Shown: in pieces, positions 1-64,000 of the stretch
Position numbering within the stretch: position 1 is the first letter of the stretch
How the letters are laid out: each line of letters opens with the position of its first letter
Assembly (NCBI GenBank): GCA_034520365.1
Contig: JAXHNP010000003.1
Location: 248,001-312,000, forward strand
Origin: Desulfobacterales bacterium
GTDB lineage: Bacteria; Desulfobacterota; Desulfobacteria; Desulfobacterales; Desulfosalsimonadaceae
Length of the DNA: 64,000 nucleotides
Reading direction: 5' to 3'
Made by a program: the position numbers and the translations under genes
Notes under the pieces: model-generated
What the model saw: the letters and a program-made list of their open reading frames with translations, nothing else
Told to the model about the DNA's origin: nothing
Databases searched by the model: none

Positions 1-1046
1 TCGCCAAACGGCGGGAAAAAGCCGTGGAAATCATGGAAAAGGCCAGGTCGGGAAAAGATTTTGCCGGGTTGGCGCAAAAATACTCTGAAGGCCCGAGCAA
101 GGAAAAAGGCGGGGATATCGGCACATTTGAACGCGGGGATATGGTCAAACCCTTCTCTGACAAGGCGTTTTCCATGGAACCCGGCGAAATCAGCGACCCC
201 GTCCGGACCGAGTTCGGCTGGCACATCATAAAGGTCGAAGAAAAAACCGAAAAAAGCATCAACCCGCTGGCCGAAGTCAAGGATCAGATCCGCCAAACCC
301 TTGCCATGGAAAAGGCCAAAAACAAGGCCTATGATGATGCGTTTTCCATGTACAACATCTCATTTGCCGGCGACGATCTGGTTAAGAACACCGAGTCCCG
401 CGAGGACCTCTCGGTTCAGACGACCGATTTTTTCACGCGGGAGAAAGGCCCGGCCGGTGTTTCCGAATCCAAGGCCTTTGCCGAAGCCGCCTTTAAACTG
501 CCTCTGATGGATGTCAGCGATGTCAAGGAACTGGGCAATGCATTTTTCCTGATACAGATCCTTGAAAAAAAGGAGGCACAAATCCCTGAATTTGAAACGG
601 TTCGCGAGCAGGTAATCACGGACTGGAAAAAACAGGAGCGAAAAAAAGCGGCCAAAAATGCCGCCAAAGCATTCCTGACTGATGTCAAATCCGCAGATTC
701 GATTCAAACCGCAGCAAGAGAGGCGGGCATTGAAATCCATACCACGGACTTTTTTACGCGCAACCAATCCATCCCTGAAATCGGCAGGGATCAGGCGCTG
801 ATGGATGCGGCGTTTAACCTGTCGGCGTCAGAGCCGCTACCGGATACGCCGATAGATGGCCAAAAGGGTTTTTACATTATTGCGTTTGCTGATAAGCAGA
901 TGCCGGATCCGGAAAACTTTGAAACAGAAAAAGAACAGGTGGTGCAACAGCTGCTGAACCAGAAAAAATCCCGCTACATGGATGCCTGGATCGCGCAGCT
1001 AAGGGAAAAAAGCGAAATCGAAATATCCGAACAGATAATAAACTAA
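1..1046 (+). CDS. PpiD/SurA-type peptidyl-prolyl isomerase, C-terminal part (5' truncated by window edge)
   Basis: The frame is open to the left edge (readable from base 3), so the N-terminus, which in PpiD-like proteins holds a membrane anchor and a SurA-like chaperone segment, lies outside. The visible part begins inside a parvulin (rotamase) domain: KYSEGPSKEKGGDIGTF, then a MVKPF...AFSMEPGEIS segment and the FGWHIIKVEE end motif, by about residue 75 of the visible part. After it come two copies of a TTDFFTR-containing module (around residues 130 and 250 of the visible part), as in the C-terminal part of periplasmic folding factors. Likely role: chaperone/prolyl isomerase for exported proteins at the inner membrane. 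It could be called PpiD or a SurA/PrsA relative; the missing N-terminus would decide. Confidence 0.85.
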   Translation, partial: AKRREKAVEIMEKARSGKDFAGLAQKYSEGPSKEKGGDIGTFERGDMVKPFSDKAFSMEPGEISDPVRTEFGWHIIKVEEKTEKSINPLAEVKDQIRQTLAMEKAKNKAYDDAFSMYNISFAGDDLVKNTESREDLSVQTTDFFTREKGPAGVSESKAFAEAAFKLPLMDVSDVKELGNAFFLIQILEKKEAQIPEFETVREQVITDWKKQERKKAAKNAAKAFLTDVKSADSIQTAAREAGIEIHTTDFFTRNQSIPEIGRDQALMDAAFNLSASEPLPDTPIDGQKGFYIIAFADKQMPDPENFETEKEQVVQQLLNQKKSRYMDAWIAQLREKSEIEISEQIIN

Positions 1047-1137
1047 GGGCCGCGGCCTAATCAACTCCAAGGCCACCCCCGCAACGTTAAAGGGGCACTG
1101 TTAACATCATTTAAATAGAGAACCCAGGAACTCGCCA

Positions 1138-1389
1138 ATGGCGAAAATATTCGGCAAAAAAGCCGCAAAGACTGGGAGTCAGATCAACAAGAATCTTCTG
1201 GTCAAACGATGTCCCGAGTGCTTCATCAATCTGCCCATGGATGCCAGAGAATGTTTCTCCTGCCACACCAAGGTAGGCAGGGCGGATAAACATGGCAAGG
1301 CCAGAAAACGGGGGATGTGGGTTTCCTATGTGACCTGCCTCATCGCATGGGCCATCTTTATCGGCTACCTGAAGTGGGCGTTTTTTTAA
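1138..1389 (+). CDS. small zinc-ribbon membrane protein, function unknown
   Basis: 83 residues. A CPEC...CFSCH pair of CxxC motifs (about residues 25 and 39) should bind one zinc, and the last ~25 residues form a single hydrophobic segment (WVSYVTCLIAWAIFIGYLKW), so a cytoplasmic or periplasmic zinc ribbon anchored by a C-terminal helix is predicted. The N-terminal 20 residues are very basic. It lies 90 bases after the folding-factor gene on the same strand and converges on the DUF47 gene 19 bases beyond. I do not recognise a named family. Confidence 0.65.
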   Translation: MAKIFGKKAAKTGSQINKNLLVKRCPECFINLPMDARECFSCHTKVGRADKHGKARKRGMWVSYVTCLIAWAIFIGYLKWAFF

Positions 1390-1408
1390 GCTAAACGCCG
1401 CATTCACA

Positions 1409-2077
1409 TTATTTGGCAAGCATGGCCCGCATCATGTCGGAGGCGTTTTCCGCGTGGTCGGCGATACTGCCGATGGTCTCGGCCAGCCTCACCAGATGAA
1501 AAACCGAGATCGGATCGGTTTCGTTGGCAAAAATTTTCTCGATCAGGGCATGTTCGAGCTGGTCCGCATCATGTTCCATCTGGCGGAGATTGCGGATAAT
1601 TTCCTTCACTTTCCGGCGCTGCTTTTCTGAAAAAGTTTTAAAATATTTCCGTGCCTCGTCCACCATGTGGGCAAGCTCTTCGATGGGCTCGATCACCGCA
1701 TCCACGAGCAAAAACAGCTCTTTTTCCACGGCCTCCGGAATGCCCGCATCTGAACGGAATGAAAGCCACTTCAACGACTCATGGACCGCATCCAACACGC
1801 CATCCTGCTCCCTCAGATAGCGAAACAACTGAAATTTCTCTATGGGCAGCATCACGCCTTTGGGCAGATGCCCGCGTATCCGGCGCTTGATCTCATCCGC
1901 CTCGTGTTCGAACCGGATGACTTCCTGGTGATGCTCGTCAAAGGTGTCGCATCGCGTGGATGCATAGCATTCCATAGCCTGCTGAAAGGCCCAGGAACAT
2001 TCTTTTACTTTTTCAGCATGCTCCTGCAGCGCATCAAACGGGGAAGCAATAAACATATTAAAAAACGGAATTCGCAT
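1409..2077 (-). CDS. DUF47/PhoU-like phosphate transport accessory protein
   Basis: 222 residues, mostly alpha-helical, with the charged helical repeats of the DUF47 (TIGR00153) family: an FEHEADEIKRRIRGHL segment and a matching RQMEHDADQLEHALIEKIF segment, i.e. two copies of the E(H)xxD/E metal-binding signature seen in PhoU-like proteins. The start MRIPFFNMF at 2077 is chosen because AAGGAGAT lies 5 bases upstream; a longer reading frame to 2131 has no site. It follows pit by 16 bases on the same strand; pit-DUF47 pairs are common, and the DUF47 partner is thought to control or assist the low-affinity phosphate permease. Confidence 0.9.
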   Translation of the reverse strand: MRIPFFNMFIASPFDALQEHAEKVKECSWAFQQAMECYASTRCDTFDEHHQEVIRFEHEADEIKRRIRGHLPKGVMLPIEKFQLFRYLREQDGVLDAVHESLKWLSFRSDAGIPEAVEKELFLLVDAVIEPIEELAHMVDEARKYFKTFSEKQRRKVKEIIRNLRQMEHDADQLEHALIEKIFANETDPISVFHLVRLAETIGSIADHAENASDMMRAMLAK

Positions 2078-2093
2078 TCTGTATCTCCTTATA

Positions 2094-3335
2094 TCAAAAC
2101 AACCAGGCGAGGAATTTAAAGATGCCGACACAGGTAATGGCGGCTATGGGTACTGTAAGAACCCAATATAGCATAATTTTAAATATAATGCTAAAATTGA
2201 CCGCTTCAAAGCCTCTGGCCATCCCCACACCCAAGACCCCGCCGACCGCCGCATGTGTGGTAGAGACCGGCAGGCCCAGCTTGGAGGCGACCAAAACGGT
2301 AGTGGCGGCTGAAAAATCAACCGAAAATCCCCGCGTATTGCTAAGGGTGGTAATCCGGCTGCCCACGGTTTGGATCACCCGGGCCCCGCCCATGGAAATG
2401 CCCAGTGCGATCCCCACGCCGCCGAACAAAAGCAGAAAAAAAGGCACCGGCACGGTAGCGCCAATCGTCCCCTTTTTCACCAAAAAATAGATGACCGCCA
2501 ACGGGCCGATGGCATTGGCCACATCATTGGCTCCCTGGGCCAGAGCCACATAACAGGAGGTGCCGATCTGAATGCGGCGGAAAATGGCTTCCGCGCCCAG
2601 TCTAAGCTTCTTTTCTTCATCCAGCTTGTACACAATCAGGCGCCTTCCAAGAAATCCGAGGCTTAAGGCAATAATCAGCGAGATCAGGGCGGCAGCCGGT
2701 GTGCTCAAAGCAAGGTTCTTACCCAGCGGGGTTTTAAACAGAAACGACATGGCGATGATAAACACTGTAATGCTGATAAACCACGGCGCCCGCTTCAGGG
2801 CGATCACATAGGGATCGGGTTTGGACAACACCGCGCGCACGATCAGCTTGAACATCACAAACCCGATGATCAGACTGAATACCGGGGAAATCACCCAGCT
2901 TGCCACCACTGCCCCGAGCACCGGCCAGTGAATGACGGAAACTCCGCCCATGGCAATGCCAAAGCCCACCATGGCGCCCACAATAGAATGGGTCGTGGAG
3001 ACCGGCAGGGACCGCCAGGTGGCAAATGAAACCCACAGGGAAGCGGCAAGCAGGGCGGAAAGGGCGCCCAGCAGGGCAATATGAGGATCGCTCATTACAT
3101 CCGGCGATACAATCCCCTTTCGAATGGTGTCGGTCACATGGGACCCGATAAAGGCCGCCCCAACAATATTTAATATGCCGGCGATGAAGATGGCCTGGCG
3201 AAGGGTAATCGCCTTGGCGCCAACAGCCGAGGCCATGGAATTGGCCACATCATTGGCCCCGATATTCCAGGCCATGTAAAACCCCACCATAAAACCGACT
3301 GTAAGAACAACAATTTCAGTTGGCACGCTGTTCAC
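2094..3335 (-). CDS. pit: PiT-family inorganic phosphate permease
   Basis: 413 residues, polytopic inner-membrane protein. Both halves carry the PiT signature: WNIGANDVANSMASAVG near residue 24 and ALAQGANDVANAIGPLAVIY near residue 264, each followed by glycine-rich helices and an LPVSTTHSIVGAMVG / LPVSTTHAAVGGVLG repeat, reflecting the internal duplication of the family. Substrate is inorganic phosphate (as metal phosphate) symported with H+ or Na+. The start is a GTG without a clear ribosome-binding site; a second GTG three codons on is equally possible. It is the first gene of a two-gene unit with the DUF47 gene. Confidence 0.93.
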   Translation of the reverse strand: MNSVPTEIVVLTVGFMVGFYMAWNIGANDVANSMASAVGAKAITLRQAIFIAGILNIVGAAFIGSHVTDTIRKGIVSPDVMSDPHIALLGALSALLAASLWVSFATWRSLPVSTTHSIVGAMVGFGIAMGGVSVIHWPVLGAVVASWVISPVFSLIIGFVMFKLIVRAVLSKPDPYVIALKRAPWFISITVFIIAMSFLFKTPLGKNLALSTPAAALISLIIALSLGFLGRRLIVYKLDEEKKLRLGAEAIFRRIQIGTSCYVALAQGANDVANAIGPLAVIYFLVKKGTIGATVPVPFFLLLFGGVGIALGISMGGARVIQTVGSRITTLSNTRGFSVDFSAATTVLVASKLGLPVSTTHAAVGGVLGVGMARGFEAVNFSIIFKIMLYWVLTVPIAAITCVGIFKFLAWLF

Positions 3336-3556
3336 CGTTTTTGGTCTGAATGGTTACAGTTATGTGACGGCTTAACACACCGACCCGAGCAGCGCAAGGC
3401 AAAATCAATGAATCGACTTTTCCCGGACAATCGCGGCAATTTCCCGCTCTCAGGGGGTTGACTCTTTATCATTTGTCAAAACCGATAGAATGTCTTAATT
3501 TAAGAATTCTAAAAATTTTTAGCCGGTTTGTATGTCTAACTGAAAAAGGATTGGAA

Positions 3557-6517
3557 ATGCGATATAAACGAATGATTCAAAACCTGACGATCATCATTGG
3601 CCTCTCTGTTTGGCTCCTTATAGGCTCCTTGCTGCCCGCAGCGGTCACTACGGCACTGGCAAAAAGCCCCTCAAGCGATGAGACCGCTATTTTCAACCCC
3701 AGCAAAACGCTTGCGCACCGCCAGTCAGATCTTAAACCTGATCCGAATGTGACTTTTGGTGAATTCAAAAACGGATTCCGCTACATCCTGATGCCCAACC
3801 TAAAGCCCGAAGACCGGGTCAGCATGCATCTTTATATTCAGGCCGGCGCCATGCATGAAACGGATACCGAACGCGGCATTGCCCATTATCTGGAGCATAT
3901 GCTGTTTAACGGCACGGAAAACTTTAAAGCCGGAGAGCTGGTGAAATACTTTCAAAGCCTGGGCATGCGTTTTGGTCCGGATGTTAACGGCCGCACCGGA
4001 TTCTACAACACGGTATATGACATTGATCTGCCCGAGGGGGATAAAAAAAGCCTGGACAAGGGCCTGCTGGTGCTTCGCGATTACGCAGCCGGCGCCCTGA
4101 TCGCCGCTGATGAGGTGGAAAAAGAGCGCTCCGTGATACTGGCGGAAAAACGGACCCGCGATTCGGTCGATTACCGAACATTTGTTGAAACCTTAAAATT
4201 TGAATTTCCGGAAGCACTGATTTCCAGCCGACTGCCCATCGGGACCGAAGAAGTCATAAAATCCGCGGACCGGCAACTCCTTAAATCCTTCTATGACAGC
4301 TGGTACCGGCCGGCGCGCATGCTTGTCATCATGGTGGGCGACTTTGATGTGAATACGGCGGCATCGCTTATCAAGAACAAATTTGCCGATCTTTCCGCCC
4401 GGGGCCCTTTGCGCGACTATCCGGATCCCGGAAAAATAGAGCATAACGGCACTCAGGTCTTCTATCATCATGAGTCTGAGGCGGGCGGCACCACGGCAAG
4501 CATTGAAGTGGTGCGCAAACAACCCCAGCCGCTGGATTCAAAGTCCATCCGGCGCAAGCGCCTGCTTTCCAACATGGCCAGCCGGATCATCAATTACCGG
4601 CTGGATGAACTGCTTGATCAGCCGGACACCCCGTTTACCTCGGCAAGCATCCATGCCGGCAACTATCTCAATTACGTCCAGGCTGCCGAAATCCGGGCGG
4701 ACTGCCCGCCGGACAAATGGCAGCCCACGATAGAAACCCTTGAGCAGACCCTGCGAAAAGCTTTGGAATATGGATTTACAAAAAGCGAAATCGAACGGGC
4801 GCAAAAGGAATTGACGGCGGAACTGGACCGCCGGGTCAAATCCGCCCCCACCCGGGAAAGCAGCCGACTGGCCCGTCAGATTATAAACGCGCTAAACAGC
4901 CGCCGGGTGTTCCAATCCCCGGAACAGGAAAAGCAGCTTCTCGCCCCTATGATCGAGGCGGCGGATGCGGAAGGCATACATGCGGCTTTGAAAAAGGACT
5001 GGTCCCCGGAGCACCGGCTGGTATTAGTCACCGGCAATGCGAATTTAACCGGCAAGGATACAGAACCCGAACAACAGATCCGCGAAGTGTTTAATGCCAG
5101 CCGCAAAACCCCGGTTCATGCACCGGAAGAACAGGCCATCCTTGAATTTCCCTATCTGGATGCCCCTGCACGGGATCGTAAAATTGCAAAAAAAGAGGAG
5201 ATCCAGGCCCCTGAGATGATTCGGGTGGAATTTGAAAACAATGTGACCCTTAATATTAAAAAAACCGATTTTAAGGCCAACCAGGTCAAGGCCGCCTTGG
5301 TTTTCGGCCACGGCAACAAGGCGGAGCCCTCGGATAAACCGGGGCTCTCCCAGCTTGCCCAAAAGGTGGTCAATTTAAGCGGCACCGGCCGCCTCACCCG
5401 GGACCAGCTCAAACGAGCGCTTGCCGGCAAAAACACAAGCACAAGCTTTCAGGTGGAAGAAGATAAGTTTGTGTTTAAAGGCCAGTCGGTTTCCGAAGAA
5501 ATCCCCCTGCTCTTTTCTCTTTTATACACGCGCATAATGGATCCGGGATTCCGGGAGGATGCCTATAATCTGGCCATGCGCCAGTTCAAACAAAAATATG
5601 AATCCTGGCAGCATTCCATCCACGGCGCCCTGATCCTTGAGGGGCGGCGCTTTCTGGCCGGGGGGGACAGCCGGTTCGGATATCCAGATTTAGAAACATT
5701 TCAGCAAAATTCCCTGCTCGATGTCAAAGAATGGGTGGGCGGGGCCATGGCCGAAGCCCCGATTGAAATTTCAGTGGTGGGCGATCTGGATGTGGATGCT
5801 GTGATTGAAAATGCCCAAAAATACTTCGGCGCCCTGGGATCGCGGAAAGAGTCGTCCGCCTCTGCTGAAGAGGTGAGCGGGCCGATTTTTCCGGCCGGCA
5901 AATCCCGGCATATCGAGGTGGCCACCAAAATTAATAAGGGACTTGTCGATATTGCCTACCCCACGGATGATTTCTGGAATATCCACAAGACCCGACGGCT
6001 CTCCGTGCTCTCGGCGGTCATGTCTGACCGGATGCGGATTAAAATCCGCGAGAAAATGGGGGCCGCCTACTCGTATCAGGCCTACAACCATCCCAGCCGG
6101 GCATTTCCGGGCTTCGGCATATATCATGCGGTGGTTGAAATCGCCCCTGATGATGCGGAATCGATCATTTCAGCTGTTAAAGACATATCGACAAGCCTTG
6201 CCGAACAGGGGGTTGATAAAGAGGAACGCGACCGCGCGGTCAAGCCGATTCTAACCAGCATCAAGGAGCGCCAGAAGACCAACGAATACTGGCTCAATAG
6301 CGTGCTCAAGGGCTCATCCCGGCATCCGGAACAAATCGAGTGGAGCCGGACGTTTTTTGAGGACTACCAATCGATTACCCCTGAGGAACTGTCCAAACTT
6401 GCGAAGCAGTACCTCAAAAATAAAAAAGCCGCTGAATTGATTATCGCCCCGGCACAGATGAGTGTTGAGCCGTCGTTAACCACCCAAAGCGAGCCATCAA
6501 GCGCGAAGGATATGTGA
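3557..6517 (+). CDS. M16-family zinc metallopeptidase, two-unit (PqqL-like) exported protein
   Basis: 986 residues. The start at 3557 has AAAGGA 6 bases upstream and opens with a signal sequence (basic MRYKRMIQ, hydrophobic core to about residue 30, ALAKS). The inverted zinc motif HYLEH is at residues 110-114, with the downstream acidic helix EVEKERSVILAEKR supplying the third ligand. Both ~450-residue M16 halves are present, the second (from about residue 560) without the zinc motif, as usual. Family role: degradation of peptides in the periplasm. The stop codon overlaps the start of the next gene, so the two are co-transcribed. Confidence 0.9.
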   Translation: MRYKRMIQNLTIIIGLSVWLLIGSLLPAAVTTALAKSPSSDETAIFNPSKTLAHRQSDLKPDPNVTFGEFKNGFRYILMPNLKPEDRVSMHLYIQAGAMHETDTERGIAHYLEHMLFNGTENFKAGELVKYFQSLGMRFGPDVNGRTGFYNTVYDIDLPEGDKKSLDKGLLVLRDYAAGALIAADEVEKERSVILAEKRTRDSVDYRTFVETLKFEFPEALISSRLPIGTEEVIKSADRQLLKSFYDSWYRPARMLVIMVGDFDVNTAASLIKNKFADLSARGPLRDYPDPGKIEHNGTQVFYHHESEAGGTTASIEVVRKQPQPLDSKSIRRKRLLSNMASRIINYRLDELLDQPDTPFTSASIHAGNYLNYVQAAEIRADCPPDKWQPTIETLEQTLRKALEYGFTKSEIERAQKELTAELDRRVKSAPTRESSRLARQIINALNSRRVFQSPEQEKQLLAPMIEAADAEGIHAALKKDWSPEHRLVLVTGNANLTGKDTEPEQQIREVFNASRKTPVHAPEEQAILEFPYLDAPARDRKIAKKEEIQAPEMIRVEFENNVTLNIKKTDFKANQVKAALVFGHGNKAEPSDKPGLSQLAQKVVNLSGTGRLTRDQLKRALAGKNTSTSFQVEEDKFVFKGQSVSEEIPLLFSLLYTRIMDPGFREDAYNLAMRQFKQKYESWQHSIHGALILEGRRFLAGGDSRFGYPDLETFQQNSLLDVKEWVGGAMAEAPIEISVVGDLDVDAVIENAQKYFGALGSRKESSASAEEVSGPIFPAGKSRHIEVATKINKGLVDIAYPTDDFWNIHKTRRLSVLSAVMSDRMRIKIREKMGAAYSYQAYNHPSRAFPGFGIYHAVVEIAPDDAESIISAVKDISTSLAEQGVDKEERDRAVKPILTSIKERQKTNEYWLNSVLKGSSRHPEQIEWSRTFFEDYQSITPEELSKLAKQYLKNKKAAELIIAPAQMSVEPSLTTQSEPSSAKDM

Positions 6518-7293
6518 TGGCGCCGCAAACCGTTACTTTTTCAAACTTTGAGCAATCCGTGCCGGCTGTGCTGGATGCCGTGGGCGCCGGGGCGCACCTG
6601 GCCAAACAAGAAAAAATCCTTCTCAAGCCGAATCTGGTCACCTCCATGCCCCATCCGGTGACCACATCCGCGGCATGCTGCCGGGCGGTCATTGAATACA
6701 TCCGCGCATGCAGTGCGGCGGATATTATTATCGCCGAAGGCACGGGTGATCCCTGCGAAACCACCTATGAGGTGTTTGACAAACTGGGATATACCCGGCT
6801 TTCAAATGAACTTGACGTGCCCCTGGTGGATTTGAATGCCGAACCGGTTGAGCAGCACACAAATCCGGATTGCCCGCGCCTCCCTGAGTTGTTTCTGCCA
6901 GCCATTGCCTTTACCCATTTTATTATTTCCCTGCCGGTTTTAAAAGTCCACACGCTATCCCAATTTACCGGCAGCTTGAAAAACATGATGGGGTTTGCCC
7001 CGCCATCGCACTATGCCGGCGCCGGCGGCATCTGGAACAAGGCCGCGTTTCATCAGGGCCTCCAGCAGGCGATTATCGACCTTAACCGATACCGGAGCCC
7101 GGACTTAACCCTAATGGACGCAAGCGTCGGTATGCCGGACCAGCATCTGGGCGGCCGCACTTGTGAGCCGCCTGTGGGAAAACTTGTGGCGGGCTTTGAT
7201 TCTCTCTCCGTTGACCGCACATCCGCCGGGCTGCTAGGGCTGGACTGGCAAAAGATCGTTCATTTGAAGGATTTTGTGACCGCACAGGGGTAA
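6517..7293 (+). CDS. DUF362 domain protein
   Basis: 258 residues. The family features are LLKPNLVTSMP early on, the central ISLPVLKVHTLSQFTGSLKNMMG block, and LTLMDASVGMPDQHLGG near the end. DUF362 proteins are common in anaerobes; some carry an added ferredoxin domain, which this one lacks (no clustered cysteines). The ATG at 6517 overlaps the TGA of the peptidase gene by one base and has GAAGGA upstream; an in-frame GTG lies one codon earlier. Biochemical function is unknown. Confidence 0.85.
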   Translation: MAPQTVTFSNFEQSVPAVLDAVGAGAHLAKQEKILLKPNLVTSMPHPVTTSAACCRAVIEYIRACSAADIIIAEGTGDPCETTYEVFDKLGYTRLSNELDVPLVDLNAEPVEQHTNPDCPRLPELFLPAIAFTHFIISLPVLKVHTLSQFTGSLKNMMGFAPPSHYAGAGGIWNKAAFHQGLQQAIIDLNRYRSPDLTLMDASVGMPDQHLGGRTCEPPVGKLVAGFDSLSVDRTSAGLLGLDWQKIVHLKDFVTAQG

Positions 7294-7298
7294 GTAGC

Positions 7299-7342
7299 GT
7301 TACTTAATTGTTACCTATACGTTACCAAACCACCCCTGTAAC
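7299..7342. promoter_or_regulatory. helically phased GTTAC repeats upstream of octaheme cytochrome gene
   Basis: GTTAC occurs at 7299, 7310 and 7321, exactly 11 bases apart, and an inverted GTAAC lies at 7338. The outer AGCGTTAC/GTAACGCT pair forms an 8-bp inverted repeat. One-turn spacing suggests a protein-binding site, perhaps for a regulator of the cytochrome gene starting at 7497. Inference from sequence only. Confidence 0.35.
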
Positions 7343-7496
7343 GCTTGCCAGCGGCTCCCCCCAGATTTTATAACATATTAAAATAACTTCAAATTAAATG
7401 AATCCGACAAGGTTGGCATCCAGCTTGAATAGACACTACCGAGACAATTTTTTCGAGTATCCGATCAAACGCTTAAATAAGGAAAGGAGTGGTACA

Positions 7497-8900
7497 ATGC
7501 GTCATCTGGTATGGATGTTTTTGGCGGTTATTTTCATATCAAGCCCGGCAGCGGCGGTGGATCATGGAAATTTCATGGTTGATGAATATGCGGATGGCCC
7601 TGCCGTGACCCAAGCCTGCCTGCAATGCCATCATGAGCAGGGCCAGGACTTTATAGAGACCGCCCACTGGCGCTGGAAGGGGCCAGCCCCCCATGTTAGC
7701 GGGATTAAAGCCGATAAAGAACTGGGCAAACGAATGCTGATGAACAACTTCTGAGTGAGCATCGAGTCGAACTGGTGCAGTTGCACCAAATGTCATGCCG
7801 GCTATGGCTGGCAGGATGAAGCGTTTGATGCTTGTGGAAAGGAAGACGGTTTCTGCTTCGATGACCCGTCAAGGGCCGATTGCCTGGTCTGCCATGACAC
7901 CACCGGCACCTATGATAAAAAGAAAAATACCTGCGGCTATCCAAACGAATCCGTGGATCTCGGTAAAGTGGCCCGAAATGTCGGCATGCCGGATCGTTCC
8001 AATTGCGGGACCTGCCACTGGTATGGCGGCGGCGGCAATAATGTAAAACACGGGGATATGGGCGACGCCCTGGCTGATCCGTCTCCGGATCTTGACTTCC
8101 ATATGGGGGCGCTTGATTTTACCTGCCAGGAATGCCACACCACCGAGAACCATCGCATCGCCGGCAGAAGCACCACGTCTTCCGTGAGTGAAGGCAAGGT
8201 GACGTGCACGGACTGCCACGCCCCTGCCCCCCACGATTCGGATTCCCCGGTGCTGGAGCAACTTAATTCCCACTGCGATGCCATCGCCTGCCAGACATGC
8301 CACATTCCGAAATATGCCAAGCAGACGAAGACCACAACGCGCTGGGATTGGTCCAGGAGCGGCGAGCCCGGCAAGATGCTGGAAGAGACTGATCAAAAAA
8401 CAAAAAAGATAAACAAGAAAAAGGGATTTCTGATCAAAGAAAAAGGGCTAATTCCGTCCTATGACTGGTACAACGGCAAACACCGGCGCTATCTAAAAGG
8501 CGATCCGGTTAACATAGCCGGCGTTACGTATTTGAATCCGCCCATGGGCGACATCAATGATCCAGCGGCAAAAATCACGCCCTACAAATTAATGAAAAGT
8601 AAAGTGCCGGCGGATAAAAACCTCGAACACCTGATCGTCCCGAAACTCCATAACGGCTATTTCACCAATTATGACTGGCAGGAAGCGGCCCGAAAAGGAA
8701 TGAAGACCGCCGGTTTGGATTTCAGCGGGGAGATCACATTCGTGGAAACCGTCATGCACTGGCGGCTCAATCACGAAATCGCCCCGAAGCAGGAGGCGCT
8801 CTCCTGCCTGGACTGCCATGGCACAGAAGGCGTCATGGATTTCAAGGCCCTGGGCTACAAGGGCGATCCGGCGGTTACCGGCGGCAGAAGCTTAAAATAG
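7497..8900 (+). CDS. octaheme c-type cytochrome (tetrathionate reductase/OTR family) with in-frame TGA, probable selenoprotein
   Basis: 467 codons if TGA at 7752-7754 is read through. The start follows AAGGAAAGGAG and encodes a signal peptide (MRHLVWMFLAVIFISSPAAA). Eight CxxCH haem motifs are present: C41, C96, C129, C170, C210, C237, C265 and C437; the first lies before the TGA and seven after it, in the same frame, so neither half alone makes sense. The text around the TGA, MNNF-(TGA)-VSIESNWCSCTKCH, matches the NNFCI...RCTSCH pattern I remember for this family, which places TGA at a conserved cysteine (residue 86). A SECIS-like hairpin follows at 7773. Family members are periplasmic multihaem reductases for sulfur or nitrogen oxyanions. 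Alternative: a nonsense mutation or sequencing error. Confidence 0.8.
7752..7754 (+). other. in-frame TGA, candidate selenocysteine codon (residue 86)
   Basis: The frame stays open on both sides (7398 to 8900 apart from this codon) and the protein family reads straight through. The position corresponds to a cysteine in homologues, the usual situation for selenocysteine-containing variants. No sel genes or tRNA-Sec are in this window, so decoding capacity cannot be confirmed here. Confidence 0.7.
7773..7788 (+). promoter_or_regulatory. SECIS-like hairpin just after the TGA
   Basis: TGGTGC-AGTT-GCACCA forms a 6-bp perfect stem with a four-base loop containing GU. The loop begins 24 bases after the TGA, inside the range known for bacterial SECIS elements (roughly 16-37 bases). 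The apical part closely resembles that of E. coli fdhF (GGUUGC-AGGUCU-GCACC, from memory). Confidence 0.65.
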
Positions 8901-8939
8901 TTATTCGGGCCATTTTTGAGGGCATCAAAATCCGTCCAT

Positions 8940-9013
8940 ACTGTCATTTCGAGCGTCAGCGAGAAATCTTTACAATAAGATTCCTCGTCGCTGGCGCTTC
9001 TCGGAATGACAGT
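8940..9013. repeat. palindromic intergenic repeat (MITE/REP-like)
   Basis: ACTGTCATTTCGAGCGTCAG at the left is matched by the reverse complement of ...CTCGGAATGACAGT at the right, with AAATCTT/AAGATT also paired; the whole 74 bases can fold on itself. It lies between convergent genes. The GTCATTnCGAG outer motif is typical of small non-coding repeats in many environmental bacteria. Confidence 0.6.
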
Positions 9014-9071
9014 GGCGGAACGGCTTGGAATAACGACTTATATAACTGCAGCTGTGAAAAGAACGGTTTAA

Positions 9072-9121
9072 TTCGTGCTCGTAATCGCCTTAAAATTGCC
9101 GCGCACGATTACGAGCACGAA
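9072..9121. repeat. inverted repeat of the CTCGTAATCG family, copy 1
   Basis: A 16-bp arm TTCGTGCTCGTAATCG (9072-9087) is the perfect reverse complement of 9106-9121, with an 18-base AT-rich centre (CCTTAAAATT). A related, longer copy lies at 15173-15258. Confidence 0.6.
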
Positions 9122-9140
9122 ACCCCCTACCTTACTTACA

Positions 9141-9203
9141 CCTAATACCCTACACCCTACACCTTATACCTTATACCTTATACCCAACACCCTACACCTA
9201 TAT
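9141..9203. repeat. heptanucleotide tandem repeat CCYTAYA, nine units
   Basis: Nine imperfect 7-base units (CCTAATA, CCCTACA twice, CCTTATA three times, CCCAACA, CCCTACA, CCTATAT) fill the gap right up to the stop codon of the acyl-CoA ligase gene. Four similar units occur at 11101-11130. Confidence 0.65.
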
Positions 9204-9204
9204 T

Positions 9205-10815
9205 CTATGCCACCTTCCGATCCCGGCCTTTCCATTCCTTGTCGCGCAGTTTGAACTTCTGGATTTTGCCGGTGGCGGTTTTTGGCAGATCACAGAACTC
9301 CACGATCTTGGGCGCCTTAAACCGGGCCAGGTGCTCTTTACAGAAGGCGATAATGTCTTCGGCCGCGGCGCTGCTTCCGGGCTTTAAGGTCACAAAGGCC
9401 TTGGGCACCTCCCCCCATTTTTCATGGGGCGTTGAGACCACGGCCGCCTCCAGGACTTCCGGATGCTTGTAAAGGGTGTTCTCCACCTCCACGGTGGAAA
9501 TATTTTCACCGCCGCTGATAATGATATCTTTTTTCCGGTCCATGATCTGGATATAGCCGTCCGGGTGCCTTACCGCCAAATCTCCGCTGTGAAACCATCC
9601 GCCGTCAAACGCCTCCCGGGTGGCCGCCTCATCCTTATAGTAGCCCAGCATCACATTGTTTCCCCGCATCACGATCTCGCCGATGGTTTGCCCGTCCCGG
9701 GGCACCGGTTCATAGGTTTTGGGATCTACCACATCCGCATACATGGCATTGATATAGGGCACCCCCTGCCGGGCTTTGATGGTGGCCCGCTCTTCTGCTG
9801 ACCGCTCATTCCACCTGGGCTGCCAGGTACAGATGGTGTGCGGCCCGTAAACTTCGGTCAGCCCGTAGCACTGAATCACCTCGGCGCCGGAGGCCTCCAT
9901 ATTCTGAATCACCTGGGGGGCGGGGGGCGCACCGGCCGTATTGATATTAAGCCTGTGGCTCAGCTTGATATCGTTCTCCTCCAAATAGCCGGACAGACCG
10001 ATCAGAACAGTGGGCGCAGCGCACAGGTGGGTGACCTGCTCCTTTTCGATGAGATCATAAATCACCGCCGGCTCGACTTTGCGCAGACATACATTTGTCG
10101 CCCCCACAGCCGCCACGGCCCATGTATAGCACCACCCGTTGCAGTGAAACATGGGAAGCGTCCAGAGATAAATCGAATCCGGATCCAGGTTGAATTCGAT
10201 GATCTCGCCCATGGCGTTTAGGTAAGCGCCGCGGTGATGATACATCACCCCCTTGGGTTTGCCGGTGGTGCCGCTGGTGTAATTCAGAGTGAGCACATCG
10301 CGTTCATCGCTTACCTCGCAGGGAACCGGTTCGTCTGAGCCGGTCTCCAGAAATTCCTCGTAGCTCATGCCGTCAAGCGGCCGCTCATCGGACACATCAC
10401 AGATATTGACAAACTGCTCCACAGACTCGAGTTCATCCAGGATCGGCGAAAGCAGCCCGGCAAACTGGTTGTCTGCAACCACCACTTTGGCTTCGGAATG
10501 ATTCAGAATATAGGCGATCTCAGGCGATGAAAGCCGGATGTTCACCGTGACCAGCGCCGCCCCGATCATGGGCACGGCAAAATGCGCCTCAAGTACCGGC
10601 GGAATATTCGGGGCCACGAATGCCACCTTATCGCCCTTTTTCACGCCAGCCGCCTTTAGGGCGCTGGCCAATCGGTTAATGCGGGCATAAAACTCCGCAT
10701 ACGTATACCGCGTATCCCCGTGGATGATGGCGGTTTTGTCCCGAAACACATCAGCGGATCGCCAGATGAATTTTACCGGGGAGAGCACATCATAATTCAC
10801 ACTATCCTGGTTCAT
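9205..10815 (-). CDS. acyl-CoA synthetase (AMP-forming fatty acid-CoA ligase)
   Basis: 536 residues, full length for the ANL adenylating family. The phosphate-binding loop YTSGTTGKPKG is at about 179-189, the adenine motif QCYGLTEVYGP near the middle, then GWFHSGDLAV and the hinge DRKKDIIISGGENIS, and the C-terminal catalytic lysine in PKTATGKIQKFKL. It activates a carboxylic acid to its CoA thioester via an acyl adenylate in the cytoplasm; the sequence style is that of medium/long-chain or aromatic acid ligases and the exact substrate cannot be read. AGGAGG lies 8 bases before the ATG. It is a single gene on the minus strand. Confidence 0.9.
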   Translation of the reverse strand: MNQDSVNYDVLSPVKFIWRSADVFRDKTAIIHGDTRYTYAEFYARINRLASALKAAGVKKGDKVAFVAPNIPPVLEAHFAVPMIGAALVTVNIRLSSPEIAYILNHSEAKVVVADNQFAGLLSPILDELESVEQFVNICDVSDERPLDGMSYEEFLETGSDEPVPCEVSDERDVLTLNYTSGTTGKPKGVMYHHRGAYLNAMGEIIEFNLDPDSIYLWTLPMFHCNGWCYTWAVAAVGATNVCLRKVEPAVIYDLIEKEQVTHLCAAPTVLIGLSGYLEENDIKLSHRLNINTAGAPPAPQVIQNMEASGAEVIQCYGLTEVYGPHTICTWQPRWNERSAEERATIKARQGVPYINAMYADVVDPKTYEPVPRDGQTIGEIVMRGNNVMLGYYKDEAATREAFDGGWFHSGDLAVRHPDGYIQIMDRKKDIIISGGENISTVEVENTLYKHPEVLEAAVVSTPHEKWGEVPKAFVTLKPGSSAAAEDIIAFCKEHLARFKAPKIVEFCDLPKTATGKIQKFKLRDKEWKGRDRKVA

Positions 10816-11005
10816 AACCTATTCCTCCTAATCCAGATGATGGCCGCATCGCGTCATCCGTTTCTTCATCTGCTCGGAATAATCCGAGTTCGCTTTTACC
10901 AGCAGAATTTCCATTGAAAGTATTCCCCCCGGGCCGTGCGCCCGGGACCGAGCTAAAAATAACTTTAAAGGCACTGAGGCACGGTAAATTTGTTCTATCT
11001 ATTTT

Positions 11006-11079
11006 TCGGCGGGCACGGTGGCCCGCCCTACGAATGGGGAAAAACCCGATTCATCGTAGGGTCGGCCACCGTGCCGACC
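11006..11079. repeat. palindromic GGCGGGCACGGTGGCCCGCC-type repeat
   Basis: CGGCGGGCACGGTGGCCCGCCCTACGAAT-like left arm pairs with ATTCATCGTAGGGTCGGCCACCGTGCCGACC-like right arm around an A-rich centre (arms imperfect). This type of GC-rich palindrome is dispersed through many bacterial genomes and is not coding. Confidence 0.55.
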
Positions 11080-11100
11080 ATAAATTCTTGATTTCATTAA

Positions 11101-11130
11101 CCTTACACCTTAAACCCTATACCTTAAACC
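11101..11130. repeat. heptanucleotide repeat CCTTAMA, four units
   Basis: CCTTACA, CCTTAAA, CCCTATA, CCTTAAA in a row, the same 7-base pattern as at 9141-9203. Confidence 0.5.
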
Positions 11131-11370
11131 GTGAAGTTACTTAGAAGGGCCTTTACGACTTAACCATCACAATAATTACCCCTATTCTTTACAAGTCCCA
11201 TGCCAAGAGGTAGAACGAATATAAGTTAATGATTTTTCTTATTAATTTAAAAAATTTGAAAAACAGGAGGGATGCTATAAACGGGTTCGATCGTTCTCAA
11301 AAAGATGCATATGGCAGGTTTACTTACTGAGATTAATGGAAAAAAAATTTTGGGTATTATCGTTCTCAAT

Positions 11371-13131
11371 TCAGGATCGATCAAGCCCATATTTTTTCAT
11401 TTTTTTATACAGGGTGCGGCGGTTGACGCCAAGGCGGTCGGCCGCCCGGCCCCGATGCCACTTGGTATTTTCAAGGGCTGAAAGGATCAGATCCTTCTCA
11501 TAACCCGCCAGCGCCGTATCCAGCTCAACCGGCGCATCCATTGGCGGCGGGGCCTGGCCGGATTCGGGCGATCTCAGGATATCAAACTGGTGCAGGGTAA
11601 AATACCGATGCAGGGCATTCTGCAGCTCCCGCACGTTGCCCGGCCAGTCATAACAGTAAATGGCATCCATGATTTCTCCGGTAATCGGCGGAAGCTCGGA
11701 ATCCGCCGGATAGCTCTGCCGAAAATGCTCCACCAAGAGGGACAGGTCCTCTTTGCGCTCGCGCAGGGGCGGCAGATGAATCGGGATCACATGGATCCGG
11801 TAAAAAAAATCCTCCCGCATGCCGCCGGATTTAACCAGTTCGCGAAGCTTGCGGTGGGTAGCCCCGATAAACCGAATATGGGGATATTGCGGCTGGGTCG
11901 CCCCGACCGGCGTATATCCATGGCCTTCAAGAACCCGAAGCAGCTTAACCTGCATGTTAAGGCCAATCTCGCCCAGTTCATCCAGAAAAAGGGTGCCCCC
12001 GTCTGCCAGCGCCAGATAGCCGTGCTTGTCCCGTCCCGCGCCGGTGAAGGCCCCCTTTTTATATCCAAAAAACTCGCTTTCAAGCAGTGTTTCCGGGATC
12101 GCCCCGCAGTTGACCACCACGAACGGTTCATGCTGCCGGTCGCTGTTTTCGTGAATCGCCTTGGCCACTAGCTCCTTGCCGGTGCCGGATTCCCCGTAAA
12201 TGATGATATTGGCATCTGTGGCCGCGGCATTTAATATCAGGTCATATACCGCCTGCATGGGCTGGCTCTTGCCGATGATGTCCCCGAACCGGAAACGCTC
12301 CCGCATGGAGGATTTAAGCCGCACATTTTCCTTGCGCAAATAGGCCGCCCGCTCGGCAAGGGCCCTTTCCTCCCGCTTTCGCTTGGTGATATCAATCACC
12401 AGGGCTTCCAGCTGGCTCACCGCATCACCCCCCTCATATATCGGAGAAAGGATGGCCTCATACCAGCGCCCGTCCATGGGGTGCTCAAATTCGACTCGCT
12501 CGGTTCCGCCGCCGAAAACAGACTTCTGACTGCACCAGGAACATGGTTGGCTCAGCCCATACAGGGCCTCATGGCATCGCTCGCCCGTGGCATCCCGGCC
12601 GATCTTGTCGATGAGCCCCCGGTTCATAAATGTAATCCGCAGCTCATGGTCACAGATATAGATATCGCCCTGAACCGCCTCAATGATGGTACGCAGCTTG
12701 GCCTCGCTTTCCTTAAGCGCCTTTTCCGTGTGCTTAAGGGAGGTAATATCCATAAACGAGGCAATGCTGAGCCTGCCATCCGGCAGCATCCCCACCTTCA
12801 TAAATATATGGCGGAGCTCACCGGCCCGGTTATACACCCGGCATTCATATTCGGCCGGCGCCGCTTCGTCTCCTTGTCTTCGGGCATAGTGGTAGGCCTG
12901 CATCCGCTCCAGATCCTCCGGGGCGACAAACGCCGACCATTTCATGCGGTTCTCGATTTCCTGCTTGGAATAGCCGGAAAGCTTCTCAAACTCGGCATTG
13001 GCCATGGCGATGGTCATATCCGGCTCGATAATAATGGAGGCCGCCCCGGATTTTTCAAATGCGCTCAGGTAATGCGTCTGATTCCGGCCGCGATTGGCTG
13101 CTTCATGGGTATTTTTATTGGACTCCGCCAT
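11371..13131 (-). CDS. sigma54-dependent transcriptional activator with two PAS domains
   Basis: 586 residues. Two N-terminal PAS sensor domains (about 22-130 and 140-255, the second ending in an ITKRKREE linker and a short coiled coil), then a sigma54 AAA+ domain (about 283-515) with Walker A GESGTGKE, the sigma54-contacting GAFTGA loop intact, Walker B GTLFLDELGE and the arginine-finger region FFYRIHVIPIHLPPLRER, then a Fis-type helix-turn-helix (GRAADRLGVNRRTLYKKMKK) at the end. No receiver domain, so it senses a small ligand or redox state directly through PAS; the second PAS has a CSWC pair that might bind metal or respond to redox. The target genes are unknown. Confidence 0.93.
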   Translation of the reverse strand: MAESNKNTHEAANRGRNQTHYLSAFEKSGAASIIIEPDMTIAMANAEFEKLSGYSKQEIENRMKWSAFVAPEDLERMQAYHYARRQGDEAAPAEYECRVYNRAGELRHIFMKVGMLPDGRLSIASFMDITSLKHTEKALKESEAKLRTIIEAVQGDIYICDHELRITFMNRGLIDKIGRDATGERCHEALYGLSQPCSWCSQKSVFGGGTERVEFEHPMDGRWYEAILSPIYEGGDAVSQLEALVIDITKRKREERALAERAAYLRKENVRLKSSMRERFRFGDIIGKSQPMQAVYDLILNAAATDANIIIYGESGTGKELVAKAIHENSDRQHEPFVVVNCGAIPETLLESEFFGYKKGAFTGAGRDKHGYLALADGGTLFLDELGEIGLNMQVKLLRVLEGHGYTPVGATQPQYPHIRFIGATHRKLRELVKSGGMREDFFYRIHVIPIHLPPLRERKEDLSLLVEHFRQSYPADSELPPITGEIMDAIYCYDWPGNVRELQNALHRYFTLHQFDILRSPESGQAPPPMDAPVELDTALAGYEKDLILSALENTKWHRGRAADRLGVNRRTLYKKMKKYGLDRS

Positions 13132-13212
13132 TTATCACCTTTTTTCAGTGCCCATCAGTGCCCAGCCGACTGGGCCGATCCCGGAGATTCTGCCGTTTCA
13201 TCCGCTGAGCGC

Positions 13213-14454
13213 TCATGGCCTCCCATAACAGCCGCCCCCCCCTCTTATGGTAAAGTAGGTATACTGCCGAATAATCCGGAATGCCGCAAGTTTTATTGCC
13301 ATCCCGGAATCTCTGATTGTCAAAGCAGGGACCTGCTTGGTTTTCGGTGAAAACGGAATCCGGATCAGGGTCCAGTATGCCGGAAGCGTCTGCCAGGCCC
13401 GGGTATCCGGCTCTTCCAGCACAAAAAAAGCAACCCGGATAAGGGCCTCCAGAAACGCATCATCGATATTCTGCGAGATCGCCTCCTTGGCCACCACCCG
13501 GGCGGTTTCTTTGGCAATAATTTGGGCGGCCCGCTCTTTGAGCGAAGCTTTTAGCACATGGGCAAGATCTGTTTTAACCCGAAGGCCGTCCATTTTCCCG
13601 CAAGCCCCGTAAATAATAGGGGCCTGATAGGCACGGGTCCGCTTCCTGTAGGTGGCGAAAGAAAACCGAATGGAGGGCGGGACTACGATATTCTGCGGGA
13701 TCTTGACCGGCGAGCGGCCCTGGCTGACAAAAAGGATCACCGCCGGCCCCGGCCCGTATTCGAGAGCCTGGCGCTGTGCGGGGGAAAGATGCTTTTCATA
13801 CTTTGCCGCCTCATCCGAAAACCCCAGCCGACGGGCAAGCATCACCAGGCGGTCCGCCACCGGCGCGGGGTCGCCCAGCGCCCTGGCGAGCTTCTTGTAC
13901 TCGATATAGGCGCCGTTTACCTCTCCGTTGGCTTCAAAGCAGTGCGCGATAAGCGCGCGGGTAAAATAGGCGCCCGCCAGGGCGTCCGGATAAGCATCAA
14001 AGACCTCCAGGGCCTGTTTGGCCTCAACCATGGCATCCTCCGGGTCATGGCTCAACAGGTAGTTCATCATCAGGTAGGTATGCACCCACAGTCGCTCGGC
14101 ATACTCACCCTTATAATTGGTCAGCCGCTCAGAGGTAACCAGAGATCCGGCCTGACGGCTGGCACTGATGACCTCCTGACGGTCAATCAGATCCGCAGCC
14201 TGCCGGAGCATCCGTATGCTTTGGGCATAATCCTTCTGATGATGAAGGATGACCCCCTTTTCCATAAAATAAAGCAGCCGGTCCCGCCGGGAGACCTCTG
14301 CTTCATCTTCAAGCACTTGAACGGCATAATCCAGCCGGCCGTCATAGAAAGACTGCCGGGCGAGCTGTAGCTTACCTGAGGCGCACCCGCCTGCCGTCAG
14401 CAGGAGCAGGCAGACGAGTGCCGCCAGGCGCCTTTTAAAGCCCCGATTCTGCAT
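13213..14454 (-). CDS. COG3014-like lipoprotein with helical repeats
   Basis: 413 residues. A lipoprotein signal is clear (LAALVCLLLLTAGGCASG, cysteine near residue 24). The following ~200 residues are TPR-like helical repeats (ARQSFYDGRLDYAVQVLEDEA, EAKQALEVFDAYPDALAG), then a beta-rich part with KIPQNIVVPPSIRFSFATY. Proteins of this kind are encoded beside LpoB-like lipoproteins, as here: it starts 12 bases after the lpoB-like gene in the same direction. Likely an envelope lipoprotein linked to peptidoglycan synthesis; precise role unknown. Confidence 0.75.
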   Translation of the reverse strand: MQNRGFKRRLAALVCLLLLTAGGCASGKLQLARQSFYDGRLDYAVQVLEDEAEVSRRDRLLYFMEKGVILHHQKDYAQSIRMLRQAADLIDRQEVISASRQAGSLVTSERLTNYKGEYAERLWVHTYLMMNYLLSHDPEDAMVEAKQALEVFDAYPDALAGAYFTRALIAHCFEANGEVNGAYIEYKKLARALGDPAPVADRLVMLARRLGFSDEAAKYEKHLSPAQRQALEYGPGPAVILFVSQGRSPVKIPQNIVVPPSIRFSFATYRKRTRAYQAPIIYGACGKMDGLRVKTDLAHVLKASLKERAAQIIAKETARVVAKEAISQNIDDAFLEALIRVAFFVLEEPDTRAWQTLPAYWTLIRIPFSPKTKQVPALTIRDSGMAIKLAAFRIIRQYTYFTIRGGGGCYGRP

Positions 14455-14466
14455 ATATTTAAATCA

Positions 14467-15084
14467 CTACCAGCCGATAAAGGGCTTGGCCGCTTCGCGC
14501 ACAATTTCCACACTTTCAGTCCACTCAATAAGACCCGTCTCCAGATCCGTAAGCTCCAGGGTCAGGCTGTAATACTGAAGGGTTCTCCGCTTCAGCCGCA
14601 TCTGCTTGGGCTGTTTTTTCTTGATCGAGCGCAGGGTGCCGGTCAGCATATACTCCGCGCCCACCTGCCGGGACCGCTTGATCCGGGTTTCCGGACTGAC
14701 ATTGCCGCTGTATTGATACCCCAGTTCCTTTTGAATACTCTGGCGCTGGGTTTTATTGACAAACCGGGCCTTGCCCGTGGCCAGGATCTCCTGCCGGATG
14801 TCATCGGTAATGCCGCTGGTATCAATATGCTGGCTGGTCCGGTTGGCCACATCATAGACCACGATCACTGGACGCCCCTCCCGGCAGCACAGCGGGGGCT
14901 TATTGGCCAGTGAGGTGACCAGTTCGTCCACAATCACCTTTTTATCCGTAAAATCATAGGCTTCATCATAATGGATGTCTGCCTCCGGCGATATATCCCG
15001 GGTGGTGGCCCGGCAGCCGGCAATGAGCACGGCGCACAGGCAGACAATTATATAAAGCCGCCATTTCCTCAACTGGATAATCAT
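14467..15084 (-). CDS. LpoB-like penicillin-binding protein activator lipoprotein
   Basis: 205 residues. The start at 15084 is chosen because GAAAGGAAGG precedes it and the lipobox LIAGC follows a hydrophobic stretch within 25 residues; the longer reading frame upstream only translates a repeat. The body has the LpoB/TolB-N-like fold signature: VYDVANRTSQHIDTSGITDDIRQEIL, ARFVNKTQRQSIQKEL, GAEYMLTGTLRSI and LTLELTDLETGLIEW. LpoB proteins are outer-membrane lipoproteins that activate bifunctional peptidoglycan synthases. It heads a two-gene unit with the COG3014-like gene. Confidence 0.8.
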   Translation of the reverse strand: MIIQLRKWRLYIIVCLCAVLIAGCRATTRDISPEADIHYDEAYDFTDKKVIVDELVTSLANKPPLCCREGRPVIVVYDVANRTSQHIDTSGITDDIRQEILATGKARFVNKTQRQSIQKELGYQYSGNVSPETRIKRSRQVGAEYMLTGTLRSIKKKQPKQMRLKRRTLQYYSLTLELTDLETGLIEWTESVEIVREAAKPFIGW

Positions 15085-15172
15085 TTGTTGCCTTCCTTTC
15101 CTAAAATATTGATGGCTTCGCAATGAGCGATTTATTCCGCCGCGACGGTATTTTTGCAGAAAGTAACTTTTG

Positions 15173-15277
15173 ATTCGTACTCGTAATCGTACTCGTACTC
15201 GTGCTCGTACTCGTAATCGGCCTTTAAATTTCCCGAGTACGATTACGAGCACGAGTACCGTCCCGCTCATGCGGGAC
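15173..15277. repeat. hexamer-based inverted repeat of the CTCGTAATCG family, copy 2, with adjacent hairpin
   Basis: A run of TCGTAC/TCGTAA/TCGTGC hexamers (about 15175-15220) is followed by CCTTTAAATTTCCC and then the inverted form CGAGTACGATTACGAGCACG (to 15258). A separate perfect hairpin GTCCCGC-TCAT-GCGGGAC follows at 15260-15277. Same centre and arms as the copy at 9072-9121. Confidence 0.6.
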
Positions 15278-15436
15278 TGAGTACGATCAGCTCCTTGAAA
15301 ACGATGATTAAAATAAATGTTAACTCAAAGCGCTTTGATCAAGCAAGCATTTCAAAACGAATTCTGTTTGCTTGCCCTAAAATTATTTGTTATGAATAAC
15401 CACTCTTTTCTGGATAAAGTATAACAGGCGGAAATA

Positions 15437-16837
15437 ATGAATCAATCAAGTTTTACTGAAAACCTCACCAACAAGGTGTGGAAATTTTTTGCCTCCGTGA
15501 AACTCTCTGTGGTGGTGCTGCTCGCTTTGGCGGCCACCTCGGTCATCGGTACCATCATACCCCAGAACGCCAGTCCGATGATGTATCTGCAGAGGTATGG
15601 AGAGACCCTTTACAGCATCTTCAACGCACTGGACTTTTTTGATATGTACCATGCGTGGTGGTTTCAGCTGCTGATGGGGCTGTTGACCATCAATATCATC
15701 ATCTGCTCCATTGAGCGGCTGTCCAAAACCTGGAAAATCATCTTTCCCAAAAAGATCAATTTTCAGGCCAATCGATTTCGCAAATCGCCGAATCGAGTGG
15801 AATGGACGGCGGATGCAAAACCGAATGGGCTGAAAACTCCCTATAAATCCTATCTCGCCAGACACTACCGGCACATCACTACCCAGGAAACCGACAGCGG
15901 CCTGCTGATATTCGGCGAGAAGGGCCGCTGGACGCGGCTGGGCGTCTATGCCGTGCATTTCAGCATCCTGCTTCTCGTCATCGGCGGACTGATCGGCTCC
16001 TTTTTCGGCTTTGAAGGGTTTGCCAATGTGCCCGAGGGGAAAAGCGTTCAGCAGATATCCCTGAGAAACCAGGATGAGCAAAAAAGGCTGCCCTTTGCCA
16101 TCCGCTGCGACGACTTTTCCATCAGCCACTATGACTCCGGCATGCCCAAGGAATACCGTTCCTCGGTTGCCATCCTAAATGACGGGGAGGTCGTCCATAA
16201 GGCCGACATCCGGGTCAACGATCCGCTGCGCTACCAGGGCATCAATATCTTTCAATCCAGCTACGGCCGCACACCCGGGGAAAAGTTTACGGTGGTGTTT
16301 ACGGATCCGGAATCCGGCATGACCTATGAAAAACAGGGCGCTATAGGGGCTCGCATCCCCATGCCGTCGGATAAAGGCACCCTGGTGGTCGAAGATTTCC
16401 GGAGTAACTTTAATTTCCGCGGCCACAACATCGGGGATTCCTTTATCTGCCGAACCATCCCCCCGGAAAAACAGCCTGATCCGGAAACCGGGAATTTCTT
16501 TGTCCTTCCGCTTAACCACCCGCGCTTTGACCGGATGCGGGGCGGGGATTTTGCGATTTCGGTCAAAGATATTGAATTCGGCTATTATACGGGGCTGCAG
16601 GTTACCCGGGATCCCGGTGTGCCGGTGGTATATGCGGGGTTTATCCTCATTATCATCGGCTGCTACATTACCTTTTTTATGTTGCATAAGCAGGTTTGCG
16701 TGGAGCTTGCGGAAAAAAACGGTCAGACGCAGGTCATGCTGGCCTGTGTGTCCGGCAAGAACCGGCCGGGCATGAAAGCGGCCGCCCGTCGACTGGCCGG
16801 GCAGCTGAAAAATATGCAAAATACCGATGAAAGGTAA
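15437..16837 (+). CDS. resB: cytochrome c biogenesis protein ResB
   Basis: 466 residues. Transmembrane segments near residues 20-42, 68-92 and 175-195, a long periplasmic domain, and a last helix near 395-415 (VPVVYAGFILIIIGCYITFF), which is the ResB/Ccs1 layout of System II. The segment GTIIPQNASPMMYLQRYGETLYSIFNALDFFDMYHAWWF is typical. With CcsA, encoded 3 bases downstream, it moves haem across the membrane and attaches it to CxxCH motifs of apocytochromes such as QrcA and the octaheme protein. Confidence 0.9.
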   Translation: MNQSSFTENLTNKVWKFFASVKLSVVVLLALAATSVIGTIIPQNASPMMYLQRYGETLYSIFNALDFFDMYHAWWFQLLMGLLTINIIICSIERLSKTWKIIFPKKINFQANRFRKSPNRVEWTADAKPNGLKTPYKSYLARHYRHITTQETDSGLLIFGEKGRWTRLGVYAVHFSILLLVIGGLIGSFFGFEGFANVPEGKSVQQISLRNQDEQKRLPFAIRCDDFSISHYDSGMPKEYRSSVAILNDGEVVHKADIRVNDPLRYQGINIFQSSYGRTPGEKFTVVFTDPESGMTYEKQGAIGARIPMPSDKGTLVVEDFRSNFNFRGHNIGDSFICRTIPPEKQPDPETGNFFVLPLNHPRFDRMRGGDFAISVKDIEFGYYTGLQVTRDPGVPVVYAGFILIIIGCYITFFMLHKQVCVELAEKNGQTQVMLACVSGKNRPGMKAAARRLAGQLKNMQNTDER

Positions 16838-16840
16838 CCC

Positions 16841-17674
16841 ATGATAACCAGTTCAGGTTTGTTTTCAATTATTACATTTATTTATGGGCTGGCTGTCCTT
16901 CTGTATATCAGTGCCTGGATATTTAAAAAGGAACTGCCCGGAAAACTGGCCACTGCGGCCACAATTACCGCGGTGACCGGGAATTTGATCGGGATTATCC
17001 TTCGCTGGATCGAATCCTACCAGATGGGCTACGGCCATGCCCCGCTATCCAATCTCTATGAATCCCTGGTGTTTTTTGCCTTCTGCATCGCCGCCTTGTA
17101 CCTGTTTCTAGAATTTCGCTATAAACTCCGGATTATCGGCGTGGTGGCAAGCCCCATCTCTTTTCTGGCTATGGCCTATGCGTCGCTGCCCAAAGTGAAC
17201 AGCAGCATTGAACCCTTAATCCCCGCGCTCCAGAGCAATTGGCTGATCGCGCACGTGATTACCTGTTTTATCGGCTATGCCGCTTTCGCCGTGGCCTTTG
17301 GCATCAGCCTCCTCTATTTTATCAAAGCCGGCCGCGATCATCAGACGGGCGGGGTTGCCGGAAAAATTCCCCATGTGGACATGTTAGATGAGCTGACCCA
17401 TCAGATGGTCATGTTCGGATTTCTCTTCCTTTCGGCAGGGATCATCACCGGCGCGGTATGGGCCAATCAGGCCTGGGGCCGGTACTGGGGATGGGACCCG
17501 AAGGAGACCTGGTCGCTTATCACCTGGCTCATCTATGCATCCCTTTTGCATGCCCGGATGATGCGGGGCTGGACCGGCAAAAAGATTGCAGTCCTCTGCT
17601 GCGCGGGTTTCCTGGCGGTAATCTTTACCTATTTCGGCGTCAACCTGCTTCCGGGATTGCATAGTTATCAGTAA
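16841..17674 (+). CDS. ccsA: cytochrome c biogenesis protein CcsA/ResC
   Basis: 277 residues with eight predicted membrane helices. The haem-handling WWD motif is present as WGRYWGWDPKETWSLITWL near residue 212, flanked by histidines in other helices (HVITCFIGYAAFA, LLHARMMRGW), as in the CcsA family. It forms the System II synthetase with ResB. It starts 3 bases after the resB stop, so translational coupling is likely, and the qrc operon follows on the same strand. Confidence 0.93.
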   Translation: MITSSGLFSIITFIYGLAVLLYISAWIFKKELPGKLATAATITAVTGNLIGIILRWIESYQMGYGHAPLSNLYESLVFFAFCIAALYLFLEFRYKLRIIGVVASPISFLAMAYASLPKVNSSIEPLIPALQSNWLIAHVITCFIGYAAFAVAFGISLLYFIKAGRDHQTGGVAGKIPHVDMLDELTHQMVMFGFLFLSAGIITGAVWANQAWGRYWGWDPKETWSLITWLIYASLLHARMMRGWTGKKIAVLCCAGFLAVIFTYFGVNLLPGLHSYQ

Positions 17675-17687
17675 TTTGACATTTTTA

Positions 17688-17716
17688 TTGACATCCGGCT
17701 TCAAAATAGATATCCA
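17688..17716 (+). promoter_or_regulatory. possible sigma70 promoter for the qrc operon
   Basis: TTGACA at 17688-17693, 17-base spacer, TATCCA at 17711-17716. The -35 is perfect and the -10 weak. A second TTGACA lies 12 bases earlier. The qrcA start is about 90 bases downstream. Confidence 0.4.
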
Positions 17717-17804
17717 ATTTTTCTTTAAATATAATAAACGCAAATGGATATGCATGGATCAATACGGGGATAATCACACATCAACGTAGCATAACGGAGT
17801 ATTC

Positions 17805-18479
17805 ATGAACACCAACGATCAACAACATCCGGCCTCCCACCCGGCATCCCCGGAATCCGGCGATGCCCCAGAAAAGCGCAGCAACGGCTCCGGCTGGTTT
17901 ATTCTGCTCTTTTTTATCATCGGTTTCATCGGCAGCGTTTTGAGCGGCTGGCTCCTGTTTCCCAACATGCTCTATTCGGAAAAAGAGCAGCCCATCGACT
18001 TCAATCATGAACTTCATATGGGCGTTGTTTATGAAGGCTGCCAGAGCTGCCACTACTTCCGCTCCGACGGCAGCTTCTCCGGTATCCCCGACCTTTACTC
18101 CTGTTCCGGCTGTCACCAGTTCGTCCAAGGGACCGACCCGGAAGAGGAAAAATTTGTCAACGAATACGTACTGCCCAATAAGGAAGTCCCCTGGCTGGTT
18201 TACTCCAAGCAGCCGGACTGCGTGTTCTTCTCCCATGCCGCCCATGTCAAGGGTGCCGGCATGGATTGCAAAACCTGCCACGGCGACATCGGCCATTCCA
18301 CCCATTCCCGGCCCTACCAGGAGAACCGTTTGACCGGTTACAGCCGGGATATCTGGGGCTACAACATCGCCCGGCTGGGCGAAGCCAAACACGGCATGCG
18401 GATGAAGATGAACGACTGCGCCGATTGCCATGAAAAGGAAACCGGCCACAAAGGATACTGCTTTCAATGCCATCAGTAA
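17805..18479 (+). CDS. qrcA: QrcA, membrane-anchored multihaem cytochrome c of the menaquinone reductase complex
   Basis: 224 residues. An N-terminal membrane anchor (residues 31-52) is followed by a periplasmic cytochrome domain with five CxxCH motifs at C79, C100, C155, C205 and C219. QrcA is described as hexahaem; here the only further cysteine is C139 in DCVFFSH, which could hold a sixth haem through one thioether bond, but that is inference. QrcA receives electrons from the periplasmic type I cytochrome c3 pool (from hydrogenases and formate dehydrogenases) and passes them to the quinone. First gene of qrcABCD; GGAG lies 6 bases before the ATG. Confidence 0.92.
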   Translation: MNTNDQQHPASHPASPESGDAPEKRSNGSGWFILLFFIIGFIGSVLSGWLLFPNMLYSEKEQPIDFNHELHMGVVYEGCQSCHYFRSDGSFSGIPDLYSCSGCHQFVQGTDPEEEKFVNEYVLPNKEVPWLVYSKQPDCVFFSHAAHVKGAGMDCKTCHGDIGHSTHSRPYQENRLTGYSRDIWGYNIARLGEAKHGMRMKMNDCADCHEKETGHKGYCFQCHQ

Positions 18480-18521
18480 CTGGTATTGCCGAACTGGATA
18501 TTGATATAAGGGGTTAAATCC

Positions 18522-20804
18522 ATGAAAATTGATCGAAGAAGTTTTATCTCGTTGGGCGTCGGGGTGATCGTCGGCTCTACGCTTACGCCGGTGCCTTGGA
18601 AACTGACGGACGATATATCGATCTGGACCCAGAACTGGCCGTGGACGCCTGTGCCCAAAGACGGACCGGATTCTTACAAGACCAGCGTTTGTACCCTTTG
18701 TCCGGGCGGCTGCGGCATTCGGGTACGAAAAATCGTCGACCGGGCGGTCAAAATCGACGGCCTGCCGGAGCACCCGGTTAGTCAGGGTAAGCTCTGTCCG
18801 CTGGGGCATTCCGGTCTTCAGTTCCTCTATGGCCCGTCACGGGTGAAAGCCCCTATGAAACGCGTCGGCAAGCGGGGCGAAGGCAAGTGGCAGAAAATTA
18901 CCTGGGAAGAAGCCATTTCAGCGGTCACCGGCAAATTAAAGGAACTGCGGGATGAGCAGAAACCGCATACAGTGGCCTGGGTGGCGGGCGATGATAGGGG
19001 CACCCTGCCCCAGCTGATCTACCGGTTCCTGACCGCCTACGGGTCACCGAATTTTATCCGGCCGCCGACGGTACAGGATGCCTATGAACTGGCCGCTTAC
19101 CTGATGCAGGGCCAGCAGGGGACTGTGGGCTTTGATATCGAAAATGCCGATCATGTGCTAAGCTTTGGCACCGGCCTGTTCCAGGGCTGGAGCTCCCCTG
19201 CCCGGATGTTAAGCATTTACGGCAAGATGCATGACAATAAAAAATTTGTTCAAATCGAACCCCGGCTCTCGGATACCGCAGCCAAGGCCCATCAATGGGT
19301 TCCCATCACGCCGGGCACCGAGGGGGCCCTGGCTTTGGGCATCGCCCACGTGATGATCAGGGAATCCCTTTACAATGAAGCCTTTGTCAGCAAATGGGCC
19401 TTCGGATTCGAGGACTGGACCGATGATAGCGGCAAGCGCCACATGGGATTCAAGAACCTGGTCCTAAAGGACTATGCGCCGGAAATTGTGGCCGAGATCA
19501 CCAGTGTGCCCAAACCCATGATCGAAAAGCTGGCCCGCCAGTTTGCCCGCGCCAAGAAGCCTATTGCCGTAAGCGGGCGCGGCCAGGGCCACCTGCCGGG
19601 CAGCCTCGATGAATGCATGGCGGTTCATGCCCTAAATGCCCTGGCCGGAAACATCAACCAGCCGGGCGGTGTCTCTGTTGTGGCTGAGCCGGATTATGCC
19701 AAATGGCCGGAAGTAAACATTGATAAAACCGCATCCAAAGGCCTTCAGAACGCGCGGGTGGACGGAGCCGGCAGCGACCAATACCCGAATGCCAGATTTC
19801 TGCTGCACCGACTGCCCGAGGTGATTAACAGCACCAAAGGGGACTCACCGGTGCAGGCGCTTTTGGTAAGTGACGCCAATCCCCTTTATACGCTTCCCGA
19901 TACCCAGGCCACCAAAGCGGCCCTGGATAAAATCCCGTTTCTGGTCAGCTTCTCCTCCTTTATGGATGAAACCGCCAGTTATTCGGATTATATCCTGCCA
20001 GACCATGTTTTTCTTGAAAGCTACTCGGATGTGCCTACCCCGCCGGGCACCGTCCAGCCGGTCATTGGACTTTCCAAGCCCGTGGTCCGGCCGCAATACG
20101 ACACCCGGCCCGTAGGGAATCTGGTCATCCAAATGGCCAAGGCCATGGGCTCGTTTGTTGAAAAGGCGTTTGCCTGGAAGGACTACCAGGCCTACTTAAA
20201 AGACGCGTTGAAGGATCACTGGGACCAACTGGAAAAAAAGGGCTTTGCGTTCATCAAGGGGCCGCAGGACATTCCATTTACCGATCAGTTCAATACGACC
20301 ACCGGCAAATTTGAATTCTACCCTTCGGCGAGAAACAACGCAAACGGCAAGGATAAAGATATTCTGCCAAACTTCACCAAGGTGGCCATCGAAGGAGAAT
20401 CCGGTCAGCTCCCGCTGATCCTGGTTCCCTATGATTCCATCCGGCTTGCCGGCGGAGAAATCGGCAATCCGCCGTTTATGACCAAAACCATCGATGAAAC
20501 GGTGCTGCTGGATCAGACCGTTTTTGTGGAGATTAACCCAAAGACCGCCCGAAAGATGGGATTTTTTGAGGGCGACCGGGTGCGGCTGTCTACTCCGAGA
20601 GGCCAGGCAGAAGTCAAGCTCCACCTTTATGAGGGCGTCGAACCGGGTGTTGTCGCCATGCCCCGGGGCTTTGGCCATACCGCCTATTCCAAATACCTGA
20701 CAGACAAGGGCGTCAATTTCAACAAACTAATCGGCCCGATCGAAGACCCGATGTCCGGGCTGAATGCGGCATGGGGCATCCGGGCGAATATAACAAAGGC
20801 CTAA
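18522..20804 (+). CDS. qrcB: QrcB, molybdopterin-oxidoreductase-like subunit of the menaquinone reductase complex
   Basis: 760 residues. A twin-arginine motif RRSFIS at residues 5-10 fits export of the folded subunit to the periplasmic face. C57, C60, C64 and C92 (CTLCPGGC...LCPLGH) form the single 4Fe-4S site typical of the DMSO-reductase family. The rest follows the family fold (GRGQGHLPGS, HALNALAGNINQPGG, C-terminal FEGDRVRLSTPRGQAEVKL). In characterised Qrc the protein has lost molybdenum cofactor and serves as a structural/electron-path subunit. Located 42 bases after qrcA. Confidence 0.93.
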   Translation: MKIDRRSFISLGVGVIVGSTLTPVPWKLTDDISIWTQNWPWTPVPKDGPDSYKTSVCTLCPGGCGIRVRKIVDRAVKIDGLPEHPVSQGKLCPLGHSGLQFLYGPSRVKAPMKRVGKRGEGKWQKITWEEAISAVTGKLKELRDEQKPHTVAWVAGDDRGTLPQLIYRFLTAYGSPNFIRPPTVQDAYELAAYLMQGQQGTVGFDIENADHVLSFGTGLFQGWSSPARMLSIYGKMHDNKKFVQIEPRLSDTAAKAHQWVPITPGTEGALALGIAHVMIRESLYNEAFVSKWAFGFEDWTDDSGKRHMGFKNLVLKDYAPEIVAEITSVPKPMIEKLARQFARAKKPIAVSGRGQGHLPGSLDECMAVHALNALAGNINQPGGVSVVAEPDYAKWPEVNIDKTASKGLQNARVDGAGSDQYPNARFLLHRLPEVINSTKGDSPVQALLVSDANPLYTLPDTQATKAALDKIPFLVSFSSFMDETASYSDYILPDHVFLESYSDVPTPPGTVQPVIGLSKPVVRPQYDTRPVGNLVIQMAKAMGSFVEKAFAWKDYQAYLKDALKDHWDQLEKKGFAFIKGPQDIPFTDQFNTTTGKFEFYPSARNNANGKDKDILPNFTKVAIEGESGQLPLILVPYDSIRLAGGEIGNPPFMTKTIDETVLLDQTVFVEINPKTARKMGFFEGDRVRLSTPRGQAEVKLHLYEGVEPGVVAMPRGFGHTAYSKYLTDKGVNFNKLIGPIEDPMSGLNAAWGIRANITKA

Positions 20805-20865
20805 TTCCCGGCAATTCAGAGGCTCTCTAAAACCGGGAAAATAAACAGTCAGCGATGAGGTTGGG

Positions 20866-21678
20866 ATGAAAGAACAACATGGATACACAAGCACCAAGCG
20901 CTACGGCATGGTCATCGATCTTGACAAATGCACCGGCTGTGGGGCCTGCATGGTGGCGTGTTACGCCGAAAACAATGTGCCGTTTAAAGAAAACGAGACG
21001 CACAAGCTTGACAGTCTCAACTGGATCCGGATCTTTCAGATAGACAACGGCAAACCCTATCCGGATACCGAAGTGTGCTATCTGCCGATGCCCTGCCAGC
21101 ATTGCGACGGAATCGGCAAGCACGGCCATTCGCCCTGTGTCTCAGTCTGCCCGGCAGTGGCCACCGATTATGACTATAACACCGGCGTGGTCAGCCAGAT
21201 CCCCACGCGATGCTTCGGCTGCCGATACTGTATGGCCGCCTGCCCCTATCATGCCAGAAAATTCAACTGGTGGGATCCGGTCTGGCCGGCGGATACGGAA
21301 AAATATTTAAATCCCGATGTATCCGCGCGGATGCGGGGCGTTGTTGAAAAATGTACTTTTTGTTTTCAGCGCTACCAGCAGGCCCGGGATAAGACCTATA
21401 TGGAGGGCCGGGATGAAATCCTTGAATCCGAATACCAGACCGCCTGTGCCGAAGCCTGCCCGACAAGCGCGATTATATTCGGCGATCTGCATAATCCGGA
21501 TCACGAGGTGGCCAAGTTAAAGGACAGCCCACGCGCCTTCCGGCTTCTGGAGCGGCTGCATACCAATCCCAAGGTCTATTATCTCTCCAGCAAATCCTGG
21601 GTGCGGCGCGCCGGGGACAATTATCTGGAAAATGAATCCAGGCCGCAGTCCGGCAGACAAGAGATTCACCATAAATAG
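20866..21678 (+). CDS. qrcC: QrcC, iron-sulfur subunit of the menaquinone reductase complex
   Basis: 270 residues with four cysteine groups: C22TGCGACMVAC, CQHCDG...CVSVCP, CFGCRYCMAACP and CTFCFQRY...CAEACP, enough for four clusters in the two-ferredoxin-fold layout of DmsB/NrfC-type subunits. It links QrcA/QrcB to the quinone-binding membrane subunit. Third gene of the operon, 61 bases after qrcB. Confidence 0.93.
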   Translation: MKEQHGYTSTKRYGMVIDLDKCTGCGACMVACYAENNVPFKENETHKLDSLNWIRIFQIDNGKPYPDTEVCYLPMPCQHCDGIGKHGHSPCVSVCPAVATDYDYNTGVVSQIPTRCFGCRYCMAACPYHARKFNWWDPVWPADTEKYLNPDVSARMRGVVEKCTFCFQRYQQARDKTYMEGRDEILESEYQTACAEACPTSAIIFGDLHNPDHEVAKLKDSPRAFRLLERLHTNPKVYYLSSKSWVRRAGDNYLENESRPQSGRQEIHHK

Positions 21679-21706
21679 TTAACCTATGGCAAGGAGCATG
21701 ACAAAT

Positions 21707-22948
21707 ATGGAGACGACGCCAATAATACCTCCGGGGGTAAAACGCTGCTCAAAAATGCAATTCACCCTGTGGATGGCTGCTGCCACGGCCGTCCTCCTCT
21801 GGGGGGTCTATGCCATGTATCTGATCTGGTACAAGGGATTGAACCAGACCAATATGAACGATGCATATGGCTTTGCCCTATGGATCTGGGCCGACCTGGC
21901 GGTCATTGCACTGGGCGGCGGCGCCTTTTTCACCGGTTTTCTGACCTATATTCTCGGCAAGGACAAACTCAAAAACATTATCAATTACGCCGTGATCATT
22001 GGATTTATCTGCTACAGTTCGGCGCTTCTGATCCTGGCCATTGATATCGGCCAACCCCTTCGGGGCTGGTTTATCTTCTGGCACGCCAATGAGCACTCTA
22101 TGTTAACCGAAGTGGCCTTCTGCCTGTCTTGTTACTTCGCCGTGCTGACCGTTGAATTTCTGCCCAACATATTTGAGAACCCGAAGCTGGATAAAATCCC
22201 GTTTCTGCATCACCTGGCCCATAACATGCACAGCATCATGGCGGTCTTTGCGGCCACCGGCGTGTTCCTCTCCTTCTTCCATCAAGGCTCATTGGGCGGT
22301 GTGTCCGGCGTCCTGTTCGGCCGACCCTTTTCCTACCGGGAAGGTATCAACGTGTGGCCCTGGACTTTCTTTCTGTTTACCTGGTCGGCGGCGGCCTGTG
22401 GCCCTTGTTTTACCATTCTCGTTACCTGGATTACCGAGAAGCTGACCCGCAAAAAACTGGTCAAAGACGATGTGATCCAGCTTCTGGCCAAAATCTCCGG
22501 CTGGATGCTGGCCACCTATATGATTGCCAAAATAGCGGATACCATCTATTGGGCTGTTGTGACCGCGCCCGGTATGGGTTTTTCATTCATGGATTTCTAT
22601 ACCAACAATCCGGTATACGGACTCTGGATTCTGATTCTGGAAATCGTGATCTGCGGGATCTTGCCGGCGGCCATTTTAATTACCCGCAAAGGCCGGGAGA
22701 ACAAATCGCTGCTCCTGCTGGCCGTGGTTCTGGCGGTGATCGGGGTTTCTGTCAATCGATGGGTGATGGTGCTCCAGACATTGGCCGTACCGGTGGTACC
22801 GTTTGAGAGCTGGTTCATGTATTCTCCCAGCTGGCAGGAGGTGGCGACAACGATTCTGCCGGTAGCTTACGGGGTTATCGTAATTTCCCTGGCGCACCGC
22901 TATCTGCCGGTATTTCCCCAGGAACGCGAACTCAACCCGACCAATTAA
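21707..22948 (+). CDS. qrcD: QrcD, NrfD/PsrC-type integral membrane quinone-binding subunit
   Basis: About 413 residues with ten hydrophobic helices. The NrfD-like core is visible (LIWYKGLNQTNMNDAYGFALWI, IGQPLRGWFIFWHANEHSM, GILPAAILI). It reduces menaquinone at the membrane. I choose ATG 21707 because AAGGAG (21691-21696) is 10 bases upstream; an ATG at 21698 lies too close to that site and one at 21686 lies before it. Confidence 0.92.
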   Translation: METTPIIPPGVKRCSKMQFTLWMAAATAVLLWGVYAMYLIWYKGLNQTNMNDAYGFALWIWADLAVIALGGGAFFTGFLTYILGKDKLKNIINYAVIIGFICYSSALLILAIDIGQPLRGWFIFWHANEHSMLTEVAFCLSCYFAVLTVEFLPNIFENPKLDKIPFLHHLAHNMHSIMAVFAATGVFLSFFHQGSLGGVSGVLFGRPFSYREGINVWPWTFFLFTWSAAACGPCFTILVTWITEKLTRKKLVKDDVIQLLAKISGWMLATYMIAKIADTIYWAVVTAPGMGFSFMDFYTNNPVYGLWILILEIVICGILPAAILITRKGRENKSLLLLAVVLAVIGVSVNRWVMVLQTLAVPVVPFESWFMYSPSWQEVATTILPVAYGVIVISLAHRYLPVFPQERELNPTN

Positions 22949-22969
22949 TCTGACGTAAGGAGAAAATAT

Positions 22970-23131
22970 ATGTTTCCTTTCAGCTTTGAGTGGGAATGGG
23001 ATATACTGCATATGGTCTTTCACGGGGCCCTGTGGTATGCACTCTCTATTGTGGGGCTTGGATTGACCTATTGTGTCATCAAATCCGCGTGGGATACCTT
23101 CCGGGAGGATGATAACGGGCATCACCACTAA
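22970..23131 (+). CDS. 53-residue membrane protein after qrcD, possible small subunit of Qrc
   Basis: Reads MFPFSFEWEWDILHMVFHGA, then a hydrophobic helix LWYALSIVGLGLTYCVIKSAW (about 21-41) and an acidic/histidine tail ending in NGHHH. TAAGGAG lies 6 bases before the ATG and the gene begins 21 bases after qrcD, ahead of the operon terminator, so it is translated as part of qrc. Many respiratory complexes carry such single-helix subunits; association with Qrc is inferred from position only. Confidence 0.75.
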   Translation: MFPFSFEWEWDILHMVFHGALWYALSIVGLGLTYCVIKSAWDTFREDDNGHHH

Positions 23132-23167
23132 GAATAGGCATCATCCAATTATTGCTTTTTCAATCAA

Positions 23168-23217
23168 GCGTTATCCCGCTCTCACAGGTAAAATGGGGGC
23201 GGGTAACGCTTTTTTTA
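23168..23217 (+). terminator. rho-independent terminator of the qrc operon
   Basis: GCGTTATCCCGC (23168) pairs with GCGGGTAACGC (23199-23209) with one bulge, followed by seven T residues. Confidence 0.8.
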
Positions 23218-23249
23218 TGATGAAACTTCCCTGATCAAAGAACTTAGAT

Positions 23250-24509
23250 ATGGATGAAATCCTAATTAAGGGCGGCAGCCCATTAAATGGCGAGGTAACG
23301 GTAAGCGGCGCGAAAAACGCGGCGCTGCCGATCATTGCGGCGACCCTGCTGACCGGCGGCCGCTTTGAATTTCATAATGTTCCGGCATTGAAAGACATTC
23401 TAAGCATTCAGGCCCTGCTCTCCGACATGGGGGCGGAGGTCGAATTTTACGACAATACCTTTGCCATTGACACCGGCAATTTGTCCCATTTTGAAGCCCC
23501 ATATGAGCATGTCAGAAAAATGCGGGCCTCGATACTCGTTTTAGGCCCTCTGCTGGCCCGGATGAAGCGGGCCCGGGTCTCGCTTCCCGGCGGCTGCGCC
23601 ATCGGGGCGCGGCCCATTGAACAGCATTTAAACGGGCTTTCGCGTTTGGGAGCCGATATTGAACTGGCCCACGGCTATGTGGAGGCCTCCGCCAAAAAGC
23701 TCATCGGGACGGAAATCTATCTGGACCTGCCGACGGTTACGGGAACAGAGAATCTCATGATGGCCGCTGTATTGGCCGAAGGCCAAACCGTCCTGCGAAA
23801 CGTGGCCCGGGAACCGGAAATTACGGCCCTTGCCGAAGTATTGAACCTGATGGGAGCGGATATCTCAGGCGCGGGCAGCTCGGTTATTACCATAAAGGGC
23901 GTAAAAACCCTAAAACCGGTCACCACCCGCATTATCCCGGACCGGATTGAGACGGGAACTTTCATGGTGGCCGCCGCACTTACCGGCGGCGACATTCTTA
24001 TCAAAGAATGCGAGCCCGCTCACCTTAAGGAATTGATCCTCAAGCTTGAAAAAACCGGCGCGGAAATCAAAAGCCTGGACCGCTCCATCCGGGTTAAAGG
24101 GCATTCGCCGATCAACAGCGTGGACGTTAAAACCATGCCCTATCCCGGCTTTCCCACGGATATGCAGGCCCAGTTCATGGTGCTGATGGCAGTGGCCAAC
24201 GGATTTTCCGTGATTTCCGAAAACGTGTTCGAAAACCGGTTTATCCATGTGAGCGAGCTTCAGCGCATGGGGTCTGACATTACCATCTCCGGAAGCCACG
24301 CCATGGTCCGGGGCGTGACCCAACTTTCAGGGGCACCGGTGATGGCCACTGACCTTCGGGCGAGTGCCTCCCTGGTGCTTGCCGGCATGGTCGCTACCGG
24401 GGAGACCCGCATCAGCCGGGTCTATCATCTGGATCGGGGCTATGACGGTCTGGAAGACAAATTCAGCCGGTTGGGCGCTTCCATCAAGCGGGTGCCCGCC
24501 GCAAAATAG
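23250..24509 (+). CDS. murA: UDP-N-acetylglucosamine 1-carboxyvinyltransferase
   Basis: 419 residues, the normal length. KNAALPIIAATLL at the N-terminus holds the substrate-binding K22/N23 pair, and the catalytic cysteine is present in LPGGCAIGARP (C116), so the enzyme should be sensitive to fosfomycin-type attack on that residue. It transfers enolpyruvate from PEP to UDP-GlcNAc, the first committed step of peptidoglycan synthesis, in the cytoplasm. The comEC gene follows after 6 bases. Confidence 0.97.
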   Translation: MDEILIKGGSPLNGEVTVSGAKNAALPIIAATLLTGGRFEFHNVPALKDILSIQALLSDMGAEVEFYDNTFAIDTGNLSHFEAPYEHVRKMRASILVLGPLLARMKRARVSLPGGCAIGARPIEQHLNGLSRLGADIELAHGYVEASAKKLIGTEIYLDLPTVTGTENLMMAAVLAEGQTVLRNVAREPEITALAEVLNLMGADISGAGSSVITIKGVKTLKPVTTRIIPDRIETGTFMVAAALTGGDILIKECEPAHLKELILKLEKTGAEIKSLDRSIRVKGHSPINSVDVKTMPYPGFPTDMQAQFMVLMAVANGFSVISENVFENRFIHVSELQRMGSDITISGSHAMVRGVTQLSGAPVMATDLRASASLVLAGMVATGETRISRVYHLDRGYDGLEDKFSRLGASIKRVPAAK

Positions 24510-24515
24510 CCTGCC

Positions 24516-27056
24516 ATGGCAAGGTTTATAAAAAACCCTTCCCGCTTATTTGAGCGCAGATATTATTTCCGGCCGTTAATCCCACTGCTTTTTGCCTTGA
24601 TGGCCGGCATTTCCGCCGCCCACACCCTGCCCGGCTTTAACAAGCCCGCCCTTTTCCTATGCATCACCGCGGGCACTTTTATCTTTGGGCTGGTGTTTCT
24701 TGACCGGCCCGCCAGATTGTCACCACTTATTTTCTTTTGTGCCCTGGGCTATCTCAGCCTTGTCCCCTGGCAAGTTGTCCCGGACCAACCAAATCACTTA
24801 TGCCAGTATAGCCGGGATGCGGAAAAATCATGGGAAATCACCGGCAGAATCGCCACTGACCCTATCCGGCAGAGCTATCGGGTAAAATTTTTATTATCCG
24901 ATCTGAAAATTTCCAAGCCGAATCATCCGGAGACGCAAAAATGTGTGCGGGGCAATCTGCGGATGAAGGTGTACGGGCCAGAGCAAGAACTTCGCCGCCA
25001 TGATCATATCCGATTTCAAAGCCGCATCCGGCCGTTTCATAATTTTAACAACCCCGGCGGCTTTGATTACAAATCATTTATGGCGTATCAAAATGTATGG
25101 GCCAGCGCCTATGCCTCGGGCAACCGGCTTGAGGTTGAGCAGACAGGCCCCGTAAACCCGGCTGTCGCCCTACTCGACCGGATGCGTCAGGCGGTCGGCC
25201 AATTGATTAAATCCGCCGTGGCAGGCGACAAGCAGGCGGTTTTATCCGCCCTGGTCCTTGGCCAGCGGGAGGCGCTTTCCCCGGCGCTTAAAACTGCCTT
25301 CAACCGGGCGGGCGCAAGCCATGTGCTGGCCATTTCCGGCCTTCATATCGGCATTGTTGCGGCGTTTGCCTTTTTCGTCTTCAAGCGGGCGCTGAGGCTT
25401 TGGCCGGCGATCCTGTATCGGGGCTGGAGCCGGAAATTCGCAGCAGTGCTTGCCGTGCTCCCGGTGTTAATCTATGGTCTGCTGGCAGGGATGTCCCCCT
25501 CTACCCAGCGGGCGGTGATCATGGTGAGTGTCTTTCTTTTCTCCTTTCTGATCGAACGCGAGCATGATCTCCCCAATACCCTGGCCATCGCGGCCATGGT
25601 CATCCTGATCCTTTATCCGCCGGCCCTGTTTTCCATATCCTTCCAACTCTCCTTTATGGCGGTGCTTACTATTATCATCGGCATCTCCGGCACACGGCAC
25701 TGGCGGGCCGGATTTCAAAACCATCGACTCATGGCACCAGTGTTGTCTTTTATGATGGTCTCTTTGTTTGCCATCCTGGGCACCACCCCGCTGACCATGC
25801 ATTACTTTAATCAGGCGGCGTTTTTCGGCCTTTTTACAAATCTTTTAATTATCCCGATTATCGGCTTTTTTGTGGTCCCGCTCTCGCTTTTTTCAGTTCT
25901 GGTGCTGTTTCCGCTGTATGCGCCCCTGGCGGCATGGGGGCTTAAAGCCGCCGGCGTTGGTATTGAGCTAGGCCTGGCGGTTATCTATCCCATCGGCGAA
26001 TGGCCGTTTAGTGCGGCCAAAACCATCACCCCCTCTGTGCTTGAGCTGACCTGCGTCTATATCCTGCTGTTTAGTTTTCTATACCTGCTGGGACGGGCCG
26101 AAAGGCCGCTTTTAAGCCGGGCAGCCCTGAAGCAGCCGGCGGTCTTTATCATAGCGGCCGCATCTATCGTGCTTGCCGCAGACATCGCCTTTTGGTGCCA
26201 TGACCGGTTCTGGAAAAATGAATTTATCGCAACAATCGTGGATGTAGGCCAGGGCAGCGCCGCCCTGCTGGAGCTGCCGGCAGGCTATCGGATGCTTGTG
26301 GATGGCGGCGGATTTACAAGCAATGCTGTGTTCGATGTGGGCAAAAACGTGCTCGCCCCGCTGCTATGGGACAGAAAAATCAGAACCATCGATACCGTGG
26401 TGTTGTCCCACCCGGATGCGGACCATTTGAATGGGCTCATCTATATTCTAAACCATTTCCATGTCGACCGGGTTATTTCCACGCATCAAAAAGCGGATAG
26501 TCAGGGGTATAAAGCCTTCCTTGAAGCCATCAGAAAACACAAAATAAAACATCTGCGGCTTGACCAAATTTCCCGGCGATTCCATATCAACGGGGTCACA
26601 TTTGATATCCTCCACCCCCCGCCCGCCGATTCCAGCGGCTCTATCCAAACCGATGCCAAAAATAACCACTCCATTGTATTAAAAGCCGCCTATAACGGGC
26701 AGGCCCTGCTTCTGACCGGCGATATTATGAAAACCGCGGAAAAAAGGCTTGTCGCCGCTGCTGCTGAAAAGCTTCACGCATCAGTGCTGCTTGCCCCGCA
26801 TCATGGAAGCAAGACATCAAGCACAAAGGACTTCCTGGAGGCAGTCAGCCCAAGGGCCGCGGTTATATCCGCCGGGCCGCAAAACCGGTTTGATCTGCCG
26901 GCGCCGGGCGTGATCAAGCGATACAAAAAAAGAGGGTGCCAAATTTTTCAAACCAATCAGAACGGGGCGGTAGAAGTGGTGTTCGGTGCGGATCATATGG
27001 ACCTGATACCCGTCCGGGGCGAGACGCTGCGGCTCTTTGCCGGGGATCAGAACTGA
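24516..27056 (+). CDS. comEC: ComEC/Rec2 DNA-uptake channel protein
   Basis: 846 residues, full three-part layout: an N-terminal membrane/OB region with the DUF4131-like stretch, a central competence domain with about ten helices (GASHVLAISGLHIGIVAAF, AGMSPSTQRAVIMVSVFLFSF), and a C-terminal metallo-beta-lactamase-like domain with LSHPDADH (H632, D634, D636, H637) and LLAPHHGSKTSS. Family role: the inner-membrane channel that brings single-stranded DNA into the cytoplasm, the C-terminal domain being a candidate nuclease. It suggests that natural transformation is possible, although no other competence gene is in the window. Confidence 0.93.
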   Translation: MARFIKNPSRLFERRYYFRPLIPLLFALMAGISAAHTLPGFNKPALFLCITAGTFIFGLVFLDRPARLSPLIFFCALGYLSLVPWQVVPDQPNHLCQYSRDAEKSWEITGRIATDPIRQSYRVKFLLSDLKISKPNHPETQKCVRGNLRMKVYGPEQELRRHDHIRFQSRIRPFHNFNNPGGFDYKSFMAYQNVWASAYASGNRLEVEQTGPVNPAVALLDRMRQAVGQLIKSAVAGDKQAVLSALVLGQREALSPALKTAFNRAGASHVLAISGLHIGIVAAFAFFVFKRALRLWPAILYRGWSRKFAAVLAVLPVLIYGLLAGMSPSTQRAVIMVSVFLFSFLIEREHDLPNTLAIAAMVILILYPPALFSISFQLSFMAVLTIIIGISGTRHWRAGFQNHRLMAPVLSFMMVSLFAILGTTPLTMHYFNQAAFFGLFTNLLIIPIIGFFVVPLSLFSVLVLFPLYAPLAAWGLKAAGVGIELGLAVIYPIGEWPFSAAKTITPSVLELTCVYILLFSFLYLLGRAERPLLSRAALKQPAVFIIAAASIVLAADIAFWCHDRFWKNEFIATIVDVGQGSAALLELPAGYRMLVDGGGFTSNAVFDVGKNVLAPLLWDRKIRTIDTVVLSHPDADHLNGLIYILNHFHVDRVISTHQKADSQGYKAFLEAIRKHKIKHLRLDQISRRFHINGVTFDILHPPPADSSGSIQTDAKNNHSIVLKAAYNGQALLLTGDIMKTAEKRLVAAAAEKLHASVLLAPHHGSKTSSTKDFLEAVSPRAAVISAGPQNRFDLPAPGVIKRYKKRGCQIFQTNQNGAVEVVFGADHMDLIPVRGETLRLFAGDQN

Positions 27057-27091
27057 TACCTGCGAATATTATAGGATGGGGGGTATTTGGA

Positions 27092-27152
27092 ATAAAAAAG
27101 CCCTGCCCGTTTAGTGGGTACTCATGAAGGGGGGAGAAAAAACGGGCAGGGC
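27092..27152 (-). terminator. terminator of the ribosomal protein super-operon
   Basis: GCCCTGCCCGTTT (27100-27112) and AAACGGGCAGGGC (27140-27152) form a perfect 13-bp stem; read on the minus strand the stem is followed by six T residues. It sits between rplQ and the convergent comEC. Confidence 0.85.
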
Positions 27153-27179
27153 GGGGGTAAACCGGGTCAGAACAGATAA

Positions 27180-27593
27180 CTAGGCAGAGGCTTTTTTCTT
27201 TTTCTCCTCGCCTTTCTGATTTTTGCCGGATGCGGCCGGCACACCGGTCAATTCAATTATGGAAAGCGAGGCGGCATCGCCTTTTCGGGGCCCCAGCTTG
27301 GTGATCCGGGTATAGCCGCCGGACCGATCGGAAAACCGCTCCGGGGCCTCGCTGAAAAGCTGGTGGACCACTGCTTTTTCCCGGATGATAGACATCGCCT
27401 GGCGGCGGGAATGCAGATCCCCCTGCTTGGCCAGGGAGACGATATGATCTGCCCAGCGCTTCATTTCCTTGGCCTTGACATCCGTGGTTTTGATTTTTCC
27501 GTATTTAAACAGTGAGGTCACCATATTGCGAAACATGGCCTTTCGGTGACTGGCTGTTCGGTTTAATTTCAGTCCGCTCTTTCGATGTCGCAT
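27180..27593 (-). CDS. rplQ: ribosomal protein L17
   Basis: 137 residues beginning MRHRKSGLKLNRTASHRKAM, the invariant L17 start. The core is the usual ~115 residues and the last ~20 form a Lys/Ala tail. L17 lies near the peptide-exit tunnel of the 50S subunit. Last gene of the alpha operon, 5 bases after rpoA. Confidence 0.98.
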   Translation of the reverse strand: MRHRKSGLKLNRTASHRKAMFRNMVTSLFKYGKIKTTDVKAKEMKRWADHIVSLAKQGDLHSRRQAMSIIREKAVVHQLFSEAPERFSDRSGGYTRITKLGPRKGDAASLSIIELTGVPAASGKNQKGEEKKKKASA

Positions 27594-27598
27594 ATGCT

Positions 27599-28621
27599 TT
27601 ATTCCTCTTGATCCTTATCCTCTTCAGGGGGTTCAAAGCCTTCCAGGTTCATGCCCAGGTAAAGGCCGAGTTCGCTTAACAGCTCCTTGATCTCATTTAG
27701 CGATTTCCGGCCGAAATTTTTGGTCTTCAGCATCTCGGACTCGGTCTTTTGGACCAGCTGATAAATTTTGGTAATATTGGCGTTGCGCAGACAGTTGGCG
27801 CTCCGAACGGAGAGCTCCAGCTCATCCACGTCCAGGTAGAGGTTTTCGTTAAATTGCGGGGTCTCATCCTCATCCTTAGCCCGTCTGATTTCCGGGACCG
27901 CATTTTCATCAAAATTGATAAAAACCGTCAGCTGCTCTTTTAAAATTTTGGCGGCATAGGCAATGGCGTCTTCCGGGACCACCGCGCCGTCGGTCCAGAC
28001 CTCCATGGTCAGCTTGTCATAGTCGGTCTGCTGGCCGACCCGGGCATTGCCGATGGTATAGCTGACCCGTTTGATGGGCGAGAACACCGCATCAATGGAG
28101 AGCGTCCCGATAGGGGCTTCCGGATCTTTATGGTTTTCCGCCAGAGAATAACCCTTTCCGGCCTTGACCGTCATGCCCATACTGAGCTTGCCGTCCTCGG
28201 ACAGGGTGGCAATGTGCTGATCGGGGTTCATGATAGTGACTCTCCCGTCCGGGCTCTTGATATCCCTGGCTTTGATCACGGTATTGCCGGCGGCATTAAC
28301 TTCAAGCGTCTTTTCTTCCGTATCATCCATCTTGACACGGATATTTTTTAAATTCAGTATGATCTCGGAGACATCCTCCAGAACCCCGGGAATGGTACTG
28401 AATTCATGCATCACATCTTCGATTTTGACGGAAGCGATCGCCGCTCCCCATATCGAGGAGAGAATAATCCGGCGCAAGGCGTTGCCGATGGTAATCCCAA
28501 ATCCACGTTCCAACGGCTCCCATACAAATTTGCCGTAGGTATCGGACTGGTCGTCGACCTGAACCTTCTCCGGTTTGATAATCTCCCGCCAGTTCATGTA
28601 CATGAGTTCGTTTAGTGACAT
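27599..28621 (-). CDS. rpoA: RNA polymerase alpha subunit
   Basis: 340 residues. The N-terminal dimerisation domain (about 1-235; [16 protein letters not shown]) and the C-terminal DNA-binding domain (about 255-325) are both present; [12 protein letters not shown] contains the arginine that contacts UP elements, matching the A-rich UP-like tracts upstream of the tRNA-tuf promoter. GGAG lies 8 bases before the ATG. A small GGGGC-ACC-GCCCC hairpin (28705-28717) lies in the 130-base gap after rpsD. Confidence 0.98.
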
Positions 28622-28751
28622 TTTAAATCTCCAGAAATTTCTTTATGATGCCCGGCTATGCGGCGCTGGTGTCAAGCCAACATGCTGATACGCGGATAAC
28701 GCGAGGGGCACCGCCCCCCACACAACCTACCGCGGTCGGCGACCCTAATCA

Positions 28752-29381
28752 TTATTTGGAGTAAAGCTCGACGATCAGATTTTCCTGGATCGGCATGGTG
28801 ATATCTTCACGCGTGGGCAAGGCACGAATCGTCCCCTTCTTATTCTCTGAATCGAGTTCCAGCCAGGGGGGCGCCGTCCGCCTGACCACCGCATCAAGCG
28901 CATCAATGATCATCTGGACATTTTGACTTTTCTCACGAACCTCAATCACATCCCCGACTTTGACCTGATAGGAGGGGATATTGACCTTCCGGCCGTTTAC
29001 CAAAAAATGGTTGTGGCGAAGCAGCTGCCGGGCCTGGGGGCGGGAGTTGGCCAGACCAAGACGATAGACCACGTTATCAAGCCGCATCTCAAGCATCAGC
29101 AGCAGATTGAAGCCGGTTACCCCTTTTTTCTGATCCGCCCGCTCAAACGCCAGCCTGAACTGCTTCTCGGAGAGGCCGTAGCTGCGTTTGACTTTCTGCT
29201 TTTCTCTTAGCTGAGTGCCGTAATCGGATATTTTGCCACCCCGCCGCTGGCCGTGCTGGCCCGGTGGATAGCTCCGGCGATCAAATGAGCACTTGTCCGA
29301 ATAGCAGCGATCGCCCTTCAAATAGAGTTTTAAATTTTCCCGCCGACATATGCGGCAGACTGAATCTCGATACCTTGACAA
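28752..29381 (-). CDS. rpsD: ribosomal protein S4
   Basis: 209 residues. Zinc-type N-terminus ([23 protein letters not shown]), then the S4 RNA-binding domain ([20 protein letters not shown]). It nucleates 30S assembly and in some bacteria represses its own operon. The start codon is TTG with GGGGAGG 5 bases upstream; no ATG fits. Confidence 0.97.
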
Positions 29382-29492
29382 CGTATCCTCCCCTTAAATA
29401 TCATCATGTCGTTCCGGGATGTTCCTTCGGACACGAACCGCCTAATTATAAATTCAAATAACCGCTTATCACGGCCCTGATGCATGGAGACG

Positions 29493-29885
29493 CTAAACCC
29501 GCCGGCGCTTTTTGGGTTTGCAACCATTATGCGGCACCGGAGTCACGTCTTTAATCATCACCACGGTAAATCCGACGCTCTGCAATGCTTTTAACGCGGA
29601 TTCCCGTCCCGGGCCGGGGCCTTTGACATAGACTTCCACCTTTTTCATGCCGTGCTCCCGGGCTTTTTTCGCGGCGTCTTCAGAGGCCAGCTGGGCGGCA
29701 AACGGGGTGCTTTTACGCGACCCCTTGAATCCGTTCATCCCGGCAGTGGACCAGGAAATCACATTTCCATTGGGATCGGTAATGGTTATGATGGTGTTGT
29801 TAAACGTGGATTGAATATGGACAACCCCGCTCTCAATATTTTTTTTAACCTTTTTCCTTGTACGCGCTTTTTTTACCTTCGCCAT
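29493..29885 (-). CDS. rpsK: ribosomal protein S11
   Basis: 130 residues, normal length. [20 protein letters not shown] and [17 protein letters not shown] are the family hallmarks. S11 sits on the 30S platform near the E-site mRNA. Located 24 bases after rpsM in the alpha operon. Confidence 0.98.
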
Positions 29886-29909
29886 GGTTTCGCCCTTGAT
29901 TCGCTAAAA

Positions 29910-30293
29910 TTATTTTTTCTTGGCGCCGCCCTTTTTCTTAACTGCGGATCGCTTCGGCCCTTTTCGGGTCCTGGCATTGGTGGAGGTCCGCTGTCCATGA
30001 ACCGGCAGAGACTTGCGGTGGCGCAGTCCCCGATAACACCCCAGATCCATGAGCCGTTTGATATTGATGGAGATCTCTGAACGGAGCTCCCCCTCGACCT
30101 TAAACTCATCATCAATGATCTTCCGTATATTATTAATATCCGAATCGGTTAAATCATCGGTCGAAATATTCTCATCAATATTCAGGCGAGATAAAATATC
30201 CCGCGACGTGGACTGACCTATGCCATAAATATAGGTTAATCCGATAAAGATGGATTTTCTTTTTGGTAAATCGACTCCCGCGATTCTTGCCAA
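29910..30293 (-). CDS. rpsM: ribosomal protein S13
   Basis: 127 residues beginning [26 protein letters not shown] by codon (TTG start read as methionine) and ending in a basic tail. S13 lies in the head of the 30S subunit and contacts P-site tRNA and the 50S subunit. The TTG start has AAAGGAGG 6 bases upstream. Confidence 0.97.
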
Positions 30294-30306
30294 AGCCTGC
30301 CTCCTT

Positions 30307-30420
30307 TTACCCCTGACGCTGTTTATGGCGTTTATTCGTGCAGATCACCCACACGATGCCTCTTCGCCTGATGACCTTGCAGTTGCGACATCTTTTTTTA
30401 ACCGATGCACTGACTCTCAT
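30307..30420 (-). CDS. rpmJ: ribosomal protein L36, zinc-binding form
   Basis: 37 residues: [20 protein letters not shown] then [17 protein letters not shown]. The Cys-Cys-Cys-His zinc set (C11, C14, C27, H32) is intact, so this is the zinc (C+) form. It lies between infA and rpsM as is usual. Confidence 0.96.
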
Positions 30421-30454
30421 TGTCTGACCTCACAAAAAAGCAGCTAAAATTCTG

Positions 30455-30673
30455 TTATTTGGACCGATAGGTAATCCGCCCCCGGGTAAGATCATAAGGG
30501 GATAACTCCACGGTCACCGTATCGCCCGGCAGGATCTTGATAAAATGCATCCGCATCTTGCCGGAAATATGAGCGAGTATCTGGTGCTTGTTTTCCAGTT
30601 CGACCTTGAACATGGCGTTTGGCAAGGTCTCGATTACTGTACCCTGAACCTTTATCGGTTCCTCTTTCGCCAT
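30455..30673 (-). CDS. infA: translation initiation factor IF-1
   Basis: 72 residues, one OB-fold domain: [20 protein letters not shown], then [19 protein letters not shown] and [10 protein letters not shown] at the end. It occupies the 30S A site during initiation. It follows secY after a 96-base gap where many genomes have adk and map; neither is here. Confidence 0.98.
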
Positions 30674-30769
30674 CAGAAACGCTCCCTGTCCATATCCTTG
30701 GGTTTTTTAAGCGGCAAACCGATTCAACGATCTCTCCGGGCCCGCCGCTGAAATCATTGGGCTTCGAAA

Positions 30770-32089
30770 TTATTTCTTGCCCCTGCCGGTAGTTAAGAAG
30801 CCTTCATAGTTTCTGGTAATCAGATGCGATTCGATCTGATTCACCGTGTCCATGGCCACCCCCACGACAATCAGCAGGGCGGTTCCCCCAAAGTAGAAGG
30901 GGACATTGAATTTGGTCATTAGCACCGAAGGCAGCACGCAGACGGCGGATACATAGATGGCGCCGCCCAGGGTAATTCTTGTTAAGACCTTGTCAATATA
31001 GTCCGCAGTGCGCTTGCCCGGCCGGATGCCGGGGATATAGCCGCCGTATTTTTTCATATTTTCAGCCACATCAGCCGGGTTAAAGGTAATGGCCGTGTAA
31101 AAGTAGCAGAAAAAGACGATGAATCCGACAAAGATTAACTCATAAATCACCGAGCCGGGCTGCATGGCCGAGGCCACGCTCTGCATCATGGGCACATCCT
31201 GGAAAAAACTGGCCAGGGTGGCCGGAAACATAATCAGTGAAGAGGCGAAAATCGGGGGAATAACCCCGGATGTATTGATTTTAAGCGGCAGATGGGTACT
31301 CTGTCCGCCGTACATGCGACGGCCGACCACCCGCTTGGCATACTGAACCGGAATGCGCCGCTGCCCCTGTTCCATGAAATTGATAAACGCGATCACCCCC
31401 ACCATCAGAAGAATCAGGACAGCTACCGCAAACACGCCCATTTCGCCAGAGGACATCATGCGGAAAGTGTTGCCCATCGCCTGGGGCATCCGGGCCACAA
31501 TACCGGCAAAAATGATCAGCGAGATCCCGTTTCCGATGCCGCGCTCACTGATCTGCTCACCCAGCCACATGATAAATGCCGTACCTGCGGTCAGGGTAAT
31601 GGCGGTAAGCAGCCGAAACCCCCAGCCCGACTCGATAACCACCGGCATATCCCCCGGTGCAGCCATATTTTCAAGTCCGACACTGATTCCGAAGCCCTGA
31701 ACAAAGGCAAGCACCACCGTACCGTAACGGGTATATTTGGTAATCTGGCGCCGGCCCTGCTCGCCTTCTTTTTTCAGCTGCTCCAGATGCGGAATAACTA
31801 CCGTCAATAGCTGCAGGATAATCGATGCGCTGATATACGGCATAATGCCCAGGGCAAACACGGACATACGCTCCAATGCGCCGCCGGAAAACATATCAAA
31901 TATGCCGAATATGGTGTCCTGATGGCGGGCAAAAAACTCCGCCAAAGCATCCGCATTCACTCCCGGCGTCGGTATATGCACACCGATCCGGTATACCACC
32001 AGAAAGCCAAAGGTAATCAGAATGCGCCGCTTAAGCTCGGGAATCTTTAAGATATTGCCGACACCGGCCCCAGTTACTGGTGCTGCCAT
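30770..32089 (-). CDS. secY: protein translocase subunit SecY
   Basis: 439 residues with ten membrane helices. [30 protein letters not shown] (plug/TM2) and the cytoplasmic loop with RKRTADYI-like basic residues ([14 protein letters not shown]) are typical. It forms the Sec channel with SecE, encoded at 55.1 kb. It starts 2 bases after rplO in the spc operon. Confidence 0.98.
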
Positions 32090-32091
32090 AA

Positions 32092-32532
32092 TTAGTTAAC
32101 CTCTACTTTGCCCCCGGCGGCTTCGATTTTTTCTCTGGCGCTTTTACTAGCTGAGCCGACGTGCAGCGTCAACGCCACATTCAAATTTCCCTGGCCCAAA
32201 ACCTTCACCTGCTTGGCCTTTCGGGAGATCAGCCCGGCCTCGGTCAGCAGGTTCTGATCCACCACAGAACCACTTTCAAAGCGATTCAGATCACGGACAT
32301 TGACCACTTCCACGGGTGTTTTAAAAATATTTTTAAACCCGCGCTTCGGCAGCCGGCGGTGCAGCGGCATCTGGCCGCCTTCAAACCCCGGGCGCGTCCC
32401 TCCGCCGGAACGGGCATTGTGCCCCTTGGTGCCCCGGCCGGCGGTCTTGCCCAGACCGGAACCCACGCCGCGGCCTTTTCGTTTCCGATTTTTCCTGGCC
32501 CCGTCGGCGGGCGACAAATCATGCAGTCTCAT
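32092..32532 (-). CDS. rplO: ribosomal protein L15
   Basis: 146 residues. [20 protein letters not shown], then the glycine/arginine-rich extension [14 protein letters not shown] that penetrates 23S rRNA, then the globular part. A late 50S assembly protein. Directly upstream of secY. Confidence 0.98.
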
Positions 32533-32533
32533 G

Positions 32534-32713
32534 CTATTCCTCCACCTTTACCATATGTGGTACTTTCTCGATCATTCCGCGGGTTGCCGGATTATCGGGC
32601 AGCTCAACGGTCCGGTTGAGTTTGCCGAATCCCATGCTTCGGAGGATTTTTCGGTGCTTCTCAGGGCGCCCGTTCATGCTCCTGATCATTGTAATTTTAA
32701 GCTTGCCTGCCAT
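32534..32713 (-). CDS. rpmD: ribosomal protein L30
   Basis: 59 residues: MAGKLKITMIRSMNGRPEKH, ...LRSMGFGKLNRTVELPDNPA..., ending HMVKVEE. The length and the beta-alpha-beta L30 pattern are standard. It lies between rpsE and rplO with gaps of 5 and 1 bases. Confidence 0.97.
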   Translation of the reverse strand: MAGKLKITMIRSMNGRPEKHRKILRSMGFGKLNRTVELPDNPATRGMIEKVPHMVKVEE

Positions 32714-32718
32714 CTGTA

Positions 32719-33213
32719 CTAAATCTCCTCGAGTTCTAAACCGCGCTTGGCAGCAACCGATTCCCGGCTCTGCAGGCTCTGCAATCCTTGCACCGCGGCC
32801 TTGACAACGTTATGCGGATTATTGGTCCCGATACACTTGGTCAGGATATTCTCAATGCCAACCGCCTCAAGCACCGCCCGCACGGCCCCGCCGGCAATAA
32901 CCCCGGTACCGCGGGCAGCCGGTTTTAACAGGACCCGGGCAGCACCGAATTTTCCGGTCACCTCATAGGGAATGGTCCCGTCGATAACCGGCACCTCAAC
33001 CATGTTCTTTTTGGCTTTTTCAACGCCTTTGCGGATTGCCTCCGGAACTTCATGCGCCTTGCCCAGCGCATATCCGACGCTGCCTTGACCGTCGCCAACC
33101 ACCACGATAGCACTAAAGCTGAAGCGGCGCCCGCCCTTGTGGACTTTTGCCACCCGGCTGATATGGACGACTTTATCAATATATAGATTCTCTTCCGTTT
33201 CCCTTTTGAGCAA
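32719..33213 (-). CDS. rpsE: ribosomal protein S5
   Basis: 164 residues. [21 protein letters not shown] is the double-stranded-RNA-binding start of S5, followed by the [21 protein letters not shown] and [18 protein letters not shown] blocks. S5 shapes decoding accuracy and mRNA entry. The start is TTG with GGAGG 7 bases upstream. Confidence 0.97.
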
Positions 33214-33234
33214 GCCAACGCCTCCTTTTTACAT

Positions 33235-33603
33235 TTAAAAATCAAGCCCTGCTTCGCGTGCACCTTCGGAGACCGCCTTAACCCGGCCGTGATACATGAA
33301 CCCGCTGCGGTCAAAGACCACTGCCTGAATTCCTTTCTCCGAGGCCCGCTCCCCGATTCGTTTGCCGATAAAATTCGCCGCCGCCACTTTGCTTTCAAAT
33401 TTCTGCCCGTCACGGATTTCCGGCTCCATGGTCGAGGCGGAGGCGAGGGTTATGCCCCGGGTGTCGTCAATGATCTGGGCATAGACGTGCCTGGTGCTTC
33501 GAAAAACGCACAGCCTCGGCCGCTCCGGGGTGCCGGTGAGCTTTTTGCGGATGCGTTTTTTCCGCTTGGCGCGCAGCGCTTTTCTAATATGTGGTGAACC
33601 CAT
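33235..33603 (-). CDS. rplR: ribosomal protein L18
   Basis: 122 residues: basic N-terminal tail ([18 protein letters not shown]), [18 protein letters not shown], and [23 protein letters not shown] at the end. L18 binds 5S rRNA with L5. In the usual place between rplF and rpsE. Confidence 0.98.
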
Positions 33604-33649
33604 AAGTATTTAATCCTTCATGCATCAAACGATTAATCAGTTCTATTAA

Positions 33650-34183
33650 CTACTTGGCGGTCTTGCCGGCCTTGCGCTGGATGGTTTCCTCCGCATACTT
33701 GACCCCCTTGCCCTTGTAAGGCTCCGGCGGCCTCAGCTGCCGGATCGAGGAGGCTGTATAGCCCAAAAGCTCCTTGTCAATCCCGGATAACCGAATCACA
33801 TTCTTCTCAATATTGGCGGATATGCCCTCAGGCAGCGAAAAATGAATCGGATGCGAATACCCGAGGTGAAAATCCAGCCCCTGGCCTTTTAACTCTGCGC
33901 GGTAGCCCACGCCGTTTACTTCCAGCACCCGTTCGAACCCCTGGCTGACACCGTGGACCATATTGGCAATCAAGGCCCGTGTCATGCCCCAAACAGCCTT
34001 GGCCCGCTGATCATTGCGGTGAACCCGAACCTTTAGTTCGGAATCGCTGATATCCAGGTCCGCATCCGGGTGCACGGTCATGGAAAGCGTCCCCTTCTCT
34101 CCCTGGACGCTTAACACCCGGTTATCATAAGTTATTTTCGTTTTTTCAGGTATTTGAATCGGTTTCTTACCCACTCGAGACAT
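33650..34183 (-). CDS. rplF: ribosomal protein L6
   Basis: 177 residues with the two repeated L6 folds; MSRVGKKPIQIPEK at the start and RPPEPYKGKGVKYAEETI near the end are invariant features. It lies near the factor-binding site of the 50S subunit. Spc operon. Confidence 0.98.
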   Translation of the reverse strand: MSRVGKKPIQIPEKTKITYDNRVLSVQGEKGTLSMTVHPDADLDISDSELKVRVHRNDQRAKAVWGMTRALIANMVHGVSQGFERVLEVNGVGYRAELKGQGLDFHLGYSHPIHFSLPEGISANIEKNVIRLSGIDKELLGYTASSIRQLRPPEPYKGKGVKYAEETIQRKAGKTAK

Positions 34184-34197
34184 GGTCTTCTCCTTGC

Positions 34198-34596
34198 CTA
34201 CCAGATATTACAAAGAACCTCGCCGCCGATCTTCTCGCTTCTGGCCTGCCGGTCTGTCATTACGCCCCTGGAAGTAGACAGAATAGAGATGCCGAGCCCC
34301 TTTAAAACCGGCTTGATTTCCTTGCTGTTCACATAGACCCGCCTGCTTGACTTACTCATCCGTTGAAGTCCGTAAATAACATGCTGATTGTTTTTGTCGT
34401 ACTTCAAATATACCCGGACAATGCCCTGCTTGTTATCCTTGATGAACTTATAGTTCCGGATAAACCCTTCGTCCTTTAACACCTTGGCCAGCGCCGTTTT
34501 TAAATTCGACCCCGGCATATCCACGCTGGGATGTTTGGCGCGGCCGCCGTTGCGGATCCGGGTAAGCATATCCGCGATAGGATCACTCATTGTCAT
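34198..34596 (-). CDS. rpsH: ribosomal protein S8
   Basis: 132 residues: DPIADMLTRIRNGGRAKH at the start and the conserved SILSTSRGVMTDRQARSEKIGGEVLC at the end. A central 30S assembly protein that in E. coli also represses the spc operon. GGAG lies 8 bases before the first ATG; an ATG two codons later is less likely. Confidence 0.98.
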   Translation of the reverse strand: MTMSDPIADMLTRIRNGGRAKHPSVDMPGSNLKTALAKVLKDEGFIRNYKFIKDNKQGIVRVYLKYDKNNQHVIYGLQRMSKSSRRVYVNSKEIKPVLKGLGISILSTSRGVMTDRQARSEKIGGEVLCNIW

Positions 34597-34651
34597 GAAT
34601 CTATCTCCGTCCTGTTGACCTTTTTATGACTTATACTGCGATTGCCTTAAA

Positions 34652-34837
34652 CTACCAGCTTGACTTTTGAACCCCCGGCAGCAGCCCCTCTGAAGCAAAC
34701 TTGCGAAAGCAGAGGCGACAAATCCCGAATTTTCTGATATAGCCTCGCGGACGCCCGCATATCGGGCACCGGTTATGTTTCCGGACTGAGAATTTGGGAT
34801 TTTTGGCCGCCTTCTCTCTGAGCGCTTTTCTTGCCAA
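34652..34837 (-). CDS. rpsN: ribosomal protein S14, short zinc-binding form
   Basis: 61 residues, the type Z length, with [21 protein letters not shown] holding the four zinc cysteines. S14 lies in the head of the 30S subunit. The start is TTG (read as MARKALREK) with AAGGAGG about 6 bases upstream. Confidence 0.97.
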
Positions 34838-34855
34838 ACCTGCCTCCTTGGATGG

Positions 34856-35392
34856 TTAATTTCTAAATGGCATGCCCATTAACCTGAGCAGCTCTTTGCC
34901 TTCCTCATTGTTTTTGGCCGAGGTAACGATCGTGATGTTTAAACCCTTCAGGGTGTCGATTTTGTCGTAATCGATTTCCGGAAAGATGATCTGCTCCTTG
35001 ATGCCCAGGGTGTAGTTGCCCTGTCCGTCAAACGCCTTTCCGGAAATACCCCGAAAATCGCGTACCCGGGGCAGCGCAAAATTGACCAGCCTGTCAAAAA
35101 ATTCATACATCCGGCGGCGCCGCAGGGTGACCATGCATCCGATCGGCATCCCTTCCCGTACCTTAAAAGCGGCCACGGATTTTTTCGCCCGCGTAATCAC
35201 CGGGGCCTGGCCGGTGATCTCTTTGAGTTCCTGTCGGGCGGAATCCAAGACCTTGATATTCTGGATCGCTTCCCCAAGCCCCATGTTCAGAACGATCTTT
35301 TCAAGCTTCGGAACTTCAAACCGATTCTTATAGGCAAAGGTCTCCGTCAGCTTGGGAACGACCTCGTTATCGTAATATTCCTTTATTGACAT
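34856..35392 (-). CDS. rplE: ribosomal protein L5
   Basis: 178 residues from the ATG at 35392, which has GGAGG 8 bases upstream; six extra in-frame codons before it are unlikely to be used. [15 protein letters not shown] and [13 protein letters not shown] are typical. L5 binds 5S rRNA and contacts P-site tRNA. Confidence 0.97.
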
Positions 35393-35416
35393 CGCAAATT
35401 CCTCCGGCAATCGCTC

Positions 35417-35749
35417 TTACGACGCATCGATAATTTCATTGCATTTCCGACAGATCCGCACCCGCTTGCCATCTTCGAGCTGATGCATTTTTATCCGAAC
35501 CGGGGCCATGCACTTGTTGCATACCAGCATTACGTTGGACCAGTGGATTGCGGCTTCGCCTTCGATGATGCCGCCCTGCTTATTCTTATCACTCGGCCGG
35601 GTATGCCGCTTCACCGTATTGACATTTTCGACCAGGATACGGTTTTTATTGGGATGCACATCGATGACCTTGCCGATTTTTCCCTTGTCCTTGCCGGCCA
35701 CCACTTTGACCTTATCGTTTTTCTTGATCCTGCACTTATCCTTATTCAT
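35417..35749 (-). CDS. rplX: ribosomal protein L24, zinc-finger form
   Basis: 110 residues from ATG 35749, with GGAGAAG 6 bases upstream. The KOW motif ([19 protein letters not shown]) is followed by the zinc-type C-terminal half: [11 protein letters not shown] and [11 protein letters not shown]24 is an early 50S assembly protein. Confidence 0.97.
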
Positions 35750-35767
35750 ATCGGACTTCTCCAACGC

Positions 35768-36136
35768 TTACAGCACCTCGGGTGCCAGCGAAATAATCTT
35801 CATGAACCGCTGCGCGCGGAGTTCCCTGGCAACGGGCCCGAAAATACGGGTTCCGATCGGCTCCCGCTGGGCATTGATTAATACCGCTGAATTCTCATCA
35901 AACCGGATAAACGAGCCATCCGGCCGTCGGATTTCCTTTTTGGTCCGCACAATAACAGCTTTGAGCACATCGCCCTTTTTGACCTTTGAGTTCGGCATGG
36001 CATGCTTGACCGATACCACAATGATATCGCCGATGCTCGCATAACGCCGCCTGGAACCGCCCAGCACCTTGATGCAGCTGACCTCCTTGGCGCCCGAATT
36101 ATCCGCAACAGACAACCTTGTCTCCGCCTGTATCAT
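35768..36136 (-). CDS. rplN: ribosomal protein L14
   Basis: 122 residues, standard length: [29 protein letters not shown] and the C-terminal [12 protein letters not shown]. It sits at the subunit interface. Spc operon, 19 bases after rpsQ. Confidence 0.98.
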
Positions 36137-36155
36137 TTTTCAAATCCCCTGCTCA

Positions 36156-36419
36156 TCAGACCGCTTTTTCAATTATCTGGCTTACCCGCCATCGCTTGCG
36201 CCGGCTCAATGGCCGTGATTCGGTAATCAGTACCCGATCGCCCACGCCGCAGGTATTCTGCTCGTCATGGGCCGCATATTTCCCCCGTCTGCGCATATAC
36301 TTTTTAAAGACCGGATGAATTACATAGCGATCCACGCGGACCGTGACTGTTTTATCATTTTTATTGCTTAGAACCGTTCCGACCACCTGCCTGCGTCTGC
36401 CTCTTTCTTTTTCTGCCAT
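36156..36419 (-). CDS. rpsQ: ribosomal protein S17
   Basis: 87 residues, OB-fold: GTVLSNKNDKTVTVRVDRYV, then VHP-to-YAAHDEQNTCGVGDRVLITESRP-type loops. A primary 16S rRNA binder. Located between rpmC and rplN. Confidence 0.98.
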   Translation of the reverse strand: MAEKERGRRRQVVGTVLSNKNDKTVTVRVDRYVIHPVFKKYMRRRGKYAAHDEQNTCGVGDRVLITESRPLSRRKRWRVSQIIEKAV

Positions 36420-36432
36420 GACTCTATACCGT

Positions 36433-36630
36433 TTATCTGATGTTTAGTTCACGTTCCCGTTTAATCGTATTAAGCCGGGCAATATCGCATTTTACCTGCC
36501 GAAGTCGCCGCGGATTCTCCAGTTGGCCGGTTTCATGCTGGAACCGCAGATTAAAATAGGATTCAATGGTATCCTGAAGCCGTTTGTTCAGCTCATCACC
36601 GCTTAGCTCTCTGATATCCTGTACCTTCAT
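36433..36630 (-). CDS. rpmC: ribosomal protein L29
   Basis: 65 residues forming the two-helix L29 hairpin: IRELSGDELNKRLQDTIESY and LRQVKCDIARLNTIKRER. It sits at the tunnel exit next to L23. Its ATG overlaps the rplP stop by one base. Confidence 0.97.
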   Translation of the reverse strand: MKVQDIRELSGDELNKRLQDTIESYFNLRFQHETGQLENPRRLRQVKCDIARLNTIKRERELNIR

Positions 36631-37043
36631 TACATTTCGCTCCTTTCGACAAACTTGGTTTTGATCGGGAGCTTATGCGCCGCCAGCCGCAGCGCCTCAT
36701 AGGCCAGTTCTCGGGAAACGCCTTCCATCTCGTAGAGGATACGGCCGGGTTTAATAACTGCTACCCAGCCCTCCGGGGCGCCTTTGCCTTTTCCCATCCG
36801 CACCTCAGCCGGCTTCTTGGTAAAGGGTTTATCCGGAAAAATCCGAATCCACATTTTTCCGCCCCGCTTGACCCGACGGGTCATGGCAATACGGGCGGCT
36901 TCAATCTGCTTTGAGGAAATTGTGCCGCACTCAACGGCCTGAAGCCCAAAGTCCCCAAAATTAAGCCGTGACCCCTTATACGCCTTGCCTTTCATTCGGC
37001 CTTTTTGTTTTTTACGATATTTTACTCTTTTGGGGCTTAACAT
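36630..37043 (-). CDS. rplP: ribosomal protein L16
   Basis: 137 residues: [20 protein letters not shown], the [19 protein letters not shown] loop and [15 protein letters not shown] near the end. It helps position A-site tRNA. Part of the S10 operon. Confidence 0.98.
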
Positions 37044-37079
37044 TTATCCGATTCTCCTCGTATCCCTGGTTCTCGCGTA

Positions 37080-37733
37080 TTACTGGCCGTCTTTGGCCAT
37101 TTGCTCATCGCTTAATATCTCGCCCTTAAAGATATAGACCTTTACGCCAATGGTGCCGTAGGTAGTATTGGCATTGGTGAAACCGTAGTCAATATCCGCC
37201 CGAAGGGTATGCAAAGGGATCCGGCCCTCTTTGTACCATTCCACCCGGGCCATTTCCGCGCCACCGAGCCGGCCGGAGCAGATGATCTTGATTCCATGGG
37301 CCCCGAAGCGCATGGCTGAAGCGACCGCCCGTTTCATGGCCCGACGAAAGGCCACCCGGCGGACCAGCTGATTGGCGACGTTTTCGGCCACCAGCTGCGC
37401 ATCGATTTCCGGCTTGCGAACCTCCTGGATGTCCACCAGCACCTCATGGGAGACCATCTTTTCCAGCTCTTTTTTCAACGCTTCGATTTCTGCCCCTTTT
37501 TTTCCGATAATGATCCCGGGACGCGCAGCGTGGATCTTAAGCTTGACCCGCTTGGTGGAGCGCTCAATCTCGATCTTTGAAACACCGGCATGATACAGTT
37601 TCTTCTTCAAATAGGTTCTAAGCTTATAGTCCTCCAGAACATATTTGTGATAGTCTTTGCCGGCATACCAACGAGAACCCCAGGTGCGGACAATCCCCAA
37701 CCGCATGCTAATTGGATTGACTTTCTGACCCAA
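37080..37733 (-). CDS. rpsC: ribosomal protein S3
   Basis: 217 residues: [24 protein letters not shown] domain with [17 protein letters not shown], then the C-terminal half with [20 protein letters not shown]. It lines the mRNA entry. Start is TTG with AAAGGAGG 4 bases upstream. Confidence 0.97.
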
Positions 37734-37745
37734 CTTTCCTCCTTT

Positions 37746-38078
37746 TTACCCTTCGGCAACGATTACGGTAATATGACTCGTTCGTTTCAGTATACGGGTT
37801 GCCCGCCCGCGTGCGCGCGGCCGAAACCGCTTCAGCATGGGGCCCTCATTGACGATGATATTTTTAATCATCAGCGAATCGATATCCATTTCCCCCTGCT
37901 GATCCGCATTGGCTACAGCCGAGCGTAAAACTTTCTCCACAACTCCAGACGCCTTTTGGGGCATGAATTTCAATTGGTTCAACCCCGCCTCCACCGGCTG
38001 GCCTTTTACGGCCCCGACGATGCTGCGAACCTTCTGCGGGGAAATACGCATATATTTGCCTGTTGCCCGTGCCTCCAT
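37746..38078 (-). CDS. rplV: ribosomal protein L22
   Basis: 110 residues: [20 protein letters not shown], the tunnel-lining loop [23 protein letters not shown] near the end. Its extended loop lines the nascent-peptide tunnel. S10 operon. Confidence 0.98.
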
Positions 38079-38107
38079 TTTAGGACATCCTAACCAAATC
38101 TATAAGG

Positions 38108-38389
38108 TTACCGTTTCATTTTCGTTTTCTTGTCACCGGCATGCCCGTAGAAAATCCGTGACGGGGAAAACTCACCGAGTTTATGACCCACCATGTTCTC
38201 CGAAATAAAGACCGGAACGAATTTCTTGCCGTTGTGCACCGCCAGCGTGAGCCCCACCATTTCCGGAACGATGGTTGAACGGCGGGACCAGGTCTTGATG
38301 ACCTTGCTGCTTCGGGAAGCCTGGGCTTCGTTGACCTTCCTGAACAATTTGGGTTCAATATATGGACCCTTTTTGATTGACCGCGGCAT
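38108..38389 (-). CDS. rpsS: ribosomal protein S19
   Basis: 93 residues: [39 protein letters not shown] and [11 protein letters not shown] 30S head protein near S13. S10 operon. Confidence 0.98.
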
Positions 38390-38434
38390 ACCTTAAATGC
38401 TCCTGATATTCCTGCTATCGATTAATCTTAAAAT

Positions 38435-39265
38435 TTATCGTTTTTTCTTCCGTCGTTTCACGATCAGCCGATCGCTTTTCTTCCGGCTCCGGGTGCGCAG
38501 GCCCTTGGTGGGCTTACCCCACGGCGTACAGGGGTGCCGTCCGCCGGAGGAGCGACCCTCACCGCCGCCCATCGGATGATCCACCGGGTTTTTGACAACG
38601 CCCCGGACTTTGGGCCGCCGGCCGAGCATCCGGGTGCGCCCCGCTTTCCCCAAAGAGATATTGACATGATCCACATTGCCGATCTGCCCGATACTCGCCC
38701 GGCAGCTTTGCAGCACCATCCGGACCTCCCCGGAGGGCAGGCGGATTGTGGCATATTTCCCCTCTTTGGCGGTGATCTGCGCGTAGCCGCCGGCGCCTCG
38801 AACAATCTGGCCGCCGTTTCCGGCCCGCAGTTCAATATTATGGATCTGGGTACCCAGCGGGATATTTCTTAGCGGAAGCGCATTGCCGGGGCGAATTTCC
38901 GCATCCGAACCGGACATCAGGGTATCGCCCACTTTGACTTTGGCCGGGGCCAGAATATAGCGTTTTTCCCCGTCCGCATAATGGAGAAGGGCGATTCGCG
39001 CGGACCGGTTCGGATCATATTCAATGGCCGCGACTTTGGCCGGTACCCCGTCTTTTTCCCGTTTAAAATCGATCAACCGATACTGCCGTTTGTGACCGCC
39101 CCCGCGGTAGCGCATGGTCATCCGGCCATTCGCGTTTCTTCCCCCGGATCTGGTGAGCCTGCGCAAAAGGTGCTTTTCCGGCTCCTTCTTGGTAATCTCC
39201 TCAAACGTTGGGTACTCCTGGAAGCGGCGTCCTTGTGATGTCGGTTTTACTCGTTTTATTGCCAT
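38435..39265 (-). CDS. rplB: ribosomal protein L2
   Basis: 276 residues: N-terminal [20 protein letters not shown], central OB and SH3-like folds, and the C-terminal [20 protein letters not shown] that reaches toward the peptidyl-transferase centre, including the functionally important histidine in VDHPMGG. S10 operon. Confidence 0.98.
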
Positions 39266-39282
39266 TTATATCGTCTCCTCAC

Positions 39283-39570
39283 CTAAACGCCCTCAAAAAA
39301 GTTGATCCGACTGTTGGGCATCAACGTCACAATGGCTTTTTTCCAGTTCTTCCGCCGCCCGAGAATTCGGCCGCGGCGTTTGAGCTTGCCCCGCACATGC
39401 ATGGTGTGCACGGACTGGACCTTGACGTCAAAAATATTTTCAACCGCTTTCCGGATTTCCACCCGGTTGGCTCTGGGATCCACCTCGAACGAGACCTTAT
39501 TGAAGAACTCTTTCTGGAGGTTTGTCTTTTCCGTATCAAGCGGCGCTTTTATAATCTCATAGGTTCTCAT
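39283..39570 (-). CDS. rplW: ribosomal protein L23
   Basis: 95 residues: [58 protein letters not shown]. Tunnel-exit protein that docks trigger factor and SRP. Its ATG overlaps the rplD stop. Confidence 0.97.
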
Positions 39571-40190
39571 GCGGCCAGCCTCCCCTCGATTTCCTTTATC
39601 GAAGGCTCCAACAAAACAAGGTGCTGATGATTCAAAATGTCATATACATTCAAGCCGTCCACACGCAGAACCTTTACACCGGGGATATTGCGCGCGGAAA
39701 GCTCCAGCGTCCTGTCCGCCTTATCGATGACAATCAGCGGCTTCTCCAGGTTAAGCGAATCAATCGCGGAAGCGACAGCCTTCGTCTTTATCTGCTCCAG
39801 TTCAAACTTATCCAGCACAACCAGGGTATCCGCCTGCAGCTTGCTGCTGATGGCCATTTTAAGCGCAAGCCGCCGGGCCTTTTTGGGAATCTTGAATGCA
39901 TAGGACCGGGGGTCGGGGCCGAAGGTCACGCCGCCGCCTTTGAGCAGCGGGCTCTTGATATCGCCCCGCCGGGCCCGGCCGGTGCCCTTTTGACGGAACA
40001 TCTTGGCTCCGGAGCCCTTTACATCCGAACGGTGCTTGACCGCAGCGGTTCCCCGCCGCCGGGCCGCCAGCTGGCTTCTGACCACGTCGTGGAGCACGCT
40101 CTTTTTCACGGACACATTGAATATGCTGTCGGGCAGCTCCACCTCTGATACTTTGCCACCCGCTATATTTCTGACCTCAAGGACAGCCAT
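39567..40190 (-). CDS. rplD: ribosomal protein L4
   Basis: 207 residues from ATG 40190 ([12 protein letters not shown]); an ATG four codons earlier is too close to its GAGG. The basic tunnel loop ([21 protein letters not shown]) and [11 protein letters not shown] are typical. In E. coli L4 also controls the S10 operon; no S10 leader was recognised here. Confidence 0.97.
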
Positions 40191-40228
40191 GGTTTGCCTC
40201 ATTTCCTCGAATTCTTAAAAACGGAACT

Positions 40229-40852
40229 TCAACCGCGTTTTTTGATTTCAATACGGCCGCTGGCCGGGCCGGGGACCGCGCCTTTGACCAGAATCAGGTT
40301 TTCCTCCGGCCGTATATCAACGATTTCCAGATTCTTAACTGTCTGCCGGACGTTGCCGTAACGGCCGGGCATCTTTTTGCCCTTGGCCACCTTAGACGGC
40401 CAGGCGCTCATTCCGATGGAGCCGGGCAGCCGATAATTTCGGTTGCCGTGGGTCTTGGGTCCCCGATGGAATCCGTGCCGCTTGATTACGCCGGAAAACC
40501 CCCGGCCTTTACTTTTCCCGGAGACTTCGACCAAGTCGCCGACGGCAAACATATCCAGGGTTATCTCCTGGCCCAGCTGAAAATCTTCGGGGTTATCCAC
40601 CCGGAACTCGCTGACATAAGCAAAACACTTGTCTCCGCTTTTGGCAAAATGCCCCTGCAGCGGTTTGTTGACACGGGACTTTTTCTTATCCCCGAAAGCC
40701 AGCTGCAAGGCATTGTATCCGTCAGTCGCCTGGGTTTTAACCTGAGTGACCGTGCAGGGGCCGGCTTCAATGACCGTCACCGGCAGATAGCGGCCGTCAT
40801 GGCCGAAAACCGAGGTCATGCCCAGCTTTTTACCTAGTAATCCGTTACTCAT
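40229..40852 (-). CDS. rplC: ribosomal protein L3
   Basis: 207 residues from ATG 40852 (MSNGLLGKKLGMTSVF); the frame runs open further upstream but overlaps rpsJ. The KGRGFSGVIKRHGFHRGPKTHG loop, which reaches the peptidyl-transferase centre and holds the methylated glutamine position in related proteins, is present. Confidence 0.97.
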   Translation of the reverse strand: MSNGLLGKKLGMTSVFGHDGRYLPVTVIEAGPCTVTQVKTQATDGYNALQLAFGDKKKSRVNKPLQGHFAKSGDKCFAYVSEFRVDNPEDFQLGQEITLDMFAVGDLVEVSGKSKGRGFSGVIKRHGFHRGPKTHGNRNYRLPGSIGMSAWPSKVAKGKKMPGRYGNVRQTVKNLEIVDIRPEENLILVKGAVPGPASGRIEIKKRG

Positions 40853-40871
40853 AACCGTCACCACATTCTCG

Positions 40872-41183
40872 CTACAGTTTAATATCCACATCCACACCCG
40901 GCGACAGATCAAGCTTCATCAGGGCATCCACCGTCTGCTGGGTGGGATCCTGAATATCTAACAGCCGCTTATGGGTCCGGACTTCAAACTGCTCTCTCGA
41001 CTTTTTGTTCACATGGGGTGAACGCAGCACGGTATATTTATTAATCCGCGTGGGCAGCGGAATCGGCCCCACAATCTTTGCCCCTGTTTTCCGGGCCGTA
41101 TCTACAATATCCCGGGCGGATTGATCAAGCAGTTTATGATCGTATGCTCTCAAGCGTATTCTGATTTTAGAATTCGTTATCAT
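40872..41183 (-). CDS. rpsJ: ribosomal protein S10
   Basis: 103 residues: [50 protein letters not shown]. Also known as NusE, the antitermination partner of NusB. First gene of the S10 operon, only 19 bases after tuf, so the str and S10 operons appear to be read together. Confidence 0.98.
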
Positions 41184-41202
41184 AGTAAATCAGCTCTCGG
41201 TG

Positions 41203-42396
41203 TTATTCGATGATGTCACTGACGACGCCGGCACCGACTGTCCGGCCCCCTTCGCGGATCGCAAACCGAAGCTCTTTCTCCATCGCAATCGGTGTGATCA
41301 GCTCCGCCTTAATCTTTACGTTATCGCCCGGCATCACCATCTCCACGCCTTCCGGAAGCGTCAATATACCGGTCACGTCCGTCGTACGGAAATAAAACTG
41401 CGGCCGGTATCCGCTGAAAAACGGCGTGTGACGACCCCCCTCATCCTTGCTCAGGACGTAGACCTCGGCCTCAAACCGCGTGTGCGGCGTGATCGATTTC
41501 GGGGCCGCAACCACCTGGCCACGTTCCACATCGTCTCGCTTGATCCCGCGAAGCAATAGCCCCACGTTATCTCCGGCCTGGCCTTGGTCCAGAATCTTTC
41601 TGAACATCTCAACGCCCGTGCAGGTCGTGTTGATCGTCTCGCCAAATCCCACGATCTCCACCTTGTCGTTGACCTTGACAACCCCGCGCTCCACACGGCC
41701 CGTGACCACCGTGCCACGGCCGGAAATCGAGAACACATCCTCCACCGGCATCAGGAAGGGCTTGTCCACATCCCGCTCCGGCTCCGGAATGAAATCATCG
41801 ATCGCATCCATCAGCTCCCAGATGCACTTGGTCTCCGCTCCGTCCGCATCGTCTGACTCCAGCGCCTTTAATGCGCTGCCACGGACAATCGGCGTGTCAT
41901 CGCCCGGAAAATCATATGAACTCAACAGCTCGCGAAGCTCCAGCTCCACCAGCTCGATTAACTCCTCGTCATCCACCATGTCGCACTTGTTCAAAAATAC
42001 CACAATCTGCGGCACACCCACCTGACGCGCCAGAAGAATGTGCTCCCGCGTCTGCGGCATCGGGCCGTCGTCTGCGCCAACCACCAGGATTGCCCCGTCC
42101 ATCTGCGCGGCACCCGTGATCATATTCTTGATATAGTCCGCGTGGCCCGGACAGTCCACGTGCGCATAATGCCGGGTTTTCGTCTGATACTCCACGTGCG
42201 CCGTGGAAATCGTGATCCCCCGCGCCTTCTCCTCAGGCGCCTTGTCGATCTTGTCAAACGCCACGTACTCGGCCAGCCCCCTTAATCCGCAGTGCTTGGT
42301 GATCGCTGCGGTCAAGGTCGTCTTGCCATGGTCGATGTGGCCGATCGTCCCTACGTTTACGTGCGGCTTCGTCCGCTCAAACTTCTTCTTTGACAT
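41203..42396 (-). CDS. tuf: elongation factor Tu, copy 1
   Basis: 397 residues. GTPase motifs [10 protein letters not shown] (P-loop), DCPGHADY and NKCDMVDD, then domains 2 and 3 ([18 protein letters not shown]-terminal [15 protein letters not shown]). It delivers aminoacyl-tRNA to the ribosome. It differs from copy 2 (55937-57130) at three residues only: T74, D182 and I344 here. It lies between rpsG and rpsJ, where fusA-tuf normally stands, but fusA is missing. Confidence 0.98.
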
Positions 42397-42494
42397 CTTT
42401 ACTTCCTCCCCCTGACAGGGCTATTGGAGTCCTCCGATTATTGCCGCCAAAGAAAATTCCTTCAGCACCCAATGCCGTGATTCTTATAAAGTTA

Positions 42495-42531
42495 TTTTGC
42501 CCATCCGATTCAGGAATGCAGATGGGCAAAA
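42495..42531. other. perfect hairpin in the rpsG-tuf gap
   Basis: TTTTGCCCATC (42495-42505) pairs with GATGGGCAAAA (42521-42531), 11 bp, 15-base loop. It lies in the 167-base gap where fusA is usually found. It could be an RNA processing or attenuation hairpin; no T run follows in the minus direction. Confidence 0.5.
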
Positions 42532-42563
42532 ATATGTAAATAAATTCGACTAAAAGCAGCCAG

Positions 42564-43034
42564 CTACCACCGGTAATGGGCAAACGCCTTGTTGGCCTCT
42601 GCCATGCGGTGGGTATCCTCCCGCTTTTTCACCGAGGCCCCGCGGTGCTGCAAGGCATCCATCAACTCGCCGGCCACTTTACGGGCCATGGAGTTCTCAG
42701 AACGTTTGCTGGAATAAGCAATGATCCAACGAAGAGCCAGGGCGGTCCGGCGTTTGGGGCGGATCTCAGTTGGTACCTGATAGGTGGAGCCGCCGACCCG
42801 CCGGGATTTGACCTCGACCTGCGGTCGGATGTTATCCAAAGCCTGCTCAAAAAGCTTCAGCGCATCGTCGCCGCTTTTCTGCGCCATAAAATCAAGCGCA
42901 TCATAGACAATATTCTGGGCGACGCTTTTTTTGCCATCTATCATGATATAATTGATAAACCGGGCCACCAGCTCACTGTTATACTTTAAATCCGGCGGCA
43001 GTTTTCGTTCTGCGACTTCTCTACGTCTCGGCAT
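42564..43034 (-). CDS. rpsG: ribosomal protein S7
   Basis: 156 residues: [62 protein letters not shown]. It nucleates the 30S head. Second gene of the str operon. Confidence 0.98.
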
Positions 43035-43070
43035 AAACTCTACACCATCTGCTCTGGTTAATATGAATCG

Positions 43071-43442
43071 TTACTTGGGCCGCTTGGCGCCGTACTTGGA
43101 CCGACCCTGCTTCCGGTCCGCGACGCCCAGGGTATCCAATGTGCCCCGGACCACATGGTAGCGAACACCCGGCAAATCCTTGACCCGACCGCCGCGTACC
43201 AGCACCACTGAGTGCTCCTGCAGGTTATGCCCGATACCGGGAATATAGGCGGAAACTTCCACGCCGGTCGTCAGGCGGACCCTGGCCACTTTACGCAAAG
43301 CCGAATTCGGCTTTTTGGGTGTGGCCGTATACACACGGACGCACACGCCCCGTTTCTGGGGTGAGCTCTGCAGCGCGGGCGCCGCCTTTTTCTGCTCCAC
43401 CCGCTTCCGTCCTTTTCGAACCAGTTGATTAATTGTCGGCAT
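43071..43442 (-). CDS. rpsL: ribosomal protein S12
   Basis: 123 residues. The decoding-centre loops are intact: [18 protein letters not shown] and [20 protein letters not shown]; the lysine positions at which streptomycin-resistance changes occur carry the wild-type residue. First gene of the str operon, with a strong promoter about 60-85 bases upstream. Confidence 0.98.
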
Positions 43443-43498
43443 AATTCTAATAAACCCCTGTGCTACACAAAATATTTATCACCGAGTTAAAATATTTA

Positions 43499-43527
43499 AT
43501 ATTACCCTACGAAGTCAACCCTGTCAA
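43499..43527 (-). promoter_or_regulatory. sigma70 promoter of the str operon
   Basis: On the minus strand: TTGACA (43527-43522), 17-base spacer, TAATAT (43504-43499). Near-consensus. It lies between rpoC and rpsL, so rpsL-rpsG-tuf and the S10 genes can be transcribed separately from rpoBC. Confidence 0.75.
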
Positions 43528-43588
43528 GCTTTTTTGCGACCCCATCATTAATTCCTGCTGCCTTTTCATCCTGACCCGCTTTATTCGC

Positions 43589-48019
<4,431 letters not shown>

Positions 48020-48030
48020 TATAACGCTCC

Positions 48031-51000
48031 TTATTCCTTGTCCTCAATAAGGTTAATGTCGAGTCCGAGACTCTGTAATTCTTTGGTCAGCACCCGGAAG
48101 GATTCGGGCAGCCCGGGTTCAAATACATTCTGACCTTTTACAATTTTTTCATACATCCGGGTCCGTCCCGCCATATCATCGGATTTGACGGTAAGAAATT
48201 CCTGAAGCGCATGGGCGGCCCCATAGGCCTCCATGGCCCAGACTTCCATTTCACCCAGACGCTGGCCGCCAAACTGCGCCTTGCCACCGAGCGGCTGCTG
48301 AGTCACAAGCGAATACGGTCCAATCGAGCGGGCGTGCAGTTTATCATCAACCAGATGATGCAGTTTGAGCATATACTTGGCACCCACGGTAATCTTGCCG
48401 TCAAAGGGCTCCCCGGTGCGGCCGTCAAAAAGCGTGGCTTGACCGGTCTGACTAAGGCCGGCCTCGGTTAGCAGCGATTTGATTTCCTCCTCGCGCGCCC
48501 CGTCAAAAACCGGCGTGGTCATATGGACCCCTTCCGTATAATTATCTGCAAATTCAAGCAGCGACGCCTCGGGCATCTCATCCAGATCCTTCCGGGCCTT
48601 TTCATCTGAAAATATGGCCTTGAATTTTTTCCGGAGCTCTTCGGTCTTTGCGGCCTTTACCAGTTCATTGATCTGATCGCCCAGCCCGCTGGCCGCCCGG
48701 CCGAGATGAATCTCCAGGATCTGGCCCACATTCATCCGCGAGGGCACGCCCAAAGGATTTAACACCATATCCACGGCCCGGCCGTCTTCGAAATACGGCA
48801 GATCCTCTTCCGGCAAAAGCCTTGAGACAACGCCCTTATTGCCGTGCCGGCCGGCCATCTTATCGCCCACCGAGAGTTTGCGCTTCATGGCCACATAGAC
48901 CTTGATCATCTTGATGACCCCGGGCGGCAGGTCATCGCCCCGCTCAATGGCGCTGACCTGATTGTCAAACGCCTGACGGGCCATTTCCACCTGCTCCCGG
49001 TATCTTGAGACTATCTCCTGAACCTTTTCATTGGTTTTGGCGTCTTTTAAGCTCAGGGATTCAAATTTGGCCAGGGGCACCTCCGCCAGCTGCTGCGGAT
49101 CAATCCGGGTATCCTTGGGATAGAGCACCTTTTTGCCGTCCGTAAAATCCGCAGACAGCTGTTTGCCGGAAATCAGATTGCCGATCTCCCTTCTGGCCGT
49201 CTCAGCGATGATGCTGATCTCGTCATCCCGGTCTTTTTCCAGAAACGCAATTTCCTCGCCCTCAATGGCGCGGGACCGGTCATCCTTGTCCACACCCCGG
49301 CGGGAGAACACCTTGGCGTCGATCACAATACCGCTGACACTGGGCGGCACCCGGAGTGAGGTATCCTTGACCTCGCCCGCCTTTTCGCCGAATATGGCGC
49401 GAAGGAGCTTTTCCTCCGGCGAGAGCTGGGTCTCGCCTTTGGGGGTGACTTTACCGACCAGGATATCCCCGGGGCCGATCTCGGCGCCCAGGCGGATAAT
49501 ACCGCAATCATCCAAATCCTTAAGGGCCTCCTCGCCCACATTGGGAATATCCCGGGTAATTTCCTCCTTGCCCAGCTTGGTATCCCGGGCCAGGACTTCA
49601 AACTCTTCAATATGCACCGATGAAAACACCCCGTCCTTGACCAGGCGATCGCTCACCAGAATCGAGTCCTCGAAGTTGTAGCCACCCCAGGACATGAATG
49701 CCACGGTCACATTTTTGCCCAATGCCAGCTCCCCCTGGTCAGTGGCCGGCCCGTCGGCGATAACATCGCCGGCATTCACCCATTCGCCCTTGCTGACGAT
49801 GGGACGCTGGTTAAAACAGGTATTCTGATTGGACCGGACGAACTTGGACAGGTTGTATATGGTTACCCCCTTATCACTGGGATCACCGGAGGGCTCATGC
49901 TTTAAAACAATCCGGGCGGCATCCACATTGGCTACGCGTCCGGCGCGCTTGGCCACAATGGCCACCCCGGAGTCCCTTGCCACAACGCCTTCATTGCCGG
50001 TGCCAACCAGCGGTGCGCTGGTCTGCAAAAGGGGCACGGACTGGCGCATCATGTTCGATCCCATGAGCGCCCGGTTGGCGTCGTCATTTTCCAGAAACGG
50101 AATCAAGGAGGCAGAGGCGCTGACCAGCTGATTGGGGGAAATATCCATCAGCTCAATCTGCTCCCGGCCTATCTGCATGAACTCGCCCTCCACCCGGGAG
50201 ATGACCAGGGGATTGACGAATTCGTTCTTCTCGTTTACCGGCGCATTGGCCTGGGCGATGGGGTGATCCTGCTCCTCAAATGCAGAAAGCATGCGGACCT
50301 CGTTGGTGAGTGTCGCATTTTTAACCACCCGGTAGGGGGTTTCGATAAACCCGTATTCATTGACCCGGGCATAGGTCGAAAGCGATACGATCAGTCCGAT
50401 GTTCGGCCCTTCAGGGGTTTCAATCGGACAAATCCGGCCGTAATGGGACGGATGCACGTCACGCACCTCAAAGCCCGCCCGGTCCCGCGTCAGGCCGCCC
50501 GGCCCAAGGGCGGAAAGCCGCCTTTTATGCGTCGTTTCAGACAATGGATTGGTCTGATCCAGAAACTGGGAGAGCTGACTGGTACCGAAAAACTCCTTGA
50601 CCACGGCCGAGACCGGCTTGGGGTTGACCAGATCATTGGGCATCAGGGCATCGACCTCCTGCATGCTCATGCGCTCTTTAATGGCCCGCTCCATCCGGAC
50701 CAGTCCGATACGGTACTGGTTCTCCAGCAGTTCGCCCACTGCGCGGACGCGGCGGTTACCGAGATGATCAATGTCATCGACCGCGCCCTGGGTATCTCTC
50801 AGCTCCACCAGCGTTTTGGCGGTCAGCAGGATGTCTTCTTTCCTCAGAATCCTTATATCAAGGGGCGTCTCAATGCCCAGCCGGTGATTGATCTTTAAGC
50901 GGCCGACGCTTGATAGATCGTAATAGGCGGTTTTAAAAAACAGATGATCGATGAAATCCTGGGCCACCTCGGGCGTGGCCGGATTACCGGGCCTAAGCCG

Positions 51001-52128
51001 CCGGTAGATATCAAGGAGCGCCTCTTCTTTGGTCTCCACTTTGTCCACCGCCAGGGTTTTCTGTATGGCATTACTGGCATACGGCCCTTCCATGAAAAGC
51101 ACATCAAATTCTTTAATGCCGGCATCCATAATCTGCTCAAGCAGTTTTTCATCCAGGGCATCATTGGATTTGGCGACAATCTCGCCGGTCTGCGGATCTT
51201 CAACCTCCGCGGCAATGACCCGGCCGGCCAGATCCTCCCGGGTCATGGGGATCAATTCCACGCCGGCCGCCTGGAGTTCGCGAACCGCCCGTTTGGTGAA
51301 CATCCGTCCTTTGCGGACCACCACTTCCCCGGTTTCGGGATTGACCACATCCGCGGTGGGGCGCTGGCCTTTGAGAAAGTCGAAATTGAGTTCCCTTAAA
51401 AACTTTTTGTTTTTAATACAAATTTTTTCTTTATCGTAGAAATAGGACAGGATATCGTCATCCGTAAACCCGAGCGCCTTAAATAAAAGGGTCACCGGAA
51501 ACTTGCGCCGCCGGTCAATCCGGATGTGGACGATGTCCTTGGGATCGATTTCCATATCGATCCAGGAGCCGCGCACAGGAATAATACGGGCGGTATAAAT
51601 AATCTTGCCGCTGGAATGGGTCCGCCCCTTATCGTGATCGAAAAACACGCCGGAAGAGCGATGGAGCTGGCTGACCACAGCCCGCTCCGTGCCGTTAATA
51701 ATGAACGTGCCCTTCTCGGTCATCAGCGGCAGGGTGCCGAAATAAATCTCCTGCTCCTTGATATCCCGGATATTGGGCACACCTGAGCCTTTGTCCACAT
51801 CATAGACCACCAGCCGGACCCGGATGCGCAGCGCGATTTCATAGGTCATCCCGCGGTTAACGCATTCACCCACCGAATGCTTCACTTCGCCGAAATGATA
51901 GGATACGAATTCCAGGGAAGCGATGCCGGTAAAATCCTTAATGGGAAAAACGGAATTAAAGACTGCCTGCAGCCCGATATCCTCCCGCGCTTCCGGGGCC
52001 ACATCCATCTGCAGGAAGCGCTGATAGGACTCACGCTGCATCCCGATCAAATCCGGGATGTCGACGATGGATTTGATCTGACCGAAACTTTTCCTGATGC
52101 GTTTATATTTCGGCGGGTTCTCTGTCAT
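48031..52128 (-). CDS. rpoB: RNA polymerase beta subunit
   Basis: 1365 residues from ATG 52128 (GGAG 5 bases upstream; the frame is open another 75 bases but without a site). The rifampicin-binding region is wild type at the main positions: [27 protein letters not shown], with D, S, H, R and S in their usual places. Also present: [37 protein letters not shown] near the active site and the C-terminal [18 protein letters not shown] clamp. A dispensable-region-like segment (about residues 270-380) resembles E. coli. First of the rpoBC pair. Confidence 0.98.
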
Positions 52129-52235
52129 AATATCTCCAAAAAAAGTATCCACAATCATGAAACACAGCCGCCCGGAAACACTCCGGGCGTCCGTGTCACA
52201 CAATCAAAATATGCAATGTTATGCAATATGCGGGG

Positions 52236-52625
52236 CTACTTCACCTCGACGGTAGCGCCGGCCCCTTCAAGCTGCTCTTTGATTTTGTCGGCATCTTCTT
52301 TAACAATGCCTTCTTTAACCGGCTTGGGCGCCTCTTCGACCAGGGCCTTGGCTTCTTTCAGACCCAGCCCGGTGATGGCCCGCACCTCTTTAATAACCTG
52401 GATTTTCTTGTCACCGGCGCCGGTCAGAACCACATCAAATTCGGTCTTTTCCTCTTCAGCCGGGGCTGCCTCGCCCCCGCCCGCTGCCGGGGCACCGGCC
52501 ATCGCCACCGGGGCGGCTGCGGATACGCCGAATTTATCTTCCAACTCCTTGATCAGCTCCGAGAGTTCCAGAACCGACATGTTTGCGATGAATTCAATGA
52601 CATCGTCTTTACTGATATCTGCCAT
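52236..52625 (-). CDS. rplL: ribosomal protein L7/L12
   Basis: 129 residues: N-terminal dimer helices, an Ala/Gly-rich hinge ([20 protein letters not shown]), and the factor-binding domain with [21 protein letters not shown]. It recruits translational GTPases to the stalk. Follows rplJ after 83 bases. Confidence 0.98.
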
Positions 52626-52708
52626 GGATTTTCCTCCAACTCTATTTCAAATATTTCTTATATAAATGTTAATTGATTGAACGATATCTTTATCTGAACT
52701 GTCTGCGC

Positions 52709-53230
52709 CTATGCTGCCTCCCGCTGATCCCGGATCGCCTGCAGGGCATAGACAAGCCGCTCAGGCACATTGTTTAAGGCTCTGACCAGGCCGGTCGGAA
52801 CGGCATTCATTGCTGAGAGCACCTGGCTGAGCAGGACCTCACGGGAAGGCATATCCGAAAGGCTTTTGATGGCATTAAAATCCAGTGCCCTGCCGCCCAT
52901 GACGCCGCCCTTGATCTCAAGCTTTTCATTGTCCTTGGCGAAATTGATCAGGGCTTTGGCCGGCTTGACCGGATCATCATAGCCCAGCGCGATGGCGGTT
53001 GGACCCTGGAAATGCTCCGTCATCATGGCCACATCGGTATTGTCAGACGCCCGCTTCAGCAGGCGGTTCTTGACCACCTGGTATTCAACGTCGGCTTCGC
53101 CCAACCTGCGGCGCAATTCATTCATCTTGACCACGTTTAGACCCTTATAGTCCGTGGCAATCACGATCGCTGTACGCGAGAACTTTTCCGCCAGTTCATC
53201 GACGAGCTTTTTTTTATCTTCAAACCGCAA
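52709..53230 (-). CDS. rplJ: ribosomal protein L10
   Basis: 173 residues: DYKGLNVVKMNELRRRLGEADVEYQVVKNRL is the L10 RNA-binding core, and the C-terminal helix (LVRALNNVPERLVYALQAI) binds L12 dimers. Start is TTG behind GGGGGTG; the preceding transcript carries an L10 leader, so autoregulation is likely. Confidence 0.96.
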   Translation of the reverse strand: MRFEDKKKLVDELAEKFSRTAIVIATDYKGLNVVKMNELRRRLGEADVEYQVVKNRLLKRASDNTDVAMMTEHFQGPTAIALGYDDPVKPAKALINFAKDNEKLEIKGGVMGGRALDFNAIKSLSDMPSREVLLSQVLSAMNAVPTGLVRALNNVPERLVYALQAIRDQREAA

Positions 53231-53240
53231 ACTAAAAACA

Positions 53241-53368
53241 CCCCCTTTCTGATGCTGTAAAAACCAGCGGTGCTCACAGTATCAGAACACCTGCCTCGGT
53301 AGGCCGGAGCTTCAGACTCCGATTAAACACGGCCCAGACGCGTGAACCTACGGTCTTTGACAGACAAT
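53241..53368 (-). ncRNA. L10 leader (ribosomal protein autoregulatory RNA)
   Basis: The minus-strand transcript between rplA and rplJ contains CAAAGACCGTAGG and, further on, GGCCTACCGAGGCAGG, the two halves of the kink-turn site bound by L10(L12)4, with a hairpin between them (CGGAGTCTGAAGCTCCG). This is the known feedback site in front of rplJ-rplL. Confidence 0.8.
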
Positions 53369-53387
53369 AATATTTATAGATGACTAT

Positions 53388-54092
53388 CTATTTTACGATC
53401 TCTTTGACGTACGCCGGATCGACTTTAAAGCTCGGGCCCATGGTGGTGGATATAGCGATGCTGCGAATATAGGTGCCTTTACTGGCGGCCGGTTTCATTC
53501 GGACCAGGGTATCGATGAAAGTGCCAATGTTATCCTGGATCTTATCCGGCCCAAAAGACACTTTGCCCATGGGCGCATGCACGATACCGCCCTTATCCAC
53601 ACGGAAATCGATTTTACCGGCCTTTAGCTCATTGATGGCCTTTTCCAGCTCAAAAGTGACAGTGCCGGTTTTGGCATTCGGCATCATGCCGCGCGGGCCC
53701 AAAATTTTACCGATTTTGCCGACCGCACCCATCATGTCCGGTGTCGCCACGGCCTTGTCAAATTCCAGCCAGCCGCTCTTGATCTGGTCAACCAGCTCCT
53801 CAGCGCCGACATAATCCGCGCCAGCCTCACGGGCCTCTTTTTCTTTTTCGCCCTTGGCAAACACCAGAACGCGAACCTCCTTGCCGATGCCGTTGGGCAG
53901 CACCACTGAACCGCGAACCATTTGATCGGCATGCCGCGGATCCACACCAAGCTTGACGGCCATATCCACAGTTTCATCAAACTTGACAAACGATGCGTTC
54001 AGCGCTCCCTCAATGGCCTCCCGGAACGTAAACCGCTGATCAGGCTCAATATTGGCCTTCGCACTTCTATATTTTTTTCCCCGTTTATGCAT
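53388..54092 (-). CDS. rplA: ribosomal protein L1
   Basis: 234 residues: [19 protein letters not shown], the two-domain L1 fold, [15 protein letters not shown] and the [16 protein letters not shown] end. It forms the mobile L1 stalk and in many bacteria represses rplK-rplA. Follows rplK after 26 bases. Confidence 0.98.
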
Positions 54093-54118
54093 GATTCCGT
54101 CTGACTCCTTTTCGCCGA

Positions 54119-54541
54119 TTAAACAACCTCAAGCCCCATGCTTCTGGCTGTTCCCGCTATGATTTTAAAGGCGCTTTCCATATCGACGGCATTCAAATCC
54201 GGCATTTTCTGCTTGGCAATTTCCTCAACCTGATCCCGGGTGACTTGACCAACCTTTTCCGCCTTTGGATCCCCGGCGCCTTTAGCAATTCCCGCCGCTT
54301 TTTTCAATAAAACAGCCGCAGGCGGGGTTTTGGTGATAAACGTAAAGGACTTATCCTGATAAACCGTCAGAACAACAGGTATAATCATCCCCTCATCATT
54401 GGCTGTGCGGGCGTTAAACGCCTTGCAGAAATCCATGATATTGACCCCGTGCTGACCCAGCGCCGGTCCGATGGGGGGGGATGGATTCGCCTTGCCGGCT
54501 ACTACCTGTAGTTTGACCTGCGCGATTACTTTTTTCGCCAT
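54119..54541 (-). CDS. rplK: ribosomal protein L11
   Basis: 140 residues: [21 protein letters not shown], with the proline-rich turn that contacts thiostrepton-type ligands, and the C-terminal rRNA-binding domain. It is part of the GTPase-associated centre. Follows nusG. Confidence 0.98.
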
Positions 54542-54567
54542 GTCAATTTTACTCCTATATTACCCAC

Positions 54568-55098
54568 TTAACTTTTGGAGACTTGCACAAAGTCAAGTTC
54601 AACAGGGGTTGCCCGGCCGAAAATGCTGACCAGAACTTTGACCTTGCCCTTCTCCGGGTTGACATCCTCAACAGTGCCGTTGAAATTGGTAAACGGGCCG
54701 TCAATCACGCGAACCTCATCACCGGGCTCAAAATAGTATTTGGGCTGCGGATGGGCCTTGCCCTCTTCCATACGGCTTAAAATCTGCTCAGCCTCCTGAT
54801 CGGTGATGGCCACGGGTTTTTCCCGGCCGCCGAGAAATCCGGTGATCTTGGCCGTCGAGGTCACCAAATGCCAGGTTACCTCATCAAGCTCCATCTGGAT
54901 CAGAATATATCCCGGATAAAATTTACGGTTCGAGGTTTTTCGCTTGCCTTTGACCAGTTCCACTACCTGCTCAGTGGGCACCACGACCTCTCCGAACTTC
55001 TCGGAAAAGCCGGAGGCTGCGATCCGCTCCTCCAGGTTTTTCTTCACCTTGGCCTCAAAACCGGAATATACGTGAATTATGTACCACTTCAGCGCCAT
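54568..55098 (-). CDS. nusG: transcription termination/antitermination factor NusG
   Basis: 176 residues from ATG 55098 ([18 protein letters not shown]); an ATG four codons earlier abuts its AAGG. NGN domain to about 120, then a KOW domain ([20 protein letters not shown]). It binds the RNA polymerase clamp and links it to Rho or the ribosome. Next to secE as usual. Confidence 0.97.
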
Positions 55099-55115
55099 TC
55101 GGCCACTCATCCTTA

Positions 55116-55529
55116 TTACAGAATAACCCGTATGATACTGGACAGCCCGATATCCACCAAACCGAGAAACATCGCAATGATAAAAACAAAAACAATCACC
55201 ACAACTGTTGAGCCGATGATTTGCTTCCGTGTCGGCCAGGTCACTTTGCTCAGCTCAATTTTAACTTCCCGTAAAAATTGAATCCAGTTGCCAAAATACC
55301 TGTCAATCAGCCGCAGAATGGCTGACTGGCCTGCCGGTGAAACCTTTTTTGCGGATAACGCCCGGTTCGGCTTTTTATCTTTTGCCCGTTCACCGGCACC
55401 CGGTCCGCCGGTCCCTGTGGGTGGCGCAGCCCGGCCCCCGGTCTGATTTTCTCCGGCAGTTTCGCCGGACTCCGACTGACGGGGTTTCTTTTTTTTTGTA
55501 ACTGGTTTCCTTTTTTGTAAACGCGCCAT
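55116..55529 (-). CDS. secE: protein translocase subunit SecE with long N-terminal extension
   Basis: 137 residues. The SecE core is in the last ~65: [19 protein letters not shown], the amphipathic helix, then one membrane helix ([20 protein letters not shown]). The first ~65 residues are a hydrophilic Lys/Pro/Gly-rich tail of low complexity not needed for SecE function. It clamps SecY. Confidence 0.95.
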
Positions 55530-55622
55530 TTAAGCTCCTAAAATATTGAAAGCTCAAAGTTGATCCTCGATTGATCCGAAACGATGGGATATCAATCTTT
55601 GAGCTTGCCCGTCGAGATGGAG

Positions 55623-55698
55623 TGGCAGGCCAGGAGGGATTTGAACCCCCAACCACCGGATTTGGAGTCCGGCGCTCTGCCGTTAGAGCTACTGGCCT
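55623..55698 (-). tRNA. trnW: tRNA-Trp (CCA)
   Basis: Acceptor AGGCCAG/CTGGCCT, anticodon arm with loop CTCCAAA (anticodon CCA), T loop GTTCAAATC, G73 and an encoded CCA end. It lies between rpmG and secE. Confidence 0.96.
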
Positions 55699-55766
55699 GC
55701 ATGTAAAAGCCTGCCGATCAAACGGGAAGAACTTTTCAATTGCAGAAACCCCACTGGCAGCCGGCG

Positions 55767-55916
55767 TTACTTGGTCTCCCGGTGCGGGGTGTGCTTCTGG
55801 CAGAACCTGCAGTACTTTTTAAATTCCAGCTTATCCGGCTTGGTTCGTTTGTTCTTTGTTGTCGAGTAATTTCTGCGCTTGCATTCATTGCAAGCGAGCG
55901 TGATATTAACTTTCAC
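55767..55916 (-). CDS. rpmG: ribosomal protein L33, zinc-binding form
   Basis: 49 residues, [20 protein letters not shown], then [17 protein letters not shown]. Both CxxC pairs are present, so it is the zinc form. The start is GTG with GGGAG 6 bases upstream. It lies between tuf copy 2 and tRNA-Trp, a normal place for rpmG. Confidence 0.95.
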
Positions 55917-55936
55917 CGGTGACTCCCTGTGCTGTT

Positions 55937-57130
55937 TTATTCGATGATGTCACTGACGACGCCGGCACCGACTGTCCGGCCCCCTTCACGGATCGCAAAC
56001 CGGAGCTCTTTCTCCATCGCTATCGGTGTGATCAGCTCCGCCTTGATCTTTACGTTATCGCCCGGCATCACCATCTCAACGCCTTCCGGAAGCGTCAATA
56101 CACCGGTCACGTCCGTGGTACGGAAATAAAACTGCGGCCGGTATCCGCTGAAAAACGGCGTGTGACGACCCCCCTCATCCTTGCTCAGGACGTAGACCTC
56201 GGCCTCAAACCGCGTGTGCGGCGTGATCGATTTCGGGGCGGCCACCACCTGGCCACGCTCCACATCGTCTCGCTTGATCCCGCGCAGCAAAAGCCCCACG
56301 TTATCTCCGGCCTGGCCTTGGTCCAGAATCTTTCTGAACATCTCAACGCCCGTGCAGGTCGTGTTGATCGTCTCGCCAAATCCCACGATCTCCACCTTGT
56401 CGTTGACCTTGACAACCCCGCGCTCCACACGGCCCGTGACCACCGTGCCACGGCCGGAAATCGAGAACACATCCTCCACCGGCATCAGGAAGGGCTTGTC
56501 CACATCCCGCTCCGGCTCCGGGATAAAATCATCGATCGCATCCATCAGCTCCCAGATGCACTTGGTCTCCGCTCCGTCCGCATCCTCTGACTCCAGCGCC
56601 TTTAATGCGCTGCCACGGACAATCGGCGTGTCATCGCCCGGAAAATCATATGAACTCAACAGCTCGCGAAGCTCCAGCTCCACCAGCTCGATTAACTCCT
56701 CGTCATCCACCATGTCGCACTTGTTCAAAAATACCACAATCTGCGGCACACCCACCTGACGCGCCAAAAGGATATGCTCCCGCGTCTGCGGCATCGGGCC
56801 GTCGTCTGCGCCAACCACCAGGATCGCCCCGTCCATCTGCGCGGCACCCGTGATCATATTCTTGATGTAGTCCGCGTGGCCCGGACAGTCCACGTGCGCA
56901 TAATGCCGGTTTTTCGTCTGATACTCCACGTGCGCCGTGGAAATCGTGATCCCCCGCGCCTTCTCCTCAGGCGCCTTGTCGATCTTGTCAAACGCCACGT
57001 ACTCGGCCAGCCCCCTTAATCCGCAGTGCTTGGTGATCGCTGCGGTCAAGGTCGTCTTGCCGTGGTCGATGTGGCCGATCGTCCCTACGTTTACGTGCGG
57101 CTTCGTCCGCTCAAACTTCTTCTTTGACAT
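55937..57130 (-). CDS. tuf: elongation factor Tu, copy 2
   Basis: 397 residues, identical to copy 1 except N74, E182 and V344. The DNA is also nearly identical, including the CCTCC-rich ribosome-binding region before the ATG, which points to gene conversion between the copies. It stands behind a tRNA Thr-Tyr-Gly-Thr cluster and before rpmG, matching the tufB locus of E. coli. Confidence 0.98.
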
Positions 57131-57234
57131 CTTTACTTCCTCCCCGTTCTTTACGGCACCCTGTTATACTTTTAAAAAACGGTTTATCATCGGGCCTTTG
57201 GGTTTACGCTGAAAAAAACACCTCAAAAAAACTA

Positions 57235-57311
57235 TGGAGCCCACGACCGGACTTGAACCGGTGGACCTCTTCCTTACCAAGGAAGCGCTCTACCGTCTGA
57301 GCTACGTGGGC
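57235..57311 (-). tRNA. trnT: tRNA-Thr (GGT)
   Basis: Acceptor GCCCACG/CGTGGGC, anticodon loop TTGGTAA (GGT), T loop GTTCAAGTC, encoded CCA. Nearest tRNA to tuf. Confidence 0.96.
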
Positions 57312-57336
57312 TGATACCTAGATATACACAAAGAAT

Positions 57337-57412
57337 TGGAGCGGGAGACGAGACTCGAACTCGCGACATCCAGCTTGGAAGGCTGAAGCTCTACCAACTG
57401 AGCTACTCCCGC
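57337..57412 (-). tRNA. trnG: tRNA-Gly (TCC)
   Basis: Acceptor GCGGGAG/CTCCCGC, anticodon loop CTTCCAA (TCC), T loop GTTCGAGTC, encoded CCA. Confidence 0.96.
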
Positions 57413-57534
57413 CCAAAGTATCGCCTCTCTATTGAATAAACGGCCCCATTTTGTGAATTCCAAGGATTCCCAGTGACGTAGTCCGTTGATTTCGACGCCC
57501 GAAATCTCCTACATGCATCTGTTTTATGTATGTG

Positions 57535-57619
57535 TGGTGGTGGGGGGAGGATTTGAACCTCCGAAGGCTGCGCCGGCAGATTTACAGTCTGCTCCCTTTG
57601 ACCGCTCGGGAACCCCACC
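57535..57619 (-). tRNA. trnY: tRNA-Tyr (GTA)
   Basis: 85 bases with a long variable arm; acceptor GGTGGGG/CCCCACC, anticodon loop CTGTAAA (GTA), T loop GTTCAAATC, encoded CCA. Confidence 0.96.
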
Positions 57620-57632
57620 AAATTGTATTTTC

Positions 57633-57708
57633 TGGAGCCAGCGGAGGGATTCGAACCCCCGACCAACTGATTACAAATCAGTAGCTCTGCCAACTGAGCT
57701 ACGCTGGC
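57633..57708 (-). tRNA. trnT: tRNA-Thr (TGT)
   Basis: Acceptor GCCAGCG/CGCTGGC, anticodon loop TTTGTAA (TGT), T loop GTTCGAATC, encoded CCA. First gene of the tRNA-tuf transcript, about 170 bases after the predicted promoter. Confidence 0.96.
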
Positions 57709-58177
57709 CTGTCATCAGTCAATCCATTGACAAACATGACTGCAAACCAGCGCCCGTTGTCAATGTCCGGCGATCCGAACCATCGCCGCTCCATGCCGAC
57801 GATTCATATAGCCGGAAAATTTTATTGGCATTGGGCTGCCCACCGCAACGCAATGCCAAGTATTCTGAAGTGTAATTTAACTTTTATAGACCTGAAAAAA
57901 ACGCTTGTCAATTTTTTTCTTTATATTTTTTTTAATTTTTTAGCTGCCCTCATCCGCATCTGCATCCGGAGTTATCATCCGCCCGCCGAATACCGCTGCA
58001 TAGCGTTTTTAATTCCTTGACAGGTACATTATTTTCAAGTAGTCACTGTCAATGTTATCCGTAAAGGCAACACCCTGCCCGGCTGGGTTTGCAAAAACGA
58101 AATATATGCCATACCCATTTAAAATACGCAAGCAGAATTATAACACATCCTGTCATCCGAATTTAAACGAGGCCCCT
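57709..58177. other. intergenic stretch between divergent tRNA-tuf operon and mltD
   Basis: It holds the tRNA-tuf promoter and its ~170-base leader on the left half. The right half shows no gene; upstream signals of the transglycosylase gene are expected here but none was clear. Confidence 0.6.
57883..57911 (-). promoter_or_regulatory. strong sigma70 promoter of the tRNA-tuf operon
   Basis: On the minus strand: TTGACA (57911-57906), 17-base spacer, TATAAA (57888-57883). The ~35 bases upstream are almost pure A/T tracts, like an UP element. It should drive the tRNA cluster, tuf and possibly the genes after it. Confidence 0.8.
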
Positions 58178-60043
58178 ATGCCGCATTTGAAGTTCAATAC
58201 CGCCGGGATCTCCCGGCACTGGCTGTTAATTATAGCGCTATTGTTATTTATGCTGGCCGGATGCACCAGCTTCCCTATTCAAACCGGGAACAGCAATCCA
58301 TCAGACGGCCAAAATAATTCAAATAACACTTCAAGCAAAGCCGATGATCCGGGCCAAACCGCATTCAACCCCCAAGACGAGATACCGACGGCCGAGATCC
58401 TGGCCTATGCAAACACGGATGCCGCGGATGATCTGGACCCGGTCCCCATTGACGAAGACCTTTCGGATAAACCCGAAGATCAACCCCCAGGGGCCGAAGA
58501 CGAAGACGATACCGAGGCTGAAATCCTTGCACAAATTGAGCAGGCGCTGGATTATTACCAGGCTTCCCAGGATTTCTGGCAGCAGGGAGAGCTTGAAAAC
58601 GCCCTTCACGCCCTTGACCAGGCCTATGAACAGATAATCCGTGTGGACCCCGGAGATTTTCCCAAACTCGTCCAGCAGAAGGATGACCTGCGGTACATGA
58701 TTTCCAAGCGGATACTGGAAATCTATGCCTCCCGGCACACCACGGCCAAAGGCAATCACAACGCCATTCCCCATGCAATGAATGAACATATCAAAAAACA
58801 GGTTGAGTTTTTCACCCAGGGAAGAGGCCGGCAATTTTTCATCAACTCCTATAAACGCTCCGGCAGATACCGGCCCTATATTCTGGAGGCATTAGAAGAA
58901 GAAGGATTGCCGGAAGAGCTTTCCTGGCTTCCCCTTGTTGAAAGCGGCTTTAAGGTAAGAGCCCTCTCAAGAGCCCGTGCTTTAGGACTCTGGCAGTTTA
59001 TCACATCCACTGGCTACAAATTCGGGCTTGAACGCAATCAATACATTGATGAACGGCTGGACCCTTACAAATCTACGCATGCGGCCATTGCCTACCTTAA
59101 AGAGCTCCATTCCATTTTCGGGGATTGGACCACGTGTCTTGCCGCCTATAACTGCGGCGAAAATCGGGTTTTGCGAACCATTAAAAATCAGAACATTAAC
59201 TATCTGGACAATTTCTGGGATCTATACCGCCTTTTGCCCGGTGAAACGGCGCGCTATGTGCCCAAATTCATGGCGACCCTGCATATTATCGATAACCTGG
59301 AAAAATACAACATGGCCGATATTGAGCTCGATCCGCCGGTTCGATACGAAACGGTCAGTATTAAAAAGCAGGCCTATCTAAAAGATATTGCCGAAGCCAT
59401 TGGGACAAAAAAAGATGTTTTACTCGATCTTAACCCGGAGTTAAGGTATAAGCTGCTGCCTGAAGACAAATATGCGTTAAAAATTCCGCCTGGCAGGAAA
59501 GACACCCTGCTTGCGAAACTCGAGCATATTCCGGAATTTACCCAGACCGCCCCGGGTATCGTGTATCACCGCGTCCGGCCCGGCGAAACCCTTTCCACCA
59601 TCGCCAGCCGGTACCATACAACCGTCAAGCAGATCGCGTTTTACAACAATATCCGCAGTACCAACTATATAGTGGCCGGCAAGATTTTAAAGATTCCGCA
59701 GTCCAGCAAAATCGGTGGCGGCAGTGCGGAGGCCAAACTCAAAATCATTACCTATAAAGTCCGGCGGGGCGATTCCTTATGGACCCTGGCCAAGCGCTAT
59801 CACACCACCACCAGGAAAATTCAGGAGCTAAATGATTTAAAAAGTGTCAACCTGCAGATCGGTCAGACATTAAAAATACCGTCCGGCTATGAGTACAGCA
59901 TGAATGTCTACAGGGTCAAATCCGGGGATTCGCCGATTAAAATTGCTAAACGGCATGATATGGATCTGGATTATTTTTTGAAGGTCAACAATCTGACCCA
60001 AAAAAGTATGATCTATCCCGGCCAAAAAGTCTTTGTCAAATAG
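58178..60043 (+). CDS. mltD: membrane-bound lytic transglycosylase (MltD-like) with three LysM repeats
   Basis: 621 residues from ATG 58178, with GAGG 5 bases upstream. Lipoprotein signal LLLFMLAGCTS. An acidic linker (DDEDD-rich, about 90-135) precedes the SLT catalytic domain, where the catalytic glutamate is E255 in PLVESGF, followed by ARALGLWQFI and CLAAYNCGENRV. Three LysM peptidoglycan-binding repeats follow (YHRVRPGETLSTIASRY, YKVRRGDSLWTLAKRY, YRVKSGDSPIKIAKRH). It cleaves glycan strands, forming anhydro-muramic ends, in the periplasm. Its TAG stop shares one base with the following tRNA gene. Confidence 0.93.
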   Translation: MPHLKFNTAGISRHWLLIIALLLFMLAGCTSFPIQTGNSNPSDGQNNSNNTSSKADDPGQTAFNPQDEIPTAEILAYANTDAADDLDPVPIDEDLSDKPEDQPPGAEDEDDTEAEILAQIEQALDYYQASQDFWQQGELENALHALDQAYEQIIRVDPGDFPKLVQQKDDLRYMISKRILEIYASRHTTAKGNHNAIPHAMNEHIKKQVEFFTQGRGRQFFINSYKRSGRYRPYILEALEEEGLPEELSWLPLVESGFKVRALSRARALGLWQFITSTGYKFGLERNQYIDERLDPYKSTHAAIAYLKELHSIFGDWTTCLAAYNCGENRVLRTIKNQNINYLDNFWDLYRLLPGETARYVPKFMATLHIIDNLEKYNMADIELDPPVRYETVSIKKQAYLKDIAEAIGTKKDVLLDLNPELRYKLLPEDKYALKIPPGRKDTLLAKLEHIPEFTQTAPGIVYHRVRPGETLSTIASRYHTTVKQIAFYNNIRSTNYIVAGKILKIPQSSKIGGGSAEAKLKIITYKVRRGDSLWTLAKRYHTTTRKIQELNDLKSVNLQIGQTLKIPSGYEYSMNVYRVKSGDSPIKIAKRHDMDLDYFLKVNNLTQKSMIYPGQKVFVK

Positions 60044-60118
60044 CCCCCGTAGCTCAGTGGATAGAGCAATGGATTCCTAATCCATGTGCCGCAGGTTCGA
60101 TCCCTGCCGGGGGCACCA
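60043..60118 (+). tRNA. trnR: tRNA-Arg (CCT)
   Basis: Acceptor GCCCCCG/CGGGGGC, anticodon loop TTCCTAA (CCT), T loop GTTCGATCC, encoded CCA. Its first base is the last base of the mltD stop codon. The accessory-looking region begins directly after it, and tRNA 3' ends are common integration sites. Confidence 0.97.
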
Positions 60119-60261
60119 ATAAAATCAGTAGTTTATAGCCCACACAAAAAATTGAAAAACCCTTAAATTATCAATTTGCCCCGCTCCTGCCCCGGAGTTT
60201 GCAAATCTGCCCCATTTTTTAAATCTATATTCGCTAAAGATATCCCGGCGGGATCTATGAA
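60119..60261. other. non-coding start of the accessory region
   Basis: No gene. It has two TTTGC-type motifs followed by CCCC (AATTTGCCCCG, AATCTGCCCCA) and a CCCCGCTCC-TG-like GC pocket (GCTCCTGCCCCGGAG), possibly part of the junction of an integrated element. Confidence 0.4.
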
Positions 60262-60842
60262 GCTAAAACCGGCTGCCTGATTTGCCCCACAAGCGCCGTT
60301 TTTATCCAGGATAAGGGGTTAGATCGGGGGAGCTGGCTTGCGGCCGGCAGGTTTCCGGCGCTGGGCTCCAGGCGGGCAAAGCACCCGGCCCGGCACCTGG
60401 CCCCGAGATCCAGGACAGACCCAGGAGAAGCCGGCAAGCACAACACCACCATAAATATTTCGACTTGTCTTTAAAGAGATCCGGGCTTGATGGATTGGCC
60501 CGCTAAAACCGGCGGCCTGATTTGCCCCACAAGCGCCGTTTTTATCCAGGGTAAGGGGTTACGGGGGAGCTGGCTTGCTGCCGGCAGGTTTCCGGCGCTG
60601 GGCTCCAGGTGGGCAAAGCACCCGGCCCGGCACCTGGCCACGAGATATAGGACAGACCCAGGAGAAGCCGAAAAGCAAAACACCACCATAAACATTTCGA
60701 CTTGTCTTTAAAGAGATCCGGCCGTGATGGATTGGCCCGCTAAAACCGGCTGCCTGATTTGCCCCACAAGCGCCGTTTTTATCCAGGGTAAGGGGTTAGA
60801 TCGGGGGAGCTGGCTTGCTGCCGGCATGTTTCCGGCGCCGGG
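60262..60842. repeat. tandem repeat, 2.4 copies of a ~240-bp unit
   Basis: Unit 1 60262-60501, unit 2 60502-60738 (3 bases shorter), unit 3 60739-60842 (cut off). Each begins GCTAAAACCGGC and contains GATTTGCCCCACAAGCGCCG; full units also hold a potential stem CCAGGTG...CACCTGG (perfect in unit 2) and end GACTTGTCTTTAAAGAGATC. Copies are nearly identical. Minus-strand reading frames of 65-140 residues cross the units but I see no sign that they are genes. Confidence 0.85.
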
Positions 60843-61481
60843 CGATATAACCAGGGCAAGATTTATATTTACTCTTCCCCTCTGACCCTTCTCAGGGGTG
60901 TCCCGCCCGGCGGGGTTTTGCCCTGGCGGGCTTTTTGCCCTGGAAAGCCGGGCGCCATGCCAAAAGCTCTTTTGTTTTAATAAAGAATAGGGACAAAGCC
61001 GAGGCCAGCAAAAAGCATGACAGGGCGAAACCCGGGGGAGCGGCTCCGGGGGGCGGGATACAGATAGACGCGCTAAGGGAGCGCTCATTTTTTCCGCCGG
61101 CACCGGAGAAAATGGAACATATGGAATTAACGGCACAGCTTAAGCCTGGCGCTGTTTTTGCCCTTGCAAAAATGGTGACAGTTCGCGGGATCGGTATTTA
61201 ATCCCGCCTGGCGGCTTTTTTGCGGGAATGCAAAAACAGTGACAGGCGGGGATAATGGTAGAGCTGAAGGCAAGACACCGGACCCGGCGAGGTAGGCCGG
61301 CGGAATGGGGTGTGCTTTTTTGGGGGGGTGGCAAAAAAGTTTAAAAAAAATATGGTATAAACTGGCCCCTATTCCTTACATATTTTTTTTAAAGTTTTGC
61401 GGGCATATAATAGACCCACACCTTAAACGCCCGCAAAACCACACCCCACACCACACCATCAACCCGGCGCCGGATATGTTT
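60843..61481. other. gene-poor stretch with short inverted repeats
   Basis: No convincing gene. Visible: GC-rich CCCGCCCGGCGGGG sequence near 60900, an inverted repeat GCGGGAT/ATCCCGC (61185-61207), two similar GTGACAG...CGGGAT sites (about 61175 and 61230), and a perfect 11-bp hairpin at 61394-61439. Confidence 0.5.
61394..61439. other. perfect 11-bp hairpin after the ribbon-helix-helix gene
   Basis: GTTTTGCGGGC (61394-61404) pairs with GCCCGCAAAAC (61429-61439), 24-base loop. It lies 43 bases downstream of the RHH gene (minus strand) and could end its transcript, though the T run after the stem is poor. Confidence 0.5.
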
Positions 61482-61724
61482 TTACTCGGGCTCCACGCTG
61501 GCTTCATATAAATGGCGAATCGCCCAGGCGACCAATGTTTTTTTATTCTCTTTCGGATAAAGATCAAGCAGCTCTTCCATCATTTCAACGGTGGCCGGCT
61601 CCAGCCATACTGACAGGCTTTTCCCGCCAGCCCTCGCTTTCTTTTTTCGCCATTCGCGGGCTCGCTCTTTTTCGGTCAACTGCACATCAATGGTGCCGCG
61701 TGTTTCCGTTTTGATTTTAGTCAT
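61482..61724 (-). CDS. small ribbon-helix-helix-like DNA-binding protein
   Basis: 80 residues with GGAGGG 8 bases before the ATG. A basic, helical first half (ERAREWRKKKARAGG) is followed by KSLSVWLEPATVEMMEELLD, whose alternating beta strand and two following helices fit an RHH (CopG/Arc-like) fold, as in small regulators or copy-control proteins of plasmids and integrated elements. No partner toxin gene is adjacent. Function is inferred from fold pattern only. Confidence 0.65.
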   Translation of the reverse strand: MTKIKTETRGTIDVQLTEKERAREWRKKKARAGGKSLSVWLEPATVEMMEELLDLYPKENKKTLVAWAIRHLYEASVEPE

Positions 61725-61887
61725 TTTTCAAGCCCTCCACTCAAAGGGTAAAAACGGGGGTTTTCTGGCTCACTGGCTCCACTTTTAAAAGCATCAAACT
61801 TTTTCTACAATTGTCCTGATAAACCCCGGCATAAATATAAATTGCTATTTTAATTGCAAATATTATCTGAACAATTCAAAAGTTTAC

Positions 61888-61911
61888 ATAATGTCTATTA
61901 TCGGACATTAT
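61888..61911. promoter_or_regulatory. palindromic operator-like site upstream of the RHH gene
   Basis: ATAATGTC-TATTATCG-GACATTAT, an 8-bp perfect inverted repeat with an 8-base centre, in an AT-rich, gene-free stretch (61725-62006). It may be an operator for the RHH protein or another repressor. Confidence 0.5.
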
Positions 61912-61970
61912 ATGAACTGGCATTTCATGGGCGTTTATAACAATAAAATAAATTACGCGTCATAAGATTA

Positions 61971-62004
61971 TGGTGGAGGGAGTTTTTAAAAATTCCCTCC
62001 ACCA
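61971..62004. terminator. perfect 11-bp hairpin after a small gene
   Basis: TGGTGGAGGGA (61971-61981) pairs with TCCCTCCACCA (61994-62004). It starts 3 bases after the stop codon of the 62007 gene on the minus strand, fitting a transcript end, though without a T run. Confidence 0.5.
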
Positions 62005-62006
62005 CT

Positions 62007-62195
62007 TCATTTAAACAGCTTCCCCAAAAGGCGGCCGGTTATTTTACCAGCACCCCGCCGGCCAATCCGCCTACCGACCTTGCCTTTTTGTATCGCGTTT
62101 AAATCCCCAAGCAGACGCCCAAGAGAATAAAGAAAACCGCGAAATGTCATAAGCCCCCCAAAACTTTTGCCGGTATTTTCCGCACTCCAACCCAA
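62007..62195 (-). CDS. small basic protein, function unknown
   Basis: 62 residues if TTG 62195 is used, 47 if ATG 62150 (behind a run of six G). The tail LGDLNAIQKGKVGRRIGRRGAGKITGRLLGKLFK is a pattern I have met in small proteins of plasmids, phages and integrated elements, which speaks for a real gene despite the size. No function is known to me. Confidence 0.5.
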   Translation of the reverse strand: MGWSAENTGKSFGGLMTFRGFLYSLGRLLGDLNAIQKGKVGRRIGRRGAGKITGRLLGKLFK

Positions 62196-62280
62196 TATGT
62201 ACCCGACCCGGTGGCATGCGTAAAACCATCAAGCGCCGCAGCTCCCCGCTAAAAGTCAAAATCGTTTAATATATGGTCTC

Positions 62281-62778
62281 TCACGGCTTCGGTTTTTTTT
62301 GTCCGGATGTATCCACCAAACCACTTAAATCGGTTTTGACGGCTTCAGGATCGACATACGCGCCGCTTTCCTTGTCATGGGGAGACCAAATATAGGTACC
62401 ATTTTGATCGGCAAGAAAAATCGGGCAGCCGGTTCTTTGACTCCATATTTTTATTAACCGATCCGAAAGGGCATTATAATAAAAAACTTTCTTCGCAATC
62501 CGGTAAAACTCCCAATCCTTAAATTCAACCATTTTCGGAAAGCCCGCAACCCCCGCCCATTTATACTGCTCATCAGCCTCAATCATTAAATCATAATATT
62601 TCTTGAACTGATGATAGGCGTGCTTATAGCCAACATGGGCATCTTCCTTGGTTAGCATTGAATCAATAAAATCAACTTCGGGATCATCAATCACCCTTAC
62701 AATATCAATGCCGCTTCTTTCTCTTAAGTCTACTGTCTCCTTTTCTTTAGATTTTTTCAACTCTCTGATGCTTCCCAT
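62281..62778 (-). CDS. hypothetical protein of the accessory region
   Basis: 165 residues from ATG 62778, with AAGGGGG 5-6 bases upstream; the frame runs open further but without a site. Sequence: basic start (MGSIRELKKSKEKETVDLRE), a mixed helical middle with many Tyr/Lys (YKHAYHQFKKYYDLMIEADE) and a Pro/Lys-rich end. One cysteine, no signal peptide or membrane helix. No family recognised. Confidence 0.6.
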   Translation of the reverse strand: MGSIRELKKSKEKETVDLRERSGIDIVRVIDDPEVDFIDSMLTKEDAHVGYKHAYHQFKKYYDLMIEADEQYKWAGVAGFPKMVEFKDWEFYRIAKKVFYYNALSDRLIKIWSQRTGCPIFLADQNGTYIWSPHDKESGAYVDPEAVKTDLSGLVDTSGQKKPKP

Positions 62779-62811
62779 TTTAACCCCCTTAAAACAAAAA
62801 GCGCCGTAGGG

Positions 62812-62936
62812 GTGCTCACAATCTTGAAAGATTATACCCGGTCCTTTCGGATACCGGCCCCATAGCGCACATATTATCACCAATAAAAATAAATGGCCTT
62901 TTAACGCCTGGCCCTGGCGTTCAAGACTGTGAGCAC
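62812..62936. repeat. 17-bp inverted repeat pair, 91 bases apart
   Basis: GTGCTCACAATCTTGAA (62812-62828) and TTCAAGACTGTGAGCAC (62920-62936) match at 16 of 17 positions when inverted. A smaller palindrome AACGCC-TGGCCCT-GGCGTT (62902-62920) abuts the right arm. Located just upstream of the 62281-62778 gene, next to the origin-like region. Confidence 0.6.
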
Positions 62937-62998
62937 TTTCAACATAGCAAAGGCGGACATATTTTCAACCCCTTTTTTTAGACCCTGGAATTTATACC

Positions 62999-63109
62999 GG
63001 GCACACCGGGCACAACTATATATTATAATATAATATATATAATAACATTATATAATTATATATTATTTACCTTGTGCCCTTTCTTGTGCCCGGTGTGCCC
63101 TTTGTGCCC
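62999..63109. other. candidate iteron-type replication origin
   Basis: A perfect 17-bp inverted repeat GGGCACACCGGGCACAA (62999-63015) / TTGTGCCCGGTGTGCCC (63084-63100) flanks about 55 bases made almost only of A and T. (T)TGTGCCC occurs four times in one orientation (63072, 63084, 63094, 63102) and twice inverted in the left arm. Repeats beside an AT-rich unwinding zone are the layout of plasmid and phage origins. No replication initiator gene is in view. Confidence 0.5.
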
Positions 63110-63515
63110 GGTTGCCAAAAACCCGAACGGCCTTTTCTTTTTTTTAAAATCGCTCTTAGGAGATTGATTTTTTTGCGGATTCCGTTTTTCCACTTGGTTT
63201 TTTTTTTATACACGGGGAGAGATTGGGGTATCATGACCCCTACCGTTTTCCGACGCTGGGAAGGACCCATTTTTTTCGCGACGGCCCGCCGGCGGCCGAC
63301 GCCCGCCCGGCTTTTGTTCTGGCCGGGATCGGCCCCAAGGTGTTAAAGAAAGACAGCGGGACCACCACGAGATTGACCCCAGCTTTTTTATATCTTTATT
63401 CGCGATTAAACTTGAAGGGAGAAGGAGCGCGGCCCGAGGCATTAACTTGATTGTCCCGGGCTTCGCCCCTCCTGGCGGCCAGATCACCTTTCATTGGGGG
63501 CATGGGGGCGGGCGG
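63110..63515. other. stretch without a supported gene
   Basis: Several overlapping open frames on both strands (67-93 codons), none with a ribosome-binding site or protein-like composition. T-rich tracts near 63135-63210. Confidence 0.4.
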
Positions 63516-63908
63516 CTAATAGCGGGCGCATGGGGAGACGACCACCAAAACGATATTATCAATGTTCACATCCAAGCCCCGTTCTGCCCTGGCGGGTGCT
63601 TCGTCACCAGGGACAGAATAGAAACAATGATCCAGGTGAACCCACTTATCACTGATGGGTACTGCCGCTTCAAACTCTACCACGGCACCGGCGGCCAGAA
63701 ATGCCAAATATCGAAACCGATCCATACAAGCCTGCTGAAGCGTATAGGGATAGTTTTTGACCACGGGAATTTTATCGGCATCAATGAATTGCTGATACTC
63801 CCAGGGCTCATTGTCATAGCCTTCTTCTGGCCCCGACTGCTGGCACTTATGACAGGGATTTTCATAAGGACATTCGACTTTGTGATTTAGACAATTTTGG
63901 TTTTCCAT
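63516..63908 (-). CDS. hypothetical protein with N-terminal cysteine/histidine cluster
   Basis: 130 residues from ATG 63908, with AGGAG 9 bases upstream. The start MENQNCLNHKVECPYENPCH, followed by KC, has five Cys and two His within 24 residues and probably binds zinc. The rest (AGAVVEFEAAVPISDKWVHL) looks beta-rich. No known family; it follows an acidic-tailed gene on the same strand. Confidence 0.55.
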   Translation of the reverse strand: MENQNCLNHKVECPYENPCHKCQQSGPEEGYDNEPWEYQQFIDADKIPVVKNYPYTLQQACMDRFRYLAFLAAGAVVEFEAAVPISDKWVHLDHCFYSVPGDEAPARAERGLDVNIDNIVLVVVSPCARY

Positions 63909-63933
63909 AGCATGTGTCTCCTGTATTGGATAA

Positions 63934-64000
63934 TTAATCAAATGGCGGCCGACCCTCAGCGTCATCCGGCCCCTCTTCTGTATCTTCATCATCTTCATCA
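63934..64000 (-). CDS. 3' end of a gene cut by the window edge, acidic C-terminus
   Basis: On the minus strand the frame reads DEDDEDTEEGPDDAEGRPPF-D then TAA at 63936-63934, 26 bases before the next gene. Such an acidic tail ending in PPF-type residues recalls single-stranded-DNA-binding proteins, but too little is visible to say so. Confidence 0.4.
   Translation of the reverse strand, partial: DEDDEDTEEGPDDAEGRPPFD

Follow-up and report, generated by a model that had tools for sequence, protein, structure and literature searches.

A predicted selenocysteine at the family cysteine preceding heme II of an octaheme cytochrome

Does the single TGA that interrupts an octaheme cytochrome gene of a Desulfobacterales bacterium end a protein, or does it encode selenocysteine (Sec) where related enzymes carry cysteine? 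The gene lies within a 64,000-nucleotide stretch of contig JAXHNP010000003.1, hereafter the window, by which all positions are numbered. Its frame runs from the ATG at 7497 to the TAG at 8898–8900 and contains one in-frame TGA, at 7752–7754 (codon 86), within an NNF-U-V motif. An earlier note on this DNA had described an otherwise intact gene with eight CxxCH motifs and a signal peptide and heme 1 upstream of the TGA, and this layout is confirmed, with the signal-peptide-like N-terminus judged by eye; as the note had also claimed, automatic reading does split 7497–8900. TGA serves as an ordinary stop in the window too, closing 5 of 24 long ORFs (hand-picked from 28, four overlapping ones being omitted). 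The features of the gene, all on the plus strand, are as follows.

7480–7489, plus strand: purine-rich ribosome-binding-like stretch upstream of the ATG, read from the sequence
7497–8900, plus strand: OTR-family octaheme cytochrome gene, read through one TGA; 467 residues; ends in TAG
7617–7631, plus strand: heme 1 motif CLQCH
7752–7754, plus strand: TGA, candidate selenocysteine 86; faces Cys64 of 1SP3, and the relatives read have either Cys or TGA here
7773–7788, plus strand: SECIS-like hairpin of the SNWC type, stem UGGUGC/GCACCA; the loop, AGUU, begins 24 nt after the UGA
7776–7778, plus strand: Cys94 codon TGC, at +8 from Sec
7782–7796, plus strand: heme 2 motif CTKCH, which shares its first Cys codon with the hairpin
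7881–7895, plus strand: heme 3 motif CLVCH
8004–8018, plus strand: heme 4 motif CGTCH
8046–8048, plus strand: Lys184 codon
8124–8138, plus strand: heme 5 motif CQECH
8205–8219, plus strand: heme 6 motif CTDCH
8289–8303, plus strand: heme 7 motif CQTCH
8805–8819, plus strand: heme 8 motif CLDCH

The read-through protein scores 487.8 bits against TIGR04315, the tetrathionate reductase family octaheme c-type cytochrome (cut-off 375), and its residues 23–459 align with the octaheme tetrathionate reductase (OTR) of Shewanella oneidensis, PDB 1SP3, with an E value of 1.1e-113. When the alignment proposed in the earlier note was carried out, 1SP3 was found to read NNFCV opposite the TGA, so that residue 86 faces Cys64, as counted along the printed chain. 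The two proteins share the NNF-x site and the Lys of the family's VKHGD motif (Lys184 in the window protein, which is Lys153 of 1SP3 by alignment count); they differ in that 1SP3 has Cys64 where the window protein would have Sec. In the OTR structure paper of 2004, Lys153 is said to ligate heme II and Cys64 to line the pocket. Passages of a later article describe heme II of Shewanella OTR as the catalytic heme, and nitrite, hydroxylamine and tetrathionate as compounds that the enzyme reduces (PMC4484225). The proximity of the TGA to the second heme motif, also claimed in the earlier note, holds, with Sec86 standing ten residues ahead of the heme II motif; its placement in the active site rests on homology with heme II of OTR.

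To see how the site is occupied across relatives, we searched 291 genomes of the window's class with TIGR04315 (210 matched at E ≤ 0.001, 172 above the cut-off) and 36 genomes of its family (28 matched at E ≤ 0.001, 24 above the cut-off). The class census was drawn from the better-scoring matches listed, with at least one listed match, G172:C39, left out; its 178 aligned rows gave 166 distinct genes once doubly fetched places were removed, a set that includes L095–L097, with L096 and L097 below the family cut-off. The site is Cys (TGC or TGT) in 136 of these genes and TGA in the remaining 30, the window's included, with no other codon in any. Asn83, Sec/Cys86 and Lys184 are invariant in all 167 rows, which represent the 166 distinct genes with that of the window entered a second time. 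The Cys-or-Sec rule at NNF-x is a regularity found here, outside the curated definition of TIGR04315, and the window gene follows it.

Sec-type OTR genes are not rare in the phylum: in a sample of 395 genomes, one TGA was present in 31 of the 78 above-cut-off matches listed, as counted by hand. Outside the window's order there were 26 such genes among 62 listed above-cut-off matches. We took the sequences of all 26 and, from the remaining 36, of 12; the TGA stands at the same site in 26/26, and the 12 have Cys there. The expectation that homologues carry Cys at NNF-x is thus borne out by 1SP3 and by every non-TGA gene read (136/136 in the class, 12/12 in the phylum). Among individual relatives, a Desulfobacterales MAG (L202) encodes an 84% identical protein with TGA at the same place, and a Desulfobacteraceae MAG (L203) has a relative at 58% identity. 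Between the window gene and L202, dN/dS by the Nei–Gojobori method is 0.146/1.155 (about 0.13) before the TGA and 0.076/1.048 (about 0.07) after it; purifying selection acts on both sides of the codon. Two distant OTR relatives, L233 and L234 (genomes G447 and G556; about 188 bits, below the cut-off), also have a TGA aligned at the site, in a different motif (ETYU or HSYU ahead of APPNTVAGH), and may possibly represent a further Sec-bearing multiheme family.

Incorporation of Sec in bacteria depends on a SECIS hairpin with its loop 16–37 nt from the UGA and a G among the first two loop bases, and the hairpin at 7773–7788, with its loop AGUU at 24 nt, fits this model. Folded alone, it is unremarkable: z is −0.97, 33 of 200 shuffles equal it, 131 of 5000 synonymous recodings score equally high, and a search of Rfam gave no SECIS-like match for it. 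The case therefore rests on comparison.

Two SECIS-like designs, which we call NEAR and SNWC, are found 3′ of the UGA among the Sec genes. In the NEAR type, the codons AAC GAG GCT CGT TGC are identical in 16/16 genes and fold as GCAACGA-GGC-UCGUUGC. The SNWC type, with AGUU or AGGU as its loop, is present in 40 genes (14 from the class and 26 from the phylum), the window's among them. Its stem, compared over 37 distinct sequences, has the four innermost pairs in 37/37; moving outward, three more are present in 35, 34 and 34, and the last of these is CG in 29, TA in 5 and unpaired in 3, the window being among those without it. The 3′ arm overlaps the first Cys codon of the heme II motif, with all three of its bases in the NEAR type and two in the SNWC type. 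The exact NEAR pattern matched three times in the 395 phylum genomes, in each case within the window's order; beyond that order, all 26 TGA genes read follow the SNWC design. Since the SNWC stem hardly varies, covariation is weak: it comes down essentially to one pair, and in a 12-sequence set its covariation score is equalled or exceeded by 59 of 500 shuffles, its count of further pair types by all 500.

A uniform scan, requiring an unbroken stem of at least 6 pairs (G-U counting as a pair) and a G at loop position 1 or 2, was positive for 28/30 Sec genes vs 4/136 Cys genes in the class, and for 26/28 TGA genes vs 0/12 Cys genes in the phylum set, where the two TGA genes missed are L233 and L234. 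In the class, the Sec genes L199 and L200 retain only 4 pairs, and L198 scores through another register. Among 28 Cys homologues with NE(P/A/T)R, Pro replaces Ala in 22, and the full NEAR codons occur only in L047, where a TGT stands above a perfect NEAR hairpin. Two further Cys genes carry NEAR-like hairpins, slightly decayed and above the scan threshold in L041, more decayed and below it in L104. These three hairpins are apparently fossils of a Sec ancestor, left by recent Sec-to-Cys reversions. The Cys genes L108 and L155 have 6-pair stems as well, which the fossil reading does not explain.

The earlier note had named selA, selB, selC and selD as genes to look for, and all four are present in the host genome, G000 (4.33 Mb, 99.39% complete). 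A tRNA-Sec with anticodon TCA was identified at L001 (78.2 bits), SelB and SelA score 361.2 and 623.1 bits, and SelD (L018, G000:C2:26530-27453) matches with one in-frame TGA, so that SelD is probably itself a selenoprotein. In a hand-picked comparison of 58 genomes (28 with Sec-type OTR, 30 picked for a Cys-type gene), SelB was above the cut-off in 51; SelA was found in 23/28 Sec-OTR genomes, the remaining five being 87–92% complete, and in 30/30 of the Cys-type set. Because most relatives tested have SelA and SelB, the presence of the machinery discriminates little. The genomes with apparent reversions, G180, G124 and G110, likewise retain both (G180 as fragments only), and loss of the machinery therefore does not explain the change from Sec to Cys.

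Taken at face value, the split gene could be a decaying one in which a nonsense mutation or a sequencing error produced the TGA, and automatic reading does break it in two. That 30 class and 26 phylum genes share a TGA at this position makes a miscall unlikely and, with the low dN/dS on either side of the codon and the conserved hairpin, leaves decay or error hardly conceivable. The GTG at 7755, directly after the TGA, could be taken as the start of a separate heme 2–8 protein, with a heme 1 fragment ending at the TGA. However, in 13 of the 30 class Sec genes the TGA is followed by a codon other than ATG, GTG or TTG, the TGA occupies the position of a Cys in other relatives, and the downstream protein would begin without a signal peptide and should therefore miss the periplasmic heme-attachment system; we regard two proteins as extremely improbable. 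That the homologous residue is Cys could also mean that the UGA is decoded as Cys, or else as Trp, by an unusual tRNA, and tRNAs of such a kind are reportedly known. Yet the search for tRNA-Sec gave 11 matches, and among the 8 loci reported for them the anticodon TCA occurs only in L001, the tRNA-Sec itself, the tRNA-Trp in the window has CCA, and SelA, SelB, SelD and a SECIS-like hairpin are all present, which renders such decoding very improbable. With high confidence, although from sequence comparison, we read the TGA at 7752–7754 as selenocysteine at the Cys site of the OTR family before the heme II motif.

Under the selenocysteine reading, the product would be a periplasmic octaheme c-type cytochrome with Sec in place of the family Cys. 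SelB would bind the hairpin and bring Sec-tRNA to codon 86; the protein would be exported by its signal peptide, and its eight hemes attached by the cytochrome c maturation system. It may carry out the multi-electron reduction (or oxidation) of a sulfur compound or an oxyanion, with selenium at heme II serving as a low-pKa nucleophile or as a hydrogen or electron donor to the substrate. Electrons would pass along the heme chain to this substrate, which could be tetrathionate, polysulfide, nitrite, hydroxylamine or a seleno-analogue. By analogy with OTR, we give a catalytic role of Sec at heme II about an even chance.

Sec could instead be present for redox sensing or protection, for example as a Sec86–Cys94 selenosulfide, and not for catalysis at heme II. 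The residue at +8 from the site lends this some appeal: it is Cys in 40/40 Sec genes of the SNWC type and in 0/58 Cys homologues with CxxCH at +10, where Pro (46) prevails over Ala (8), Glu (2), Thr (1) and Asn (1); thioredoxin genes, moreover, lie at 4 of 13 related loci, the window's not among them. In the SNWC stem, however, the +8 codon pairs with the G-C-A of the heme II TGC-ACN, which by itself demands TGC or TGT, so that Cys94 can be a mere passenger of the hairpin; NEAR-type Sec genes, for their part, have Ala at +8 (16/16) and no partner Cys. The hairpin would seem to dictate the peptide here, the common +8 Pro giving way to Cys (SNWC) or Ala (NEAR) such that the RNA can pair. We consider a sensing or protective role unlikely, though far from negligible.

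Cys and Sec appear to have replaced one another repeatedly. In a combined tree of 127 rows, from which the site column and the hairpin-coded columns were excluded, the genes divide into two supported halves, one of 47 rows and one of 80, and both contain Cys, SNWC-Sec and NEAR-Sec genes. This tree requires at least 9 Cys/Sec changes, 7 of them forced by starred branches; it omits 77 of 85 wide-spaced Cys rows, chosen at random, together with L096, L097, L233 and L234. The class tree (165 rows, those shorter than 300 residues being omitted) likewise requires at least 9, of which 6 are forced by starred branches. Both are quick trees, rooted at the midpoint and with SH-aLRT as their sole measure of support, and give the number of changes and not their direction; it is the hairpin fossils that suggest that a change from Sec to Cys has happened. 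The window gene belongs to a clade of 17 rows, all of them of the Sec type. An ancient Sec state within the phylum is plausible, and the hairpin designs may have arisen by convergence.

The surroundings of the window gene include the following.

11371–13131, minus strand: PAS/sigma-54 activator, identified by Pfam
16841–22948: a CcsB cytochrome c biogenesis gene, then qrcA, qrcB, qrcC and qrcD (menaquinone reductase complex)
62797–62870, minus strand: match to the Rfam c4-2 sRNA, 49.6 bits (gathering threshold 41)

CcsB and qrcABCD nearby would fit an anaerobe of the sulfate-reducer type. In 13 loci of the window's clade, relatives of the sigma-54 activator, linked by BLAST, are near the gene in 10, the window's included; a thioredoxin is found at 4, a pyridine nucleotide-disulphide oxidoreductase at 4 and a DsrE relative at 3, and of these neighbour types the window locus has the activator only. 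At most, the clade's neighbours hint at thiol and sulfur chemistry. When upstream sigma-54 promoters were scored at the same loci, the candidates looked strong in L054, L055 and L056, where 0, 0 and 1 of 300 shuffles were as good as the real sequence; the figure was 34 of 300 for the window and at least 91 of 300 for each of the other nine.

Larger forms of the family exist as well. In L061, L062, L064, L090 and L201, the Sec-type OTR domain is fused to an N-terminal multiheme part, giving 13 CxxCH motifs in total. The NEAR-type 13-heme genes L061 and L201 come after genes for a 4Fe-4S protein and an NrfD membrane protein (by Pfam for L201, by a BLAST link for L061), which as predicted from the genes is the layout of a quinone-linked reductase. 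Cys-type OTR domains are found in frames of roughly 700–1160 residues in L095, L110, L113, L118, L119, L124, L128, L135, L137 and L149, and these large fusions group beside the 13-heme Sec forms in the tree.

That the OTR family is a selenoprotein family is already on record. A 2026 review of the prokaryotic selenoproteome lists the TIGR04315 octaheme family as selenocysteine-containing, with WP_331457571.1 as a "GenBank annotated" entry; in the portions of the review available to us, its table gives no Sec motif for the family, and the text uses the words "octaheme" and "tetrathionate" a single time each (PMC13188914). That protein and ours belong to one family and each has one annotated or predicted Sec, a likeness of family rather than of compared Sec sites. 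Our literature search, mostly of papers free of subscription, found among the papers listed no treatment of Sec in the OTR family beyond this review, and the matching passages of PMC5877670, PMC11273360 and PMC2628731 make no mention of it. New against the literature searched are the hairpins in their two designs, the spread of the Sec genes, the repeated Cys/Sec exchange and the 13-heme form beside NrfD; we further add the evidence for the site and the idea of selenium at the catalytic heme.

A Sec-bearing multiheme cytochrome is not unprecedented, as ExtKL of Geobacter (NF040886) is a five-heme cytochrome predicted with Sec, for which the authors, in the passages matched, suggest a part in selenite reduction (PMC5877670). 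Like the window protein it is a multiheme c-type cytochrome with a predicted Sec; it is set apart, by description rather than by sequence, through its five hemes and its other family. TsdA, a diheme thiosulfate dehydrogenase/tetrathionate reductase described in part of PMC5146829, also acts on sulfur compounds and has a Cys at its active heme, but it has two hemes and its Cys is a heme ligand.

Genes of this kind are liable to be split or truncated in annotation, through which a type of respiratory enzyme would stay hidden. The fuller picture, a heme–selenium centre in which a selenolate would stand beside the Lys-ligated catalytic heme of a multiheme reductase, ancient in the phylum, repeatedly exchanged with Cys and encoded with its hairpin within the heme attachment codons, seems to us evenly poised between right and wrong. 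The natural Cys and Sec forms, including close relatives apparently swapped recently, offer a system for probing selenium at a heme site. If the picture is true, some anaerobes would reduce oxyanions of sulfur, nitrogen or selenium through a selenium-tuned heme site.
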